Positions 1 to 64,000 of a stretch of 64,000 nt of DNA are shown one piece after another. A program made the translations under genes and the position numbers. The notes under the pieces were generated by a model that worked only from the letters and a program-made list of their open reading frames with translations, was not told the DNA's origin and searched no databases. Each line of letters opens with the position of its first letter. Position 1 is the stretch's first letter. The stretch is from contig NZ_LN876584.1 in NCBI RefSeq assembly GCF_001282725.1, positions 1,122 through 65,121 on the forward strand. The letters are read 5' to 3'. This DNA comes from Inediibacterium massiliense. GTDB taxonomy: Bacteria; Bacillota; Clostridia; Peptostreptococcales; Thermotaleaceae.

Positions 1-60
1 GCTTCTTGCTCAAAATATCATTTTGGCATTTTGCATGTTTTTGCTTGTCATTTCTTGTGC

Positions 61-77
61 TGTTTAGTTTTCAAAGG
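61..77 (-). promoter_or_regulatory. boxA-like leader sequence of an rRNA operon
   Basis: Read on the minus strand this is CCTTTGAAAACTAAACA, which resembles the boxA antitermination sequence (TCTTTGAAAACT type) found in Firmicutes rRNA leaders and spacers. It lies downstream of two strong minus-strand promoters and is followed by AT-rich leader sequence to the window edge. I infer that an rRNA operon starts just left of the window. No mature rRNA sequence is visible. Confidence 0.6.
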
Positions 78-112
78 TCAATATGACTTGTTGTCGTTTT
101 AGCGACTTAATC

Positions 113-141
113 ATCTTATCATTTTTATTTCTTGTTGTCAA
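113..141 (-). promoter_or_regulatory. rRNA-type promoter P2 (TTGACA-17-TAAGAT)
   Basis: On the minus strand TTGACA (136-141) is followed after exactly 17 bp by TAAGAT (113-118), a near-consensus housekeeping promoter. It is one of two in tandem, an arrangement typical of rRNA operons, and it fires out of the left edge. Confidence 0.75.
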
Positions 142-196
142 TCACTTTTTTATTTTTTTATTTTGTGTGATTTGATTTGTTGCGACAACATTTAAT

Positions 197-225
197 AATT
201 TATCATATATTCTTTTACGTGTCAA
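197..225 (-). promoter_or_regulatory. rRNA-type promoter P1 (TTGACA-17-TAAATT)
   Basis: On the minus strand TTGACA (220-225) is separated by 17 bp from TAAATT (197-202). It lies 84 bp upstream of the second promoter in the same direction. Tandem strong promoters plus the boxA-like leader point to an rRNA operon beyond the window. Confidence 0.7.
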
Positions 226-741
226 TATTTTTTTATTTTTATTTTATATTAATAAATTCTAAGCTACATATGAATTTGAATTTACCTTATATAAAAGAAA
301 TAACAGATTATATTCTTAAAATTTGAATATAGTTTTCAAAATAAAATAAGCTTTACAGCTTCTAGGAATTATTTTCTAAATTTTCCTGTATATTGATTGA
401 ATAGTGATAATGTTATACATTTTTTAGAAATTTATTAAGATTATCAGTTTTTTCTATATAACAAATATTTCCTATAACATTTTCTAGAATCCATATAGGT
501 GCTATAATCTTATCTATATATAAGCCGATAGGTTATATATAGGGTCTATTTTCGAATCTGATGTACTAGGAAATGCATAAAACAAAGGAATCTTAATATG
601 AAAAATTTCATCTTGTAATGTATCTTATGATCCTTATCATAACCCTTCTCTATGTTTGGTTTACATTATTCAATTGATATTTTTGCCTAGAACAACAGAT
701 TGTATGTACAAAACAATATTATTATAGGAGGCTTTTGAATC
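226..741. other. AT-rich intergenic region, no gene seen
   Basis: About 500 bp between the divergent rRNA promoters and nhaC. The only structure I noticed is a small palindrome, TTATGAT-4-ATCATAA at 625-642. I checked for a lysine-riboswitch-like core because some NhaC-family transporters are lysine regulated, and did not find one. A ribosome binding site (AGGAGG) precedes nhaC at about 726-731. Confidence 0.5.
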
Positions 742-2217
742 ATGAATGGAATGAAATCTCTATTTAAGATAAGTCCTGTATTTTTAATAGCAGGCCTTAT
801 GATTGGAGGAGTAGATGCCCTGTTAGCTGCTCCCGCTGCTACACTTTATGCTGCTATTGTAGCTATGCTCACCGAAAAGATGGGTTTTAATGACCTTTTG
901 GAAACTTCTGTTCAAAATGTAAAAGAACTAAATCTTGTATTTTTTATCCTTATGATGGCTTACGCTATGGCAGAGGTCTTTATGGCATCTGGAGTAGGCG
1001 CTTCTATTATCATTATGGCTTTAAATCTTGGAGTAACAGGAAAAACAATTGCCGTTGTAGGCTTCTTTGTTACATCTATTCTTTCAGTTGCAACAGGTAC
1101 TTCTTGGGGAACTTTTGCAGCTTGTGCACCTATTTTTCTATGGTTAAATCATATCGTAGGAGGAAATCTTTTACTTACTTGTGCTGCAATAGCAGGAGGA
1201 GCTTGCTTTGGGGACAATATAGGTCTTATCTCTGATACTACTGTTGTAAGCTCTGGTATACAAAAAGTTGAAGTAATCGATAGAATTAGACATCAAGGTG
1301 TTTGGGCATTACTTAGCCTTGTTGCTGCCGGAGTAATATTCTTCTTTATGGGATTAGGTCTTCCAGGAGATACAGCATCTGCTAGTGAAGCAATCAATCA
1401 AATTACTCCAGATGTAATGAATTATCTACAAGCAGAAAGACCTTCTTCTGTAGTATTATTAAATCAAGTAAAACAAGGGGTACCACTTTATATGATTATC
1501 CCTTTACTATTAGTTCTTGTAGCAGCTATTAAAGGACTTCCTACTATAGCTTGCCTAGGTATAGGAATCATTGCATCTTTTGGATTGGGTAGTGTTGCTG
1601 GAACTATTAAAAGTTTAGGAACTTTTTCAGAACTTGTAATGGCAGGCTTTAAAGATGCTGGAAGTTGGGTTATCGTAATGATGATGTGGATTGGAGCTTT
1701 TGGCGGAATTATGTCTAAAATAAAAGCCTTTGATCCTCTATCAAAACTCGTACTAAGAATGGTAAGAAATGTAAGACAACTTATGTTTGCAAATGGAATC
1801 TTAAGTATATTAGGGAATGCAGCTCTAGCCGATGAGATGGCTCAAATCGTAACAATAGGACCAATCATTAAAGATCTTACAGATCAAAACGTAGAAGCTT
1901 CAGAAGAAGATATGTATAAACTAAGACTTAGAAATGCTACCTTTGGATCCTCTTTAGGAGTATTTGGATCACAACTTGTTCCTTGGCATGTTTATATAGG
2001 ATTTTATGTAGGAATCGCTTCTGCTGTATATCCTCTACATACCTTTGTGGCTATGGATATTATCAAATACAATTTTATGGCTATGATTTCCGTAGCCAGC
2101 ATATTAATATTTACACTGACTGGTCTTGATCGATTGATCCCAGGCTTTGGACTTCCTAGTGAACCTGCTGTAAAACTTAGAAAAAGCAATTCTTATGCAG
2201 AATCTAAAATATCATAA
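742..2217 (+). CDS. nhaC: NhaC-family Na+/H+ antiporter (or related substrate:cation antiporter)
   Basis: Polytopic membrane protein of 491 aa with about 11-12 predicted hydrophobic helices. The family motifs are visible: GTSWGT at residues 119-124 and GACFGDNIG...SDTT at 153-167, with a second-half LADEMAQ segment. NhaC-family members exchange cytoplasmic protons or a small metabolite for external sodium. Relatives include malate/lactate and amino-acid antiporters, so the exact substrate is not set by sequence. The ATG at 742 is preceded by AGGAGG at a slightly long spacing. The gene stands alone and ends at a bidirectional terminator shared with the convergent L25 gene. Confidence 0.88.
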   Translation: MNGMKSLFKISPVFLIAGLMIGGVDALLAAPAATLYAAIVAMLTEKMGFNDLLETSVQNVKELNLVFFILMMAYAMAEVFMASGVGASIIIMALNLGVTGKTIAVVGFFVTSILSVATGTSWGTFAACAPIFLWLNHIVGGNLLLTCAAIAGGACFGDNIGLISDTTVVSSGIQKVEVIDRIRHQGVWALLSLVAAGVIFFFMGLGLPGDTASASEAINQITPDVMNYLQAERPSSVVLLNQVKQGVPLYMIIPLLLVLVAAIKGLPTIACLGIGIIASFGLGSVAGTIKSLGTFSELVMAGFKDAGSWVIVMMMWIGAFGGIMSKIKAFDPLSKLVLRMVRNVRQLMFANGILSILGNAALADEMAQIVTIGPIIKDLTDQNVEASEEDMYKLRLRNATFGSSLGVFGSQLVPWHVYIGFYVGIASAVYPLHTFVAMDIIKYNFMAMISVASILIFTLTGLDRLIPGFGLPSEPAVKLRKSNSYAESKIS

Positions 2218-2227
2218 TATGTATTAT

Positions 2228-2259
2228 AAAAGGCTATAATCAAAAGATTATAGCCTTTT
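2228..2259. terminator. Bidirectional Rho-independent terminator
   Basis: A perfect 14-bp stem (AAAAGGCTATAATC / GATTATAGCCTTTT) with an AAAA loop and A/T runs on both sides. It lies between the convergent nhaC and L25 genes and touches the L25 stop codon. Confidence 0.85.
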
Positions 2260-2851
2260 ATTCTATAGCTTCAGAAGAATCTTCTTCCGTTTCTTCTATT
2301 TTTTCTGCTTTTGTAAGAGATGCAATAATCTCCTGTGGTTGATTAAGAATACTAATCTCTTTTGAGAATTCCATATCTGCAACCTTTAAAGGATTTCCAG
2401 GTGCCAAGCTAGATATATCTATTGCTATACTTTCTGGAATATTCGTAGGTAAACACTCTACATGCACTTCTCTTAGTTGCTGTTGTACCACTCCTCTATT
2501 AGCCTCTGCTCTTTCTCTTCCTATTAATCGAATAGGCACTATCGTTTGAATAGGTTTATTTTTAGATATTTCCTGAAAATCTATATGCTGTATTTCATTT
2601 GTAATTGGATTTCTTTGAACTTCTTTCATCATTACTACAGCACGATCTGTATCCATATTTAAATCTAAGAAAACATTCATTCCATAATTTCTAATGATTT
2701 GATTGATCTCCATCTTCCCTACTTCTATAGGTTGTGTTACTCTACTTGGTCCATATACTATTGCTGGAATATATCCTGCATCCCTTGTTCTATGAGATGG
2801 ACCTTTTCCTGTTTCACTCCTTAAATCTGCTTGAATAGAAGCTTTTAACAT
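2258..2851 (-). CDS. rplY: Ribosomal protein L25 / general stress protein Ctc (copy 1)
   Basis: 197 aa. The N-terminal half (about 1-90, with GYIPAIVYG and the VQRNPITNEIQHIDF segment) is the L25 5S-rRNA-binding domain. The second half (about 95-185) is the TL5/Ctc beta-domain. It ends in an acidic tail (EETEEDSSEAIE). In Bacillus, Ctc is a stress-inducible 50S component. A strong AGGAGGGG precedes the ATG at 2851. A second, clearly diverged L25 gene lies at 7597-8190, so the genome has two Ctc-type proteins. Family assignment is firm; the division of labour between the copies is unknown. Confidence 0.92.
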   Translation of the reverse strand: MLKASIQADLRSETGKGPSHRTRDAGYIPAIVYGPSRVTQPIEVGKMEINQIIRNYGMNVFLDLNMDTDRAVVMMKEVQRNPITNEIQHIDFQEISKNKPIQTIVPIRLIGRERAEANRGVVQQQLREVHVECLPTNIPESIAIDISSLAPGNPLKVADMEFSKEISILNQPQEIIASLTKAEKIEETEEDSSEAIE

Positions 2852-2934
2852 ATTTACCCCTCCTAAACCTATGGTCTAGTAGTAAGTATATCCAATCCAT
2901 TTTTTTATCATACTAATAATTTTCTACACATTCA

Positions 2935-2958
2935 AAAAGGCGTCTCATGGACGCCTTC
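2935..2958 (-). terminator. Terminator for the first chemoreceptor gene, distal copy
   Basis: On the minus strand AAGGCGTC / GACGCCTT forms a stem with a 5-nt loop followed by TTTTT. A degenerate copy of the same hairpin without a U-run lies at 3163-3185, next to the chemoreceptor stop codon. Repeat A1 separates the two. Confidence 0.75.
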
Positions 2959-3162
2959 AGACTATTACAAAACTATACTTTAGCAAAGTCATAAAAATTA
3001 GGAACATTTATTGAGAATTTGTGAAAATATAGAATAAGGGAGAAAATCATTAGCATTACACTGTTTGAGCAAAGCGAGTTTGTAATGCTATTTTCGATCG
3101 TTTCTTTATATTTTCCAAATTTGAAAATTTAGTGACGTTTTTTATGACTTTGTCTACAAATT
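2959..3162 (+). repeat. Family A palindromic repeat, copy A1 (204 bp)
   Basis: Long imperfect palindrome. Outer arms AAAGTCATAAAAA / TTTTTATGACTTT are at about 2984-3152. The centre is AGCATTACA...TGTAATGCT around the conserved GTTTGAGC...GCGAGTTTG. Other copies are at 36442-36609, 36611-36814, 39376-39579 (inverted) and 58027-58230, with a fragment at 41253-41301. This copy is bracketed by two related hairpins (2935-2958 and 3163-3185). It fills most of the 335-bp gap and no gene is present. Confidence 0.85.
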
Positions 3163-3186
3163 AAAACCGTCTCATAGTCGCCTTCC

Positions 3187-5229
3187 CTACATAACAAATT
3201 TGTTGATTTCTATAGTCAATTCTTTTGTCAGTTCATTGAGTTGATTTGCTGCATTCGCTACTTCATCTACAGTACTTGCTTGTTGTTGCATAGATGCACT
3301 TACTTGTTCTGCAGAAGCTGCTGTTTCTTCTGAAACTGCTGAAATATTTTGTATAGAGAGTACAATATCATCCTTGTCTCCATTAATTTTTTCAATTTCT
3401 AAACTGATATTCTCAATTCGATCCGTAATATTTTTAATAGTTGTATAAATATGATTAAAAGAGTCATTTACATCCATTACAGCTTTTGATTGTTCTTCTG
3501 ATCTTTCTTTTACTTCTTTCATAGTTTTTACACTCTCATTAGCTTGACTTTGTATGTCTCCTACTACTTTTTTTATTTCATCAGCAGATTGTCTAGATCC
3601 TTCTGCAAGCTTTCTGATTTCATCTGCCACTACTGCAAATCCTCTCCCTGCATCTCCTGCACGTGCCGCTTCAATAGATGCATTGAGTGCTAATAAGTTG
3701 GTTTGTTCTGCTATAGAATTGATGGTTTCAATCATATCTCCTATGTTTCTTGATTTTTCTTCTAATTCATAAATCACTTTTTCTATCTTTATGGTAGATT
3801 CATTATTTAAGTTTGTTTTTTGTTTTAATTCTCCTACTACCTTTGTCCCTGCTTGACTTGCATCAATCACAGTTTTTGCTGAATTTGACATGTCTTCATT
3901 TTCTGCCATTAACTGTTTAAATTTATCATCTAGATTCGATACTAGTAAAGCTCCTTTTTCAGTATCTTGTGCTTGTTCACTTACTCCTTTTGCAATCTCT
4001 TCAACAGCTCTTGATACTTCTTCTATAGATACATTTGTTTGCTCAGATGAAGCCGCTAAATTTGTTGCCGATCTTGATACTTCTTCACTAATATGATTGG
4101 CCTTACAAATTAATTCTTTTATACTATCTACCATAGTATTAAAAGTAGTAGAAATCTCTCCTATTTCATCATTAGAGTCTATATTTAACTTCACAGACAA
4201 GTCCCCTTTTGAAACAGAACTTAATCCAGCTAAAATCTTAGGTACATTCTTTAAAATTTTCTTCGTAAAAAGAAAAATTACTACACTTAAAACAATACAA
4301 CTAAATGTATATATGAGAATGACAATGGTTCTAATTTTTTTAACATATTCTAGTATATAATCTTCATCTATTGTCATACCTATGGACCATCCATTTAATT
4401 TGATAGGAGTATAAGCCATATATTTTTTTACCCCATCAACAGTATATTCTTTTGTATCTGATTCTCCTTTGATCATACTTTGTGCAATTTCACCAATTTC
4501 ACCTGACTCTTTTGCCATATTTACTTTTAGAATTTTATCTTTATCTGGATGATATACTACATTTCCTTGTTGATCTAGGAGTACAGCATAACTGTTTTCA
4601 CCAATTTTATATTGGGATAATATTGTTTCTAATTGATCTATATAGATGTCAATAGCAGCAGCCCCTATAGATCTTGATTCTTCAAATATAGGTGTAGCTA
4701 CAGTTACTGCTACTTTTCCTGTAACGCTATCTACATAAGGAGAGGAAAAATATGTATCTCCCTTTTTAACTGTATCTATATACCAAGGCCTTTTTAACAA
4801 ATCATAATCAGCTGCTACTTCATAATTTCTATCTTCACTAATAAAATTTTTATTATTTTCTAACGCTACATAAACCAATCCTAGATCAGTATCCGAATTT
4901 TTTACTCTTTGTAAGGTGTTTAATATGGCTTCATAACCTGGTAGTTGTTTAACTGCTTTTCGATCCGTTACACTTTCTGTTTCTTTAATATAATGGATGA
5001 TATTTTCTGTATAAGCCAAAGTCGGAGTAATGGCATATTTTTTTGCAAAAAAAGCTTCTACCTTCGTTCCAATATTGTTTGCTTCATTCATAATTTGTTT
5101 CATTGCTAATTCATTCACCATACTGCTTACTCTACTATTAATAAATACTCCAGTAAATACAAAAATCATAATAGCTACAGATAAAACTACCGCCAACAGT
5201 TTATTTGCAATATTCATATTTTTTTTCAT
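3187..5229 (-). CDS. Methyl-accepting chemotaxis protein, Cache type (copy 1)
   Basis: 680 aa. In order: a short cytoplasmic start; TM1 (about 10-30); a large extracytoplasmic dCache-type sensor (about 40-280); TM2 (about 285-308); a HAMP linker (about 308-360); and a long coiled-coil signalling domain. Its hairpin tip (about 500-545) contains [18 protein letters not shown] and [14 protein letters not shown]. It signals to CheA/CheW on binding an unknown ligand. No C-terminal CheR-docking pentapeptide is seen (ends EINKFVM). It is a tandem paralogue of the gene at 5413-7455, of identical length and very similar throughout, including the sensor. AGGAGG precedes the ATG. Confidence 0.93.
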
Positions 5230-5265
5230 TAAAATCCTCCTTTATTTAAAATATTTTATATTACA

Positions 5266-5275
5266 TATTTCGACA
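5266..5275 (-). promoter_or_regulatory. Shared TGTCGAAATA motif upstream of chemoreceptor 1
   Basis: The 10-mer TGTCGAAATA lies 37 bp upstream of the start codon. The same 10-mer lies 35 bp upstream of the paralogous chemoreceptor. It contains TGTCGAA, the core of a Spo0A box, and also resembles a flagellar sigma-D -10 element (GCCGATAT type). No matching -35 at the expected spacing was found, so the role is open. Confidence 0.35.
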
Positions 5276-5394
5276 CAAACAAACATTTTCTTTTGCGATT
5301 TTTGCATTTTATGGACTATTGTAATTTTTTCTAATATTGTAAAATATTTATCCATTTGTACAGCTCTTAAACATTTTTTTAAATAACGCAAACA

Positions 5395-5414
5395 AAAAGG
5401 GCCTAAGCCCTTTT
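5395..5414 (-). terminator. Rho-independent terminator of the second chemoreceptor gene
   Basis: AAAAGGGC-CTAA-GCCCTTTT hairpin overlapping the stop codon of the 5413-7455 gene. The same hairpin core is used after the L25 gene at 7575-7598. Confidence 0.75.
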
Positions 5415-7455
5415 ATATTACAAATTTATTGATTTCTGTAGTCAATTCTTTTGTAAGTTCATTGAGTTGATTTGCTGCATTAGCTACTGCATCTACAGTA
5501 CTTGCTTGTTGCTGCATAGATGCACTTACTTCTTCTACGGAAGCTGCTGTTTCTTCTGAAACTGCTGAAATATTTTGTATAGAGAGTACGATATCATCTT
5601 TATCTGTATTCATTTTTTCAATTCCTAAACTAATATTGTCTATTTTATCTGTAATACTTTGAATGGACATATAAATATGATCAAAAGACTCATTCACGTC
5701 TATTACTGCTTTAGATTGTTCCTCGGATCTTTCTTTTACCTCTTTCATGGTTTGTACACTTTCATTGGCTTGATTTTGGATATCTTCTATTACTCTTTTA
5801 ATTTCCTCTGCCGATTTTCCTGAGCCTTCTGCAAGCTTTCTGATTTCATCTGCTACTACTGCAAATCCTTTTCCTGCTTCTCCTGCACGTGCCGCTTCAA
5901 TAGATGCATTGAGTGCTAATAAATTGGTTTGTTCTGCTATAGAATTGATAGTTTCTATCATATCTCCTATATTTCTTGATTTTTGTTCTAATTCATAAAT
6001 CACTCTTTCTATCTTTTTAGTAGATTCATTATTCAAAGTAGTTTTTTGTTTTAATTCTTCTACTGTCTTTGTTCCTTCTTGACTTGCATCAATGACTCCC
6101 TTTGCTGAATTGGACATGCCTTTATTTTCTTGAATGAGTTCTTTAAATTGATCATCTAGATTAGATACCAATAAAGCTCCTTTTTCAGTATCTTGCGCTT
6201 GTTCCGTTACTCCTTTTGCAATCTCTTCAACAGCCCTTGTTACTTCTTCTATAGATATATTCGTTTGGTCTGATGCTTGAGCTAAATGGGTTGCAGATTT
6301 TAATACTTCTGCACTAATATGATTCACTTTTCCAATTAATTCTTTTATACTTCTCACCATCATATTAAAAGTAGTGGCGATTTCTCCTATTTCATCATTG
6401 GAGTCTATATTTAAATCTACAGATAAATTTCCTTTTGAAACAGAAGTTAACCCCTCTAAAATTTTAGGTATATTCTTTAATATTTTCTTTGTAAACACAA
6501 AAATAGCTACACTTAAAACAATACAGCTCAGTGTATATATTAAAATAACTATAGTTCTAATTTTTTTAATATAATCTGATATATAATTTTCATCTATTGT
6601 CATAGCAATAGACCATCCATTTAACTCAATAGGTGTATAAGCCATACGTTTTTTTACTCCATCTATAGTATATTCTTTGATATTTGATTCTCCTCTAATC
6701 ATACTTTTTCCAATTTCACCAATTTCACCTGACTCTTTTGCCATATTTACTTTTAAAATTTTATCTTTATCAGGATGATACACTACATTTCCTTGTGAAT
6801 CTAGCAGTACTGCATAGCTATTTTTTCCAATTTTGTATTGAGATAATATTTCTCCCAATTCTTCTATATAAATATCCAATACAGATGCACCTATAGACTT
6901 TGAATTTTCAAATATAGGTGTAGCTACGCTAACTACTGTTTTCCCTGTCACACCATCTATATATGGAGAAGTAAAATATGTATTCCCACTTTTTATAGTA
7001 TCTGTATACCAAGATTTTTGGGATAAATCATAATCATCTGCTACTTCATAATTTCTATCATCACTTATAAAATTATTATTTTTTTCTAATGCTATGTATA
7101 CTAATGCTAAATCAGGATCAGAGGCTTTCACACTTTGTAATGTATTTAACACTGCTTCATAGCTTGGTAATTGCTTAACTGACTTTCGATCCCCTACGCT
7201 CTCTGTTTCTTTTATGTAATTGACGATATGATTTGTATTGGCAATAGTTGGAGTGATGGCATATTTTTTTGCAAAGAAAGTTTCTACTTTAGAAGCAATA
7301 CTCTTAGATTCATTCATCACTTGCTTCATCACCAATTCATTGACTATGCTACTTACTTTGCTATTGATCACAATTCCAGAAAATATAAAGATAATCATTG
7401 CCAAAGTAAGTATTACCGCAAGCAATTTGTTTGCAATACTTATATTTTTTTTCAT
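5413..7455 (-). CDS. Methyl-accepting chemotaxis protein, Cache type (copy 2)
   Basis: 680 aa, same architecture as the downstream paralogue: TM1 (about 10-30), dCache-type sensor (about 40-280), TM2 (about 285-308), HAMP, then a signalling domain with [18 protein letters not shown] and [16 protein letters not shown]. The sensor domains of the two copies are close to each other, so this is a recent tandem duplication in which ligand range may have started to differ. AGGAGG lies 8 nt before the ATG. It has its own terminator and the TGTCGAAATA upstream motif, so the copies are probably separate transcription units. Confidence 0.93.
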
Positions 7456-7489
7456 AAAATCCTCCTCTTATTTTATATATTTAATCTAG

Positions 7490-7499
7490 TATTTCGACA
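7490..7499 (-). promoter_or_regulatory. Shared TGTCGAAATA motif upstream of chemoreceptor 2
   Basis: Identical 10-mer to the one at 5266-5275, 35 bp before the start codon, while most surrounding non-coding bases differ. Candidate Spo0A box or sigma-D -10 region. Confidence 0.35.
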
Positions 7500-7574
7500 T
7501 TTATTTACTTTTTCCTTTTTGTTTAAAAAATAATGGGATCATTTTTGTCCTATTCTTTTTAATTTTTCGCACAA

Positions 7575-7598
7575 AAAAAAGGGCCTAAGCCCTTTTTT
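7575..7598 (-). terminator. Rho-independent terminator of the second L25 gene
   Basis: AAAAAAGGGC-CTAA-GCCCTTTTTT. The right arm overlaps the stop codon of the 7597-8190 gene and a T-run follows on the minus strand. Confidence 0.8.
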
Positions 7599-8190
7599 AT
7601 ATACTTTCTTCCTCTTCATTTGTCACTTCTATTTTACTTACTCCTGTAAGAAGTGCAATCACTTCTTCTGGCTCACTTAATACCTCAATATTTTCATTTT
7701 TCCATATATCTAAATGTTCTACTAATAGAGGTTCTCCAAATGCCATTTTAGATGCATCAATCTCTATACTTTGAGGAAGATATTTAGGATATGTTTGAAT
7801 TTCTATTTCTTCCATTTGTTGTTGAAGTACTACTGTTGTATCTTTTATTTTGTTTCTATTGATCAAATAAATAGGTAGTTTAACTCTTACTTTTTCATCT
7901 GCTTCTAATTCTTGTAAATCTATATGTAAAACATTTAGTTTTGTAGTATGCCGTTGAATTTCTTTAATAATAGCAGGTTTGATTTTTTCTCCTATTTTTA
8001 CTTCAACATTTGATCCAATGCCATAACAATTTAAAACTTTTTCTGTTTCTGATTTGTTAAATTGAACATCTGTTGTCTTTTTATTCCTTCCATAAAGGAC
8101 AGCTGGAATAAATCCTTCTTTTCTTAATTCCTTTAATGATTTTTTTGTATTTATTTCTCTTGCTTGTGCTTTTAATAATGGTTTTGCCAT
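7597..8190 (-). CDS. Ribosomal protein L25 / Ctc (copy 2, divergent)
   Basis: 197 aa, the same length as the L25 gene at 2258-2851 but clearly diverged. L25 domain about 1-92 (GFIPAVLYGRN, IKEIQRHTTKLNVLHIDLQEL). TL5/Ctc C-terminal domain about 95-185 (LQQQMEEIEIQTYPKYLPQSIEIDAS is recognisable against the other copy). Acidic C-terminus EVTNEEEESI. Expected to bind 5S rRNA in the 50S subunit or act as a stress variant. Which copy is the standard ribosomal one cannot be decided here. Confidence 0.88.
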   Translation of the reverse strand: MAKPLLKAQAREINTKKSLKELRKEGFIPAVLYGRNKKTTDVQFNKSETEKVLNCYGIGSNVEVKIGEKIKPAIIKEIQRHTTKLNVLHIDLQELEADEKVRVKLPIYLINRNKIKDTTVVLQQQMEEIEIQTYPKYLPQSIEIDASKMAFGEPLLVEHLDIWKNENIEVLSEPEEVIALLTGVSKIEVTNEEEESI

Positions 8191-8330
8191 TTTCTCTCCC
8201 CCTCTATATTATTTTGTATCCCATATCTATTAAACCAGATTTTTATAAATTTTTCAAATTTTTGTTTTTTTGATTGATATTCATTCAATTTAAAAATGAT
8301 TTTGCAAGATAGATTATTTTTTATAATTAA

Positions 8331-8339
8331 TGGTATAAT
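8331..8339 (+). promoter_or_regulatory. Extended -10 promoter element
   Basis: TGGTATAAT, a TGnTATAAT extended -10, 26 bp before the lipoprotein start codon. There is no good -35 hexamer at 17 bp. A sporulation sigma factor cannot be excluded. Confidence 0.45.
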
Positions 8340-8364
8340 AGAAACAAATACAAGGAGGGATCAT

Positions 8365-8877
8365 ATGAAAAAATGGATATGTTTTGTACTTATAACACTT
8401 TTAGCAGTAGGTTGTACTCCTAAAGGTTCTAAAGAGCCTGAACCTAAGGAACCACAAAAACAAGAAACATTAGTTTCTTTATATTATGCAAATGATGAGT
8501 ACATAAACACAGGAGATGAGAGTAAAGAAAAGTTTATAAAAATCGAGAAAAAATTTGAGAAAAATAAAGATTTTCCTATGTCTATTTTAAAAGAACTTCA
8601 AAAGAAGCCTGATGATGAAAATGCACAAACGCTTATTTCTGATTTAAAATTTTTAGATGTAGAAATAAAAGATAAAACAGCTTATGTAAATCTTTCCTCA
8701 AAAAATTTAAATGGTGGATCTTTACAAGAACTTTTTGTAATTGGTCAAGTTGTATACTCTTTGACTTCCGTTGAGGATATTAAAGAAGTTCAATTTTTAG
8801 TAGATGGTGAAAAAACAGATACACTCATGGGCCATTACGATACAAGCACTCCTTTTACAAAGGATACAGAATTATAG
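8365..8877 (+). CDS. GerMN-domain lipoprotein (sporulation/germination type)
   Basis: 170 aa from the ATG at 8365, which is preceded by AAGGAGGG; an upstream in-frame start at 8296 has no ribosome binding site. Residues 1-17 are a lipoprotein signal ending in LLAVGC (lipidated Cys17). After a Pro/Glu/Lys-rich linker comes one GerMN-type domain (about 35-160; ILKELQKKP, the VEIKDKTAYVNLSS strand pair, QVVYSLTSVEDIKEVQFLVDGE). GerM-like proteins act on the outer face of the membrane in sporulation and germination. This one has one domain rather than the two of Bacillus GerM, so the precise role is unknown. Confidence 0.82.
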   Translation: MKKWICFVLITLLAVGCTPKGSKEPEPKEPQKQETLVSLYYANDEYINTGDESKEKFIKIEKKFEKNKDFPMSILKELQKKPDDENAQTLISDLKFLDVEIKDKTAYVNLSSKNLNGGSLQELFVIGQVVYSLTSVEDIKEVQFLVDGEKTDTLMGHYDTSTPFTKDTEL

Positions 8878-8880
8878 AAT

Positions 8881-8915
8881 AAAAAAGTGTGAGGCTTTAT
8901 GCCTCACACTTTTTT
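8881..8915. terminator. Bidirectional Rho-independent terminator
   Basis: 15-bp perfect stem (AAAAAAGTGTGAGGC / GCCTCACACTTTTTT) with loop TTTAT, between the convergent lipoprotein gene and nifJ. Confidence 0.9.
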
Positions 8916-8917
8916 AT

Positions 8918-12481
<3,564 letters not shown>

Positions 12482-12698
12482 TTACATTTTATAGAAAAAT
12501 TCTAGTTTTTCAATCTTTTTTGATTTAAAATAAAAATTTGCATCTATTTTTAGAATATATATATTATTTTATTTTTTCTGTATTATGACAACGTTATCCT
12601 ATTGTTCCTGTATTATTACATTTTTCTTCATTTTTAAAACAGCTTCGATTTTTTTTGATATATATTGACACACACCACTACAACAGCTCTCTTCGGTT

Positions 12699-12727
12699 AG
12701 TATAACAGAATAAAAAATCAGTGTCAA
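12699..12727 (-). promoter_or_regulatory. nifJ promoter (TTGACA-17-TATACT) with a long leader
   Basis: On the minus strand TTGACA (12722-12727), 17 bp, TATACT (12699-12704). Initiation near 12692 would give a leader of about 255 nt before the nifJ ATG. The leader is AT-rich and no known riboswitch was recognised. The TTGACAC of the -35 region is mirrored as an inverted copy (ATATTGACAC) at about 12662-12671. Confidence 0.7.
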
Positions 12728-12807
12728 TATATTGTATATAAGAAAAAATAGACCTCATCATAAGGGCTATTTGATAAAATTTCTTCTTACTTTTTAGCAT
12801 TTTAAAA

Positions 12808-12844
12808 AAGTACACCCTAAAAATCATGAAATAGGAATGTACTT
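12808..12844 (-). terminator. Terminator downstream of bofA
   Basis: AAGTACA / TGTACTT outer stem with an inner CCT/AGG pairing, followed by TTTTTT on the minus strand, 19 bp past the bofA stop codon. Confidence 0.65.
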
Positions 12845-12862
12845 CTTACGTTTATTGATTCA

Positions 12863-13135
12863 TTATAATAAATATTGTAAAACAACCATTAATATCACCC
12901 CAGGAACTCCTAAAAATCCTGCTACTAATGCAGTCAGAGGATTGATTCCAATATGTAGATTTAAAAATGATCCTATAAAATTAAGAACCACCAGCATAAT
13001 TCCTCCAACGATTCCATTATAGATAAACTTCATAATCAATTTGATAGGTATCAATAAAATATATCCTAAAATATATAAAAGAATTAGTCCAAAGGCATAA
13101 GCCAAAAGTATATTTAACTCTATACCCATTCCCAT
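12863..13135 (-). CDS. bofA: BofA-family inhibitor of pro-sigma-K processing
   Basis: 90 aa. Hydrophobic protein with an N-terminal membrane segment (about 7-30), a second amphipathic or membrane region (about 38-60) and the BofA C-terminal signature (GINPLTALVAGFLGVPGVILMV, about 62-85). In Bacillus, BofA holds the SpoIVFB protease inactive in the outer forespore membrane until sigma-G signals. Its place at the end of the dnaX-ebfC-recR-yaaL group is the same as in Bacillus, which supports the name. A strong GGGGGGA precedes the ATG. This is direct evidence for a spore former. Confidence 0.9.
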   Translation of the reverse strand: MGMGIELNILLAYAFGLILLYILGYILLIPIKLIMKFIYNGIVGGIMLVVLNFIGSFLNLHIGINPLTALVAGFLGVPGVILMVVLQYLL

Positions 13136-13206
13136 TTTCGTCCCCCCTTTGTCATCTTAATTTATTATATAATCATTATACCAATAATATGATTTTTATT
13201 CATTAT

Positions 13207-13232
13207 AAAAGGCAGGAAAATTCCTGCCTTTT
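13207..13232 (-). terminator. Terminator of yaaL
   Basis: AAAAGGCAGGAA / TTCCTGCCTTTT hairpin overlapping the yaaL stop codon and separating it from bofA. The U-tract is short. Confidence 0.65.
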
Positions 13233-13524
13233 ACTGCATAGATGCTTTAATGCCCAGTTCTCTTGCTACTCGCATCAAATATATATATCTTGTTTTTGCT
13301 GCCTCAACTCTATAAATTGCATAATCAACTAAATCTGGATCCGTAACATTTTGAAAGAAAGCTTCTGCATTTCTCCACTCTTCATGGGCAGATTTAATAG
13401 TATCAATTATTTTGTCTTCTTCCGTCCTCATATCTTCCCCATGAAAAACTTGAGCATACACACCTGAAATCATGTTGAAGAATCCATTTTCATTTTTTTC
13501 TGCACGACTTTCTCCTCTTCTCAT
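13231..13524 (-). CDS. yaaL: YaaL-like DUF2508 protein
   Basis: 97 aa soluble protein. It has a basic start (MRRGESRAEK) and then the DUF2508 helical region (about 35-92: EEDKIIDTIKSAHEEW, DPDLVDYAIYRVEAAKTRYIYL). The function is not known. In Bacillus and many Clostridia it sits between recR and bofA, as here, with the difference that a rubrerythrin gene has come between recR and yaaL. A G-rich ribosome binding site (GGGGGG) precedes the ATG. Confidence 0.8.
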   Translation of the reverse strand: MRRGESRAEKNENGFFNMISGVYAQVFHGEDMRTEEDKIIDTIKSAHEEWRNAEAFFQNVTDPDLVDYAIYRVEAAKTRYIYLMRVARELGIKASMQ

Positions 13525-13634
13525 GCAACCCCCCCAATTTCGCTTATATGTATATATTATCCATTTTGGGGACGAATTATACGTATAAACAAAATGTTTC
13601 TGGAGAGAATTTATGCTAGAAGTTTTAAACTTTT

Positions 13635-14219
13635 TTAATAAGTTTCAACAAAGACTTCAAAATGTCCTTGAGGATGTACACAGGCAGGACATACCTTCGG
13701 TGCATCATCTCCTTCATGAATATATCCACAATTATTACATTTCCATCTTACAACTTTATCTTTTTTGAATACTGTATTATTATGGATATTTTCAAGAAGC
13801 TTTCTATATCTTGCTTCATGGTGCTTTTCTACTTCAGCTATTTTTCTGAATGCTACTGCAATCTGAGGAAATCCTTCTTCATCAGCAATATCAGCAAAAT
13901 TAGGATAAAGATCTGACCATTCTTCATTTTCTCCCTCAGCTGCCCATAAAAGGTTTTGTTTTGTATCTCCTAATCCCACTGGATAAGCTGCAGTCATCTC
14001 TACTGCATCTCCCATTAAACTTTCATTTAAAAATTTGAAAAATCTTTTGGCATGTTCTTTTTCATTTTCAGCAGTTTCTAAAAATAAATTAGAAATTTGT
14101 ACATATCCTTCTTTTTTCGCTGTAGATGCGTAATAAGTATATCTATTTCTTGCTTGCGATTCTCCTGCAAATGCTTTCATTAAATTTTGAGCAGTTTTTG
14201 TACCTTTTAAAGATTTCAT
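13635..14219 (-). CDS. rbr: Rubrerythrin
   Basis: 194 aa. An N-terminal ferritin-like di-iron domain (about 1-145; [50 protein letters not shown]) carries the Glu/His ligands. A C-terminal rubredoxin domain has CNNCG and CPAC (about 158-180). It reduces hydrogen peroxide in the cytoplasm of anaerobes with electrons from NADH via rubredoxin-type partners. AGGGGGGATTTTTA precedes the ATG. It lies between recR and yaaL, which are neighbours in most Firmicutes, so it is an insertion into a conserved block. Confidence 0.95.
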
Positions 14220-14331
14220 TAAAAATCCCCCCTATTTTTTTCTCTATAGTCATAGATACCCTTTTTGATCCATATAACACATTTATTTTTTAAAAAGCAA
14301 ACTTTTATCACATTTTTGCATAAAATAAATC

Positions 14332-14377
14332 AAACCATAGTTTAAAGGTATTTTCTTTTACCTTTTTCTATGGTTTT
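14332..14377 (-). terminator. Long hairpin downstream of recR
   Basis: Two-part stem: AAACCATAG / CTATGGTTT outside, TAAAGGTA / TACCTTT inside, 11 bp beyond the recR stop. The U-tract after it is interrupted (TTTATTTTA). Confidence 0.55.
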
Positions 14378-14387
14378 TGATAAAAAT

Positions 14388-14987
14388 TTATAATTCTCGT
14401 CTTCCTTCTAATGCTTTGGATAAAGTGACTTCATCTGCATATTCCAAATCTCCTCCTACAGGAATCCCATGAGCAATTCTTGTAACTTTGATTCCTAATG
14501 GTTTTATAAGCTTTGAAATATACATAGCTGTGGCTTCTCCCTCTATGGTAGGGTTTGTAGCTAATATGATTTCTTTGATTTCTTTTCCTTGTATTCTCAT
14601 TAAAAGTTCTTTGATTTTAATTTCCTCAGGACCTATTCCTTCCATAGGAGAAATAGCTCCATGAAGGACATGATAGACTCCTTCAAATTCTTTTGTTTTT
14701 TCCATGGCAATCACATCTTTAGGATCTTCTACAACACAAATCAATTGTGAATCTCTATGGGTATTTCTACATATATAGCAAGGATCCATATCTGTAATAT
14801 TAGCACATTCTGAACAATATCTAGTATTTCTTTTAGCATCTACAATAGCTTGTGATAGATTTTGTGCATCTTCTATATTCATATTTAAAACATGAAAAGC
14901 AAGTCTTTGAGCTGTTTTTCTTCCTATGCCAGGAAGTCTTGAAAACTCATCTATAAGCTTTGCAATAGGTGCTGCGTAATAATTCAT
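14388..14987 (-). CDS. recR: Recombination mediator protein RecR
   Basis: 199 aa, standard length. The N-terminal helix-hairpin-helix has [15 protein letters not shown] (18-32). The zinc finger is C58, C61, C70, C73. The Toprim domain spans about 80-175, followed by the C-terminal Walker-like tail (THPIEGEA...[13 protein letters not shown] region). With RecO and RecF it loads RecA at single-strand gaps. GGAGATTGAG precedes the ATG. It is the third gene of the dnaX-ebfC-recR group and is separated from ebfC by a terminator-like hairpin. Confidence 0.97.
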
Positions 14988-15015
14988 CTCAATCTCCTTT
15001 CTTCATACATAAAAA

Positions 15016-15033
15016 CCGAGCCTTAAGGCTCGG
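15016..15033 (-). terminator. Intra-operon terminator between ebfC and recR
   Basis: Perfect GC-rich CCGAGCC-TTAA-GGCTCGG hairpin followed by TTTTTATG on the minus strand, in the 50-bp gap after ebfC. It should cut readthrough into recR, so recR output would be lower than dnaX/ebfC unless it has its own promoter. Confidence 0.75.
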
Positions 15034-15037
15034 CAAC

Positions 15038-15382
15038 CTAGAATAAACCTGGAACGTTCATTCCTCCTGTAATTTTTCCCATTTCTTTAGACGTCATCTC
15101 ATCAGCTTTTCTTAAAGCCTCGTTTATAGCAGCTATAATTAAATCTTGTAGCATTTCAACATCATCTGGATCTACTGCTTCTGGATCAATATTTATATCT
15201 AAAACTTCTTTTTTTCCATTTACTTTTACAGTAACTACTCCGCCACCAGCACTTGCTTCTACTTCTTTTTCTTCTAATTCTCCTTGCATCTTTTCCATTT
15301 CTTTTTGCATCTTTTGTACTTGCTTTAACATATTATTCATATTTCCAGGCATCATTGGCATTTTGCCCTTACCTTTTGCCAT
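15038..15382 (-). CDS. ebfC: YbaB/EbfC-family nucleoid-associated protein
   Basis: 114 aa. Met/Lys/Gly-rich start ([21 protein letters not shown]), coiled-coil helix, then the conserved core ([23 protein letters not shown], about 46-70) and [14 protein letters not shown]-type end. YbaB proteins bind DNA as tweezer-shaped dimers and are almost always encoded between dnaX and recR, as here. A strong AGGAG ribosome binding site precedes the ATG. Confidence 0.95.
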
Positions 15383-15453
15383 ATTCTCTCCTCCATTTCT
15401 AGAAAGTTTTCACTATATTATACCATATATAGATGGGTAATTATACAGATTCA

Positions 15454-17049
15454 TTACTCTATAATTTCTACTTGATTCTCTCCAAATAGCTCTATAATCT
15501 TTTGTACTTCTTCATCCTCTTTAGACTGCTCTCCTTTAGGCATAGTATGAAGTTCATCTTCCATAACGCATTTTAAATGTAGCTTTTGCCCCACCATTTC
15601 TGTCACAACATCTTCAATAAATTCTTTATAAGGACTTTTTTCTGCTGCTTCCTTATGAAATCCATATCCTTGTTTAAAAGATACAATGAGTTGATTCCCA
15701 GAAACCTCTACAAGCTCTCCTTCCATTAAAACTGCATAAATGGAAATTTTTCTTTTCTTTATCACTTGCAAAATTTGACTCCATCCTTTTTTTAAAGATT
15801 CTAATGGAATCCTTTTGACAGAAGGATTTTTATGTTTTTCTTCCTTTTTTTCATCCAAATCTTTAGATTTTTCTTCCTGCGTTTCTATGTGGATTTTTCC
15901 TGACTGAATGACTTTTTCTAGCTGAGCAATTCTCTCTACTAACCCCTCTATAGATACATCCATTTGTGGTTTAGAAAGTTTGATCATAGAAATTTCTAAA
16001 AAGACTCGGGGCTGAGTCGTCCATTTGACTTCTGCTAGTGTAGATGATAATTCTTGAATAGCCCTTATAATCTCATTCATAGATATTTTGTTTTCTTGTT
16101 CCCTAAGCCTTTGTATATTTTCTTTGGACATATGAATAATTCGATCTGGCGCATTGGATACTTTTGTCATCATCAGATTTCTATAATGCTGTAATAAATC
16201 TTTTATAAATTGTTGTATATCTTTTCCCAAGGATACTATTTCTTCAATTTGTTCTATTAAATTTTGTGTCTCTCTATTGGCAATGGCTTCTACTATTTTA
16301 AATAAATACTCATCACTTACAGTTCCTAAAAGATCTATTACATGTTCATAAGTAATTTTACCATTTTCAAAGGATATACATTGATCTAATATGCTTAAAG
16401 CATCTCTCATGGCTCCATCTGAATTCCTTGCAATAAGATGAAGTGCTTCTTCTTCTACCTCAATACCCATATGAGTACAAATATGATTCATTCGATCTAT
16501 AAGATCTGTTTCTGTTACTCTTTTAAAATCAAATCTTTGACATCTTGATAAAATCGTTGCAGGAATCTTATGAGGCTCTGTAGTAGCTAAAATAAATAAT
16601 GCATAGCTAGGAGGTTCTTCTAAAGTTTTTAAAAGAGCATTAAAAGCACCTGTAGAGAGCATATGCACCTCATCAATAATGTATACTTTATATTTTCCAT
16701 TGGTGGGTGGATATTGTACATTTTCTCGTAATTCTCTAATATCATCCACCCCATTATTAGAAGCGGCATCTATTTCTATTACATCCATAATATTTTCGTG
16801 TAATATTCCACTACAATTTTCACATGTATTACATGGATTGTACTCTTTTGGTTGAAGGCAGTTTACTGCTCTTGCAAATATTTTAGCTGTAGAAGTTTTT
16901 CCCGTTCCCCTTGTTCCACAAAAAAGATACGCATGAGCAATGTTATTGTTTCTGATTTGATTTTTTAAAGTCTTTGTAATATGCTCTTGTCCTACTACAT
17001 CTTCAAAAACTTGTGGCCTCCACTTCCTATAAAGAGCCATATATGCCAT
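15454..17049 (-). CDS. dnaX: DNA polymerase III subunit tau/gamma
   Basis: 531 aa from the ATG at 17049, chosen because the AGCAGGTG ribosome binding site lies 6 nt upstream; a GTG at 17058 overlaps that site. AAA+ clamp-loader ATPase: Walker A GTRGTGKT (45-52), zinc ligands C64, C73, C76, C79, DEVHM (126-130), sensor/SRC motif (ILSRCQRFDF), then the collar domain and a tau-specific C-terminus. Residues 400-402 are encoded by an A AAA AAG slippery heptamer whose -1 frame stops four codons later, so a gamma-like short form of about 406 aa is likely. It follows the SRP RNA, as in Bacillus. Confidence 0.96.
   Translation of the reverse strand: MAYMALYRKWRPQVFEDVVGQEHITKTLKNQIRNNNIAHAYLFCGTRGTGKTSTAKIFARAVNCLQPKEYNPCNTCENCSGILHENIMDVIEIDAASNNGVDDIRELRENVQYPPTNGKYKVYIIDEVHMLSTGAFNALLKTLEEPPSYALFILATTEPHKIPATILSRCQRFDFKRVTETDLIDRMNHICTHMGIEVEEEALHLIARNSDGAMRDALSILDQCISFENGKITYEHVIDLLGTVSDEYLFKIVEAIANRETQNLIEQIEEIVSLGKDIQQFIKDLLQHYRNLMMTKVSNAPDRIIHMSKENIQRLREQENKISMNEIIRAIQELSSTLAEVKWTTQPRVFLEISMIKLSKPQMDVSIEGLVERIAQLEKVIQSGKIHIETQEEKSKDLDEKKEEKHKNPSVKRIPLESLKKGWSQILQVIKKRKISIYAVLMEGELVEVSGNQLIVSFKQGYGFHKEAAEKSPYKEFIEDVVTEMVGQKLHLKCVMEDELHTMPKGEQSKEDEEVQKIIELFGENQVEIIE
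15808..15850 (-). other. Candidate programmed -1 frameshift signal in dnaX
   Basis: Minus strand, in the zero frame: GAA AAA AAG, containing the heptamer A AAA AAG (15850-15844), the same slippery sequence as E. coli dnaX. After a -1 slip the frame reads GGA AGA AAA ACA TAA, stopping at 15830. A hairpin with 7-bp stem AATCCTT / AAGGATT (15808-15828) begins 15 nt after the heptamer. The product would end after the collar domain, as gamma does. Confidence 0.6.
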
Positions 17050-17082
17050 ACCATACACCTGCTTTCATATAGAATATACCTG

Positions 17083-17150
17083 AATAAGAAAAATTCTTTC
17101 ATTTCATTCAGAATTTCCCTTCCTTAAAATTTATAGAAACTTTAATCTTC
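17083..17150 (+). repeat. Family B repeat, partial copy B3
   Basis: Contains AAATTCTTTCATTTCATTC and then AGAATTTC, ending in a diverged TTAAAATTT..GAAA..CTTTAATC part. It corresponds to the right two thirds of the copies at 43170-43275 and 63511-63616. It lies between the SRP RNA terminator and dnaX. Confidence 0.6.
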
Positions 17151-17203
17151 TAAAATAGTTAACAATTTTAACTTTTCTATACCATTGTAATTAACATAAA
17201 AAA

Positions 17204-17225
17204 ACATGTAGTTTTTTCTACATGT
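17204..17225 (-). terminator. Terminator of the SRP RNA
   Basis: ACATGTAG / CTACATGT stem followed by TTTTTT on the minus strand, 15 nt past the SRP RNA 3' region. Confidence 0.8.
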
Positions 17226-17240
17226 AAGTATTTTATGTAA

Positions 17241-17510
17241 GGCTGTGCACCTATCGTTGATAGGTTACTACAAACGTAACCTGTACAGTTAACTCGGTTT
17301 AGGCTCCCCTGCGGCACACTAGAGTGCCCACTTACCGTTGCTTCCTTCCGGATCTGGCGGGGTTCATGAGTTCTAGTTGCGCAGGACCCAATCTTCATCG
17401 CCACTTATACAGGGCAGACTTCACAGTAACAAACCGTCGATAGGCATTCAATCCTGCTACAGCGGATTGCAGGTTACAGGGCACCGCTACCTCCCCATCT
17501 AGCACAGCAA
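17241..17510 (-). ncRNA. ffs: SRP RNA, large bacterial (Firmicutes) type
   Basis: About 270 nt on the minus strand. The 5' part has GCTAGATGGGGAGGTAGCGG and CCTGCAATCCGCT, as in the Alu domain of Bacillus scRNA. The middle has GGGTCCTGCGCAAC. The S domain carries the invariant apical loop ATCCGGAAGGAAGCAACGG. The ends pair (GCTGTGC / GCACAGC). It lies just upstream of dnaX, as in Bacillus, and only 20 nt after tRNA-Ser, with no promoter recognisable in between. The two RNAs are therefore probably processed from one transcript. Ends are approximate. Confidence 0.95.
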
Positions 17511-17529
17511 ACTTTATAAACTTTTTAAT

Positions 17530-17618
17530 TGGCGGAGAGAGCGGGACTCGAACCCGCGGGGCCTTGCGGCCTTACACGCTTTCCAGGCGTGCCCCTTAGC
17601 CAACTCGGACATCTCTCC
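17530..17618 (-). tRNA. tRNA-Ser (anticodon GGA)
   Basis: 89 nt including an encoded CCA. Acceptor stem GGAGAGA/TCTCTCC, anticodon stem CACGC/GCGTG around CTGGAAA (anticodon GGA), a long class II variable arm (AAGGCCGCAAGGCC) and T-arm CGGGTTCGAGTCCCG. It decodes UCC/UCU. It is immediately upstream of the SRP RNA, matching the Bacillus arrangement. Confidence 0.97.
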
Positions 17619-17635
17619 ATAGCGGGACATCTACT

Positions 17636-17664
17636 AATATATCATATTTAGACATAAATGACAA
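17636..17664 (-). promoter_or_regulatory. Promoter for tRNA-Ser / SRP RNA (TTGTCA-17-TATATT)
   Basis: Minus strand: TTGTCA (17659-17664), 17 bp, TATATT (17636-17641). Initiation near 17629 is about 11 nt before the tRNA, as expected for a stable RNA promoter. Confidence 0.75.
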
Positions 17665-17743
17665 GTATCTAATTTTTTCATATAGTACCAAATTATAATC
17701 ATTTTGCGTATTATTCATTCCAACTATTAACTTTAATAAAGTC

Positions 17744-17820
17744 ATAAAATTCGCAAGCTCATGGCGCCAACGAAATCTCTTCATTGCATTCAAGATTTCC
17801 GTTGCTTAAAAATAAGAAAC
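17744..17820 (+). repeat. Composite of family A end and family B repeat (B4)
   Basis: Begins AAAGTCATAAAATTCG, like the outer arm of family A (compare 58055-58068). It continues with the family B core (GCTCATGGCGCCAACGAAAT, ATTTCCGTTGCTTAAAA) and ends AAACAATTATTGAGAATC, again like the inside of family A. It lies between the tRNA-Ser promoter and the 3' end of the UbiB-family gene. Confidence 0.5.
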
Positions 17821-17832
17821 AATTATTGAGAA

Positions 17833-19461
17833 TCACATCTTTTCATTTCTAAGAATCATGATCAAAAGATATATTCCCATAATGGCCGCACTTACATATC
17901 CGATCAGTCCAAAAAATGACATATCATATATTTTGGGTCCTACATTTGCAGTAATCACTAACGAAGAGCCTACTACAATAGAAGAAATAATAAGAGCAAA
18001 CACAATTCTATTTGCCATCTTACTTAATTCTCTTATAGTCTCCTCCATATGAGCATGTTCTATCTTTACCTTTAACTTTCCTGCTAGTGCACTATTCATT
18101 AGTTCTAAGCTTTTGATGGGAATTTTTAATCCATATTTAGATAGTTGGTATATATTTTCTATTTGTTCTATTAGATCTTGTTTAAAATCTCTTTTAAAAA
18201 GAATATGTTCTTTTATATAAGGAAGTGCTGCATCCATCATATTCATCTTTGGATCAAGCTTTTGTACAACCCCTTGGATCGTCATCATTCCTTTTAAGAA
18301 CATGGTAATATTTTTGGGCATAGAAAGATTGTTTCTCTTGCTTACTTGAAATATTTCATTCATAAACTGAGGAAAGTCAATATCTGATATGTTTTGTTGT
18401 ACATATTTATTATAAATTTCTTCAATATCAGAATACAATCTATTCATTTGGACTTTTCCCTTTTTTATTCCTATTTTTACAACATTTTGAGTGATTTTTT
18501 CTATATCTTTTGTGGCAGATGCATATAATAACTCATTGAGTTTATATTTCATTCCCTCATCTAAACTTCCCATCATACCAAAATCTATATAAGCAATTTT
18601 TTTATGAGCAATCAACAAATTTCCTGGATGCGGGTCTGCATGAAAATATCCATCCTCAAATACTTGTTTCATATAATGATGCGTAAGCTTTTTTGCAATT
18701 TCTTTCAAATCATATCCACTTCTTTTTAAATCATCAATATTACTAATTTTAATTCCTTTTATGTATTCCATAACTAAAATATTAGAGGTAGTATATTCCT
18801 TGTAAACTTTAGGAGAAATCGCATATTGTATATTTTTATTTTTTTCATCAAATTTTTCTATATTATTTGCTTCATGGAAAAAATCTAATTCTTTTTTCAT
18901 CATTTCTCCTATTTCATCTATCACCTCTTCAAAATCTATTACATTTTTCTGTGGAGCAAACTTTCCTATCTTTGTAAGCTTTTTTAAAAGAGCAATATCA
19001 TTCATCATTACTTCTTTTACAAAGGGTCTTTGAATTTTTAAAACAACTTCTTCTCCTCTTTGTGTACATGCTAGATGTACTTGAGCCATAGAAGCTGATG
19101 CAATAGGCTCTTTTTCTAAATAGGAAAATACTTCTATTATTGGTCTTTTTAACTCCTTCTCAATAAGGTTTTGAATATCTTCAAATTTTTCAATTTTTAC
19201 TTGATCTTGAAGCTTCTCAAATTCAAGGATATATTCTTCTGGTAATATATCTGGTCTTGTAGATAGAATTTGTCCTATTTTTATAAAAGTTGGTCCTAAT
19301 TCCTCTAAAGCCTCTCTTGCATTTTCAGGAGTCATCCTTTCTTTTTTGATTCCATGTTTTATAAATACAGATATAATCTCTCTAATCCTCTTTCTTTCAT
19401 TGATTGTATTCATTTCATATATTTGCCTCTCTTTTTTATCTTTATTTAATATTATAATCAT
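17833..19461 (-). CDS. ABC1/UbiB (AarF) family atypical kinase
   Basis: 542 aa from the ATG at 19461, which has a close AAGGG upstream; a TTG at 19473 and an ATG at 19413 are alternatives. Protein-kinase-like fold of the UbiB family: KxGQ-type entry (ALEELGPTFIKIGQILSTRPDI, about 45-70), A-rich loop ASMAQVHLA, catalytic HADPHPGNLL and metal-binding IDFGMMG. Two hydrophobic helices close the protein. Family members are ATPases tied to isoprenoid or quinone metabolism. In anaerobic Clostridia the role is unknown. It ends against repeat B4. Confidence 0.85.
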   Translation of the reverse strand: MIIILNKDKKERQIYEMNTINERKRIREIISVFIKHGIKKERMTPENAREALEELGPTFIKIGQILSTRPDILPEEYILEFEKLQDQVKIEKFEDIQNLIEKELKRPIIEVFSYLEKEPIASASMAQVHLACTQRGEEVVLKIQRPFVKEVMMNDIALLKKLTKIGKFAPQKNVIDFEEVIDEIGEMMKKELDFFHEANNIEKFDEKNKNIQYAISPKVYKEYTTSNILVMEYIKGIKISNIDDLKRSGYDLKEIAKKLTHHYMKQVFEDGYFHADPHPGNLLIAHKKIAYIDFGMMGSLDEGMKYKLNELLYASATKDIEKITQNVVKIGIKKGKVQMNRLYSDIEEIYNKYVQQNISDIDFPQFMNEIFQVSKRNNLSMPKNITMFLKGMMTIQGVVQKLDPKMNMMDAALPYIKEHILFKRDFKQDLIEQIENIYQLSKYGLKIPIKSLELMNSALAGKLKVKIEHAHMEETIRELSKMANRIVFALIISSIVVGSSLVITANVGPKIYDMSFFGLIGYVSAAIMGIYLLIMILRNEKM

Positions 19462-19572
19462 TATTCCCTTCAATCAATCTATAAATTTTATATGATTTAA
19501 CCCTTTCATGAATGAACGGTTATAAACTGGGGAAAATTATACAAAGAAAACGATTAGAAAGGATGACTGATT

Positions 19573-20085
19573 ATGCCTAATGTTCAAATAGAACCTCCTC
19601 ACTCAGACCTACCAAAAGAAAAGTTTGAACAACTAGCCGCTTATATAGATGGTCTAGATACTGCAAGAGGTGCATTAATTGAAATTCTTCATAAAGCACA
19701 AGATCTATTTGGTTATCTCCCAAGAGATGTACAACTTTTTGTAGCTAGAAAAATAGGGATTCCTGCTGCTGAAGTTTTTGGAGTTGTTACCTTCTATTCT
19801 TATTTTACTACAAAACCTAAAGGAAAACATACTATTAGTGTGTGTATGGGAACTGCATGCTTTGTAAAGGGCTCTAATGAAATATTTGAAGCCTTCAAAG
19901 AAAAATTGCACATTAATCCTCAAGAAACTACAGAAGATGGTCTTTTCACTTTAAACGATGTTCGTTGTATAGGTGCATGTGGGCTTGCTCCTGTTGTAAC
20001 GGTAGATGAAAAAGTATATGGAAAAGTCACCATTGACGATATTGATCATATTATCAAAACCTATAGAAAGGAGGATTCCATGTGA
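19573..20085 (+). CDS. hydC: Bifurcating [FeFe]-hydrogenase subunit HydC / NuoE-like
   Basis: 170 aa thioredoxin-like [2Fe-2S] protein of the NuoE/HydC/HndA type. Cluster ligands C91, C96 (CMGTAC) and C132, C136 (CIGAC). An N-terminal helical domain holds GYLPRDVQLFVARKIGIPAAEVFGVVTFYSYF. It carries electrons within the NAD-reducing part of the complex. First gene of hydCBA: the next start (GTG) lies inside its last codons, so translation is coupled. AAAGG lies upstream of the ATG. The convergent neighbour is the antiporter operon. Confidence 0.93.
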   Translation: MPNVQIEPPHSDLPKEKFEQLAAYIDGLDTARGALIEILHKAQDLFGYLPRDVQLFVARKIGIPAAEVFGVVTFYSYFTTKPKGKHTISVCMGTACFVKGSNEIFEAFKEKLHINPQETTEDGLFTLNDVRCIGACGLAPVVTVDEKVYGKVTIDDIDHIIKTYRKEDSM

Positions 20086-21821
20086 AAATAGATTCTATGG
20101 ATACTTTACAAAAAATAAGAGAAAAAGCACTAAAAAAAGTAAGATTAAGAAATCCCAATGAAAATATGAAAGATCATCAAGATGATCAAAAAGATATTTT
20201 AGTCTGTGGAGGCACAGGCTGTATGGCAAGTGATAGCAATAAGCTGATTAAAAATCTTGAATTGATCTTAAAAGCAAGAGGATATTCTGACAAAGTAAAT
20301 GTCATCAAAACAGGATGTTTTGGCTTTTGCGAGCAAGGTCCCATTGTCAAAATACAACCTGACAATATATTTTATGTAAAAGTCGGCCCAAAAGATGCCA
20401 AGGATATTATTGATAAACATATTATAGGCGGACATCAAATAGAAAGATTGTTGTATAAAAATCCTTCAAATGAAGAAAGAATACACAAACATAAAGATAT
20501 TCCCTTCTATAAAAAGCAACTACGTATTGCTCTTAGGAATTGTGGACGCATTCATCCTGAAGATATTTATGAATATATTGCTTTTTCTGGATATGAAGCT
20601 TTAGGAAAAGTTCTTGACAAATCTCCTGAAGAAGTAATAGATATAGTAAAAAAATCAGGCCTCAGAGGAAGAGGCGGTGGAGGCTTTCCTACAGGTCTTA
20701 AGTGGCAGCTTACTCGTGAATCAGAAGGAGATATAAAATATATCATCTGTAATGCTGACGAAGGAGATCCAGGAGCTTTTATGGATAGAAGTATATTAGA
20801 AGGAGATCCTCATAGCGTGCTTGAAGCTATGATTATTGGAGGATATGCAATTGGTGCAAATCATGGAGTTATCTATATAAGAGCCGAATATCCACTCGCT
20901 GTAGAAAGACTCAATACCGCTATTGATCAAGCAAGAGAATTAGGATTACTAGGAAAAAATATATTTGGTTCAGACTTTCACTTTGACATTACCATAAAAT
21001 ATGGAGCAGGTGCTTTTGTTTGCGGAGAAGAGACTGCTCTAATTAACTCTGTAGAAGGTAGAAGAGGAGAGCCAAACAATAAGCCTCCTTATCCTGCTCA
21101 AGAAGGCTATTGGAGTCGTCCTACCTGTGTAAACAACGTAGAAACCTTTGCAAATATTCCTCCTATTATTTTAAAGGGTCCTGAGTGGTTTTCATCTATA
21201 GGAACAGAAAAAAGCAAAGGTACAAAAGTATTTGCCCTTGCAGGGAAAATAAACAATATAGGCCTTGTAGAAGTACCTATGGGTACTACTCTTCGTGAAA
21301 TCATTTATGATGTAGGAGGAGGAATTCATAAAGGGCATAAATTTAAAGCCGTACAAACTGGAGGTCCTTCTGGAGGAGTCATTACAGACAAAGATTTAGA
21401 TACTCCTATTGATTACGAACACTTAACAGAAATCGGATCTATGATGGGATCTGGTGGAATGATTGTTATGGATGAAACAAATTGCATGGTAAACATTTCA
21501 AAATTCTATATGGAATTTATTATGGATGAATCCTGTGGAAGATGTACTCCTTGTAGAGTAGGTACAAAAAGAATGCATGAATATTTACAAAAAATCACTC
21601 ATGGAGAAGCTACAATGGAAGACTTAGATGCTTTAAAGGAGCTTGCTTATATGATCAAAGATGGATCCCTTTGTGGTTTAGGTCAAACTGCTCCCAATCC
21701 AATCTTAAGCACTATGAAATACTTCTTTGATGAATATAGATCTCATATAGAAGATAAAGTTTGTCCTACTGGAGAATGCAAAAAGCTTTCTAGTCCTAAA
21801 AATGAGGAGGTGAAAATATGA
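20082..21821 (+). CDS. hydB: Bifurcating [FeFe]-hydrogenase subunit HydB / NuoF-like
   Basis: 579 aa with a GTG start 7 nt after GGAGG. Order: an N-terminal [2Fe-2S] thioredoxin-like domain (about 36-120; CGGTGC, CFGFC); the NuoF FMN/NAD core with GLRGRGGGGFPTGLKW (about 200-215), NADEGDPGAFMDR and GAGAFVCGEETAL; then the SLBB region; and the [4Fe-4S] site ESCGRCTPCR near the C-terminus. It stops shortly after CPTGECKKL, so the C-terminal two-cluster ferredoxin domain of Thermotoga-type HydB is absent. Binds NAD(H) and FMN and is the likely bifurcation site. Overlaps hydA by ATGA. Confidence 0.93.
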   Translation: MKIDSMDTLQKIREKALKKVRLRNPNENMKDHQDDQKDILVCGGTGCMASDSNKLIKNLELILKARGYSDKVNVIKTGCFGFCEQGPIVKIQPDNIFYVKVGPKDAKDIIDKHIIGGHQIERLLYKNPSNEERIHKHKDIPFYKKQLRIALRNCGRIHPEDIYEYIAFSGYEALGKVLDKSPEEVIDIVKKSGLRGRGGGGFPTGLKWQLTRESEGDIKYIICNADEGDPGAFMDRSILEGDPHSVLEAMIIGGYAIGANHGVIYIRAEYPLAVERLNTAIDQARELGLLGKNIFGSDFHFDITIKYGAGAFVCGEETALINSVEGRRGEPNNKPPYPAQEGYWSRPTCVNNVETFANIPPIILKGPEWFSSIGTEKSKGTKVFALAGKINNIGLVEVPMGTTLREIIYDVGGGIHKGHKFKAVQTGGPSGGVITDKDLDTPIDYEHLTEIGSMMGSGGMIVMDETNCMVNISKFYMEFIMDESCGRCTPCRVGTKRMHEYLQKITHGEATMEDLDALKELAYMIKDGSLCGLGQTAPNPILSTMKYFFDEYRSHIEDKVCPTGECKKLSSPKNEEVKI

Positions 21822-23569
21822 ATGAAGAAAAAATGATTCATATTAGTATAAACGATATGCCATTAGAAGTAAAAGAAGGAATTACAATTCTTGAAGCTGC
21901 TCATAAAGCAGGAGTAAAGATCCCTACTTTATGTCATCTAGATTTACACGATTTAAAGCTTGCCAATAAAGTGGCCTCTTGCAGAGTATGTACTGTGGAG
22001 TTAATCGGAAAAAATTCTTTAGTGCCAGCTTGTGTTACAAAGGTATCAGAAGGAATGGTCATTCATACAGATTCTATTCGAGCTATCAAAACAAGAAGAA
22101 TGGCAGTAGAACTTTTATTGTCAAACCATCCTAATGAATGTTTTACATGTCCTAAAAATTTAGAATGTGAATTACAGTCTTTGGCAAAAGAACTTGGAGT
22201 ACGGGAAATAAAATGGCTTGGAGAAAGAAAAAAATTTGAAAAAGATTTATCTAGCGATGCCATCGTGAAAGATCCTAATAAATGTATTATGTGTAGAAGA
22301 TGCGAAACCATGTGTAACGAAGTCCAAACATGTGGAATATTATCTGCTATTGGTCGTGGCTTTAAAGCATTTGTAGGTCCTGCCTTTGATATTCCTATGG
22401 CAGAATCTTCTTGTACTTATTGTGGACAGTGTGTATCTGTATGTCCTACAGCTGCTTTAACAGAAGTAAACCATACAGACAAAGTATGGAAAGCTTTAGC
22501 TGATCCTGATAAACATGTAGTGGTACAGACTGCTCCTGCTATCCGAGTAGCCATTGGAGAATTATTTGGAATGGATGCTGGAACCATTGCCACAGGAAAA
22601 ATGGTTACAGCCCTTAAAAGAATGAATTTTGATGCTGTATTTGATACGGATTTTGGAGCTGATCTTACCATTATGGAAGAAGCAACAGAATTTATGCATA
22701 GGATGGAGCATGGTGGAACCCTACCTATGCTTACAAGCTGCTGTCCTGCTTGGGTAAAATTTATCGAACATCAATTTCCTGAGTTATTAGATGTTCCTTC
22801 TACTTGTAGATCTCCTCATATTATGTTTGGAACCATCGCAAAAACCTACTATGCACAAAAGCACAATCTAGATCCTAAAAATATAGTAGTCGTATCTGTC
22901 ATGCCTTGTATCGCCAAAAAAGCTGAAGCAAAAAGGCCAGAACTTACTAAGGATTATCAAACAGATGTAGATATTGTCATTACTACCAGAGAACTAGGAG
23001 CCATGATTAAAGAAGCTGGAATTGATTTTAAGAATCTTCCAGATAGTGAATTTGACCACCCATTAGGAGAAACAACAGGCGCATCTGTCATATTTGGAAC
23101 AACAGGAGGCGTCATAGAAGCTGCTATGCGTACAGCTTATGAATGGATTACAGGAGAAGAATTAAAAGAAGTTGAGTTTACTCAATTAAGAGGTATGGAA
23201 GGCATACGAGAAGCTACTGTAAAAATAAAAGATAAAGACGTACGAATAGGCATCGCTCATGGTCTTGGAAATGCTCGTATTATCCTCGAAAAAATAAGAG
23301 ATGGAAAATCTCCTTATGATGCCATTGAAATTATGGCTTGTCCTGGAGGATGTATTGGTGGAGGAGGACAACCTTTCCATCATGGAAATGATGAAATCGT
23401 AAGGAAAAGACAACAAGCCATCTATGAAGAAGATCGAAATAAAAAAATAAGAAAATCTCATGAAAACACTGAAGTATTAAGGCTGTACAAAGAATTTTTA
23501 GGAGAACCTTATGGAGAAAAAGCCCATAAGCTTCTCCACACCCATTATGAAAAGAAAGATAGAATATAA
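21818..23569 (+). CDS. hydA: [FeFe]-hydrogenase catalytic subunit HydA (bifurcating type)
   Basis: 583 aa. N-terminal [2Fe-2S] domain (C39, C55, C58, C72); His/Cys-ligated cluster (H104, C108, C111, C117); two [4Fe-4S] sites (CIMCRRCETMC and CTYCGQCVSVCP, about 152-210); then the H-cluster domain with TSCCPAWV, MPCIAKKAEAKRPE and ACPGGCIGGGGQP; and a small-subunit tail (RRQQAIYEED type). The TSCCPAWV form is usual in trimeric HydABC enzymes. With HydB and HydC it reversibly couples H2 to NAD and ferredoxin. A GAGGAGGTG ribosome binding site precedes the ATG. Maturases HydEFG are not in the window. Confidence 0.96.
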   Translation: MNEEKMIHISINDMPLEVKEGITILEAAHKAGVKIPTLCHLDLHDLKLANKVASCRVCTVELIGKNSLVPACVTKVSEGMVIHTDSIRAIKTRRMAVELLLSNHPNECFTCPKNLECELQSLAKELGVREIKWLGERKKFEKDLSSDAIVKDPNKCIMCRRCETMCNEVQTCGILSAIGRGFKAFVGPAFDIPMAESSCTYCGQCVSVCPTAALTEVNHTDKVWKALADPDKHVVVQTAPAIRVAIGELFGMDAGTIATGKMVTALKRMNFDAVFDTDFGADLTIMEEATEFMHRMEHGGTLPMLTSCCPAWVKFIEHQFPELLDVPSTCRSPHIMFGTIAKTYYAQKHNLDPKNIVVVSVMPCIAKKAEAKRPELTKDYQTDVDIVITTRELGAMIKEAGIDFKNLPDSEFDHPLGETTGASVIFGTTGGVIEAAMRTAYEWITGEELKEVEFTQLRGMEGIREATVKIKDKDVRIGIAHGLGNARIILEKIRDGKSPYDAIEIMACPGGCIGGGGQPFHHGNDEIVRKRQQAIYEEDRNKKIRKSHENTEVLRLYKEFLGEPYGEKAHKLLHTHYEKKDRI

Positions 23570-23573
23570 TCAT

Positions 23574-23612
23574 TGTATAAGTCTTAGTATATACTATACT
23601 AAGACTTATACA
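23574..23612. other. Inverted repeat between convergent hydA and antiporter operon
   Basis: 16-bp perfect arms (TGTATAAGTCTTAGTA / TACTAAGACTTATACA) with a 7-nt loop. It lacks a U-run on either strand and overlaps the stop of the minus-strand gene, so it may act as a bidirectional stop or RNA-end stabiliser rather than a classical terminator. Confidence 0.6.
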
Positions 23613-25582
23613 ACTAAAAATACTAAAAGACTTGCTAAAAGAATAGCTACAATAAACACAGCATACCTTAAACTATTTACACTTTTACCTATTTCTTCTA
23701 TAACTTCTTGTAAACTTTTGAATTCAAATTTCATATCTTTTATTATATATTGGATAGAAAATCTCCTTATTTTTTGTTTCTTATATTTTTTAGGTTGGAT
23801 TTGTATTCCACTAATAGACTGAATGACTCCTTGTGTCAAATACACAAAGTCTACTACAATTCTATCTATAAAGTGAAATATAGCCGAAGTAAAACGAAAT
23901 GTATAAACAAGTACAGGTTTATATAAATCTCTTTCAAGATTAAACCAATTTAAAGATGGATTGATATAAATTTTTTCTCCCTCTACTTCTTTTCTTAAAA
24001 CTTTTTGTACAAATATGATATATATAAGTACCCCTATAAAAATCGTTTTGATAGAAGATATAATATAAGCAGGTTTGTAAAAATGAATGGGTGTATATTT
24101 TGATGTACCAAATATATATATAGCTTTCTGAAGAATAGGAGAAATACTATTAGGGAAAATCCCTATATAAACAATCACCCCTGCTAATGTGGCCATAGGA
24201 AAAATAGCTCTTTTTTTCACAAGGTGTTTAAGTTGTCCATTGTATTGTTCATTTTTTTCAACAAATACAGTTATAAATATTTTAAGAAGATATGCTACTG
24301 TAAAACTACTACTTAAAGTAAATATGATCTCTGCTATGGTAAACCATATATTGTGATACATATGATGAGCCACTCCTAGTGCTTCATGTAAAATAGTTTT
24401 ACTAATAAATCCATTGAACCCTGGCATGCCTATAATAGCCAAAAGCCCAATGAAAAATACAGCCTTTAATTTTGTTTTATTTTTTCCAAAGCCTTTAATT
24501 TTATTGATACTTAATTCATGTAATACCATATAAATAATCCCTGCCCCCATAAATAAAAGTACTTTAAATATGGCATGATTAACAATATGATATAGTGTAC
24601 CATAAATAGCTACACTTTTATGATCCTTTAAAAGTCCATACAGTCCTATTCCTACTAAAATATATCCTGCTTGACTCATGCTACTATAGGCAAGGATTCT
24701 TTTAATATTTCTTTGGAAAAGAGCCAAAAACCCTCCTAAGAACATATTCACAAGACCTAATACAAATAAAATGGTAGATAAAGTTTCATCGATCTCTATC
24801 ATCCATACGGTTACAATAATCCCAAATATTCCTGTTTTGATTAGAATTCCTGACAAAATAGCACTTGCTGGGGTAGGTGCTGCCGGATGTGCCTTTGGAA
24901 GCCATACATGAAGAGGAAACATACTTGCCTTTGTTCCAAATCCAATAATCATAAGACCACTAATTAAATACTGTATATTCCCTATTTTTTTCATTTTCAT
25001 TCCTAATTCACTAATATTTAAAGTTCCTGTATAGTCATACAAAATAAATAATCCCATTAAAAGTACAAGACCTGCTCCTATAGCCATAGCTAAATAAGAT
25101 TTTCCTGCTTCATGGGCATATTGATCTTCGTCATGAATGATAAGTGCATAGGAAGTAAAAGACATGATCTCGAAAAAAGCAAATAAATTTAAAATATTTT
25201 CGGAAATAAAAATTCCTATGGTGCTAAATAAAGTAAGCATGAAAAACGAATAATATCTATTTCTTTTTTTATAATGAATCAAATATTGAGTAGAATACAT
25301 AGTTGTCAAAACCCATATAAAAGTAGTAATAAAAACAAATATATATCGAAATGCATCTAATCTTAAAGATAGTCCTGTTCCCATAATATCTGGTATGAAA
25401 AGTAAAATAGGTTCTTTCATCACTCTTTTATAAAGAAAAAGTACGATCAAAAATTCCAAAGCCGTCATTAATATGTTGAAAAGATCTCTATACGTTTCAT
25501 TTTTTCTTCCTATAAGCCACCCAAATATAGCCCCTATGAATGGGATGACTAAAATGAGTATCAAAGCTGTTTGATCAAACAA
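23606..25582 (-). CDS. NuoL/MrpA-type proton-channel subunit, last gene of the antiporter operon
   Basis: 658 aa from a TTG at 25582: AGGAGG is 6 nt upstream, whereas the ATG at 25588 abuts it. About 14 core helices of the antiporter-like family with the channel Glu (FFEIMSFTSYALIIHDED, about 130-150), the Lys helix and broken TM7 (GFGTKASMFPLHVWLPKAHP...PTPASAILSG, about 215-250) and TM12 Lys region. About 150 extra C-terminal residues end in a membrane helix (LRYAVFIVAILLASLLVFLVV). Close tandem paralogue of 25599-27533. Likely conducts H+ or Na+ in the complex. Confidence 0.85.
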   Translation of the reverse strand: MFDQTALILILVIPFIGAIFGWLIGRKNETYRDLFNILMTALEFLIVLFLYKRVMKEPILLFIPDIMGTGLSLRLDAFRYIFVFITTFIWVLTTMYSTQYLIHYKKRNRYYSFFMLTLFSTIGIFISENILNLFAFFEIMSFTSYALIIHDEDQYAHEAGKSYLAMAIGAGLVLLMGLFILYDYTGTLNISELGMKMKKIGNIQYLISGLMIIGFGTKASMFPLHVWLPKAHPAAPTPASAILSGILIKTGIFGIIVTVWMIEIDETLSTILFVLGLVNMFLGGFLALFQRNIKRILAYSSMSQAGYILVGIGLYGLLKDHKSVAIYGTLYHIVNHAIFKVLLFMGAGIIYMVLHELSINKIKGFGKNKTKLKAVFFIGLLAIIGMPGFNGFISKTILHEALGVAHHMYHNIWFTIAEIIFTLSSSFTVAYLLKIFITVFVEKNEQYNGQLKHLVKKRAIFPMATLAGVIVYIGIFPNSISPILQKAIYIFGTSKYTPIHFYKPAYIISSIKTIFIGVLIYIIFVQKVLRKEVEGEKIYINPSLNWFNLERDLYKPVLVYTFRFTSAIFHFIDRIVVDFVYLTQGVIQSISGIQIQPKKYKKQKIRRFSIQYIIKDMKFEFKSLQEVIEEIGKSVNSLRYAVFIVAILLASLLVFLVV

Positions 25583-25598
25583 AATCATCCTCCTCTCT

Positions 25599-27533
25599 TT
25601 AAAAAACAAGTACCATTAAAAGGATTGCTAATATCACCGCAACTATAAACAAAGCATACATCAAACTATTCATTCCTTCATACATATGACTTACTACTTG
25701 AGATACAGTCTTTGTTGGAATATCTATAGAAATATTTTTATTGCCTTTACTTAACTCTATCCCACTTAATCTTTTTATTTTTCCTCCCATATAATATACT
25801 AAATTTAAAGCACTTTGATCAATTACGTGAAAAACATATGAAGAAGATATAAAAATCCATCTTAAAGTAGGTTTATATATATTTTTTTCAATACTCAACC
25901 AGTTTAAAGTAGGATTCATGTAAACAATCTTTCCTTCTATTTCCTTTGTCAAATATTTTTTAGTCAATAGATATAAGATGATTCCTAATACTATATTGAT
26001 CAAAGAACTTTTCATATGACTCCATGTATAGAAATGCTGGATAGAAAAATGTCCTTCTCCTAATTCATCTGTTGCATATCCTATGATATTCATCATATTT
26101 TGAGGATTTATTCCTATATAAATAATCAATATACTTAAAATCAACATAGGAAATAGTGCTCTTTTTTTGATAAAACTTCTCCATTGACCTTTGTATTTTT
26201 CATTGTTTTCTATAAATACAGTAACAAATATTTTTAACATATAAGCTACAGTAAAAACACTACTAATAGTAAAAATCACTTCTGCTACAGTCCATCCTAT
26301 ATTGTGATACAAATGATGTGCCTCAGCTAAAGCTATATGAAGTAACGTCTTACTAATATATCCATTAGACCCTGGAAATCCTATAATTGCTAAGAACCCT
26401 AGGAAAAATAATCCTTTCAATATATACTTATGCTTTCCAAATCCCTTAATTTCATTAATACTTAGTTCATGAAGAATCATATAAATAATTCCTGCCCCCA
26501 TAAAAAGTAACACTTTAAATATAGCATGATTTACAATATGAAATAATGTAGCATAAATAGCTACGGAGCCATGTTCTCTCAAAATTCCTATTAAACCAAT
26601 TCCTACAAGAATATAACCTGCTTGACTCATTCCACTATAAGCCAATATCCTCTTTATATTTCTTTGAAATAAAGCAAAAAAGCCTCCCACAAACATATTG
26701 ATCAAACCTAAAATCAATATAAAAATAGAAAAGTTCATATCACCTTCCATTAAATAATAGTTAATAATAAATATTCCGAATATACCTGTTTTGAGTAATA
26801 CACCAGATAAAATAGCACTAGCTGGAGTTGGAGCAGCAGGATAAACTTTAGGAACCCATACATGAAAAGGAAATACTGTTGCTTTTACTCCAAATCCTAT
26901 AAAAATCAAAGTACTAATCATATACTTGATGTTTCCAATATCTCTCATAGCCTCTCCCAACTGGCTAATGTATAAAACACCTGTATATTCATATAAAAGG
27001 AATAATCCCATCAAAAGAACCATCCCCCCTCCAATAGCCATTCCAATGTAAACTTTTCCTGCTTGGAGAGTATATTGATCCTCATCATGAATAATCAACA
27101 TATAAGAAGTAAACGACATGATTTCAAAGAAAGTAAATAAATTGAGTATATTCTCTGATAAGAATATTCCTATAGTACTAAATAATGTAAGCATGAAAAA
27201 TGCATAATATCTATTCCTATTTTTGTGACGAATCAAATATTGAGTAGAATAAATAGTAGTTAAAAACCATATCAAACAACTAATCCATAAAAAGATATAA
27301 CGGAAAACATCTAGTTTTAAAGATAATCCCGTTCCCATAATATCAGGGATAAAGACAGTGATAGGTTCTTTGACAACTTCTTTATATAAAAAAGTCACGA
27401 TCAAAAAAGTGATACCTGTTAATCCTATATGAAGTATATCTCTTATTTTTTCACTCTTTTTACCTACTAAGTATCCGATCAAAGAAATTATGGCAGGAAA
27501 TAATAAAATACTTAAGAGGATCACTTGATTCAT
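25599..27533 (-). CDS. NuoL/MrpA-type proton-channel subunit (first of a tandem pair)
   Basis: 644 aa from the ATG at 27533, which follows AAAGGAGA; in-frame starts further upstream have no ribosome binding site. Same plan as its downstream paralogue: channel Glu in FFEIMSFTSYMLIIHDED, Lys/broken helix in GFGVKATVFPFHVWVPKVYPAAPTPASAILSG, a His-rich FHIVNHAIFKVLLF helix, and a C-terminal extension ending in a membrane anchor (LMYALFIVAVILAILLMVLVF). The C-terminal MrpA modules (MbhD/MbhE) are separate genes in this operon, so these are the N-terminal MrpA-like part plus a private tail. Confidence 0.85.
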   Translation of the reverse strand: MNQVILLSILLFPAIISLIGYLVGKKSEKIRDILHIGLTGITFLIVTFLYKEVVKEPITVFIPDIMGTGLSLKLDVFRYIFLWISCLIWFLTTIYSTQYLIRHKNRNRYYAFFMLTLFSTIGIFLSENILNLFTFFEIMSFTSYMLIIHDEDQYTLQAGKVYIGMAIGGGMVLLMGLFLLYEYTGVLYISQLGEAMRDIGNIKYMISTLIFIGFGVKATVFPFHVWVPKVYPAAPTPASAILSGVLLKTGIFGIFIINYYLMEGDMNFSIFILILGLINMFVGGFFALFQRNIKRILAYSGMSQAGYILVGIGLIGILREHGSVAIYATLFHIVNHAIFKVLLFMGAGIIYMILHELSINEIKGFGKHKYILKGLFFLGFLAIIGFPGSNGYISKTLLHIALAEAHHLYHNIGWTVAEVIFTISSVFTVAYMLKIFVTVFIENNEKYKGQWRSFIKKRALFPMLILSILIIYIGINPQNMMNIIGYATDELGEGHFSIQHFYTWSHMKSSLINIVLGIILYLLTKKYLTKEIEGKIVYMNPTLNWLSIEKNIYKPTLRWIFISSSYVFHVIDQSALNLVYYMGGKIKRLSGIELSKGNKNISIDIPTKTVSQVVSHMYEGMNSLMYALFIVAVILAILLMVLVF

Positions 27534-27558
27534 AAAAAGATCTCCTTTCATAAAGCCT

Positions 27559-29010
27559 TTATAATATATTTTTGGCAATTTGCTGGATATAATGCAGAAT
27601 TACATTTGGGAATAGTCCTAAAAAAACTGTAATGGTAGTGAGTACTACAATAGGAACCAACATTTTTAAAGGAGGATCTAAATTTTCTATATTCTTTTGT
27701 TCTTCCTTGTGAAAAAAAGCTGTCACTACAATAGGTAAAAGATAGGTTGCAGTTAAAAAAGCACTTACTAAAAGAATCACAGGAAAAATGATTTTATTTT
27801 CAGAAAGCCCTCCTAAAGCTAAAAACCACTTGCTTACAAAAGCATTGGTAGGAGGAATCCCAACCAATGAAATAGAAGCAATCCCAAAGCACCACATAGT
27901 AATAGGCATTCTTCTTCCAATTCCTTTGATCTCATCCATATTTTTTTTATGGGTCATATAATAAATTGCACCTACACAGAAGAATAGAGTAATTTTTATC
28001 ACTGCATGATTAATCAGATGCAGCAATCCTCCTGTTAAGGCATTTTCATTTAAAAGAATGATGCCAAGTAAAATATACCCAAGTTGACTAACAGTTGAAT
28101 ATGCAAGCCTTTTTTTCAAATTTTCTTGATGAAGGGCAAGCAGTGACCCTAGAAGTATTGTAATAAAAACCAATACACTAATATACTTATTTCCATGAAT
28201 CGTTCTAATGACCTCAGAACCAAATATAAAATAACTTACTCGAATGAGTACAAATACTCCAGACTTTACAACTGCTACAGCATGTAAAAGTGAACTTACT
28301 GGAGTTGGAGCTACCATGGCAGCAGGAAGCCAACTATGAAAAGGTACAATAGCAGCTTTTACACCAAATCCCAAAAACATAACTGTATAAATAATTCTCA
28401 TAAGATGTGGATTGTCTATAAGTGCTCCTTTTAAAACTCCTCCTGGTATGAAATTTAAGCTACTCGTCATACTAAATAAAAGGATCATTCCTAAAAGGGC
28501 AAGAGTGGCTCCTCCTAAAGAATAAATTAGATATTTTTTCCCACTATATAAAGCTTCTTTACTACCTGCATGAATCACAAGAGGAAAAGTTGCTAACGTA
28601 AGAAGCTCATAAAAAATATATAGAGTAAATAAATTTCCCGAAAATGCAATACCCATAGTAATCCCTAATGTGAGGATAAAAAATATAAAAAATCTTTCTT
28701 CTTTTCCTTCATGCTTCATATATTCCATAGAGTAAAAGGTCGTAAAAATCCAAAGGGTAGACGCCAAAAGAGCGAACAATAGTCCAAGTTTATCTACTTT
28801 GAAATAAACATCTATCAAAGGATTGATTCTTAAAAGATCTATCTTTGTTTCTTTTCCTTGAAGAAAAATTGCTAAAACTGCTAAAAAATTCATTGCTACA
28901 GATGAGACTGCAAATATATTTCTTATCTTTTCTCCTTTGAATAACACTTTTGTTCCTACTCCTGCAAGAAAAAAAGGAAGAAATATTGGCACAAGCAAAA
29001 ACCAGTTCAT
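27559..29010 (-). CDS. NuoM/MrpD-type proton-channel subunit
   Basis: 483 aa from the ATG at 29010, preceded by GAGGTG; a GTG at 29019 overlaps that site. About 14 helices. Family residues: channel Glu in LYIFYELLTLATFPLVIHAG, GFGVKAAIVPFHSWLPAAMVAPTPVSSLLHAVAVVKSG (Lys helix and TPVSSLLH), and LLHLINHAVIKITLFF. The core length fits MrpD/NuoM without extension. Third of the four pump-type subunits in the operon, overlapping the next gene's upstream region by a few codons. Expected partner of the MrpC/NuoK-like subunit. Confidence 0.87.
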   Translation of the reverse strand: MNWFLLVPIFLPFFLAGVGTKVLFKGEKIRNIFAVSSVAMNFLAVLAIFLQGKETKIDLLRINPLIDVYFKVDKLGLLFALLASTLWIFTTFYSMEYMKHEGKEERFFIFFILTLGITMGIAFSGNLFTLYIFYELLTLATFPLVIHAGSKEALYSGKKYLIYSLGGATLALLGMILLFSMTSSLNFIPGGVLKGALIDNPHLMRIIYTVMFLGFGVKAAIVPFHSWLPAAMVAPTPVSSLLHAVAVVKSGVFVLIRVSYFIFGSEVIRTIHGNKYISVLVFITILLGSLLALHQENLKKRLAYSTVSQLGYILLGIILLNENALTGGLLHLINHAVIKITLFFCVGAIYYMTHKKNMDEIKGIGRRMPITMWCFGIASISLVGIPPTNAFVSKWFLALGGLSENKIIFPVILLVSAFLTATYLLPIVVTAFFHKEEQKNIENLDPPLKMLVPIVVLTTITVFLGLFPNVILHYIQQIAKNIL

Positions 29011-29023
29011 TTTCGTCACCTCA

Positions 29024-30493
29024 CTAAATAAGTCCTTTTCTTATCATATCAATCAATCCATTAGAAATGACACCTACTCCAATCATAATTATCATCAAAA
29101 TAAATATAGGCGCTAATTCTTTGAATGACTTTTCCTTGGATCCATAAACTTTTCCCTCTATATTTTCTTCTCCAAAATATCCATTTACTACAATTGGAAA
29201 ATAATAAACTGCATTTAAAAGGCTGCTGATTAAGATGGCCCCCATAAAAACAAGTTTTCCCATATCTATAGTAGCTAAAGCTAAATACCATTTGCTAATA
29301 AAACCTGGAAGAATTGGGATTCCTACCATAGATAATGCTCCTAGTGTAAAAATTCCTAATGTGAGAGGCATCTCTTTTCCGATTCCTTTTAATTCACTTA
29401 GCTTTTTCGTATGTGTTTTTTCAATCATAGCTCCTGCTGCTAAAAATAATCCTGATTTTGTAACCGCATGACCAATCATATGAAAAATTGCCATAGTAAG
29501 TCCTAACTCATTTCCAAGTCCTATTCCAAAATAGATATATCCCATTTGAGCCACACTAGAGTATGCAATGACTCTTTTGATTTCCTTTTGCCTAATGGCA
29601 AATATAGATCCCATAATCATACCTAATGTACCTAATATCAGAATGAAATTTAAAATACCAAACTCTATAATCATTTCTTTCCCATAAATTCTGTAAAATA
29701 TTTTGATGAGTAATAAAACAGGTGGTTTTAACACCAACGAAGACAATAAGGCACTAGAAAAGGATGGAGCACTAGAATGAGCATCTGGAAGCCATACATA
29801 CATAGGAAACATAGCACTTTTAATACCTATGCCTATGGTAAAAAGCCCTGATGAGATGAGTAATGTATTTTTATATAATCCATAAGAATTTACAATCTCC
29901 TTATGCATAAAATTCATATTTAAATGACCTGTAATATCATATAAAAATGCAATTCCCATTAATATAAGCCCTGAGGCTAAGCTGCTTAAAATCAAATATT
30001 TTAATGCAGCAGCAATGTTTTCTTTCTTATCTTTTACTACAATAATTCCACAAGAAGCTAAAGTGGTCACCTCTATAAATACAAAGCTATTAAATAAATC
30101 ATTTGTAAAAACCATCCCTAGTAAGGAACCTACCAAAATATTCACTAATATATAATAAAATATAATTTTATTTTCTTTTATTTCTTTTTCTATAGAATAA
30201 ATAGAATACCAAGTCACCAATAATGCTACAAGACAAAATACAATACTCATCATGCTTTCTATAAATCCTATCTGAAATTCTATCCCCCATGGTGCATCAA
30301 AATGTCCTACTCTGTATATATAAGCTCCATTCTCATTTACATATCCTAAGTTTAGTATTCCCAATACCAAAGATATAGACATTGTAAAAATACTAAGCTT
30401 TTTTACTCTATCTATTTTTTTCATAAGGGGCATTACAAAAGCACTGATGAATAAAATTAATATGATCAACAGTGGAAAATTATTGGCACCCAT
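29024..30493 (-). CDS. mrpD: MrpD/MbhH-type proton-channel subunit
   Basis: 489 aa, about 14 helices. Channel Glu in NSFVFIEVTTLASCGIIVVKD. Lys helix GIGIKSAMFPMYVWLPDAHSSAPSFSSALLSSLVLKPP. FHMIGHAVTKSGLFLAAGAMI. The broken-helix motif is SAPSFSSALLS, a variation on TPVSALLH that is also seen in Mbh/Mrp D subunits. It directly follows mrpC, as in Mrp and Mbh operons (MrpC-MrpD / MbhG-MbhH), so I assign it as the ortholog of MrpD. The ATG is 2 nt after the mrpC stop, preceded by GAGGGGGG. Confidence 0.88.
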   Translation of the reverse strand: MGANNFPLLIILILFISAFVMPLMKKIDRVKKLSIFTMSISLVLGILNLGYVNENGAYIYRVGHFDAPWGIEFQIGFIESMMSIVFCLVALLVTWYSIYSIEKEIKENKIIFYYILVNILVGSLLGMVFTNDLFNSFVFIEVTTLASCGIIVVKDKKENIAAALKYLILSSLASGLILMGIAFLYDITGHLNMNFMHKEIVNSYGLYKNTLLISSGLFTIGIGIKSAMFPMYVWLPDAHSSAPSFSSALLSSLVLKPPVLLLIKIFYRIYGKEMIIEFGILNFILILGTLGMIMGSIFAIRQKEIKRVIAYSSVAQMGYIYFGIGLGNELGLTMAIFHMIGHAVTKSGLFLAAGAMIEKTHTKKLSELKGIGKEMPLTLGIFTLGALSMVGIPILPGFISKWYLALATIDMGKLVFMGAILISSLLNAVYYFPIVVNGYFGEENIEGKVYGSKEKSFKELAPIFILMIIMIGVGVISNGLIDMIRKGLI

Positions 30494-30494
30494 T

Positions 30495-30857
30495 TTAGTC
30501 CCCCCTCATTTTCATAATTTCATCTAATTCAATTGTTCCATATTTTTCGTAAAGTTTGATGGTAAGGGCTAAAGCAAAAGCTGTAACACTTACAGCTACT
30601 ACAATCCCCGTAAGCATTAAAGCAGTAGGAATAGGATTGATGTATCCTTGTGCTCCTTTATGAAGCTTTCCTACAATAGGAGCCTCTCTTCCTGCAATAA
30701 ATCCTTTGGAGATGAAAAACAAAAAAACAGCTGTATCCATAATATTCATCCCTATAATCTTCTTGATTAAATTATTATGAAGTAGCAATGTTACAAATCC
30801 TACTCCAAATAAAATCATAGCTCCTGTTTCATAATAATTGGTAAGTAGTTTTTCCAT
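30495..30857 (-). CDS. mrpC: MrpC / MnhC / NuoK-like subunit
   Basis: 120 aa from the ATG at 30857 with AAGGAG upstream; a longer frame from 30902 would overlap mrpB. Three helices: about 10-25 (GAMILFGVGFVTLLL), 30-50 (NIMDTAVFLFFISKG) and 80-105 (ALMLTGIVVAVSVTAFALAL). The middle helix keeps the NuoK-like small-residue pattern and PTALMLTGIVV is the MrpC/NuoK signature. It sits against MrpD-type subunits and forms part of the ion path. Confidence 0.9.
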   Translation of the reverse strand: MEKLLTNYYETGAMILFGVGFVTLLLHNNLIKKIIGMNIMDTAVFLFFISKGFIAGREAPIVGKLHKGAQGYINPIPTALMLTGIVVAVSVTAFALALTIKLYEKYGTIELDEIMKMRGD

Positions 30858-30858
30858 A

Positions 30859-31278
30859 CTATATTTCTCCTTCATCAAACAAACTATAAAAGAAGTATAC
30901 ACTTACAGATACAATAATCCCTACACCTATATTCAGAGGAAGAAGATATCCTCCGCTTAATATATTCCCTGGAGTTCCTAAACCCATTTGAGGAAGATGT
31001 AGATGACTTCCTCCTGTAATAAAGCTATATCCTTTCAATACTCCATATACAATGAGTGCACTACTCATAAAATCCATCATACGTTCATAGCTAAATTTCT
31101 TTTTTGCTTTTTCACTTCCATATACAATTCTATAAAGAATAAAACTCGTTCCAAGGATGGTTCCTCCTGCAAAACCTCCTCCAGGAGAAAGATGTCCATG
31201 TAATATAACATATACTCCAAATAATTGTATAAATGGAATAATGATTTTACTGATCTCCTTTAATATAATATTTTCCAT
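30859..31278 (-). CDS. mrpB: MrpB / MnhB / MbhF-like subunit
   Basis: 139 aa from the ATG at 31278, where homology starts (MENIILKEISKIIIPFIQLFGVYVILHGHLSPGGG); a GTG at 31287 is possible. Four membrane helices and the highly conserved HGHLSPGGGFAGG (about 27-40), diagnostic of the MrpB family. The stop codon ends 2 nt before the mrpC start. Structural subunit of the antiporter membrane complex. Confidence 0.92.
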   Translation of the reverse strand: MENIILKEISKIIIPFIQLFGVYVILHGHLSPGGGFAGGTILGTSFILYRIVYGSEKAKKKFSYERMMDFMSSALIVYGVLKGYSFITGGSHLHLPQMGLGTPGNILSGGYLLPLNIGVGIIVSVSVYFFYSLFDEGEI

Positions 31279-31287
31279 ACCAAGCAC

Positions 31288-31566
31288 TCACTTTCTTTCA
31301 TCTCTTTTTAAAACTGTCAAAACTACTATAGCTCCTGTAAATAATACAGTGGCTTCTCCAAAAGTATCAAAAGCTCTATAATCTAATATAATTCCAGTTA
31401 CAGTATTTAAAGCACCTGTTTCTTCTACCCCTTTTTGCACATACCGATCCATGACTTCATTGTGAGCAGGATTATTACTTTCTCCAAGAGGTGGAAGTTC
31501 TTTTACTCCTATTAATAGAATACCAATAATTAAAATCGTTAAAAAAACTGCCATAATTTTTCTCAT
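31288..31566 (-). CDS. MbhE-like subunit (C-terminal MrpA module, part 2)
   Basis: 92 aa with two helices (about 4-22 and 72-88) and a conserved GVEETGALNTVTGIILDYRAFDTFGEATVLF loop (about 47-77), typical of MbhE and of the extreme C-terminal part of long MrpA proteins. It overlaps mbhD by 4 nt. Here, as in archaeal Mbh and split Mrp systems, this module is an independent gene rather than fused to MrpA. Confidence 0.85.
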   Translation of the reverse strand: MRKIMAVFLTILIIGILLIGVKELPPLGESNNPAHNEVMDRYVQKGVEETGALNTVTGIILDYRAFDTFGEATVLFTGAIVVLTVLKRDERK

Positions 31567-31811
31567 TTATGGACACCTCTTATTTTTTTAAGAGTAAGAA
31601 CAAATAATACAGTAGTAATCCCAGCTCCTACTGCAGCTTCTGTTATTGCTAAATCTGGAGCATTGAGTTGCTGCCATAAAATTGCCATAACCAAACTATA
31701 TACAGTAAAAACAATAATCGTTCCTAATAAATCTTTCATAATAGATACCGCTACTGCTGATCCTATTAAAAATAAAATCATAACTACACTGAATATTTCC
31801 ATATACTTCAC
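31563..31811 (-). CDS. MbhD-like subunit (DUF4040; C-terminal MrpA module, part 1)
   Basis: 82 aa with three helices (about 5-25, 28-45, 55-75). The DUF4040 signature GTIIVFTVYSLVMAILWQ and APDLAITEAAVGAGITTVLF (about 48-70) carries a Glu known to be important in the MrpA/MbhD ion path. Starts overlap by ATGA with mrpG upstream and mbhE downstream, indicating tight translational coupling. Confidence 0.88.
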   Translation of the reverse strand: MKYMEIFSVVMILFLIGSAVAVSIMKDLLGTIIVFTVYSLVMAILWQQLNAPDLAITEAAVGAGITTVLFVLTLKKIRGVHK

Positions 31812-32101
31812 TCCACTTGTTTATTTTTTCTTATAAAAGCTGCTTTAGATATAAGATGGGTAGCTGTAGGATTTGTAATCCATAAAAATATAATGATTAA
31901 AAAAAGCTTTATACTTGTAAAATGAAATCCATTGTATACCATAAGCGCTAAAAGACATAAAACTGCTCCTAATGTATCACATTTTGCAGCACTATGAAGC
32001 CTTGTAAAAAGATCTGGAAATCTCAGTATTCCAATTGTTCCCACAACAAAGAAAAACAATCCTCCTAAAAGTAAAATACCAATGAATATAATTTTTATCA
32101 T
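31808..32101 (-). CDS. mrpG: MrpG / MnhG / MbhC-like subunit
   Basis: 97 aa with three helices. The family signature GTIGILRFPDLFTRLHSAAKCDTLGAVLCLLALMVY (about 22-57) is clear. Small structural subunit of Mrp antiporters. The start lies 2 nt past the mrpF stop and the end overlaps mbhD by 4 nt. Confidence 0.92.
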   Translation of the reverse strand: MIKIIFIGILLLGGLFFFVVGTIGILRFPDLFTRLHSAAKCDTLGAVLCLLALMVYNGFHFTSIKLFLIIIFLWITNPTATHLISKAAFIRKNKQVE

Positions 32102-32103
32102 TT

Positions 32104-32367
32104 CTACTCTCCTGCCTTTTCAATGAAATGAGAAATCACCACAGACCCTATAAAACTAATCAGTGCATACACAAGGACTACATCAATAAAATAAGTTTCT
32201 TTTAATATAAAAGAAATCATAGAAATTAATATAATTGTCTTTGTTCCAATGACATTAATAGCAACTAATCGGTCAGAGGCTTCAGGCCCTTTTATGGCTC
32301 TAATCATACATAATATAATGGTTACTGACAAAATGAGACTTGCAAAAATCAATAACTTATCTATCAT
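32104..32367 (-). CDS. mrpF: MrpF / MnhF / MbhB-like subunit
   Basis: 87 aa with three helices. MrpF signature: IRAIKGPEASDRLVAINVIGTKTIILISMISF (about 23-54), then a last helix ending in YALISFIGSVVISHFIEK. It lies between mrpE and mrpG with a 4-nt and a 2-nt gap. Confidence 0.92.
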   Translation of the reverse strand: MIDKLLIFASLILSVTIILCMIRAIKGPEASDRLVAINVIGTKTIILISMISFILKETYFIDVVLVYALISFIGSVVISHFIEKAGE

Positions 32368-32371
32368 TTTC

Positions 32372-32848
32372 CTACTCCTCTATTTTTAAAAGGATTTTTT
32401 CAAATTTTGAATTTAAAATTCCTTCTATATATTCTTTTTTTAAACAATGTACAATCATCTCATCTTTTTTTATAAAAACCGTAAGAGTCCCTGGTGTAAG
32501 AGTAATAGAATTTGCTAGAATAGTTCTATGAAAATCACTTTTTAATTTAGAATGAAATTTTATGATTTGAGGAGATATATCCATTTTAGGACTTAAAACA
32601 ATTTTAGCTACTTGAAAATTGGCAATCACAAGTTCCTTTATAAAAATCAATACATAAAGAAAAGAATAATATACTTTTTTAAAATTATGAAAACATTTTC
32701 CCGATATGGAAAAAATCAGTTCCTTATTCAATTGATAAATTCCCATACAAACAATGAGTCCTAGCATTCCTCTTTCCACATTGATTTGTTCAGCTAATAT
32801 AATCCAAAATAACATTAAAAAAGTCATTCCATATATCATTCGTCCCAT
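32372..32848 (-). CDS. mrpE: MrpE / MnhE / MbhA-like subunit, first gene of the antiporter operon
   Basis: 158 aa from the ATG at 32848, preceded by GGAGG at 5 nt; a TTG at 32860 overlaps that site and is unlikely. Two or three N-terminal helices, then a soluble part with the MrpE pattern (FIKELVIANFQVAKIVL; LANSITLTPGTLTVFI, about 105-125). It opens the E-F-G-MbhD-MbhE-B-C-D-M-L-L series, which has the order of MbhA-H of Pyrococcus Mbh. A sigma-54 promoter lies 41 bp upstream of the start. Confidence 0.9.
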   Translation of the reverse strand: MGRMIYGMTFLMLFWIILAEQINVERGMLGLIVCMGIYQLNKELIFSISGKCFHNFKKVYYSFLYVLIFIKELVIANFQVAKIVLSPKMDISPQIIKFHSKLKSDFHRTILANSITLTPGTLTVFIKKDEMIVHCLKKEYIEGILNSKFEKILLKIEE

Positions 32849-32888
32849 AAATTCCTCCAATTGATAAATTTGATTCTACAATAGTATA

Positions 32889-32905
32889 TGCAATAAACAT
32901 GCCTA
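32889..32905 (-). promoter_or_regulatory. Sigma-54 (-24/-12) promoter of the antiporter operon
   Basis: Minus strand TAGGCATGTTTATTGCA. It matches 11 of the 13 defined positions of the sigma-54 consensus YTGGCACG-N4-TTGCW, with the essential GG and GC exactly 10 bp apart. Initiation near 32878 gives a short leader containing the mrpE ribosome binding site. The next gene upstream encodes a sigma-54 activator and three palindromes lie 120-190 bp upstream. Confidence 0.8.
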
Positions 32906-33022
32906 ATCTATGGATTTTTTTAAATCAATTTTTATCATTTAGTATTTTACTACTTTATTTCTGTTTTATTTTCAGAAAATAAAATAGAAATAGAATACTT
33001 TTTAAAATTTTATGTGATAAAT

Positions 33023-33101
33023 TGTTTCAAAATGAAACAATTTATCTTTCATTATGAGAATACACTGTATTATTTTAATACACTTGTATCATTTTAATAC
33101 A
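33023..33101. promoter_or_regulatory. Three 17-bp palindromes, candidate activator-binding sites (UAS)
   Basis: TGTTTCAAAATGAAACA (33023-33039), TGTATTATTTTAATACA (33066-33082) and TGTATCATTTTAATACA (33085-33101) share the form TGTWTYA-N3-TRAWACA. The first two are perfect palindromes. The first is extended to 13-bp arms (33016-33046). They lie about 128, 171 and 190 bp upstream of the -24 element, and the last overlaps the stop codon of the activator gene. That distance is typical of enhancer sites for sigma-54 activators. Confidence 0.65.
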
Positions 33102-35077
33102 TGTTCAAGATGGTATTTTTCAATTTTTCTATACAAAGTACTTCTTCCGATTCCTAAAATTTTAGACGCTCTTACCATATTTCCATCTACTTCTTGCAGT
33201 GTTTTGGTAATGGCTATTTTTTCTATCTCTTCTAAAGATAATAGATCACTAGGCACTTCCCATCTTTTAGGAATATTGCTAGATTGAATATGATTGGGAA
33301 GGTTTTTATAGGTAAGAACTTCATCTTGAGTCATGTATACGATCAGTTGAATTACATTTTGTAATTCTCTTACATTTCCTGGCCATTTATAATGAATCAT
33401 CCCTCGATAAAAACTTTCATCCACAGCCTTTATATTTTTTCCTATCCTACTACTGAATTTATGAATAAAATAATCTATAAATGTTTTTATATCCTCTTTT
33501 CTATTTCTTAAAGAAGGGGTTTGAATAGGCATTACATTGAGTCGATAAAAAAGATCTTCTCTAAAATTTCCAAGCTCCACTTCTCTTTTTAAATCCTTAT
33601 GAGTAGCTGCAATCACTCTAACATCCACAGAAACTACATTATGCCCTCCGATTCTTACAATTTGCTTTGTTTCAAGGACTCTTAAAAGATTAGCTTGAGT
33701 ATCCAAAGGCATATCTCCAATTTCATCTAAAAATATGGTTCCCCCATCAGCCAATTCAAATTTTCCTGGATGTCCTTCTCTTTTGGCCCCTGTAAAAGCT
33801 CCTTCTACATATCCAAAAAGTTCACTTCCCACTAAATCACGAGGGATAGCTCCACAGTTTAAAAATATAAATGGATTTTTTCTTCTAGGACTTTCATTGT
33901 GAATAGCTTGAGCAAACAATTCTTTTCCTGTTCCACTTTCTCCCAATAATAAAATAGTAGCATTTGTTTTAGCAGCTAAAGAAGCAATTTGAATAGCTTG
34001 TTTAATTTCTTTACTATTTCCCAATATGTCTTTAAAAGTAAATCTAGCTTGTGATCCTACAATTTTATTGACCAAACTATGAATCGTTTTCACTTCTTTA
34101 AATGTAAATACAACTCCCTCCAAATCCTTATCTACTATAGGAGTTACCGTTACGATACAAGGAATATCCTCTTTTTTTCTATTTTTAAAATATATTTCTT
34201 CTTCCTCAAATTTTTTTCCACTTCTAATCCTTTTCATAATTTTATTATAATTTTTTTGATCTAATATATGATGAATGTTTTTGCCTAATAATTCTTCTTG
34301 TTTGATTCCAAAAAAATTTCGTGCAAAAAGATTAATATCCATTACAATTCCTTTGGAATTCGTACAAATAAGACCTTCTGATATGGATTCCATGATGGCA
34401 TAAAAATGCTTATTGGCCATATCTAATTGCTTATTCATCTCCTCAAGCTTCATTTTCTTTCCTATTGCTTGGGCAGCAGCAACTACCATCCCAAGTGTAT
34501 GGGGATGAGCCTTCTTATCAGGACCTGTAATGCTTAAAACTCCTATAATTTCTTCATTTTCATCTCTTATAGGACATGCAGAGGAAGTGAGATCATGATA
34601 TTGCTTGCAATAATGTTCCGCCCCTAAAACTTGAAGGGCTTCTCCAATTTCTAAAGCTGTCCCAATAGCATTTGTTCCAATGATATCTTCTCGTACATTA
34701 CACCCTAATAAAATATTCAACTTCTTATATTTCTTAATCATCTCTTCACTACCCATACATTCTAATACATATCCATCTTTGTCTGTAAGCCTTACAATAA
34801 ATCCTGTACTATTTACAATTTTTCTAAGACTATGCATAAATGGAATAGCCGTTTGAATAAAAGGCATAAATTGTCTATACTTTTTCTCACATTCTTCTTG
34901 GGATAAAAAAATATCCACTTTCTGTGAAAAAGGATCTACTTTATATTTTTTACTTCTAATCCATGAATCTGCAATAACAGGTCTTATATGATTTCTTTGT
35001 ATGTTTCCATTCGCCACAAAATTCTGCCAGGCTTTTATAAAGCCTTCCTTCTTATCTGAGAGCTTATTTACAGGCAA
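33089..35077 (-). CDS. Sigma-54-dependent transcriptional activator (GAF-PAS-AAA-Fis, AcoR type)
   Basis: 662 aa from a TTG at 35077: GGGAGG lies 7 nt upstream, while two upstream ATGs overlap it. Order: an N-terminal AcoR-like region with GAF domain (about 75-205); PAS (about 225-325, GLICTNSKGIVMDINLFARNFFG); AAA+ core with GESGTGKE (about 378-385), GAFTGA (about 424-429) and the GGTIFLDEIGDMP Walker B; and a Fis-type helix-turn-helix at the C-terminus (RASKILGIGRSTLYRKIEKY). GAFTGA is intact, so it should contact sigma-54. The inducer sensed by GAF/PAS is unknown. The adjacent -24/-12 promoter and palindromes make the antiporter operon its probable target. Confidence 0.92.
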   Translation of the reverse strand: MPVNKLSDKKEGFIKAWQNFVANGNIQRNHIRPVIADSWIRSKKYKVDPFSQKVDIFLSQEECEKKYRQFMPFIQTAIPFMHSLRKIVNSTGFIVRLTDKDGYVLECMGSEEMIKKYKKLNILLGCNVREDIIGTNAIGTALEIGEALQVLGAEHYCKQYHDLTSSACPIRDENEEIIGVLSITGPDKKAHPHTLGMVVAAAQAIGKKMKLEEMNKQLDMANKHFYAIMESISEGLICTNSKGIVMDINLFARNFFGIKQEELLGKNIHHILDQKNYNKIMKRIRSGKKFEEEEIYFKNRKKEDIPCIVTVTPIVDKDLEGVVFTFKEVKTIHSLVNKIVGSQARFTFKDILGNSKEIKQAIQIASLAAKTNATILLLGESGTGKELFAQAIHNESPRRKNPFIFLNCGAIPRDLVGSELFGYVEGAFTGAKREGHPGKFELADGGTIFLDEIGDMPLDTQANLLRVLETKQIVRIGGHNVVSVDVRVIAATHKDLKREVELGNFREDLFYRLNVMPIQTPSLRNRKEDIKTFIDYFIHKFSSRIGKNIKAVDESFYRGMIHYKWPGNVRELQNVIQLIVYMTQDEVLTYKNLPNHIQSSNIPKRWEVPSDLLSLEEIEKIAITKTLQEVDGNMVRASKILGIGRSTLYRKIEKYHLEHVLK

Positions 35078-35296
35078 AAACATTCCTCCCATGCATATAG
35101 TTTATTTATATTATTATATCATTCCCATACTTATCTTTAACATTATTCCTGTATCCTACTTACGAATCATTTTTCTATGTCCATAGCCTCATATAAAATG
35201 GTATAAATTTCCCAAAGGATTTTGTTCTTCCTTCATGAATCTATTCATAATACATAAAGGTATACTTTTCTATACAAAGAAATGGGGGGATAGGGT

Positions 35297-36415
35297 ATGG
35301 AAACACCTATCATACAAACAATCAATATTCCTATAGAAAATTTGAAAGAAAATATGATTATCGGTGAAGATGTGATCAATGATGATGGAAAGAAATTAGT
35401 AAATCAAGGCTATTGTATCAAAGACTTAGAAAGAGTAATTTCTCTTTTTCAAAATTACGGTATTGATTTTGTAAATATCCAAATTCAAGAAGATTCTTCA
35501 ATCCATGATGATGATTTCATTATTCCAGACATAAAAAATATGGATGTAGAAAATAAAAGAGAAGAAGAGATTATTGACTTTAAAGAAAATTTTCATCAAA
35601 CAAAAAGATGTATTTATACGGACTTTAATGATCTATTGTGTAAAAAACCTATGACTCGTGAAACTTTAAAGGAACATACAAAGAAACATCTTAAGATCTT
35701 CTCTATTGGTACAAACATTTTTCAGCTTATAGAAATGATGAGAAAAATGGATACTACCATTTATACTCATTGCTATCATGTAGCTTTAACCAGCTATTGT
35801 ATTGGAAAATGGCTAAATCTTGTAGAAGAAGACCTAGAAGAATTATTTTTAGCTGCTATTTTTTCTGACATTGGAAAATTAAAGCTTCCTAAAGCTATTT
35901 TGTATAAAACAGAACCTTTAAATGCTCTTGAAAAAAAGAAAATACAAGAACATGTTTTTCACAGTTATCATATTCTTGAACCTTATTTATCCATCTCTAG
36001 CAGAATCAAAAAAGCCATTTTATCTCATCATGAAGCCATAAACGGAAAAGGCTATCCTATAGGAATACAGGATGAAGAGATTCCACTTTTTTCAAAAATT
36101 ATTGCTGTAGCAGATACTTATAATACGCTTACATCTAAAAATTTATCTTCTGCTACAGTCCTAGATACTATTAAAACTATGGAGACTGACTATAAAAATC
36201 AATTAGATACGAAAATATTGTATGTATTTTTACAACGTATTGGAGATTGTTTTATTGGTCAAAAGGTCAAGCTTAAAAACCAAGAAATAGGTGAAATTGT
36301 ATTTATGAATCATAGATTCATTCAAAAGCCTATGATCAAACTTTTATCTAATCAAAAAATTATAGATTTAAGCAGCGCCCCTAAGCCTTTTTATATTCAA
36401 GAATTAGTTGTATAA
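35297..36415 (+). CDS. HD-GYP-related protein with altered HD motif
   Basis: 372 aa. The N-terminal part (about 10-145) resembles the DUF3391-type region preceding some HD-GYP domains. The HD domain spans about 150-300: YTHCYHVALTSY, then AAIFSDIGKLKLP where the family has HDxGK, HHEAINGKGYP for HHExxDGxGYP, and VADTYNTLTS for D-FDALTS. The HD histidine is therefore Ser and the GYP block is altered, so cyclic-di-GMP phosphodiesterase activity is doubtful. A sensor or binding role is possible. GGGGGGA precedes the ATG. It is followed by two tandem family A repeats. Confidence 0.82.
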   Translation: METPIIQTINIPIENLKENMIIGEDVINDDGKKLVNQGYCIKDLERVISLFQNYGIDFVNIQIQEDSSIHDDDFIIPDIKNMDVENKREEEIIDFKENFHQTKRCIYTDFNDLLCKKPMTRETLKEHTKKHLKIFSIGTNIFQLIEMMRKMDTTIYTHCYHVALTSYCIGKWLNLVEEDLEELFLAAIFSDIGKLKLPKAILYKTEPLNALEKKKIQEHVFHSYHILEPYLSISSRIKKAILSHHEAINGKGYPIGIQDEEIPLFSKIIAVADTYNTLTSKNLSSATVLDTIKTMETDYKNQLDTKILYVFLQRIGDCFIGQKVKLKNQEIGEIVFMNHRFIQKPMIKLLSNQKIIDLSSAPKPFYIQELVV

Positions 36416-36441
36416 AATTTTTATAACCCATTCTTTCTATC

Positions 36442-36609
36442 AACATTATAAAAAATAAGGAACAGTTATTAAGAATTTGTGAAAATATAGAATAAGAAAG
36501 AATTTGAATAGCATTACACTGTTTGAGCAACGCGAGTTTGTAATGCTATTTTCGATCGTTTCTATATATTTTTCAAATTTGAAAATTAGTGACGTTTTTT
36601 TATAACGTT
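36442..36609 (+). repeat. Family A palindromic repeat, copy A2 (variant ends)
   Basis: Same body as the other copies (GAGTTTGTAATGCTATTTTCG). Its outer arms are AACATTATAAAAAA / TTTTTTATAACGTT instead of AAAGTCATAAAAA / TTTTTATGACTTT, so both arms changed and largely kept pairing. Directly abuts copy A3. Confidence 0.8.
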
Positions 36610-36610
36610 A

Positions 36611-36814
36611 AGACTGTTGATAAACTACATTTTGACAAACGTCATAAAAATTAGGAACAATTATTAAGAATTTGTGAAAATATAGAATAAGTGAGAAAAT
36701 GAATAGCATTACACTGTTTGAGCAACGCGAGTTTGTAATGCTATTTTCGATCGTTTCTATATATTTTCCAGATTTGAAAATCAGTGACGTTTTTTATGAC
36801 TTTGTCTACAAGCT
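36611..36814 (+). repeat. Family A palindromic repeat, copy A3 (204 bp)
   Basis: Starts AGACTGTTGATAAAC and ends TTTTTATGACTTTGTCTACAAGCT, the same length as copies A1 and A5. In tandem with A2 between the convergent HD-GYP-like and metallo-hydrolase genes. The 424-bp gap holds nothing else. Confidence 0.85.
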
Positions 36815-36839
36815 CGACATTTTTTTATACCGTTGTTAT

Positions 36840-37733
36840 TCATTTATAAAAATACAGCTTTCCATTTTCTATTTCATAAGAAAGTTCCTCTTCGCACAAA
36901 TAAGTGAGTATGGCTCCTATGGTCGTATGTAAAAAATGATATTCTTTAAAATCCACTTCTAAATCCTCTAAAACGATCACTTCTTCTAATAGCTCTTCTC
37001 TTGTTTTAGGTTGTGCTAAAAGTTCTTTACAAATTTCTATATATTTTTCTAAATTGTCCTTATTCTTTTGAACAAGTGTCTTTATTTCTTCTTTATTATA
37101 TATATGGTTTCCATGACTTAGAAGATAATATTCATAATCTAGGGAAAGTATTTTATCATACGTATTCATTTGATCTTTGATATCCATCAAAAAAGGCATT
37201 TTATATTTTTTAAATATTTCTTCACTCATTAAAGAATCTGCCAAAAAAAATACTCCATCCTTTGTTCCTATTCCTATTTGTCCTTTTGTATGTCCTGGCA
37301 ATGAAATGATTTCAAATTTTTCATTATTTATTTTTTCCATTCCTTCTTCTACAATAGCATCTACTTCAATATTTTTCCCATGAATAAATTCTTTTCTCAA
37401 CATTTTAATAGGACTTGCTCCATAAAGATTCATAATAAAAAGGTCCTCATTTTCTATATATAATTTTTCTTTGGAAGATGAGTAAATAATACTTCCTGGA
37501 TAATTTTCTTTTAAAAAATAATTTCCTCCTGCATGATCTATATGATGATGGGTATTGAATACATATTTTATATTCATATTATTTTGCCCTAAAATTTCAC
37601 AATTCTTCCTTGCTTGTTGATTGTTATTTCCTGTATCTATTAATAATGTATATTTATCTTTAAACAAAAATACACCTACATTTGTACCGGATAAAATACA
37701 ATAGGTATTTCCTTTTATTTTTTTAAGTTCCAT
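36840..37733 (-). CDS. MBL-fold metallo-hydrolase
   Basis: 297 aa. Beta-lactamase-fold motifs: FNTHHHIDHAGG (about 58-70), with the zinc ligands of HxHxDH form here as THHHIDH; LPGHTKGQIG (about 145); DSLMS (Asp bridge); and LLSHGNH (about 205). The C-terminal region (about 220-297) resembles the helical part of glyoxalase II-like or regulatory MBL proteins. The substrate cannot be told. AGGAGG precedes the ATG. Monocistronic, convergent with the HD-GYP-like gene. Confidence 0.85.
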   Translation of the reverse strand: MELKKIKGNTYCILSGTNVGVFLFKDKYTLLIDTGNNNQQARKNCEILGQNNMNIKYVFNTHHHIDHAGGNYFLKENYPGSIIYSSSKEKLYIENEDLFIMNLYGASPIKMLRKEFIHGKNIEVDAIVEEGMEKINNEKFEIISLPGHTKGQIGIGTKDGVFFLADSLMSEEIFKKYKMPFLMDIKDQMNTYDKILSLDYEYYLLSHGNHIYNKEEIKTLVQKNKDNLEKYIEICKELLAQPKTREELLEEVIVLEDLEVDFKEYHFLHTTIGAILTYLCEEELSYEIENGKLYFYK

Positions 37734-37889
37734 AAAGTCCTCCTATCCATAAATATTTCTTAAAATATTTTATCTAAATCTTTTCATTCCTGCAACCTAG
37801 TCTCATAGTCCTAAACCAAAAAATACTTGTTTTTATTCTTAAAAATTGTGATAAAATTGTCGTATCATCTTATTGTTTGGAGGAATCTT

Positions 37890-38690
37890 ATGAACATAAA
37901 AAATATGAAACTTCCTATTATTATATTTTTCATCTTACTACTCATTCATGCAGTCATAGGAAGTATTACCTTTAAAGCTTTTATCAATATCACAGCTATA
38001 GAGATCATATTAGCTGGTATTTTTCTATCTGTCATTATAAGCTTTTCATTTGATACTTTACTTCATACCATTCAAATGATCAAAAAAAGCTTTAAAGAAG
38101 AAATAAACTACGAAGCTTCTATTCACAAGGTTTATGATTTGAGTGTCAAAATAAAAAAAGATGGTGTTTTATCTATTCAATCAGACATAGATTCAGAAGA
38201 AAATATTTTTTTAAGAGATGCTATGACTCTTTTAAATGACTATAAAAAGCCTGAAGTCATGAGAGAAATTATGGAAAAAGATATTGAATCCAGAAAAGCA
38301 AATTTTTATAAACCTCATAATGTATTAAAAATGATTGCTCATGTATCCCCTTCATTTGGACTTATTGGAACTCTTTTAGGAATGGTAGGTCTTTTGTCTA
38401 ATATTCATCAAACAGATATGATTATGAGTAATATGGCATCAGCACTTATTAGTACTCTTTATGGAAGTTTAATCTCAAATTTTATTGCAGTTCCATTGAT
38501 GGGAAGAATGAAAGAATATATTGACCAAAATATATTGCAATATAGAATCATTATGGAAGGAATTTTACTTATTTCTCAAAACGATACAGCTAGAAATGTT
38601 TTTGATAAAATGAACGTTATGCTAAAAGAAGATCAAAGACTAACATATCCTAAAAAAACAATAGAAAGTGGTGAAGAATATGGAGGATGA
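37890..38690 (+). CDS. motA: MotA/TolQ/ExbB-family proton-channel protein (stator)
   Basis: 266 aa from the ATG at 37890, preceded by GGAGG; the in-frame start at 37827 lacks one. Four membrane helices: two near the N-terminus (about 8-28, 32-55), a cytoplasmic loop with a charged helical region (about 70-150), then SPSFGLIGTLLGMVGLL (about 157-175) and SALISTLYGSLISNFIAVPLMGRM (about 190-215). These are the MotA TM3/TM4 signatures. Couples ion flow to flagellar rotation with MotB, whose gene overlaps by 11 nt. Confidence 0.88.
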   Translation: MNIKNMKLPIIIFFILLLIHAVIGSITFKAFINITAIEIILAGIFLSVIISFSFDTLLHTIQMIKKSFKEEINYEASIHKVYDLSVKIKKDGVLSIQSDIDSEENIFLRDAMTLLNDYKKPEVMREIMEKDIESRKANFYKPHNVLKMIAHVSPSFGLIGTLLGMVGLLSNIHQTDMIMSNMASALISTLYGSLISNFIAVPLMGRMKEYIDQNILQYRIIMEGILLISQNDTARNVFDKMNVMLKEDQRLTYPKKTIESGEEYGG

Positions 38691-39378
38691 TAAGGATCAA
38701 TATGACATAGATATTTCTACAAATTGGCTTATTACCTATAGTGATATGATCACTATTATTCTTTGTTTTTTTATCATATTCTTTAGCCTCAATGCAAAAG
38801 AGATGAGTATGCTTACAGAAATCAAAGATTCTCTTTCAAAAAAAGTATCTACTTTAACTTCTGAAAACGAAAAATTAAAAGAAGAAAGAAATTCTTTAGC
38901 CGCAAAGCTATTTGGCCTTACAGACATTGAAAAAGATGTAGTAACTTCCAAAGAAGATTTTATTACTTTTTTAAGAAAAAATAATCTCCTAGATCAAGTA
39001 AAAATCCTTGAAAATGAAAGAGGACTTGTGATTCGATTTAGAGACAGCATTTTATTTCCAAGTGCAAAAGCAAATATTTCAAAAGAAGGCTATGAAGTAT
39101 TAGATCATATTGGAGAAAAATTAAAAAATATAGACAATGATATTATCGTAGAAGGATTTACAGATAATCTTCCTATTCGTACGAAAGAATTTCCTTCTAA
39201 TTGGGAATTATCTGTAGCCCGTGCTATACATGTAGTAAAATTTCTTACAGAAACAAAAGGAATTGATGAAAATAGAATTTCTGTAAGTGGCTTTGGAGAA
39301 AGAAAGCCTATTGATACAAATAAAACTTCTACAGGAAGGTCTAATAATAGAAGAATTGAAATTACTATATTAAATTAA
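38680..39378 (+). CDS. motB: MotB-family stator protein (OmpA domain)
   Basis: 232 aa from the ATG at 38680, with GGTG 7 nt upstream; a GTG at 38668 is less likely. A single N-terminal membrane helix with the ion-binding Asp (TYSDMITIILCFFIIFFS, about 19-37), a coiled-coil linker (about 45-80), and a peptidoglycan-binding OmpA domain (about 110-230; DSILFPSAKANIS, EGFTDNLPI, NWELSVARA, NRISVSGFGERKPI, NRRIEITI). Anchors the stator to the wall. The Asp in the YSD motif is retained. Confidence 0.92.
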   Translation: MEDDKDQYDIDISTNWLITYSDMITIILCFFIIFFSLNAKEMSMLTEIKDSLSKKVSTLTSENEKLKEERNSLAAKLFGLTDIEKDVVTSKEDFITFLRKNNLLDQVKILENERGLVIRFRDSILFPSAKANISKEGYEVLDHIGEKLKNIDNDIIVEGFTDNLPIRTKEFPSNWELSVARAIHVVKFLTETKGIDENRISVSGFGERKPIDTNKTSTGRSNNRRIEITILN

Positions 39379-39579
39379 AAATAAACAAAGTCATAAAAAA
39401 CGTCACTAATTTTCAAATTTGGAAAATATATAGAAACGATCGAAAATAGCATTACAAACTCGCTATGCTCAAACAGTGTAATGCTATTCATTTTCTCACT
39501 TATTCTATATTTTCACAAATTCTCAATAACTGTTCCTTATTTTTATGACTTTGCTAAAATATAGTTTGTCTTCAGTTTG
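39376..39579 (-). repeat. Family A palindromic repeat, copy A4 (inverted)
   Basis: Inverted relative to A1-A3. The arms at 39387 and 39553 are AAAGTCATAAAAA / TTTTTATGACTTT and the centre keeps ACAAACTCGC and GCTCAAACAGTG. Placed between motB and its terminator hairpin. The left boundary is taken from the 204-bp length of other copies and would touch the motB stop codon. Confidence 0.75.
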
Positions 39580-39608
39580 AGGCAGTTCCTATAGGAACTG
39601 CCTTTTTA
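39580..39608 (+). terminator. Terminator of motAB
   Basis: AGGCAGTTCC-TATA-GGAACTGCCT followed by TTTTTATT on the plus strand. It lies 200 bp past motB because repeat A4 intervenes. The minus strand has no U-run here. Confidence 0.8.
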
Positions 39609-41006
39609 TTCTGGTAATACTATAAATCTTATGATAAATAAAACAGCTAGTAGATACATAATCGGATGTACTTCTTTGTATTTGCCTGTGCTTACTTTCA
39701 TAATAGGATAAAAAATAATTCCTGCTGCGATTCCATTTGCAATACTATAAGTAAATGGCATCATAGCAATGGTAAAAAACGCAGGAACTCCTTCTGTAAA
39801 ATCTGAAAAATTTACATCTTTAACAGATTCAAGCATCAGCACTCCAACTATAATCAGTGCAGGTGATGTAGCTTGAGCTGGTACAATTCCTACAATTCCA
39901 CCAAAAAATAATGACAATATAAAAAGTATTCCTACTACAAAACTTGTAAGTCCTGTTCTTCCTCCTTCTGCAATTCCTGCAGTAGATTCAATATAGGTAG
40001 CAGTAGTTGCCCCTCCAAATATAGAACTACATGTAGTTGCAATAGCATCTGCCAAAAGAGCTTTTTTCATTCCTCTTATTTTTCCGTCTTTCTCAATCAT
40101 ATCTGCCTTTTGAGCTGTTCCTACTAAAGTTCCTATTGTATCAAATAAATCCACCAAGCTAAAAGTTAAAACCACCATGACTACACTCGTAAGTGCGCCA
40201 ATCAAACCTGCTCCATTATGTGATAATAGTCCATTAAAATCCATAGCAAAGAATGTAGGCTCTATAGATGGAGGCATACTAAACACTTTGAGTCCTTCTA
40301 CATTTGTAATCCCCATAGGAATTCCTATAAGTGTAGTCAAAAGAATAGAAATAAGCATAGCTCCTTTTACTTTTCTAGCCATTAAAATAGACATACTCAC
40401 AATTCCTATAAGAGTAAGAAGTACTCCTTTGTCTGTAAAATCTCCAAAGCTTATTAAAGTCCCTGGATTAGGTATTACAATTCCTCCGCTTTTTAATCCA
40501 ATAAGTGCAATAAAAAGACCAATTCCACCTGGAATAGCTGCTTTTATATTTTGTGGAAGACAATCCACAATTTTTTCTCTTATAGACGTCACTGTAATAA
40601 GTATAAATAATATTCCTGAGATGGCTACAGCAGCTAATCCCTGCTGCCAAGTATACCCTAGAGTAAGGCACACACTATAAGAAAAAAATGCTGTAAGCCC
40701 TATTCCTGGCGCCACTGCAAAAGGTAAATTTGCATAAAGAGCCATTATTAAAGTTCCAATAGCTGCAATCAAACAAGTTCCTGTAAAAACTGATCCTACA
40801 ACAGGATCTCCCAAAATAGAAATATTTAATGCTTCATCTCCCAAAAGTCCTAAAGTATTCATTCCTGATACTTTTAAAATATTAGGAATTACCAAAAGTG
40901 CATAAGCCATAGTAATAAAAGTAGTAACTCCTGCTAAAATCTCTGTTTTTACATTTGTTTTATGTTCTGATAATTTAAAGCATGATTGAAGTAAAGATTT
41001 CTGCAT
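39606..41006 (-). CDS. NCS2-family purine permease (AzgA/PbuG type)
   Basis: 466 aa, about 12-14 helices. AzgA-branch signatures: EILAGVTTFITMAYALLVIPNIL (about 22-45), PFAVAPGIGLTAFFSYSV (about 95-112) and the TTATYIESTAGIAEGGRTGLTS block (about 320-341). Imports guanine/hypoxanthine (or adenine) with protons. A purine riboswitch of guanine type and a terminator sit in the leader, which supports a guanine/hypoxanthine substrate. AGGAGG precedes the ATG. Confidence 0.93.
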   Translation of the reverse strand: MQKSLLQSCFKLSEHKTNVKTEILAGVTTFITMAYALLVIPNILKVSGMNTLGLLGDEALNISILGDPVVGSVFTGTCLIAAIGTLIMALYANLPFAVAPGIGLTAFFSYSVCLTLGYTWQQGLAAVAISGILFILITVTSIREKIVDCLPQNIKAAIPGGIGLFIALIGLKSGGIVIPNPGTLISFGDFTDKGVLLTLIGIVSMSILMARKVKGAMLISILLTTLIGIPMGITNVEGLKVFSMPPSIEPTFFAMDFNGLLSHNGAGLIGALTSVVMVVLTFSLVDLFDTIGTLVGTAQKADMIEKDGKIRGMKKALLADAIATTCSSIFGGATTATYIESTAGIAEGGRTGLTSFVVGILFILSLFFGGIVGIVPAQATSPALIIVGVLMLESVKDVNFSDFTEGVPAFFTIAMMPFTYSIANGIAAGIIFYPIMKVSTGKYKEVHPIMYLLAVLFIIRFIVLPE

Positions 41007-41033
41007 ATTTTTCCTCCTTTAATTTCTCTTTAA

Positions 41034-41066
41034 ATAAAAAATTCCATGGGATGGATCATCCCATGG
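41034..41066 (-). terminator. Riboswitch-controlled terminator (attenuator) of the purine permease
   Basis: CCATGGGAT / ATCCCATGG hairpin (41044-41066) followed by AATTTTTTATT on the minus strand, 34 bp past the aptamer and upstream of the coding start. The CCAT of this stem could instead pair with the TATGG of the aptamer P1, giving a ligand-controlled choice. Confidence 0.8.
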
Positions 41067-41099
41067 CAGCAATGTGTCTAGCACTTACTATTTGGACTT

Positions 41100-41164
41100 A
41101 CCATAGTGAGAAATTTACGGTTTCTCGTAGAAACTTCTAACCCTTATCATTAGAATTATATGGT
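41100..41164 (-). promoter_or_regulatory. Purine riboswitch aptamer, guanine class
   Basis: Minus strand: P1 ACCATA / TATGGT, P2 TTCTAA / TTAGAA with loop TGATAAGGG, J2/3 GTTTCTAC, and P3 GAGAAA / TTTCTC with loop CCGTAAA (GG of L2 can pair with CC of L3). J3/1 is ACTAT, with a C at the position that pairs with the ligand, which specifies guanine or hypoxanthine rather than adenine. Ligand binding should favour the downstream terminator. Confidence 0.9.
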
Positions 41165-41252
41165 CTATATAAAATAATACATTTATGTATGTTAACACCC
41201 TATTGTAAAAAAGTCAATAAAATCTAAAGTATTACAAATAATTCCCTTGTAG

Positions 41253-41301
41253 CTAAAGTCATAAAAAACGTCACTCATTTTCAAATTTGGAGAATATACT
41301 T
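41253..41301 (-). repeat. Family A repeat, fragment A6
   Basis: TAAAGTCATAAAAAACGTCA, then TTTTCAAATTTGGAGAATATA, identical in layout to one end of copy A4. The rest of the element is missing. Lies between the riboswitch promoter region and tRNA-Lys. Confidence 0.65.
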
Positions 41302-41441
41302 TGTCAACAATCTAAAATATTGTAAATAATTCCCTATGAATTATAAATAAAATCTATCTATAAAAAATAACTATAGATTATTTTTTATAGAGTAGACAAA
41401 ATTTAAAAAAAGGAGTAAAATAATATCCAGGTCAAAGATAT

Positions 41442-41518
41442 ACCTCATTAGCTCAGTCGGCTAGAGCACCTGACTCTTAATCAGGGTGTCCAGGGTTCGA
41501 ATCCCTGATGGGGTACCA
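41442..41518 (+). tRNA. tRNA-Lys (anticodon CTT)
   Basis: 77 nt with encoded CCA. Acceptor ACCTCAT/ATGGGGT, D-arm AGCTCAGTCGGCTAGAGC, anticodon stem CCTGA/TCAGG around CTCTTAA (anticodon CTT, decoding AAG), T-arm CAGGGTTCGAATCCCTG. Single tRNA gene followed by a terminator. Confidence 0.96.
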
Positions 41519-41521
41519 AAG

Positions 41522-41552
41522 AAAAAAGCCTTGAATTTTCAAGGCTTTTTTT
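41522..41552. terminator. Bidirectional terminator between tRNA-Lys and pstB
   Basis: AAAAAAGCCTTGA / TCAAGGCTTTTTT stem with A/T runs on both sides, serving tRNA-Lys (plus) and the pst operon (minus). Confidence 0.85.
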
Positions 41553-41553
41553 G

Positions 41554-42303
41554 TTATCCAAATACTCCTCCTATATATTGCTTTGTCCTTAGGTCCTTAG
41601 GGTTTTCAAATATTTCTTTTGTCTCTTTATATTCTATGACCTGTCCCTCTAATAAAAATAATGTATAATCAGATATTCTTCTTGCTTGTGAAAGATTATG
41701 GGTTACAATTACAATTGTATAATTCTGGGTTAATTCTTTTAACATATTTTCAATATTTTGTGTGTTTTTTATATCTAACGCCGAACAAGGCTCATCTAAA
41801 AGAAGAATTCTAGGTTCTACTGTAAGGGCTCTTGCAATACAAAGCCTTTGCTGTTGTCCTCCTGAAAGCTTTATAGCATTCATTTTTAAGTCATTTTTCA
41901 CTTCTTCATAAAGTCCTGCTATTTTTAATTTTTCTTCTACTATACATTTTAATTGTTCTTGATCTTTCATTCTATAATAAATAGGACCATAAGTCATATT
42001 TTTATAAATGGATAGAGGAAAAGGAGTAGGATTTTGAAAAACCATTCCTATATTTTTTCGAACTTTTTCTTTTTGTATACTTTTAATATCTATATCATTC
42101 AAAAATATATTTCCACTTTCAAAGACCTCTTTTTCTTCTTCTAGCATTCTGTTGATACTTTTAAGTAATGTAGATTTTCCACACCCTGAAGGGCCTATAA
42201 TAGATGTAATTTTATTTTTTTTAATATTTATATTGATTTTATTTAGTACTTTCTTGGTTCCATAAGATATGCATAAATCTTTTATACTGAGTATACTCTC
42301 CAC
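41554..42303 (-). CDS. pstB: Phosphate ABC transporter ATP-binding protein PstB
   Basis: 249 aa with a GTG start 6 nt after GGAGG. ABC ATPase: Walker A GPSGCGKST (about 35-43), Q-loop in GMVFQNPTPFPLSIYKNMTYG (typical of PstB), signature LSGGQQQRLCIARAL, Walker B ILLLDEPCSALD, H-loop VTHN. Energises phosphate uptake through PstA/PstC. Last gene of pstSCAB. No phoU or phoPR lies next to it. Confidence 0.93.
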   Translation of the reverse strand: MESILSIKDLCISYGTKKVLNKININIKKNKITSIIGPSGCGKSTLLKSINRMLEEEKEVFESGNIFLNDIDIKSIQKEKVRKNIGMVFQNPTPFPLSIYKNMTYGPIYYRMKDQEQLKCIVEEKLKIAGLYEEVKNDLKMNAIKLSGGQQQRLCIARALTVEPRILLLDEPCSALDIKNTQNIENMLKELTQNYTIVIVTHNLSQARRISDYTLFLLEGQVIEYKETKEIFENPKDLRTKQYIGGVFG

Positions 42304-42304
42304 T

Positions 42305-43129
42305 TTATTCCTCCTTCCTAAAAACCCCTATTCCCATTCCTATAGAGTTTAAAAATAACAAAATTAGCAAAAGAACAAAAGCAGTTTTATATGCATTTTC
42401 TATAGAAATTCCTTCTCCAATTAATAAATATAAATGATAAGGAAGCGCCATAGCAGGAGATAATATGTTTTTAGGAACAGGTGCATATACAACTGCTCCT
42501 GTAAATAAAATAGGAGCTGTAGCACCCATGGCAAAACCTCCTGCTAACGATATAGCTCCTATCATCTCTTTAACACACATAGGAAGTATGATTTTAAAAA
42601 AAGTATAAGATTTGGATACACCAAGAGCATAAGAAGCATGAATCATTTCTTGATCTATCTCTCCAATGATTTTTTCAATTCTTACTTCTATAAATGGAAA
42701 AATCATAATTCCTAAGATGATTCCTCCAGACAATAAAGAAATCCCAAGTTTTAAATGAACAACTAAAAAAGTATATCCAAATAAACCAAGTACAATAGAT
42801 GGGATTCCTGCTACAGATTGAGTCACTAAATGAATCAATCCCTGTATGTTTTTGTTTGTACAATAAAAATTTAAATAGATGGCTGTACTAATAGAAATGA
42901 TTCCCGCAAAGATACATGCAATCAAAGTAAAATATATACTTCCTATTATGGCAGGAAATATACCTCCCTCCGTTCCTAGGGGAAATCCTTTTGGGACTCC
43001 TGATAAAAACTCTTTATCAATCCCTCCTATTCCTTTTATAAGAATGTAGAAGTTTATATAAAGGACAATTCCTATAAGGAGTATCCCACTTCCTATACTC
43101 CAGATTTTTAAAGCCCTATGTTTTTCCAT
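42305..43129 (-). CDS. pstA: Phosphate ABC transporter permease PstA
   Basis: 274 aa from the ATG at 43129; the ATG at 43138 abuts the AGGA. Six helices with the permease loop typical of PstA (SVAGIPSIVLGLFGY and, near the C-terminal side, EMIHASYALGVSKSYTFFKIILPMCVKEM, the EAA-type coupling motif). Forms the membrane channel with PstC. An unusual 150-bp gap with a family B repeat separates it from pstC. Confidence 0.9.
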   Translation of the reverse strand: MEKHRALKIWSIGSGILLIGIVLYINFYILIKGIGGIDKEFLSGVPKGFPLGTEGGIFPAIIGSIYFTLIACIFAGIISISTAIYLNFYCTNKNIQGLIHLVTQSVAGIPSIVLGLFGYTFLVVHLKLGISLLSGGIILGIMIFPFIEVRIEKIIGEIDQEMIHASYALGVSKSYTFFKIILPMCVKEMIGAISLAGGFAMGATAPILFTGAVVYAPVPKNILSPAMALPYHLYLLIGEGISIENAYKTAFVLLLILLFLNSIGMGIGVFRKEE

Positions 43130-43169
43130 ATTTTTCATTCCTATCTTTCTATTCTTTTTTTCATACTAT

Positions 43170-43275
43170 AAAAAATTCGCATGTTCCTATGGTCACTGCT
43201 CATGGCCTAAGCGAAATTCTTTCATTTCATTCAGAATTTCCGTTGCTTAAAATTTGATGAAAATCTAACTTTTTA
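43170..43275 (+). repeat. Family B repeat, copy B1
   Basis: About 105 bp beginning AAAAATTCGCATGTTCCTAT, with GAAATTCT...AGAATTTC arms in the middle and TTAAAATTTGATGAAAATCT near its end. Matches the inverted copy at 63511-63616 over its whole length. Lies inside the pst operon between pstC and pstA. Confidence 0.8.
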
Positions 43276-43289
43276 AAATGATCTACAAT

Positions 43290-44153
43290 TTATTCATTTA
43301 TATAATTTCTTAAAAAGCAAAATATCATATTCACAATAAAAAGAATCATCATAAGTACAAAGCCTGATGCAAATAAAGCATGATAATGAATACTATCTAC
43401 TTCTGCTCCTCCCATTTCCAGGGCAATTAAAGATGGAATCGTTTGAGCTTTTCCAAATAATTTGGGGAAAATAGGACTATTTCCAATAACCATCATAACA
43501 GCCATAGTCTCTCCCATACTCCTTGCAAAGCTTAGAATCATTCCAGCCAATATACTCTTTTTAGAGGATGGTAAAACAAGATATCTAATCATATGCCACT
43601 TTGATATTCCTAGTGCATCTGATGATTTTTTATATCGTTCTAAAATCTTAACCATAGATTCATCACAAGTAGAAATCATATATGGCAGGGTCATAATAGA
43701 AAGGAGTATCCCTCCCACTAATACACTTTCTCCTGATGGAAAATAAAAATGCTTTTCAAAAAATTTTACCAATACCAAAAGACCCATCAATCCATATATG
43801 ACAGATGGAATCCCTGCTAGTAAATCTATAGCAGGTTTTATCATATTTCTAACTTTTCTATCTACTACACTGCTTAAAAATATAGATGCTCCTACTCCAA
43901 TAGGAATGACTATGATTAATGCTACAAAGGATACATAAAATGTGGACAAAATCATAGGGAAAATAGAAACTTGTGGATGAATTTCTGTTGGATTCCAATG
44001 ACTTCCTAATATAAAATCTATAAAAGATACTTGTTTAAATAAAATTATACTTTCCTTTGCAATAAAAAAGATAATAAAAGTTAAAATAGCTACAGAAAAA
44101 AAAGTAAGTATTCTCACCATATGAAAAAATATTTTTTCTCCTTTATACATCAT
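43290..44153 (-). CDS. pstC: Phosphate ABC transporter permease PstC
   Basis: 287 aa, six helices. PstC features: FILGSHWNP (about 44-52) after TM1, DLLAGIPSVIYGLMG (about 108-122), DALGISKWHMIRYLVLPSSKKSILAG (EAA coupling loop, about 180-205) and SFARSMGETMAVMMVIGN. Partner of PstA. AAGGATG precedes the ATG. It follows pstS after a strong hairpin that probably lowers its expression relative to pstS. Confidence 0.92.
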   Translation of the reverse strand: MMYKGEKIFFHMVRILTFFSVAILTFIIFFIAKESIILFKQVSFIDFILGSHWNPTEIHPQVSIFPMILSTFYVSFVALIIVIPIGVGASIFLSSVVDRKVRNMIKPAIDLLAGIPSVIYGLMGLLVLVKFFEKHFYFPSGESVLVGGILLSIMTLPYMISTCDESMVKILERYKKSSDALGISKWHMIRYLVLPSSKKSILAGMILSFARSMGETMAVMMVIGNSPIFPKLFGKAQTIPSLIALEMGGAEVDSIHYHALFASGFVLMMILFIVNMIFCFLRNYINE

Positions 44154-44170
44154 CTCACATCCTTAAATAG

Positions 44171-44206
44171 AATAAAATTCAGAAGGAAAACCTTCTGAAT
44201 TTTATT
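44171..44206 (-). terminator. Partial terminator/stabiliser between pstS and pstC
   Basis: 16-bp perfect stem (AATAAAATTCAGAAGG / CCTTCTGAATTTTATT) with a 4-nt loop, overlapping the pstS stop codon. Such hairpins after a binding-protein gene usually allow it to be made in excess over the permease. Confidence 0.75.
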
Positions 44207-45110
44207 TTGCAGGAACAAATCCCATATCTTCGATTGTTTTCATTCCCTCTTCACTTGTTAATAAATCAATAAATATTTGTGCTTGAGGAAGTATTTCTCC
44301 CTTTGTAAGTACCACTAGAGGTCTTGAAATTTTGTAATCTCCATTTACAATATTTTCTTTTGCTGGAGATACTCCATCTACATCTAAAGTAATAATTTTT
44401 CCTTCATTTTGATTGACCATTCCGTAAGATGCATATCCTACAGCATTTTTATTTTCCATAATTTTTGTAACTAATGCACCCATAGAAGGAGCTTGTATTG
44501 CATCCTCTCTTACTTTTTGATCTCCCATAACTTTGCTTTGGAATACTTTATGAGCTCCACCGCCTAAGTCTCTTGTTACCACAACAATTTCTTCATGAGG
44601 AAGGCTTTTTTCTACTTGGTCCCAATATTTATATTCTCCCGAAAAAATCTTTTGGATTTCTTCTGTTGTTAAATTTTTCTTTACTTTATGTATATTGTTT
44701 TCTGGATTTACTGAAATAGTTAAAGCATCTAATCCTAATACATACTCTTTATACCCTTCTATTTTTCCTTTTTCTTCATCAGATACACTTCTTGCTGTCA
44801 TTCCAAAATCACTTGTTTCATCTATAACAGATTTTACTCCTGCTGAAGATCCTCCTGCTGAAACAAAAATGTCTATGCTCTTTTGTGGAAAATCTTTATT
44901 TACTTGATCCCATGTTTCATATTTTTCAATAAAGTCTGTTGAAATTTTAGAAATGACAGGCGCTAATGTAGATGATCCTTTAAATAAAATTTGTGACTGA
45001 AAATCTGCTTCATTAGATGCAGCTTCTTCTTGAGGAGCTTGATTTGCACAACCTGTAAAAAGCGCAAATATTAAAACCATTCCCATAATCATACTCATGA
45101 CTCTTCTCAT
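44202..45110 (-). CDS. pstS: Phosphate-binding lipoprotein PstS
   Basis: 302 aa. Lipoprotein signal ending LFTGC (Cys21), then a periplasmic-binding-protein fold of the PBP-like type: ILFKGSSTLAPVISKI (about 41-56), FVSAGGSSAGVKSV (about 82-95), FGMTARSVSDEE, and VVTRDLGGGAHKVFQ (about 172-186), where classic PstS has a RxxGSGT-type loop. Binds phosphate outside the membrane and delivers it to PstCA. First gene of the operon, with GGGG upstream of the ATG. Confidence 0.9.
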   Translation of the reverse strand: MRRVMSMIMGMVLIFALFTGCANQAPQEEAASNEADFQSQILFKGSSTLAPVISKISTDFIEKYETWDQVNKDFPQKSIDIFVSAGGSSAGVKSVIDETSDFGMTARSVSDEEKGKIEGYKEYVLGLDALTISVNPENNIHKVKKNLTTEEIQKIFSGEYKYWDQVEKSLPHEEIVVVTRDLGGGAHKVFQSKVMGDQKVREDAIQAPSMGALVTKIMENKNAVGYASYGMVNQNEGKIITLDVDGVSPAKENIVNGDYKISRPLVVLTKGEILPQAQIFIDLLTSEEGMKTIEDMGFVPAK

Positions 45111-45152
45111 GTTTCTATCCCCTTTTTCATAAATTATGAACTTCTTAATCTT

Positions 45153-45181
45153 AGTATAGCATAGGCATTTTATCAGATAAG
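45153..45181 (-). promoter_or_regulatory. Candidate pst promoter with palindrome at -35
   Basis: Minus strand -10 TATACT (45153-45158). At 17 bp the -35 hexamer is poor (CTTATC), as is usual for activated promoters. The -35 overlaps the perfect palindrome TTATC-A-GATAA (45170-45180). No clear tandem TTAACA Pho box was seen. Confidence 0.45.
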
Positions 45182-45205
45182 ATGAAATTTTTCAATGATC
45201 GTTTT

Positions 45206-46354
45206 TTAAGTATAAGATTTCTTTATACATTTATACAAAGATTCTACAGCATAATCTACTTCTTTTTTTGTATTTTTATGCCCAAAGCTAAATCTCATAG
45301 TTCCTTTTGGAAATGTTTTTAATGTCTGATGAGCAGATGGTGAACAGTGAAGTCCACATCTTATCATAATTCCAAATTCTTTATAAAGATTATAAGCAAC
45401 CTCCCCTTGATCTAAATCTTTCACGTCAAGAGAAATTACACTCGTTCTATTTTTTAAATCCTTCTTTCCTACAATTTGTAGATGAGGCATATTTCCTACC
45501 CCTTCCATAAATCTATCTAAAAGTTCTATCTCCTTTTTTCGTATATTTTCTATTTTGTAATCTAGTATATATTCTAATGCTGCATGAAATCCATAAATAC
45601 CAGGAATATTCATGGTTCCTGCCTCAAACTTATCTGGCATATACAAAGGTTGTTCTTCATACTCTGATAAACTTCCTGTTCCTCCTTGTATAAAAGAATT
45701 TACCTTATTGACCATATCATCACTAATTAAAAATCCTCCAATGCCCTGGGGCCCTAGAAGTCCTTTATGCCCTGTAAAGGCAATGGCATCTGCTCCTAAT
45801 TTTTCGTAATCTATATCTAAAAATCCTGCTGTTTGTGCTGTATCTACAATAAATAATAGTTTATTCTCTTTACATATTTTTCCTACCTCTTCAAGGGGTA
45901 GAATCGTGCCGCATACATTTGAAGCATGAAGCATAATAATTGCTTTTGTATTAGACTTTATATACTTTTTGATTTCTTTTAAGTTTAATTCTCCTAATGA
46001 AGTACAAGGTACCTTTGTATATTCTACCCTCATCGCATGAAGAGGTCTCATCACCGCATTATGCTCCATAGAAGATACAATCACATGATCCTTCTCACTT
46101 AACATTCCTTTTAAAAGGACGTTTAAACTTTCTGTTATATTTTTTGTAAAAACTATATTCTCACTTCTTTTAAAATGAAACAGTTCACCAATAAGCTCTC
46201 TTGTTTCATAAACTATATTTTCTGCCTCAAAAGAACTCCCATAAGCTCCTCTATTAATATTACATCCAATATGGTTTAAATAATGACTCATTTGTTCTAC
46301 AACTCCAGGAGCCTTTGGAAAAGAAGTAGCTCCGTGATCTAAATACACATTCAT
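45206..46354 (-). CDS. Class V aminotransferase / cysteine desulfurase-like PLP enzyme
   Basis: 382 aa from the ATG at 46354, 7 nt after GGGGG; longer frames overlap that site. Fold type I PLP enzyme of the SufS/NifS-like group: YLDHGATSFPK (about 3-13), HNAVMRPL (about 98-105), the DTAQTAG cofactor motif, SFTGHKGLLGPQGIGG with the Schiff-base Lys (about 193-208), and GLHCSPSAHQ carrying the putative nucleophile Cys near the C-terminus. Divergent from yedE, so it may release selenium or sulfur from (seleno)cysteine for the YedE/YedF system. Plain cysteine desulfurase activity is equally compatible. Confidence 0.87.
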   Translation of the reverse strand: MNVYLDHGATSFPKAPGVVEQMSHYLNHIGCNINRGAYGSSFEAENIVYETRELIGELFHFKRSENIVFTKNITESLNVLLKGMLSEKDHVIVSSMEHNAVMRPLHAMRVEYTKVPCTSLGELNLKEIKKYIKSNTKAIIMLHASNVCGTILPLEEVGKICKENKLLFIVDTAQTAGFLDIDYEKLGADAIAFTGHKGLLGPQGIGGFLISDDMVNKVNSFIQGGTGSLSEYEEQPLYMPDKFEAGTMNIPGIYGFHAALEYILDYKIENIRKKEIELLDRFMEGVGNMPHLQIVGKKDLKNRTSVISLDVKDLDQGEVAYNLYKEFGIMIRCGLHCSPSAHQTLKTFPKGTMRFSFGHKNTKKEVDYAVESLYKCIKKSYT

Positions 46355-46487
46355 ATTCATTCCCCCATAAGATAAATCTATCATCAATCTTAAACTATAA
46401 GAATGTTTTATTTAACATTTATTGTATAAATTGTTAATCTTAACTTATACGCAATATTAAAAATATTCTATCACAGGAGGGGTGAAT

Positions 46488-47570
46488 GTGGAAGGAAAAA
46501 AAGGAATTCTTATTTCAGGTACCATTATAGGAATTGTATCTGTGTTATTGGTAAAATTAGGAAATCCAGCTAATATGGGATTTTGTATTGCATGCTTTAT
46601 TAGAGATATTTCAGGGGCATTAGGACTACATAGAGCAGAGATCGTTCAATATTTAAGGCCTGAAATTATGGGATTAGTTTTAGGTTCTTTTATTATGGCA
46701 ATCATGCATAAAGAATTTCGTCCTCAAGGAGGTTCTTCTCCTTTTATTCGTTTTGTATTAGGAATTGCAGTTATGATTGGTGCTTTAATGTTTTTAGGTT
46801 GTCCTCTTCGAATGGTTCTTCGCCTAGGAGGAGGAGATTTAAATGCTCTCTTTGGTATTTTAGGATTTATCGTGGGAATTTTTATAGGCATTTTCTTCTT
46901 AAACAAAGGCTTTAATTTAAAAAGAAACTATAAGCTTTCTAATGGAGAAGGGATTTTATTTCCTATCGTCAATATATTTTTATTGATTTTACTCGTTAGC
47001 GCTCCATCTTTTATTTTCTTTAGTCAAAAAGGACCAGGTAGCATGTATGCTCCTGTCAGTATATCTTTATTGGCAGGATTAATCGTTGGTATTTTATGTC
47101 AAAGAACTAGGCTCTGTATGGTGGGAGGCATAAGAGATTTTATTTTATTTAAAGACACCTATTTGCTTTTAGGATTTATAGCTATTTTTATATTCAGCCT
47201 AATAGGTAATGGATTATTAGGATATCTTAAGATAGGTTTTTTAGAACAACCCGTTGCTCATAATGATGGTATGTGGAATTTTTTAGGTATGGTTTTATGT
47301 GGACTAGGATCCGTATTATTAGGTGGATGTCCTATGAGACAACTGATTTTATCTGGAGAAGGCAATACAGATTCTGTAATCACTATCATGGGTATGCTCA
47401 TAGGTGCTGCTATTTGTCACAACTTTGGATTAGCATCTAGCCCAAAAGGTCCTACCCCTAATGGCCAAATTGCAGTGATTGTATGCTTAATCATTGTAGG
47501 GGTTATAGGATATTTACATTCAGAAATGTTCATACCAAAAAAAGTGAAAGGAGATGTAAAAATTGGATAG
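46488..47570 (+). CDS. yedE: YedE-family putative selenium transporter
   Basis: 360 aa from the GTG at 46488, 7 nt after AGGAGG; the GTG at 46482 touches it. About 10 helices in two repeats of the YeeE/YedE fold: GFCIACFIRDISGALG (about 27-42), FLGCPLRMVLRLGGGDLNAL (about 103-122), CQRTRLCMVGGIRD (about 204-217) and LLGGCPMRQLILSGEGNTD (about 280-298). The paired Cys-containing GCP loops are the family hallmark. YedE with YedF and DUF3343 is a known genomic signature of selenium-using bacteria. Transport itself is predicted. Overlaps yedF by 8 nt. Confidence 0.9.
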   Translation: MEGKKGILISGTIIGIVSVLLVKLGNPANMGFCIACFIRDISGALGLHRAEIVQYLRPEIMGLVLGSFIMAIMHKEFRPQGGSSPFIRFVLGIAVMIGALMFLGCPLRMVLRLGGGDLNALFGILGFIVGIFIGIFFLNKGFNLKRNYKLSNGEGILFPIVNIFLLILLVSAPSFIFFSQKGPGSMYAPVSISLLAGLIVGILCQRTRLCMVGGIRDFILFKDTYLLLGFIAIFIFSLIGNGLLGYLKIGFLEQPVAHNDGMWNFLGMVLCGLGSVLLGGCPMRQLILSGEGNTDSVITIMGMLIGAAICHNFGLASSPKGPTPNGQIAVIVCLIIVGVIGYLHSEMFIPKKVKGDVKIG

Positions 47571-47769
47571 AGTAGACACAAGAGGCATGTCATGTCCTCA
47601 ACCTGTTTTAATGACTAAAAAAGCTATTGCTAACAATCCTAAAGATTTAGAAATTTTAGTAGATAACAATACTGCCAAAAACAATGTATCTAGATTTTTA
47701 GAACATGCTGGATATACTTTTCAAATAAACGAAGGGAATGAAGATTTTGTCATTCGTGCCACAAAATAA
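47563..47769 (+). CDS. YedF/TusA-like sulfur/selenium carrier, single domain
   Basis: 68 aa with a TTG start after AAAGGAGA, overlapping the yedE stop. TusA fold with the CPQP motif (catalytic Cys11; DTRGMSCPQPVLMTKKAI). Full YedF proteins of selenium clusters are about 200 aa and add a DsrE-like domain. That domain is absent here, so this is the carrier domain only. Probably passes persulfide or selenide between the transporter/desulfurase and an acceptor such as SelD. Confidence 0.85.
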   Translation: MDRVDTRGMSCPQPVLMTKKAIANNPKDLEILVDNNTAKNNVSRFLEHAGYTFQINEGNEDFVIRATK

Positions 47770-47776
47770 TATCTCC

Positions 47777-48010
47777 ATGAAAAATTATATAGCAGTCTTT
47801 TTTACTCATTCAGGAGCTATCAAATTTAATAGATTTGCAAAGAAGAATAATATTTTTTGTGAACTTATGCCTGTTCCTAGAAAATTAAGTTCTAATTGTG
47901 GAATCGGAGCAAAATTTTGTTGTAATAATATTAACAAAATAATAGATTCTGAAATCGAAAAAATATTTGAAGTGAAAAATGATGAATATATTTTAGTATA
48001 TGAAGAATAA
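47777..48010 (+). CDS. DUF3343 putative Se/S carrier protein
   Basis: 77 aa from the ATG at 47777 (MKNYIAVFFTHSGAIKF), where the domain begins; no convincing ribosome binding site, so coupling to yedF is likely. In-frame starts upstream (47738) overlap yedF. The DUF3343 pattern is clear: a FxTHSGAIKF start, LMPVPRKLSSNCGIGAKFC with the conserved Cys (about 37-55), and a short final strand (YILVYEE). Usually next to YedF in selenium-metabolism loci. Confidence 0.8.
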   Translation: MKNYIAVFFTHSGAIKFNRFAKKNNIFCELMPVPRKLSSNCGIGAKFCCNNINKIIDSEIEKIFEVKNDEYILVYEE

Positions 48011-48045
48011 AAACCCCTTAAGGGTATTGCCCTTAAGGGGTTTTT
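48009..48045. terminator. Bidirectional terminator
   Basis: AAAAACCCCTTAAGGG / CCCTTAAGGGGTTTTT stem with a 5-nt loop between the selenium cluster (plus) and the ASKHA/ferredoxin gene (minus). Confidence 0.9.
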
Positions 48046-48047
48046 AT

Positions 48048-49835
48048 TTATTCTATAAATTTTAAACAATCCATTAATAATTTTTTATATCCTTTTCTTT
48101 TAGATAATTCTATATATTTTATTTTTTTTGAAATTCCTTCTATTTCTTGTCGTATAGATTGAGAAAGTAAACACATAAGCGCTCCAATCCTAGAAGAATT
48201 TCCTATATAATGTGCTTTATCTTTTAATTTTTCTGGCATCATTCCTATTCTTACTAAGCTTTCTACATTTAAATACTCTCTAAACTCTCCTGCAATCATT
48301 ACTTCATCTATATCCTCTACCCTTAAATCATTTTCATGAAGAATCACATAAATTCCTGAAAGAATAGCTCCCTTTGCAAGTTGAATTTGACGAATATCTT
48401 CTTGCGTAATAAATATATTATGTTCTTCATCTACTATCATTTTTCTTTTTTTCTCTTCTTCTATAATAAACTTTTGAAAATCTATAGGAATTTGTTTTTT
48501 CTTTTTTATCCTTCCGGATGAATGCAACATACCCCTTTGAAGCATTTGTGCAATAATATCTACAATGCCGCTTCCACAAATCCCTAGAGGTTGTTTGTTT
48601 TCTATTGTTTTAAAACTTATTTTCCCACCTTCTATTTTTACCACTTCAATAGCTCCTTCACAGGATCCAATTCCATATTCAATATTCATCCCTTGCAGTG
48701 CTGGACCTGATGAACAAAAACAGGAGGACAATTCTCCACTCTTAGATAAAACAATTTCTCCACTCACTCCAATATCTACAAATAATACATTTTTGTTCTT
48801 CTTATAAAGACCACTTACTAAAATTCCACCTACAATATCTGCTCCTATATAGCTTGATACACTAGGAAGACAATATACATTTGCAAATGGTGCAATCTCT
48901 ATTCCAACCATAGATGATTTTATATTTTTAGGCTCACAAAATACAGGAACCGATGGAGATTTTTCTGAAAAATCAATCTGTACTCCTAAGAAGAAATGCA
49001 TCATAGCATTGTTTCCTCCCACAACTATTTCATAAATATTCTTTTTGAATATTTTATGCTTTCTACATAACTTTTCTATTAATTGATTCAAGCAATCTAT
49101 CACATTTTTTTGAAGAATTTCTAATCCTTCTTTTTTGCTTTTGACAAATTTAATTCGAGATAATATATCTAGCCCATATTGATTTTGAGGATTCAGCATT
49201 CTTTCTGAGGACATTTCCTTTTTTTCATTTAAGTCTACCAAAGATGCAACTACTGTAGTTGTACCAATATCTACAACAACTCCATAAAGTAAGGAAGATG
49301 TATTCTTAGGCTCTACTCCTATCAATTCATCCTTTTGGTAGATGGCTGTTACTTCATTTTCTTCCAATATTTCAGGAAGTTTTCTGATGATATCTATAGG
49401 AAAGGAACCTCTATTGAGTCCAACAATTCCTTTTAAAAAATTTTCATAGGAATTATATTGCTTTAGCTTCATTTTGGGAATACTATATACTTTTTTTTGA
49501 ATAGAAGGCTGTATTGGAAAATAAGGGATAGATACATTTGTTAATATTTTATGTTCTTCTTTATTTTCTTTTAAAAGTTGTATGGTTATATTGCTAGTAG
49601 GTTTAATCATACAAGCCAGTCGTATTCCCTCATTGATTTCTTCTTGGGATAAATATCTTTGTTCTTCTTCTAACATCTCTTCTACTTGTCCTTGTAATAT
49701 CTTTACTTTACATTTTCCACAAATTCCATTGCCTCCACATGAAGTCTCAATTTTTATTTTATAATTCAAAAGAACATGAAAAAGATTTTCTCCTTTTTCA
49801 AAAGAATATTTTTTCCCTTCTACTTTTAGATACAT
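48048..49835 (-). CDS. ASKHA/DUF4445 protein with N-terminal [2Fe-2S] domain (RACE-like)
   Basis: 595 aa. An N-terminal plant-type ferredoxin domain (C33, C39, C42, C75), then a linker and the ASKHA ATPase-like core (VVVDIGTTTVVASLVDL, about 190-206; VVGGNNAMMHFFLG; VDIGVSGEIVL; GICGSGIVDIIAQML; IAGEFREYLNVESLVRIG). This is the layout of reductive activators of corrinoid enzymes, which re-reduce cob(II)alamin at the cost of ATP. Such genes usually lie beside methyltransferases, and none is in the window. A general role is therefore possible. AAGGGAAAG precedes the ATG. Confidence 0.85.
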   Translation of the reverse strand: MYLKVEGKKYSFEKGENLFHVLLNYKIKIETSCGGNGICGKCKVKILQGQVEEMLEEEQRYLSQEEINEGIRLACMIKPTSNITIQLLKENKEEHKILTNVSIPYFPIQPSIQKKVYSIPKMKLKQYNSYENFLKGIVGLNRGSFPIDIIRKLPEILEENEVTAIYQKDELIGVEPKNTSSLLYGVVVDIGTTTVVASLVDLNEKKEMSSERMLNPQNQYGLDILSRIKFVKSKKEGLEILQKNVIDCLNQLIEKLCRKHKIFKKNIYEIVVGGNNAMMHFFLGVQIDFSEKSPSVPVFCEPKNIKSSMVGIEIAPFANVYCLPSVSSYIGADIVGGILVSGLYKKNKNVLFVDIGVSGEIVLSKSGELSSCFCSSGPALQGMNIEYGIGSCEGAIEVVKIEGGKISFKTIENKQPLGICGSGIVDIIAQMLQRGMLHSSGRIKKKKQIPIDFQKFIIEEEKKRKMIVDEEHNIFITQEDIRQIQLAKGAILSGIYVILHENDLRVEDIDEVMIAGEFREYLNVESLVRIGMMPEKLKDKAHYIGNSSRIGALMCLLSQSIRQEIEGISKKIKYIELSKRKGYKKLLMDCLKFIE

Positions 49836-50104
49836 TTTCTTTCCCTTCTTTCATTTAGAAACCGTTATTGAAAGATTCAATCTATATATCAACACATTTG
49901 TAAAATGATCTTTTTATATTTATTACTTATTTTTGAATTAATTTTAAATTCTGATAATTTTTACGACTAATGCCTATATCTAGTGTACAAATTATTTTTT
50001 ATTCCTTCCAATTAAAAAATACTATTGTTTTTTGATTGAAATAGATATTGTTTATACTTTTTTAACTTGTAAATTGAATTGTGACTCATTATATAAATAA
50101 ATTA

Positions 50105-50113
50105 TGATATAAT
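50105..50113 (+). promoter_or_regulatory. Extended -10 promoter of signal peptidase I
   Basis: TGATATAAT (TGnTATAAT) 37 bp before the TTG start. The remaining part of the 313-bp gap (49836-50149) is AT-rich with no other feature seen. Confidence 0.55.
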
Positions 50114-50149
50114 GTGTAAGTAAAAATTATTCAAAAAGGGGGGTCTCTC

Positions 50150-50695
50150 TTGAAAGAAGTCCTTGAATGGATAAAAACGATTGTTGTTTCTATCCTTATC
50201 GCTTTTGTTATTACAACTTTTGTTACTCCACTCATTGTAGATGGTGTATCTATGTATCCTACTTTAGATGATCATGATTATCTTATTCTAAAAAATACAC
50301 ATCATGTACAAAAAGGAGATATTATTTCATTTTCTTCTGATTTAAAATTTTCTACTGAAGAATTAGAAAATTTAAGTGTTTTTCAAAAAATCAAAAGAGG
50401 AGAAACAAAAAATTTAATTAAGAGAGTTATTGCTGTAGAAGGAGATCAACTACTCATTAAAGATGGACAAGTTTATGTAAATGGAAAAAAATTAGAAGAA
50501 AATTATATTCATGGAGCCTTTACTTTTGGTGATATATATATAGAAAAAATTCCTTCTAACAAGATTTTTGTAATGGGAGACAATAGAGAGAACAGTTTAG
50601 ATAGTAGAAATTTAGGTTTAGTAGATTTAGAAAAAGTACAAGGAATAGCTGTTATAAGAGTCTTTCCTGTATCTAAAATAGGGAGCATTCAATAA
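50150..50695 (+). CDS. lepB: Signal peptidase I
   Basis: 181 aa, Gram-positive (SipS) size, with a TTG start after GGGGGG. One N-terminal membrane helix (about 9-30). Catalytic Ser34 in VDGVSMYPTL and Lys91 in NLIKRVIAVEGD. Box E GDNRENSLDSRNLGLV (about 148-163). Cleaves signal peptides at the outer face of the membrane. Monocistronic with its own terminator. Confidence 0.94.
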   Translation: MKEVLEWIKTIVVSILIAFVITTFVTPLIVDGVSMYPTLDDHDYLILKNTHHVQKGDIISFSSDLKFSTEELENLSVFQKIKRGETKNLIKRVIAVEGDQLLIKDGQVYVNGKKLEENYIHGAFTFGDIYIEKIPSNKIFVMGDNRENSLDSRNLGLVDLEKVQGIAVIRVFPVSKIGSIQ

Positions 50696-50696
50696 T

Positions 50697-50729
50697 AATA
50701 AAAAGAGTGAAAATTTCACTCTTTTTATT
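50697..50729. terminator. Bidirectional terminator
   Basis: AATAAAAAGAGTGAAA / TTTCACTCTTTTTATT stem between the convergent lepB and AbrB-family membrane gene. Confidence 0.8.
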
Positions 50730-50758
50730 ATTATTAAATGGTAAAACAATTTAAAAAA

Positions 50759-51256
50759 TTATAGCTGAACTGCCTGAACAAATCTTTTTATAATCATCGG
50801 AAGAATAGTAATAACTGAAATAAGTCTCATTAAATGTAAAATAGCCACTTTTGGAGTTTGAGCTCCATATGCTTCTGATATAAGAGTCATGTCTGTAATC
50901 CCTCCAGGAGCACAACTAAATAATGCTGTCACAATATCTAAGCCTGTAAATTTTGAAATTAAAAATCCTAATCCTATACTAAAAATAGTCATCCCTATGA
51001 CTAAAATAAAAGCAGGTAAAATTAACTCCTTCATACCTTTTACTATGTCCATAGTAAAGTTCAGTCCAATCATTCCTCCTACCACCATTTGGGCAATGAT
51101 TTTAAACTTGATAGGAATATATCCTTTTCCTGTATAGATGTTATAAATGGCTACAGCAATCATAGCTCCTACTAAAGCTCCTGCTGGAATTTTTAATTTA
51201 ATCCCTATCAATCCTCCTATTACCGCTATTACTAAAGTATACAGTATCTTCTCCAT
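50759..51256 (-). CDS. AbrB-family (PF05145-type) membrane protein, half-length
   Basis: 165 aa from the ATG at 51256, 9 nt after AAGGAG; the ATG at 51265 abuts that site. About five helices covering a single AbrB-duplication repeat: GGLIGIKLKIPAGALVGAMIAVA (about 13-35), MVVGGMIGLNFT (about 57-68) and the hallmark SCAPGGITDMTLISEAYGA (about 111-129) followed by HLMRLI. Classical members of this membrane family have two such repeats (about 350 aa), so this one would have to dimerise. It is unrelated to the DNA-binding AbrB. Function unknown. Confidence 0.82.
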   Translation of the reverse strand: MEKILYTLVIAVIGGLIGIKLKIPAGALVGAMIAVAIYNIYTGKGYIPIKFKIIAQMVVGGMIGLNFTMDIVKGMKELILPAFILVIGMTIFSIGLGFLISKFTGLDIVTALFSCAPGGITDMTLISEAYGAQTPKVAILHLMRLISVITILPMIIKRFVQAVQL

Positions 51257-51294
51257 GCTATTCATCTCCTTCTCGTTATATATATCAGTATATC

Positions 51295-51321
51295 AAAAAT
51301 CCTCCTAAATGGAGGATTTTT
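51295..51321 (-). terminator. Terminator of the ATP-grasp ligase gene
   Basis: AAAAATCCTCC / GGAGGATTTTT hairpin with loop TAAAT, 7 bp past the stop codon. Confidence 0.85.
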
Positions 51322-51327
51322 CACTTC

Positions 51328-52239
51328 TTATGCCAAACTAAACCTAATCTTTATGTAATTAAAAATTTCCTCTGCTACCTTCATTTGAGTTGCTTCTTCA
51401 AATCCTTCAAATCCAGGAGCAGAATTGGCTTCACAGATTCTATAATGTTCTCCATCAAATAAAAGATCAATTCCTGCTACATCTAATCCTAAAATTTTAG
51501 AACTTTCTGTCGCCAACCATTCAATTTCAGGATTTAATTCATATTTTTTTACACTTCCTCCTTGAGAGAAATTTGCTTTAAAACTACCATCTTTTGAAAT
51601 TCTCTCCATGCATCCAATGGGTCTTCCTCCAATTACTAAAACTCTTAGATCTCTTCCAAAACTGTTTTTAATAAATTCTTGTAAAATAATATTCATATTG
51701 GTATTAGTACTATTGATCAGTTGCATCAAATCATCAAAACTACTTTTATTATTAGAAAGATATACTCCACTGCCTTGAGATCCATGAATAGTTTTTACAA
51801 TCACAGGAAAACCTAAATACTTTTCTACTAAATCTACATTTACAGGAAACTTTACAAGCATAGTCTTAGGTACAGGTAAATTATTTGTAGCCAATATTTG
51901 CTGTGTATAAAGTTTATCTTTTACCACATCTATACTGTGGGGATGATTAATGATATGAACTCCTAATTTCTCAAGATGTCTAAGTACTGCTAAAGAAAAA
52001 TAAGAAGTATGTGAACCCATTCTAGGCAGTACAAAGTCTGGTAAAATTATATTTTCTCCATCTAAAAATATAGATTTTTCCCCTTCCTTTGTGACAATCA
52101 AATCTAATTGTTCAGGATAAATAATTTTTAAATCAATATCATGTGCTTTTGCAGCCTCTAAAAATCTACTATTTTCATAGCTATCTTGTTTGATTCTAGC
52201 TTTAAATGGACTATATAAAATCCAACCATTAATACTCAT
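51328..52239 (-). CDS. RimK-family ATP-grasp ligase
   Basis: 303 aa from the ATG at 52239, 9 nt after AGGAGG; the frame is open further upstream to 52311 without a site. N-terminal pre-ATP-grasp domain (about 1-95), then the ATP-grasp core: KLYTQQILATNNLPVPKT (about 108-125), VIVKTIHGSQGSGVYL (P-loop-like, about 146-161), LQEFIKN, GRDLRVLVIGG and the metal-binding GIDLLFDGEHYRICEANSAPGF (about 258-280). RimK-type enzymes ligate amino acids (often glutamate) to a protein or small-molecule carboxylate. The substrate is not evident from neighbours. Confidence 0.87.
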   Translation of the reverse strand: MSINGWILYSPFKARIKQDSYENSRFLEAAKAHDIDLKIIYPEQLDLIVTKEGEKSIFLDGENIILPDFVLPRMGSHTSYFSLAVLRHLEKLGVHIINHPHSIDVVKDKLYTQQILATNNLPVPKTMLVKFPVNVDLVEKYLGFPVIVKTIHGSQGSGVYLSNNKSSFDDLMQLINSTNTNMNIILQEFIKNSFGRDLRVLVIGGRPIGCMERISKDGSFKANFSQGGSVKKYELNPEIEWLATESSKILGLDVAGIDLLFDGEHYRICEANSAPGFEGFEEATQMKVAEEIFNYIKIRFSLA

Positions 52240-52320
52240 TCCTATGCTCCTCCTTGGGATTTTCCCTAAGCTGTTTCCTATATTATGTCCAATATTAAAT
52301 ATAAATACCATAAAAGAAAA

Positions 52321-52345
52321 AGAACCAAGAAAAAAACTTGGTTCT
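52321..52345 (-). terminator. Terminator of the ECF S-component gene
   Basis: AGAACCAAG / CTTGGTTCT hairpin with a TTTTTTT loop, followed by TTTTCTTTT on the minus strand, 9 bp after the stop codon. Confidence 0.8.
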
Positions 52346-52354
52346 ATCTACTAT

Positions 52355-52873
52355 CTATATTTGTCTTATAAATCTATTTAATCCATAAATAACAACAGGA
52401 ATCAGCACCATTTGCACTACAATGCCAGGAAGTCCTGTAAGAATTCCTCCCTTTACAAATAATATAGGATTCATTTTTAATCCAAATAACAAAGAAAGAA
52501 AATATACTGTAATTCCTGCTACAATTCTTCCTCCTATCATAGAAACTAGAAGAGGTATCATAACAGGTTTTCTTCTTTTTCTTGAAAATAAAGAAATAAT
52601 AAGTCCATATGTACCTAATTCAAAAGCCATAATAACAGCCATAGGAAACAAAACAGGCATTCCTGTTAATACGCCACTCATAATAGGTGTAACAGCTCCA
52701 ACGATAAAAGCAAATATAGGTGATAAGAAAAAACCTCCTATGAAAACAGGAATATGCATAGGTAACAATATTTTTCCCATACTTCCAAAGGCATGAAATG
52801 CCATAGGAAGAAGTACTCCTATTGCAATAAACAATCCACTTACTATGATCTCTTTTGATTTTTTGTGATTCAT
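52355..52873 (-). CDS. ECF transporter S component (substrate unknown)
   Basis: 172 aa with six helices. Typical S-component features: ISGLFIAIGVLLP-like start (VSGLFIAIGVLLPM, about 11-24), ILLPMHIPVFIGGFFLSP (about 35-52), GAVTPIMSGVLTGMPVLFPMAVIMAFELGTYG (about 59-90). The HIPV and GMP..P.A motifs fit vitamin-type S components, but no riboswitch or pathway gene reveals the ligand. It would share energising EcfA/EcfT units encoded elsewhere. AGGAGG precedes the ATG. The DUF1893 gene is 31 bp upstream on the same strand. Confidence 0.87.
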   Translation of the reverse strand: MNHKKSKEIIVSGLFIAIGVLLPMAFHAFGSMGKILLPMHIPVFIGGFFLSPIFAFIVGAVTPIMSGVLTGMPVLFPMAVIMAFELGTYGLIISLFSRKRRKPVMIPLLVSMIGGRIVAGITVYFLSLLFGLKMNPILFVKGGILTGLPGIVVQMVLIPVVIYGLNRFIRQI

Positions 52874-52904
52874 TTTTTGTCCTCCTTACATATAACAAAC
52901 CCTA

Positions 52905-53330
52905 TCATGATTGACTCTTTTTCATAAACTCGCCTATATCCTTTAATAGACAGATAGGATCTTCTACGGCCTGAGATAATTCTTCCATAGGACACCTTCC
53001 ATTTTTATTTCTATTTTGTATATAAGGGCAAGCCTCTTCATAATAAAATATAATTTCAGATTTTTTTAATACCTTCATAGCATCTTGAGAAATAAGTCTT
53101 GTATGTAAATATTTTATTTCTAAATGAACACAAAGAATAGCCGCTGCCTTCCCAATCACTCGATCTGCTATGCTTGCACCTTTTAATTGATCCTTTATGG
53201 TACATGTAACTTCATATAAAGGTCTAATGCCTTTTTCTTTACTTGAAAATAAAACTTTTCTTTCTTTTACAACAACTAACGTACATCCTTCTTCTTTAAG
53301 AATTTTTTTTGCTAATTCAATATCTGTCAT
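52905..53330 (-). CDS. DUF1893 protein
   Basis: 141 aa cytoplasmic protein. The DUF1893 domain covers about 3-115: LKEEGCTLVVVKERKVLFSSKEKGIRPLYE, DRVIGKAAAILCVHLEIKYLHTRLIS, and a CPYI..NRNKNGRCPMEEL Cys pair. Resembles the cytidine-deaminase-like DUF1893 family of unknown reaction. AAGGAG precedes the ATG. Probably co-transcribed with the ECF S component, suggesting a role around the imported compound. Confidence 0.8.
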   Translation of the reverse strand: MTDIELAKKILKEEGCTLVVVKERKVLFSSKEKGIRPLYEVTCTIKDQLKGASIADRVIGKAAAILCVHLEIKYLHTRLISQDAMKVLKKSEIIFYYEEACPYIQNRNKNGRCPMEELSQAVEDPICLLKDIGEFMKKSQS

Positions 53331-53365
53331 ATATTCAGCTCCTTATGGAGTATGGTCTTTGATCA

Positions 53366-54670
53366 TTATTCAATGACAACTACTGCACTCTCCCCAATTT
53401 GTAACCAATCATATAAAAACTTTGCATGACTTGTATAATTTCTTACACATCCATGAGATTTAGGTATCGTTCCAATCGTCCATAAATATTCTCTCATACC
53501 AGGATCTATTTGTTTTCCTTCAACTACTTTATATGCTGTAGGCACCCCGTGAATATAAACTCCTCCGCTAAATCTTATAGCATAAGGAGCATATCCATCT
53601 ACTTCATTGTTCCCATCATGAAGATATAAAAATCTAGGTCTTTTTTCTATGGCCATAAAATATCCTAAAGGAGTTTGTTGCTTATATTTTCCCCGATCTC
53701 CAGTAGTAGCTAAAGTATAAGATACAAGTTGCCATTTTCCATCTACATATTCAAAAACTCCTTCATTTTGATTTTTTCTGTCTACTACAACTACTTTTTT
53801 TAAATCTTTAATATGATTTTGAAAAGATATATATTTCTTAGGAACCCAATAAATTCCTTCAAAATTCAAAGTCGTAATTTGATAAAAACCATTTTGCTCT
53901 CCCCATACTCTTACTAGTCCTCCATCTTCTATATACCTAAAATCAGAATGGATAGAAGGTTTTAGATAAGCTGGAGCAGCTTGATCTCTTTTTTTCCCAT
54001 AATAATCAGATTCTTTTCCTGCCCATAGAGGTCCTTTTCCATTTTTATTTTTGTAATTAGAAATATAAGCAATCTTTTGAGACTTTATTTCTTCTTTTAA
54101 AGCGTTTATGGCTTTTTCCATTTTTTCAAATTGAAAAGATCTAGGTTCTACTAAAGATGCAGATATATATCCATATTGGATCATAGAATCTTTCCACCAA
54201 TATACTTTATACCACTGCTCGTTATCTCCATTTACTTTTTCTATCAATCCCATTCTTTCAAAATAAGATATATTATGGACTACTTTTGATTGAGTACTAG
54301 GTTGTTCAAATATTTTTACTCCTTTAGATAAAGCCAATATATAATCATAACTTGTAGCATAATTATTATATTTTAAATTTTTTATGATTTGATTGGATAG
54401 TTGAGTTTGAAAAACTTCAATGACATTGTTTTCTTCTACTTTCTCTTCTTTTAACTCTTCTTGTGGTTCTTCTTGTATAACTTGCTCTTGTTCTGTTTCT
54501 TGTTCTAAAAGTTGTTCCTCTTTTAAATTCTCATCATTTTCAATTTCTTTCATTTCATCTTCTATTAATATGGATTCTTTCGCATCATCCACTTGACTAA
54601 ACCCATATATAGGATAGCCTTGTAAGAAAATGAATAATACCATAAAAAAACATGCCATTTTTTGTTTCAC
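53366..54670 (-). CDS. Exported L,D-transpeptidase (YkuD domain)
   Basis: 434 aa. Signal peptide (about 1-26). A very acidic Glu/Gln-rich linker (about 28-85). One or two SH3-like wall-binding regions (about 105-170; VHNISYFERMGLI, WYKVYWWKDSMIQYGYI). Then a second module, and the catalytic YkuD domain (about 290-434) with YIHGVP (about 371) and SHGCVR, whose Cys is the nucleophile. Makes 3-3 peptidoglycan cross-links or attaches proteins to the wall. The long negatively charged spacer probably spans the wall. Lies 35 bp before the DUF1893 gene on the same strand. Confidence 0.9.
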   Translation of the reverse strand: MKQKMACFFMVLFIFLQGYPIYGFSQVDDAKESILIEDEMKEIENDENLKEEQLLEQETEQEQVIQEEPQEELKEEKVEENNVIEVFQTQLSNQIIKNLKYNNYATSYDYILALSKGVKIFEQPSTQSKVVHNISYFERMGLIEKVNGDNEQWYKVYWWKDSMIQYGYISASLVEPRSFQFEKMEKAINALKEEIKSQKIAYISNYKNKNGKGPLWAGKESDYYGKKRDQAAPAYLKPSIHSDFRYIEDGGLVRVWGEQNGFYQITTLNFEGIYWVPKKYISFQNHIKDLKKVVVVDRKNQNEGVFEYVDGKWQLVSYTLATTGDRGKYKQQTPLGYFMAIEKRPRFLYLHDGNNEVDGYAPYAIRFSGGVYIHGVPTAYKVVEGKQIDPGMREYLWTIGTIPKSHGCVRNYTSHAKFLYDWLQIGESAVVVIE

Positions 54671-54759
54671 TATCTACTCCCCCTGTTCATCTCCATAGTA
54701 TACTATCTATATTCTATCAGTCTATAAAACTTCCTTCTATATTTCATTCATATCATTAT

Positions 54760-56334
54760 TTATGATATCATTTCTGTACAATGAATTTCTCCATTTTCTT
54801 GCATTGTATGTATAATCTCCTCAAAAACTTCTACAAGATATGGATCAAAATGCGTTCCTACTCCATCTTTTATGATTTTCATTGCTTCATCAAGGGACAT
54901 AGCTTTACGATAAGATCTATTGCTCGTTAGGGCATCAAATACATCTGCAACAGCTAATATTCTAGCCCCTAATGGAATATTCTCTCCTTTAATTTGATCT
55001 GGGTACCCCTTTCCATCATATCTTTCATGATGATATTTAATCATATACTTAATATCATGAAACATATTCGAAGCATTTAATATTTTATAGCCCATATCAG
55101 GATGTTTTTTAATCACTTCATATTCTTCCTCTGTTAATTTTCCTGGTTTATTTAATATCCTATCAGGAATTGCTATTTTCCCTATATCATGAACCAATGC
55201 AGCATTTGATAATATACGTAAATCTTTGTATCCTATATTTTTTCCAAGGTGATAAGCATAAAAAGCTACTCTTTCTGAATGACCTTTCGTATAAGCATCT
55301 TTTACTTCTAAGGATGTTACCAAAGCTTTAATAGATTCTAGATAATTTTCCTCTTGTCTAAGCATCATCATCTCTATTTCTTTAGAAAGTTTATTTACGC
55401 TTTTAGAAAGTTCTATCACCTCGTAAGACCCCTTCTCTTCTAGTCTTTTTTTATAATCTCCTTTTGCAATAGAATGAATTTGAAGAATCACTTCATAAAT
55501 TTTTTTCATTTCCTGATCCATTAAAATAGTCACAATCACTCCTGCTATCAAAGAATAAAAAATAAAGGTCATCATAATTTCTTTAAATATATCATATTTA
55601 AAATGATTTAAATCAGATAAATCATATACTGCTCGAACCCATGCTATTTCATCTTCTTTATTTTTTATAGGTTGATAGATCTCTATTTTATTTTTTTTAT
55701 GTACAATAGAAAGCTTCTCATCATGTTGTTTGATTATATTTATTTTTTCTAAATGATCTCTTACGGCAAATAGCTTTAAATGATCTAAAAACTTTTTGTC
55801 TATTTTTTTCGCCAAAAGAAGCATCCCATTTGATTTGTTTTGATCCTCAGTAGTAATAGGACTTACAACTACATCATATACAGTATGATCAAAGACTACA
55901 TATTCATGACTCATCTTATTTTCTTTTAAAGATTTTTTATATACATTTGTATTCTCTAACTGAGAAATAGAAAGTTCCTCTCCATAATACTCTATATAAG
56001 TATTATTTTTTTTAGATAAATAAACTACATCTATTCCAAAAAAATCAGTTTCATATAAATACTTTGTAATATTATTCTGCAACCACTTTGAATCTTCTTT
56101 CTCTACATGATCAAATGCATCGTCCCAGCGAGCATAATCATTTATGTAGTTGTCTAATTCTTCAGAATAATCCTTTATATAATTTTCAACTACCTTTAGT
56201 CTAGATTCCCCATATAAATTAAAAAAGTCTTTTTGCGCTTTTTCCATAATCACAGTAATCTGTATAGTAACCGTAATAATTATAATAGCTATTGCACATA
56301 AAATAAACAATTTTATTTTTGTTTTTGATCTCAT
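54760..56334 (-). CDS. CHASE4-HAMP-HD-GYP cyclic-di-GMP phosphodiesterase
   Basis: 524 aa from the ATG at 56334 with GGGGAG upstream; upstream in-frame starts lack one. TM1 (about 7-30), an extracytoplasmic CHASE4-type sensor (about 45-245; YARWDDAFDHV, GIDVVYLSKKNN), TM2 (about 252-275), HAMP (about 275-330) and a complete HD-GYP domain (about 345-510): HSERVAFYAYHLG, HDIGKIAIPDRILNKPG, KKHPDMGYKIL, HHERYDGKGYPDQIKGENIP, ADVFDALTSNRSYR. All catalytic residues are present, unlike the HD-GYP-like protein at 35297. Probably lowers c-di-GMP in response to an external signal. Confidence 0.92.
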   Translation of the reverse strand: MRSKTKIKLFILCAIAIIIITVTIQITVIMEKAQKDFFNLYGESRLKVVENYIKDYSEELDNYINDYARWDDAFDHVEKEDSKWLQNNITKYLYETDFFGIDVVYLSKKNNTYIEYYGEELSISQLENTNVYKKSLKENKMSHEYVVFDHTVYDVVVSPITTEDQNKSNGMLLLAKKIDKKFLDHLKLFAVRDHLEKINIIKQHDEKLSIVHKKNKIEIYQPIKNKEDEIAWVRAVYDLSDLNHFKYDIFKEIMMTFIFYSLIAGVIVTILMDQEMKKIYEVILQIHSIAKGDYKKRLEEKGSYEVIELSKSVNKLSKEIEMMMLRQEENYLESIKALVTSLEVKDAYTKGHSERVAFYAYHLGKNIGYKDLRILSNAALVHDIGKIAIPDRILNKPGKLTEEEYEVIKKHPDMGYKILNASNMFHDIKYMIKYHHERYDGKGYPDQIKGENIPLGARILAVADVFDALTSNRSYRKAMSLDEAMKIIKDGVGTHFDPYLVEVFEEIIHTMQENGEIHCTEMIS

Positions 56335-56454
56335 ACAATAGCTCCCCTTTTTATTGTAATAAATACCCACTATCATATTTTCTATAACCTAAATCTCAAT
56401 TTATTCTTACATTTATATTTTCTACATTTTACGTCATATTCCTCCATTAGCTCC

Positions 56455-56485
56455 AAAAAAAGCTGAAGATAATCCTCAGCTTTTT
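56455..56485 (-). terminator. Terminator of murI
   Basis: AGCTGAGGAT / ATCTTCAGCT hairpin (one G-U pair) followed by TTTTTT on the minus strand, overlapping the murI stop region. Confidence 0.8.
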
Positions 56486-57240
56486 AATAATGTATATGAA
56501 AGATTTATTTTTTCCTCATCATCAGATGAATTGATGATTTCTATCGTACCTTCTTTTTCTTCATCCTTTAACCAACCTTTTTCCGAAAGAACGTTTTTTA
56601 AATGAATAGCAGTTCCTTCTCCCCCATCAATAAGCTCAATTTCATCTCCTAATATTTTTTTCATAGTGTCTTTTAAAAATATATAGTGGGTACACCCTAG
56701 TACAACAGATGATACTTCCTTTATATCTATTCCTTCAAAAGTTTCTAAAATAGCTCTTTGTGCTTCTTCTCCCTTTGTAATTCCATTTTCCACAACCGTT
56801 ACAAGTTTAGGTGCAGGAAGCTTTATAATATCTGCTTCATCTTTATATTGATCCATAAGTTTTGCAAACTTTTTTTCCTTTAAAGTTACATTTGTGGCTA
56901 AAACAATAATTTTCCCTCCATGATGTCTTTCGATAGCAGGCTTTAGGGCTGGCTCAACTCCAATAATAGGAATATCATATCTTTCTCTAAACAAGTCTAC
57001 AGAAGCACTTGTAGCTGTATTACAAGCAATCACAATAGACTTAACCCCTCTATTTATAAAATAATCTCCAATCTGTATACAAAGCTTTTGTAATTCTTCT
57101 TTTGTTTTAATTCCATAGGGTATGTTTTTAGAATCTCCATAGTAAATATAATCTTCATAAGGCATTAATTTTTTCATTTCTTTTAAGACACTAATTCCAC
57201 CCATTCCTGAATCAAATATACCTATTGGCAACTCCCTCAA
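56476..57240 (-). CDS. murI: Glutamate racemase
   Basis: 254 aa with a TTG start 8 nt after AGGAGG. GIFDSGMGGISVLKEM (about 7-22), YYGDSKNIPYG (about 33-43), catalytic Cys73 in IVIACNTATSAS, second catalytic Cys in VVLGCTHYIFL (about 183), and GVEPALKPA. Supplies D-glutamate for peptidoglycan. It lies 52 bp after the response-regulator gene on the same strand with no terminator between, so the two may share a transcript. Confidence 0.95.
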   Translation of the reverse strand: MRELPIGIFDSGMGGISVLKEMKKLMPYEDYIYYGDSKNIPYGIKTKEELQKLCIQIGDYFINRGVKSIVIACNTATSASVDLFRERYDIPIIGVEPALKPAIERHHGGKIIVLATNVTLKEKKFAKLMDQYKDEADIIKLPAPKLVTVVENGITKGEEAQRAILETFEGIDIKEVSSVVLGCTHYIFLKDTMKKILGDEIELIDGGEGTAIHLKNVLSEKGWLKDEEKEGTIEIINSSDDEEKINLSYTLLKS

Positions 57241-57292
57241 TGTATATTCCTCCTCATTTTATAATAAATTATTATACCACTTTTTTCCGTTA

Positions 57293-57943
57293 TTATGTTT
57301 CTAATCTATATCCTACTTTATATACAGTACTTATTTCTTCAAATAGATCTAATTTTTTTCTAAGCTTTTGAATATGCATATCAACAGTCCTAGTTTCTCC
57401 TATATAATCATATCCCCAAACTTTCTCTAGTATTTTTTCTCTTGATAGAGCAATCCCTCTATTTTCTACTAATAATATTAAAAGTTCATATTCCTTTAAC
57501 GTAAGATCTATATCGGCTTCATCCTTTTTTACAACTCTCTCTTTTAAATAGATATTAATATTTTTAAAAGTAAGTTCTTCTTTTTTTGTACATCTTCTTA
57601 AAACTGCTTCTACTCTTGCTAAAAGCTCTATAGATTGGAAGGGCTTTACAATATAATCATCAGCTCCCATTTTTAGTCCTTTCACTCGATCTGATAAATT
57701 ATCCTTTGCAGTCAAAAAAATAACTGGAATATCCAAATGATTGATATTTTCCATAATGGTATATCCATCTAATATAGGGAGCATTACATCTAATAAAATC
57801 AAGTTGAATTTTTCATCTTTTATAATTTTTAAAGCCTTCTGTCCATCATATACTTGTTTCGTTTTATATCCTACCATTTCTAGATTTAATTTTATTAAAT
57901 CAGAAATAGCCTCATCATCCTCTACAATTAAAATTGTTCCCAT
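57293..57943 (-). CDS. OmpR-family response regulator
   Basis: 216 aa. Receiver domain (about 1-118) with acidic D9/D10, phospho-acceptor D52, T78 and K100. C-terminal winged helix (about 125-216; LTLKEYELLILLVENRG, REKILEKVWGYDYIGETRTVDMHIQKLRKKL). Likely partner of the histidine kinase at 59393-60799, though a lipoprotein gene and a family A repeat lie between them. AATGGG-type weak ribosome binding site (AGGAGTGT) upstream. Confidence 0.93.
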   Translation of the reverse strand: MGTILIVEDDEAISDLIKLNLEMVGYKTKQVYDGQKALKIIKDEKFNLILLDVMLPILDGYTIMENINHLDIPVIFLTAKDNLSDRVKGLKMGADDYIVKPFQSIELLARVEAVLRRCTKKEELTFKNINIYLKERVVKKDEADIDLTLKEYELLILLVENRGIALSREKILEKVWGYDYIGETRTVDMHIQKLRKKLDLFEEISTVYKVGYRLET

Positions 57944-58026
57944 TTTTTACACTCCTAAAAATAACTTTTAATTTATTATATAACTTTTTTTAAAAAAAGA
58001 AAAAGTATAAGGAATATCCTTATACT

Positions 58027-58230
58027 CAGTCTGTTGACAAAATACATTGTAGCAAGGTCATAAAATTCGGAACAATTATTGAGAATTTGTGAAAATATAG
58101 AATAAGGAAGAAAATGATTAGCATTACACTGTTTGAGCATAGCGAGTTTGTAATGCTATTTTCGACCGTTTCTATATATTTTCCAAATTTGAAAATCAGT
58201 GAAGAATTTTATGACTTTATCTATAAGCTC
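58027..58230 (+). repeat. Family A palindromic repeat, copy A5 (204 bp), between duplicated hairpins
   Basis: Outer arms GTCATAAAATTC / GAATTTTATGAC (12 bp, perfect), centre AGCATTACACTGTTTGAGC and GCGAGTTTGTAATGCT. It is bracketed by a 23-bp palindromic hairpin present at 58004-58026 and again at 58231-58253, differing at one base. The left copy is followed on the minus strand by a T-run and is the real terminator of the lipoprotein gene. The 308-bp gap holds nothing else. Confidence 0.85.
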
Positions 58231-58251
58231 AGTATAAAGAATATCCTTATA

Positions 58252-59298
58252 CTATCTAAAAACTATTACATGTACTTTTTTTTCTGTAGGATCTATATAT
58301 AACTCAATTTTTTTATTTTCATAGGAAAAAGTAATATATTCTGCATATTCATTCACAGTTTTTCCTTCATACTTTGCACCTTTTATCCCTACTTTTTCTA
58401 AATATTTCATAGCAATTTCTTTTTCTTCTTCTTCATTTATTTTTTGAGTCGGTTTTTTTAGGTCTTTATTTAACCCTTCTACCAATACTAATTTTCCACT
58501 TTCAGCATCTACTTGAGCACCATATGTAATATCTTTATAATCAAGCTCACCTTCTACATCCTGCCAATATATAAACCATGTATTTTTATTTTTTCCATCT
58601 ACTAAATTAATGTTTTCTACAAAATCATTTCTATTTATTTTTTTATCAAAATATTTTTCTACCCCATCTATAGCAATAGATACAGCTTCTTCTTTCTTTA
58701 CTTTTACATCTTGGTTATTAAAATTTTTCCTTTTGGTATGATAAAGATCTACTACCTTTTCATGATCTAATTCAATAGATATATGGTTATTTTCTCCATA
58801 GCAAAATCCGAAGTCAGAAATTTTTCCATTTTCTTTTGCATGGGACAACTCTAAATTTTTTGTATCTTCTACTATATTATTTTCTTTTATAAAAGCTAGT
58901 GCTTTTTCTTTTTCTTCTCTTAAATTGATTTCTCTGTTTTTTTGTTCATTAACGGATTTTGTATCTACCATTTCTACAATTTGACCTGTTTTTGTATCTA
59001 ACCCTACTCTATATTTTTGCTTATCCTTTTCATCTACCCAAACAACTCTCCAATAATCATTTGGCCAGACATAATCATCTTTCTCCATTAAAATAGTTTT
59101 TATAGTTAATCCATCTGTATCCATATCTCTTTTAAAGTATTTTTTGTAACTGTCCCTAGCATTCTTTATCAGTTCTTCTTGATTCATATTTTCTTCTTGT
59201 TGTACTTTTTCTGTCATTACTTTATTTTTAGGAATTTCTTGACCCACACACCCTGTCAGTAATGCTCCTACTAATAATGTAATCCATATTTTTTTCAT
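58252..59298 (-). CDS. Lipoprotein with PepSY/YcdB-like repeats
   Basis: 348 aa. Lipoprotein signal ending LLTGC (Cys17). The mature part is charged and appears to hold repeated alpha-beta units like PepSY/YcdB-type domains: YWRVVWVDEKDKQKYRVGLDTKTGQIVEM (about 82-111), FIYWQDVEGELDYKDITYGAQVDAESGKLVLVEG (about 243-276) and a last YITFSYENKKIELYIDP. In these, helices are followed by a strand pair and the D-x-x-T/S-G-x-h-v turn. It lies between the kinase and regulator genes and may sense or modulate that system at the membrane surface. Function unproven. Confidence 0.75.
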   Translation of the reverse strand: MKKIWITLLVGALLTGCVGQEIPKNKVMTEKVQQEENMNQEELIKNARDSYKKYFKRDMDTDGLTIKTILMEKDDYVWPNDYWRVVWVDEKDKQKYRVGLDTKTGQIVEMVDTKSVNEQKNREINLREEKEKALAFIKENNIVEDTKNLELSHAKENGKISDFGFCYGENNHISIELDHEKVVDLYHTKRKNFNNQDVKVKKEEAVSIAIDGVEKYFDKKINRNDFVENINLVDGKNKNTWFIYWQDVEGELDYKDITYGAQVDAESGKLVLVEGLNKDLKKPTQKINEEEEKEIAMKYLEKVGIKGAKYEGKTVNEYAEYITFSYENKKIELYIDPTEKKVHVIVFR

Positions 59299-59392
59299 TT
59301 TTCATACCTCTCCTTCATAGTAATGTCTACAATGAAAGAATAACAAATGAGTTTATACAAACCTTATACAAATTGTAAAGAAGTTGTAAATT

Positions 59393-60799
59393 TTAATCAA
59401 ATATTATTTTTATAGTAGTTCCTTTATTTATATTACTTTCAATTTTTAAATTTCCTTTATGAAGCTTTACAATTTCATCACATATAGAAAGACCTAAGCC
59501 TGCTCCATTATTTTTTTTACTTCTTGATTGATCACCCATAAAAAATGGTTCAAATATTTTTTTTATATCTTCTTCTTTTATTCCACTTCCCTCATCTATT
59601 ACTTCAATTACTATTTTTTCTTTTTCTTCATAAAGATTTATATAGATATAACTTCCTTCAAAAGAAGCTTTTATTCCATTATCAACTAAATTTATAATCA
59701 AATTTTTAATCAAGTCCTTCTCTACTTCTTTATATAATTCCTTTGCATCAATTATCATTTTTATATCTTTCTCTTTAAGTCTATATTTAAAAATTTCTTC
59801 TATTTCTAAGACAACTTCTTTTAAATTTTCTTTTTTCATAACAAAATTTTGTTTCTTTAACAAAATCAAATTCATCATTTTTGAAGAAAGCTTCTCGAGT
59901 CTTTTTCCTTCTTGATAAATATAATTGAGTCCCTTTATATGAACTTCTTCATTATATTGTGTAGACCTTAAAAAATCTGCATACCCTATAATAGAGGTAA
60001 GGGGTGTTTTTAATTCATGAGTTAAATTGTCTATAAATCTTTGTTTTTCTTTTGTATTTTTTTCTAATTCCTTTATTTTTTCATCTAAAGCATCTGTCAT
60101 CTCATTAAATTTTTTTGCAAGCTTTCCTATTTCATCTTCTCCATAAATCTCTACTCTATTTGAATAATTTCCTCTTGTAATATCCTCTATAGCATCTATT
60201 AGTTTATAAATGGGTTTTGTAATATGTTTGCTTATAACATACATCCCCACACTTAACAAAACAAGGATTAAAAGTTCTAATTGAAACAAAAATTTGTATT
60301 GCTTATTTCTTTCTTCATAAATCTCTGTAATGTCTCTAATATAAGTTAGTTTAAAAGATTCTTTCTTGATCTTTACCCTATTGGTAACAAATAAATAAGT
60401 TCGATCCTGTAGATCTCTTATAATATATTTTCTTCTATTCTCAAGAGGATTTTTTAATTCCTTTCTTTCTATATCTATTTTAAAATCTACACTTGTAAAA
60501 AACACCTTATTCTTTTGATCTAAAAGCTCTACGTATACTTTTTTATCATGAAATTTTTCTAAGAAGCTTTTGATATGATCATATAAAAAACTTTGTCCGA
60601 ACCTTTCATCTGCATACATCCTATTTTCTACAATCATATTCATTCCAGAATAAATACTTAAATGTTCACTAAGACCTCTTTGTACTTCTCTTTTTAGACT
60701 GCTTTGATGACTATTTTCTATTAAAACAAATCCACCTATATTAAATACAATAAAAAATAAAATAAAAGAATACATAAAAATTCTCTTCCAAAATTTCAT
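59393..60799 (-). CDS. Sensor histidine kinase
   Basis: 468 aa from the ATG at 60799 with AAAGGA 8 nt upstream; an ATG at 60808 abuts that site. TM1 (about 8-28), extracytoplasmic sensor (about 30-160), TM2 (about 168-190), HAMP (about 190-242), H-box FIDNLTHELKTPLTSIIGYADFL with His261, N-box LIINLVDNGIKAS, G-boxes DEGSGIKEEDI and GAGLGLSIC. Full HisKA kinase, presumably acting on the OmpR-type regulator encoded 1.5 kb downstream. Confidence 0.93.
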   Translation of the reverse strand: MKFWKRIFMYSFILFFIVFNIGGFVLIENSHQSSLKREVQRGLSEHLSIYSGMNMIVENRMYADERFGQSFLYDHIKSFLEKFHDKKVYVELLDQKNKVFFTSVDFKIDIERKELKNPLENRRKYIIRDLQDRTYLFVTNRVKIKKESFKLTYIRDITEIYEERNKQYKFLFQLELLILVLLSVGMYVISKHITKPIYKLIDAIEDITRGNYSNRVEIYGEDEIGKLAKKFNEMTDALDEKIKELEKNTKEKQRFIDNLTHELKTPLTSIIGYADFLRSTQYNEEVHIKGLNYIYQEGKRLEKLSSKMMNLILLKKQNFVMKKENLKEVVLEIEEIFKYRLKEKDIKMIIDAKELYKEVEKDLIKNLIINLVDNGIKASFEGSYIYINLYEEKEKIVIEVIDEGSGIKEEDIKKIFEPFFMGDQSRSKKNNGAGLGLSICDEIVKLHKGNLKIESNINKGTTIKIIFD

Positions 60800-61073
60800 T
60801 GTGATCATCCTTTACAAAAAGTCTCCTTTAATATATCATAAATTGATTATAAAAATCTTCATATACTCCTTTCATTTTATCAAATACATAATTTCTTATA
60901 TATTCCAATAAACTACTTTATATAGGTAGAATCATTTGACCTTAATTTATTCTCCAAAGTTGCTAAAATAATTTGACATATGCACTTTATTTATTTTAAA
61001 ATTGTATTATCTGAATATTTAATTGCACTCATTATTTTTTATCTTATTATTTTAAGAATTGAGGTGAATATAA

Positions 61074-61991
61074 ATGAGAGAATTATTAAATCAAGTTATT
61101 GAACATAATAAAATTTGGACAAAAGAAGGAAAAGTTGCAACTTATATTCCTGAACTTGCAAAAGCAGACCAAAATGCTTTAGGAATCTGTATATTTGATT
61201 TAGAATGTAACGAATTTTTTGCAGGTGACTTCAAAACAAAATTTACCATGCAAAGTGTTTCTAAGGTAATCATTCTAGCTTGTGCACTTATGGACAAGGG
61301 AAAAGAAGCTGTCTTTTCAAAAGTAGGGTGCGAGCCCTCTGCCGATCCTTTTAATTCTATTATTAGACTAGAAACAAGAGATTCTCACAAACCGCTAAAT
61401 CCTTTTATTAATGCAGGAGCAATTGTTTGTACCTCTCTAGTCTCTGGTGACAATGGAATTGAAAAATTTGATCGGGTACTTCAAATGATTAAAACCATGT
61501 CAGATAATCCAAACATTGATATTAATTACCCTGTATATCAATCTGAAAAACGTACAGGAAATACAAATCGTGCTATTGCCTATTATTTAAAAGGAGCAAA
61601 TATTATTGAAAGAGATGTGGAAGATGTATTAGATGCTTATTTTAAGCTATGCTCTATAGAAGTTACTGTGAAAGATGTAGCTAAAATTGCATCAGTCATT
61701 GCCAATGGTGGTATCCTCCCTTGGTCTTCTGAACAATTTCTTCCTAAATGGGTATGTCAAATTGTACAAACGATTATGTTGACATGTGGACTTTATAATG
61801 CATCTGGCGAATTTGCAGTTAATGTAGGTACTCCTTCAAAAAGTGGTGTGGGTGGATGTATCTTATCTGTTGTTCCAAAGAAAATGGGTATTGCTGTAGT
61901 AGGCCCTTCTCTTGATGAAAATGGAAATAGTATTGGCGGTTTGAAAGTTTTAGAAGAGCTTTCAAAAAGAATTCATTTAAGTATCTTTTAA
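61074..61991 (+). CDS. glsA: Glutaminase
   Basis: 305 aa, standard size for the beta-lactamase-like glutaminase family. Catalytic S61-V-S-K64 (FTMQSVSKVI), NPFINAGAIVCTSL (about 110-123), conserved Asn/Glu in YQSEKRTGNTNRAIAY, and VGTPSKSGVGGCILSVVP near the C-terminus. Hydrolyses glutamine to glutamate and ammonia. First gene of a two-gene operon with an AgcS symporter 25 bp downstream, suggesting glutamine import and use. GAGGTGA precedes the ATG. The 265-bp region upstream (60809-61073) shows no other feature. Confidence 0.95.
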   Translation: MRELLNQVIEHNKIWTKEGKVATYIPELAKADQNALGICIFDLECNEFFAGDFKTKFTMQSVSKVIILACALMDKGKEAVFSKVGCEPSADPFNSIIRLETRDSHKPLNPFINAGAIVCTSLVSGDNGIEKFDRVLQMIKTMSDNPNIDINYPVYQSEKRTGNTNRAIAYYLKGANIIERDVEDVLDAYFKLCSIEVTVKDVAKIASVIANGGILPWSSEQFLPKWVCQIVQTIMLTCGLYNASGEFAVNVGTPSKSGVGGCILSVVPKKMGIAVVGPSLDENGNSIGGLKVLEELSKRIHLSIF

Positions 61992-62016
61992 AAAAAATAA
62001 AAAGGAGAGTGTGTAT

Positions 62017-63435
62017 ATGCTAGATTTTTTAAACCAAATAATAGGTACACTAAACACATGGCTGTGGTCGTATATCCTTATTGTCCTACTCATTTCTTTA
62101 GGTCTTTATTTTACTGTTCGGTCTAATTTTGTTCAATTTCGATTTTTTGGAGAAATGTTTAAACTTTTAACTGAAGGTGCTACAGATGCATTAGGACAAA
62201 AAAAGAAAGATGGAGTCTCATCTTTTCAAGCCTTTTGTATTAGTACTGCTTCTCGTGTTGGAACGGGTAACTTAGCAGGAGTTGCTATTGCAGTGTCTTT
62301 AGGAGGTCCTGGGGCTGTATTCTGGATGTGGATTATAGCACTTATTGGAGCAGGCTCTAGTTTTGTAGAAAGTACCCTTGCTCAAATTTATAAAGTACCT
62401 GATAAACATGGTTACCGTGGTGGTCCTGCTTATTATATGGAAAAAGCTTTGAATATGAGATGGATGGGAATCATCTTTTCTATATTAATTTCTATCTCCT
62501 TTGGACTCGTATTTAATTCTGTGCAAGCAAATACCATTACTTTTGCTTTTGAACAGGCTTTTAGTATTAATAGATTATATATAGGAATCATTATCGCAGT
62601 ATGTACTGCTTTAATCATATTTGGAGGAATCAAGAGAATTGCAACAGTTGTAGAGATGATTGTTCCTGTAATGGCAATCGCTTATGTATTGGTTGCTGTA
62701 TTTGTTTTGATTAAAAATGTTACCCTTATTCCGTCCTTATTTTCTTTAATTATCGGTAGTGCTTTTGGAGTCAAACAAGCTGTAGCAGGAGGAGTAGGAG
62801 CAGCTCTTATGCAAGGAATTAGAAGAGGACTTTTCTCTAATGAAGCTGGAATGGGAAGTGCACCAAATGCTGCTGCAACTGCTGAAGTAAGCCATCCTGT
62901 AAAACAAGGATTGATCCAAACATTAGGAGTATTTACAGATACTCTTTTAATCTGTAGTGCAACTGCATTTATAGTAATTTTATCAGGAGCATATAAGCTT
63001 ACAGATGTAGAAGGTATTCAGCTTACTCAAATGGCTTTAAGCTCAGAGGTAGGAGCTTGGGCAAATACTTTTGTAGCTGTCTGTATTTTATTATTTGCAT
63101 TTAGTTCTATTGTTGGAAACTATTATTACGGAGAATCTAATATTGAATTTATAAATGGAAACAAAGCTTGGTTATTTGGATATAGAGTTTTGGTAGTTCT
63201 TATGGTTCTTTTTGGATCTGTTTCAAAAATAGCAATTGTTTGGGATATGGCCGATTTATTTATGGGACTTATGGCAATCATAAACTTAATTGCTATATCT
63301 ATGCTTGGAAAAATTGCTTTTGCAGCTTTAAAAGATTATACAAAGCAGAAAAAAGAAGGAAAAGATCCCGTATTTCATGTAAGTCATATTCCTGGCCTTA
63401 AAAACGTTGAATGCTGGGGAAAAATAGAAGATTAA
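62017..63435 (+). CDS. AgcS-family sodium:amino-acid symporter (alanine/glycine/glutamine)
   Basis: 472 aa from the ATG at 62017 after AAAGGAGAG; a GTG at 62011 is too close to that site. About 11 helices. AgcS signatures: SSFQAFCISTASRVGTGNLAGVAIAVSLGGPGAVFWMW (about 71-108), GGPAYYMEKALN (about 136-147), and RGLFSNEAGMGSAPNAAATAEVSHPVKQG (about 270-298). Imports small neutral amino acids with Na+. Co-transcription with glsA favours glutamine as a substrate. Na+ would come from the antiporters in the window. Confidence 0.93.
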   Translation: MLDFLNQIIGTLNTWLWSYILIVLLISLGLYFTVRSNFVQFRFFGEMFKLLTEGATDALGQKKKDGVSSFQAFCISTASRVGTGNLAGVAIAVSLGGPGAVFWMWIIALIGAGSSFVESTLAQIYKVPDKHGYRGGPAYYMEKALNMRWMGIIFSILISISFGLVFNSVQANTITFAFEQAFSINRLYIGIIIAVCTALIIFGGIKRIATVVEMIVPVMAIAYVLVAVFVLIKNVTLIPSLFSLIIGSAFGVKQAVAGGVGAALMQGIRRGLFSNEAGMGSAPNAAATAEVSHPVKQGLIQTLGVFTDTLLICSATAFIVILSGAYKLTDVEGIQLTQMALSSEVGAWANTFVAVCILLFAFSSIVGNYYYGESNIEFINGNKAWLFGYRVLVVLMVLFGSVSKIAIVWDMADLFMGLMAIINLIAISMLGKIAFAALKDYTKQKKEGKDPVFHVSHIPGLKNVECWGKIED

Positions 63436-63471
63436 AAAATTCCCATGTTGCTAGCAACATGGGAATTTTTT
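63434..63471. terminator. Terminator of glsA-agcS
   Basis: AAAAAATTCCCATGTTGC / GCAACATGGGAATTTTTT stem directly after the agcS stop codon, with T/A runs on both sides. Confidence 0.85.
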
Positions 63472-63510
63472 AATCTTTAGGAAATTATATCAATGAATAG
63501 ATTGTGGATA

Positions 63511-63616
63511 ACTTTAGAAAGTTAAATTTTCATCAAATTTTAAGCAACGGAAATTCTAAATGAAATGAAAGAATTTCGTTGGCGCCATGAGCAGTTCCGA
63601 TAGGAACATGCGAATT
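63511..63616 (-). repeat. Family B repeat, copy B2 (inverted)
   Basis: Inverted match to the copy at 43170-43275. Read on the minus strand it starts AAAAAAATTCGCATGTTCC, contains the perfect hairpin GTTCC-TATC-GGAAC, then CATGGCGCCAACG and the GAAATTCT...AGAATTTC arms. Lies right after the racemase stop codon. Confidence 0.8.
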
Positions 63617-63619
63617 TTT

Positions 63620-64000
63620 TTATCTATATACTTTACTTACAGAATTAGAACCACTTAAATATAACATAGGTGGATAATACATATGAAAATCTATTACATC
63701 TCCAATTTTTATATCTTCTTTACAATCATGAATATCTACAATTAAATGATCACTACTACTTCCTACAATTTTAACTCCCTCCATTTGAGGAATCAATTTA
63801 TCATCAAGAGCAAAATCTTGTTTTCCTACGGCAAGTAATGCTCTTTTTCTTATTCCATGATCTTCATAAGTAGGAGCTCTTCCAAAAGCATCAATGAAAA
63901 TTTCTCCAATAGGATGAGTAGGTTTATTTTTCACTTCTACAACTTGCGCTTTTAAAACAAACGTGTCTTGGTGAAATGGACTCATATCATAGCCCCAAAA
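63620..64000 (-). CDS. Ornithine/alanine racemase-family PLP enzyme, C-terminal part (cut by window edge)
   Basis: The frame is open through the right edge, so the in-frame ATG at 63985 is probably internal. 126 residues are visible. They form the C-terminal part of an alanine-racemase-like fold: FVLKAQVVEVKNKPTHPIGEIFIDAFGRAPTYEDHG, RKRALLAVGKQDF, VKIVGSSSDHLIVDIHDC and the final GDVIDFHMYYPPML. The GEIFIDAFG and GSSSDHLI motifs fit the ornithine racemase-type subgroup rather than classical Alr. The catalytic Lys lies outside the window. Confidence 0.8.
   Translation of the reverse strand, partial: FWGYDMSPFHQDTFVLKAQVVEVKNKPTHPIGEIFIDAFGRAPTYEDHGIRKRALLAVGKQDFALDDKLIPQMEGVKIVGSSSDHLIVDIHDCKEDIKIGDVIDFHMYYPPMLYLSGSNSVSKVYR

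Follow-up and report, generated by a model that had tools for sequence, protein, structure and literature searches.

Within the window, the whole stretch of 64,000 nucleotides of Inediibacterium massiliense DNA that was analysed, two minus-strand genes are separated by a 204-bp element, A5, which is bracketed by two copies of a 23-bp hairpin (Table 1). This arrangement had been noticed in an earlier reading made by a model from the DNA letters (the sequence-only reading), and its coordinates were confirmed: the two hairpins are identical at 22 of 23 positions, with a spacing of exactly 204 bp. Its observation that a T-run follows only the distal copy also proved correct, distal being understood relative to the upstream minus-strand gene. 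On the minus strand, the distal hairpin is followed by TTTTTCTTTTTTT and was scored as an intrinsic terminator, whereas the proximal hairpin, within which the gene terminates, runs into the element without a T-run. DNA folding gave -6.8 kcal/mol for the distal hairpin, the same as for the single hairpin of the sister species described below, and a weaker -3.3 kcal/mol for the proximal one. The distal copy is predicted to be the working terminator of the gene, and probably is. The two flanks of A5 had a local-alignment score of 42, compared with a maximum of 30 among 576 mismatched-copy pairings; the duplication of the hairpin is therefore not due to chance.

Table 1. Features of the A5 locus and further copies of the element, in window coordinates
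Feature	Position	Strand	Description
Response regulator gene, downstream	57293-57943	-	Receiver and C-terminal DNA-binding domains
T-rich tract of terminator	57990-58003	-	3' of the distal hairpin on the minus strand
Distal hairpin copy (target duplication)	58004-58026		AGTATAAGGAATATCCTTATACT; same as the one hairpin at the empty site
MITE copy A5	58027-58230	+	204 bp, ends CAGTCTGTTGACAAA ... TTTATCTATAAGCTC; boundaries from copy alignment and empty site
A5 left terminal repeat	58027-58041	+	CAGTCTGTTGACAAA; differs at one position from the family consensus CAGACTGTTGACAAA; consensus agrees with the left end of the G008 IS (see text); also supported by a pattern search
A5 right terminal repeat	58216-58230	+	TTTATCTATAAGCTC; family consensus TTTGTCTACAAGCTC, reverse complement GAGCTTGTAGACAAA; from alignment of copies
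Proximal hairpin copy	58231-58253		AGTATAAAGAATATCCTTATACT; one base changed; overlaps the stop codon of the upstream gene
Upstream gene, served by the terminator	58252-59298	-	348-aa protein with YcdB/YcdC and YpeB-type domains (the lipoprotein of the sequence-only reading)
MITE copy between duplicated hairpins	2958-3163	+	AAGGCGTCTCATGGACGCCTT; right hairpin eroded
Tandem MITE pair	36452-36815	+	First copy truncated (36452-36610), second 36610-36815
MITE copy	39375-39579	-	Intact hairpin AGGCAGTTCCTATAGGAACTGCCT at left side only
MITE fragment, right end	41246-41298	-

Two other kinds of repeated sequence were observed in the window. A second repeat family, AAGCAACGGAAAT...GATTTCGTTGGCGCCATGAGC, stands alone at 17085-17181, 17757-17811, 43170-43325 and 63465-63620, and it was also found inside composite copies of the element elsewhere (L042, L047, L048, L053, L252, L255 and L257). 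Two adjacent 680-aa ORFs on the minus strand (3187-5229 and 5413-7455) are 88% identical in DNA sequence over 300 bp or more and represent a recent tandem gene duplication.

Genomic copies, their flanks and empty sites

About 90 copies of the element were found in the 3.5-Mb genome, comprising 89 match clusters distributed over all large contigs, plus others recognised from the left end alone. The census was based on sequence searches and on the stretches that were read, so this copy number is a minimum. The element has the properties of a MITE: it is short (204-206 bp, with some shortened variants), multicopy, dispersed and without a transposase gene, its ends CAGACTGTTGACAAA / GAGCTTGTAGACAAA form an imperfect inverted repeat, and both target duplications and empty sites are present.

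The flanks of 79 two-ended copies were analysed, and seven copies with secondary insertions were set aside, leaving 72 that were scored. The likeness between the two flanks was above the 99th percentile of the 576 mismatched pairings in 48 copies, and above their maximum in 47. Duplicated hairpins thus recur across the genome, a point on which the sequence-only reading had wanted its proposal to be judged. No clear duplication was found in the remaining 24 copies, most of which keep a hairpin on one side. The duplicated unit is the terminator palindrome, mostly 16-30 bp in length, and the outermost base pair of the stem directly adjoins the element in 30 of 48 left copies and 25 of 48 right copies. 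For 39 well-defined copies, the duplication measured 13-29 bp (mostly 20-25 bp) and the hairpin 17-29 bp, with a Spearman coefficient of 0.67 and a median difference of 0.

The typical layout of a site is A-run, hairpin, element, hairpin and T-run; the original target was thus a terminator palindrome flanked by an A-run and, at its opposite foot, by a T-run. The left hairpins, on the T-run side, are better kept than the right ones (significant in 50/72 versus 33/72), a difference to be expected if termination depends on the distal copy. Shortened variants were also found between duplicated hairpins, namely L057 and L090 (96 bp), L084 (83 bp), L048 (157 bp), L070 (158 bp) and L251 (38 bp), implying that these internal deletions either moved independently or arose in place.

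The genome of a sister species in the same genus (G001) contains an ortholog of the window gene with 86% identity, and the element is absent at this locus. The sequence-only reading had expected a single hairpin with a U-run at such an element-free site. A single 23-bp hairpin with its T-run was indeed found, followed by TTTTTCTATTTTT, and the two BLAST segments that match the window overlap by exactly those 23 bp. Ten further loci were compared with the sister genome by joining the flanks of each copy. Seven could be aligned across nearly the whole joined sequence and show one hairpin where the flanks meet, two aligned partly and included one hairpin, and one (L014) gave no resolvable empty site. 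At another site, the duplication around copy L058 is eroded, and the same site in the sister species (L226) has the duplication intact. As a side observation, nine contigs of the sister assembly (C20, C34, C40, C43, C46, C53, C99, C27 and C81) start or stop at or near copies of the MITE, which probably breaks assemblies.

Tandem terminators occur in bacteria, and the two hairpins might accordingly represent an earlier tandem pair, or a local duplication, between which the repeat was inserted later. However, only one hairpin is present in the sister species, both at the window locus and at nine others; with these single-hairpin empty sites, pre-existing twin terminators are excluded at the tested loci. 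The same arrangement is moreover seen at 48 of 72 unrelated sites, each with its own palindrome. We therefore give this explanation practically no credence, and regard the second hairpin as a product of the insertion.

Five MITE copies were found to be interrupted by a group II intron encoding a 427-aa RT/maturase, always at one and the same base, which lies 13 nt past the right hairpin (intron loci L112, L113, L114, L115 and L116 in copies L027, L039, L078, L082 and L091, with L257 probably a sixth). The end of the MITE beside a hairpin seems to offer a ready-made landing site for the intron.

Relationship to IS1182 elements

No IS1182-type transposase was detected in the I. massiliense genome with PF13751, PF05598 and NF033551, or in the sister genome with PF05598 and NF033551. 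No autonomous partner of the MITE was thus found in the same genome; such a partner would be needed for present mobility but not for descent. Only host genes, the group II intron and one short ORF were found beyond unpaired MITE ends when a parent element was sought there, and the matches to the left end alone were traced to truncated or composite copies, with no parent among them. A 178-aa ORF at L101:2285-2818, located a few kb from a truncated MITE copy, looks by eye like an IS200-type transposase; no link between the two is implied.

A PF05598 scan of 40 relatives, followed by comparison of those loci with the MITE ends, revealed a related IS in a genome from another genus of the same family (G008). 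This IS is 1573 bp long and is present in six near-identical copies. It starts with TCAGACTGTTGACAAAGTATA, which agrees with the left end of the MITE at 19 of 20 positions, although the likeness is limited to the terminus and the internal sequences are unrelated. At its right end, the MITE is similar to IS1182 elements of Bacilli, whose right terminus reads TTTCTCAACAAGCTG. The G008 transposase was assigned to IS1182 by NCBIfam NF033551, each half scoring under the whole-protein cut-off, and contains the Pfam domains DUF772 and DDE_Tnp_1_6. In the copies that were read, its coding sequence (L117:1321-2804) is divided at an A-rich stretch between two overlapping frames. The copies hardly differ elsewhere, and the split is suggestive of a programmed frameshift.

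Five of the six G008 copies lie between duplicated palindromes, of 13, 13, 15, 19 and 22 bp. One copy (L149) duplicated a 13-bp palindrome inside a sigma-factor-like ORF, and because this duplication lies within a gene, a T-run does not appear essential for insertion. The proposal of the sequence-only reading that the element targets intrinsic terminators consequently needs to be restated. Terminators are the commonest targets, but the U-tract seems dispensable; the target is the palindrome, of which terminators are the commonest kind.

The GTDB genome collection was searched for transposases of the G008 type, giving 33 loci, and both IS ends were recognisable in 11 of them. Exact palindrome duplications were seen at ten of these 11 loci, which come from Paenibacillus, Sporosarcina, Cytobacillus, Siminovitchia, Niallia and a Clostridia MAG; the duplications measure 16, 20, 21, 21, 21, 22, 23, 23, 24 and 30 bp. 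The remaining locus, from a second MAG, shows an imperfect 17-bp match. Palindrome duplication is therefore a habit of this IS1182 group and is common to the MITE. The autonomous elements from G008, Paenibacillus, Sporosarcina, Cytobacillus, Niallia and Siminovitchia share with the MITE related termini and palindrome duplications of variable length, but differ from it in carrying a transposase gene and in their unrelated internal sequence.

Most MITE duplications cluster at 20-25 bp, which would also be compatible with a transposase that duplicates a near-constant stretch of about 23 bp around a centre of dyad symmetry, the match to the hairpin length being a by-product. The duplications of the autonomous relatives, however, range from 13 to 30 bp and coincide each time with a palindrome, and in the MITE itself the duplication length correlates with the hairpin length and the boundaries fall at the base of the stem. 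A fixed length is therefore improbable, and we favour a duplication whose extent is set by the palindrome.

The insertion sites of class C introns lie downstream of Rho-independent terminators (PMC3522654), so the MITE could be imagined as a remnant of, or as having been moved by, a group IIC intron, and the five copies interrupted by a group II intron might seem to point the same way. However, that intron stands apart as a unit with RT and RNA domains of its own, an Rfam scan of the window detected no intron RNA family over the element, which suggests that the 204 bp lack intron domains V and VI, and the left end of the element is that of an IS1182 IS. Group IIC introns and the MITE both target the position behind terminator hairpins, but the introns home through RNA to a position downstream of the hairpin, and no duplication of the hairpin has been described for them. 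We know of no intron insertion that duplicates the hairpin. An origin from such an intron can hardly be credited, and descent from an IS1182 element is preferred.

Orientation of the copies

At sites between co-directional genes, the element is antisense to transcription in 56 of 60 cases (p = 9e-13); hence transcription mostly meets the right hairpin first and the left hairpin, with its T-run, second. The orientation was also analysed by contig. All 31 copies on contig C13 point one way, all 7 on C12 do likewise among themselves, and on C14 all 10 copies below 0.93 Mb share one orientation and 5 of 6 above 1.30 Mb have the opposite one. The sampled GC skew of C14 changes sign between 1.01 and 1.09 Mb. 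Judged by local GC skew, the MITE orientation matches the replication strand in 69 of 74 copies on contigs C10, C12, C13 and C14. In the window, the copies starting at 2958, 36610 and 58027 follow this rule, and the copy at 39375-39579 departs from it. Gene direction and replication are confounded in these data, and at 11 sites that separate the two, 9 copies follow replication (one-sided p = 0.03). The six copies of the G008 IS are oriented 3:3, with no bias.

The insertion model proposed below does not predict that the MITE should have such a bias. Tentatively, a DDE transposase might read shape, such that hairpins extruded on single-stranded (probably lagging-strand) DNA are joined at their feet; the target would then set the duplication length and replication the orientation. 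We put this forward as one possibility, with some doubt.

Insertion into palindromes and its implications

Considering the shared left end and the shared style of duplication, we propose, with a probability of about 0.92, that the MITE is a non-autonomous IS1182 derivative that was put into short palindromes by an IS1182-type transposase, with duplication of the whole palindrome. On each strand, one 3' end of the element would be attached to the target at the palindrome's 5' foot. The stagger would then equal the palindrome length, and gap repair would copy the whole palindrome to both flanks. Landing in terminators would follow from the fact that most strong intergenic palindromes are intrinsic terminators. 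After insertion, the copy far from the gene would retain the T-run and continue to terminate, and the near copy would be free to decay. We infer this strand-transfer chemistry, the recognition of extruded hairpins and the continued termination from the end products, and the transposase would once have been present in the genome or been supplied in trans. The sequence-only reading had the element enter between the hairpin and the U-tract and duplicate the hairpin. The duplication on entry is upheld, but the point of entry is better described as both feet of the palindrome with a stagger of palindrome length.

Hairpin targeting by this family has been described before. IS1272 and TnSha1, which have an IS1182-type transposase, resemble the MITE in that their targets are hairpins without a primary sequence consensus, many of them terminators (PMC4923244, PMC5678879). 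However, they delete or replace the stem and produce no target duplication, and Furi et al. 2016 (PMC4923244) reported that they partly delete terminator hairpins; the MITE duplicates the whole palindrome and carries no gene. In the model of Wan et al. 2017 (PMC5678879), IS1272 itself removes the stem-loop, and duplication of the stem-loop is drawn as pathway b. For the targeting of palindromes by certain members of the IS1182 family, both papers refer to Siguier et al. 2015. Our sites differ from stem replacement of the IS1272 type, since the palindrome is duplicated whole and the empty site is single-copy. They agree with pathway b, as judged from end products, in having a whole stem-loop at both sides and a length set by the stem-loop.

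Other small mobile repeats resemble the MITE in part. The MITEs of Methanosarcina acetivorans that are partnered by ISMac2 (PMC3852290) are likewise short (160-169 bp), non-autonomous and attributed to an IS1182-family IS, but their direct repeats are 0 or 4 bp and palindrome duplication was not reported there. SPRITE, BOX and RUP of Streptococcus pneumoniae (PMC10969869) are also small intergenic mobile repeats, and SPRITE is terminator-like; there the repeat itself resembles a terminator, whereas the MITE targets and duplicates a terminator of the host. In the literature on terminators as targets of ISs and MITEs, we did not find palindrome duplication described, although an earlier account in ISfinder or in Siguier et al. 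2015 is possible. The MITE represents a hairpin-duplicating variant within a known type of element; in the papers that were read, duplication of the whole stem appears only as a proposed model.

Transposases normally give a target duplication of fixed length. In this MITE and in its autonomous relatives from several genera, the duplication length follows the target palindrome. The hypothetical pathway b (Wan et al. 2017) has thereby become directly testable. For annotators, duplicated terminators can mark insertions and fix their exact boundaries. The neutrality to the host suggested by the sequence-only reading is plausible, given the preserved terminators: a mobile element can fill the terminators of a genome and yet leave a hairpin and a T-run in place.
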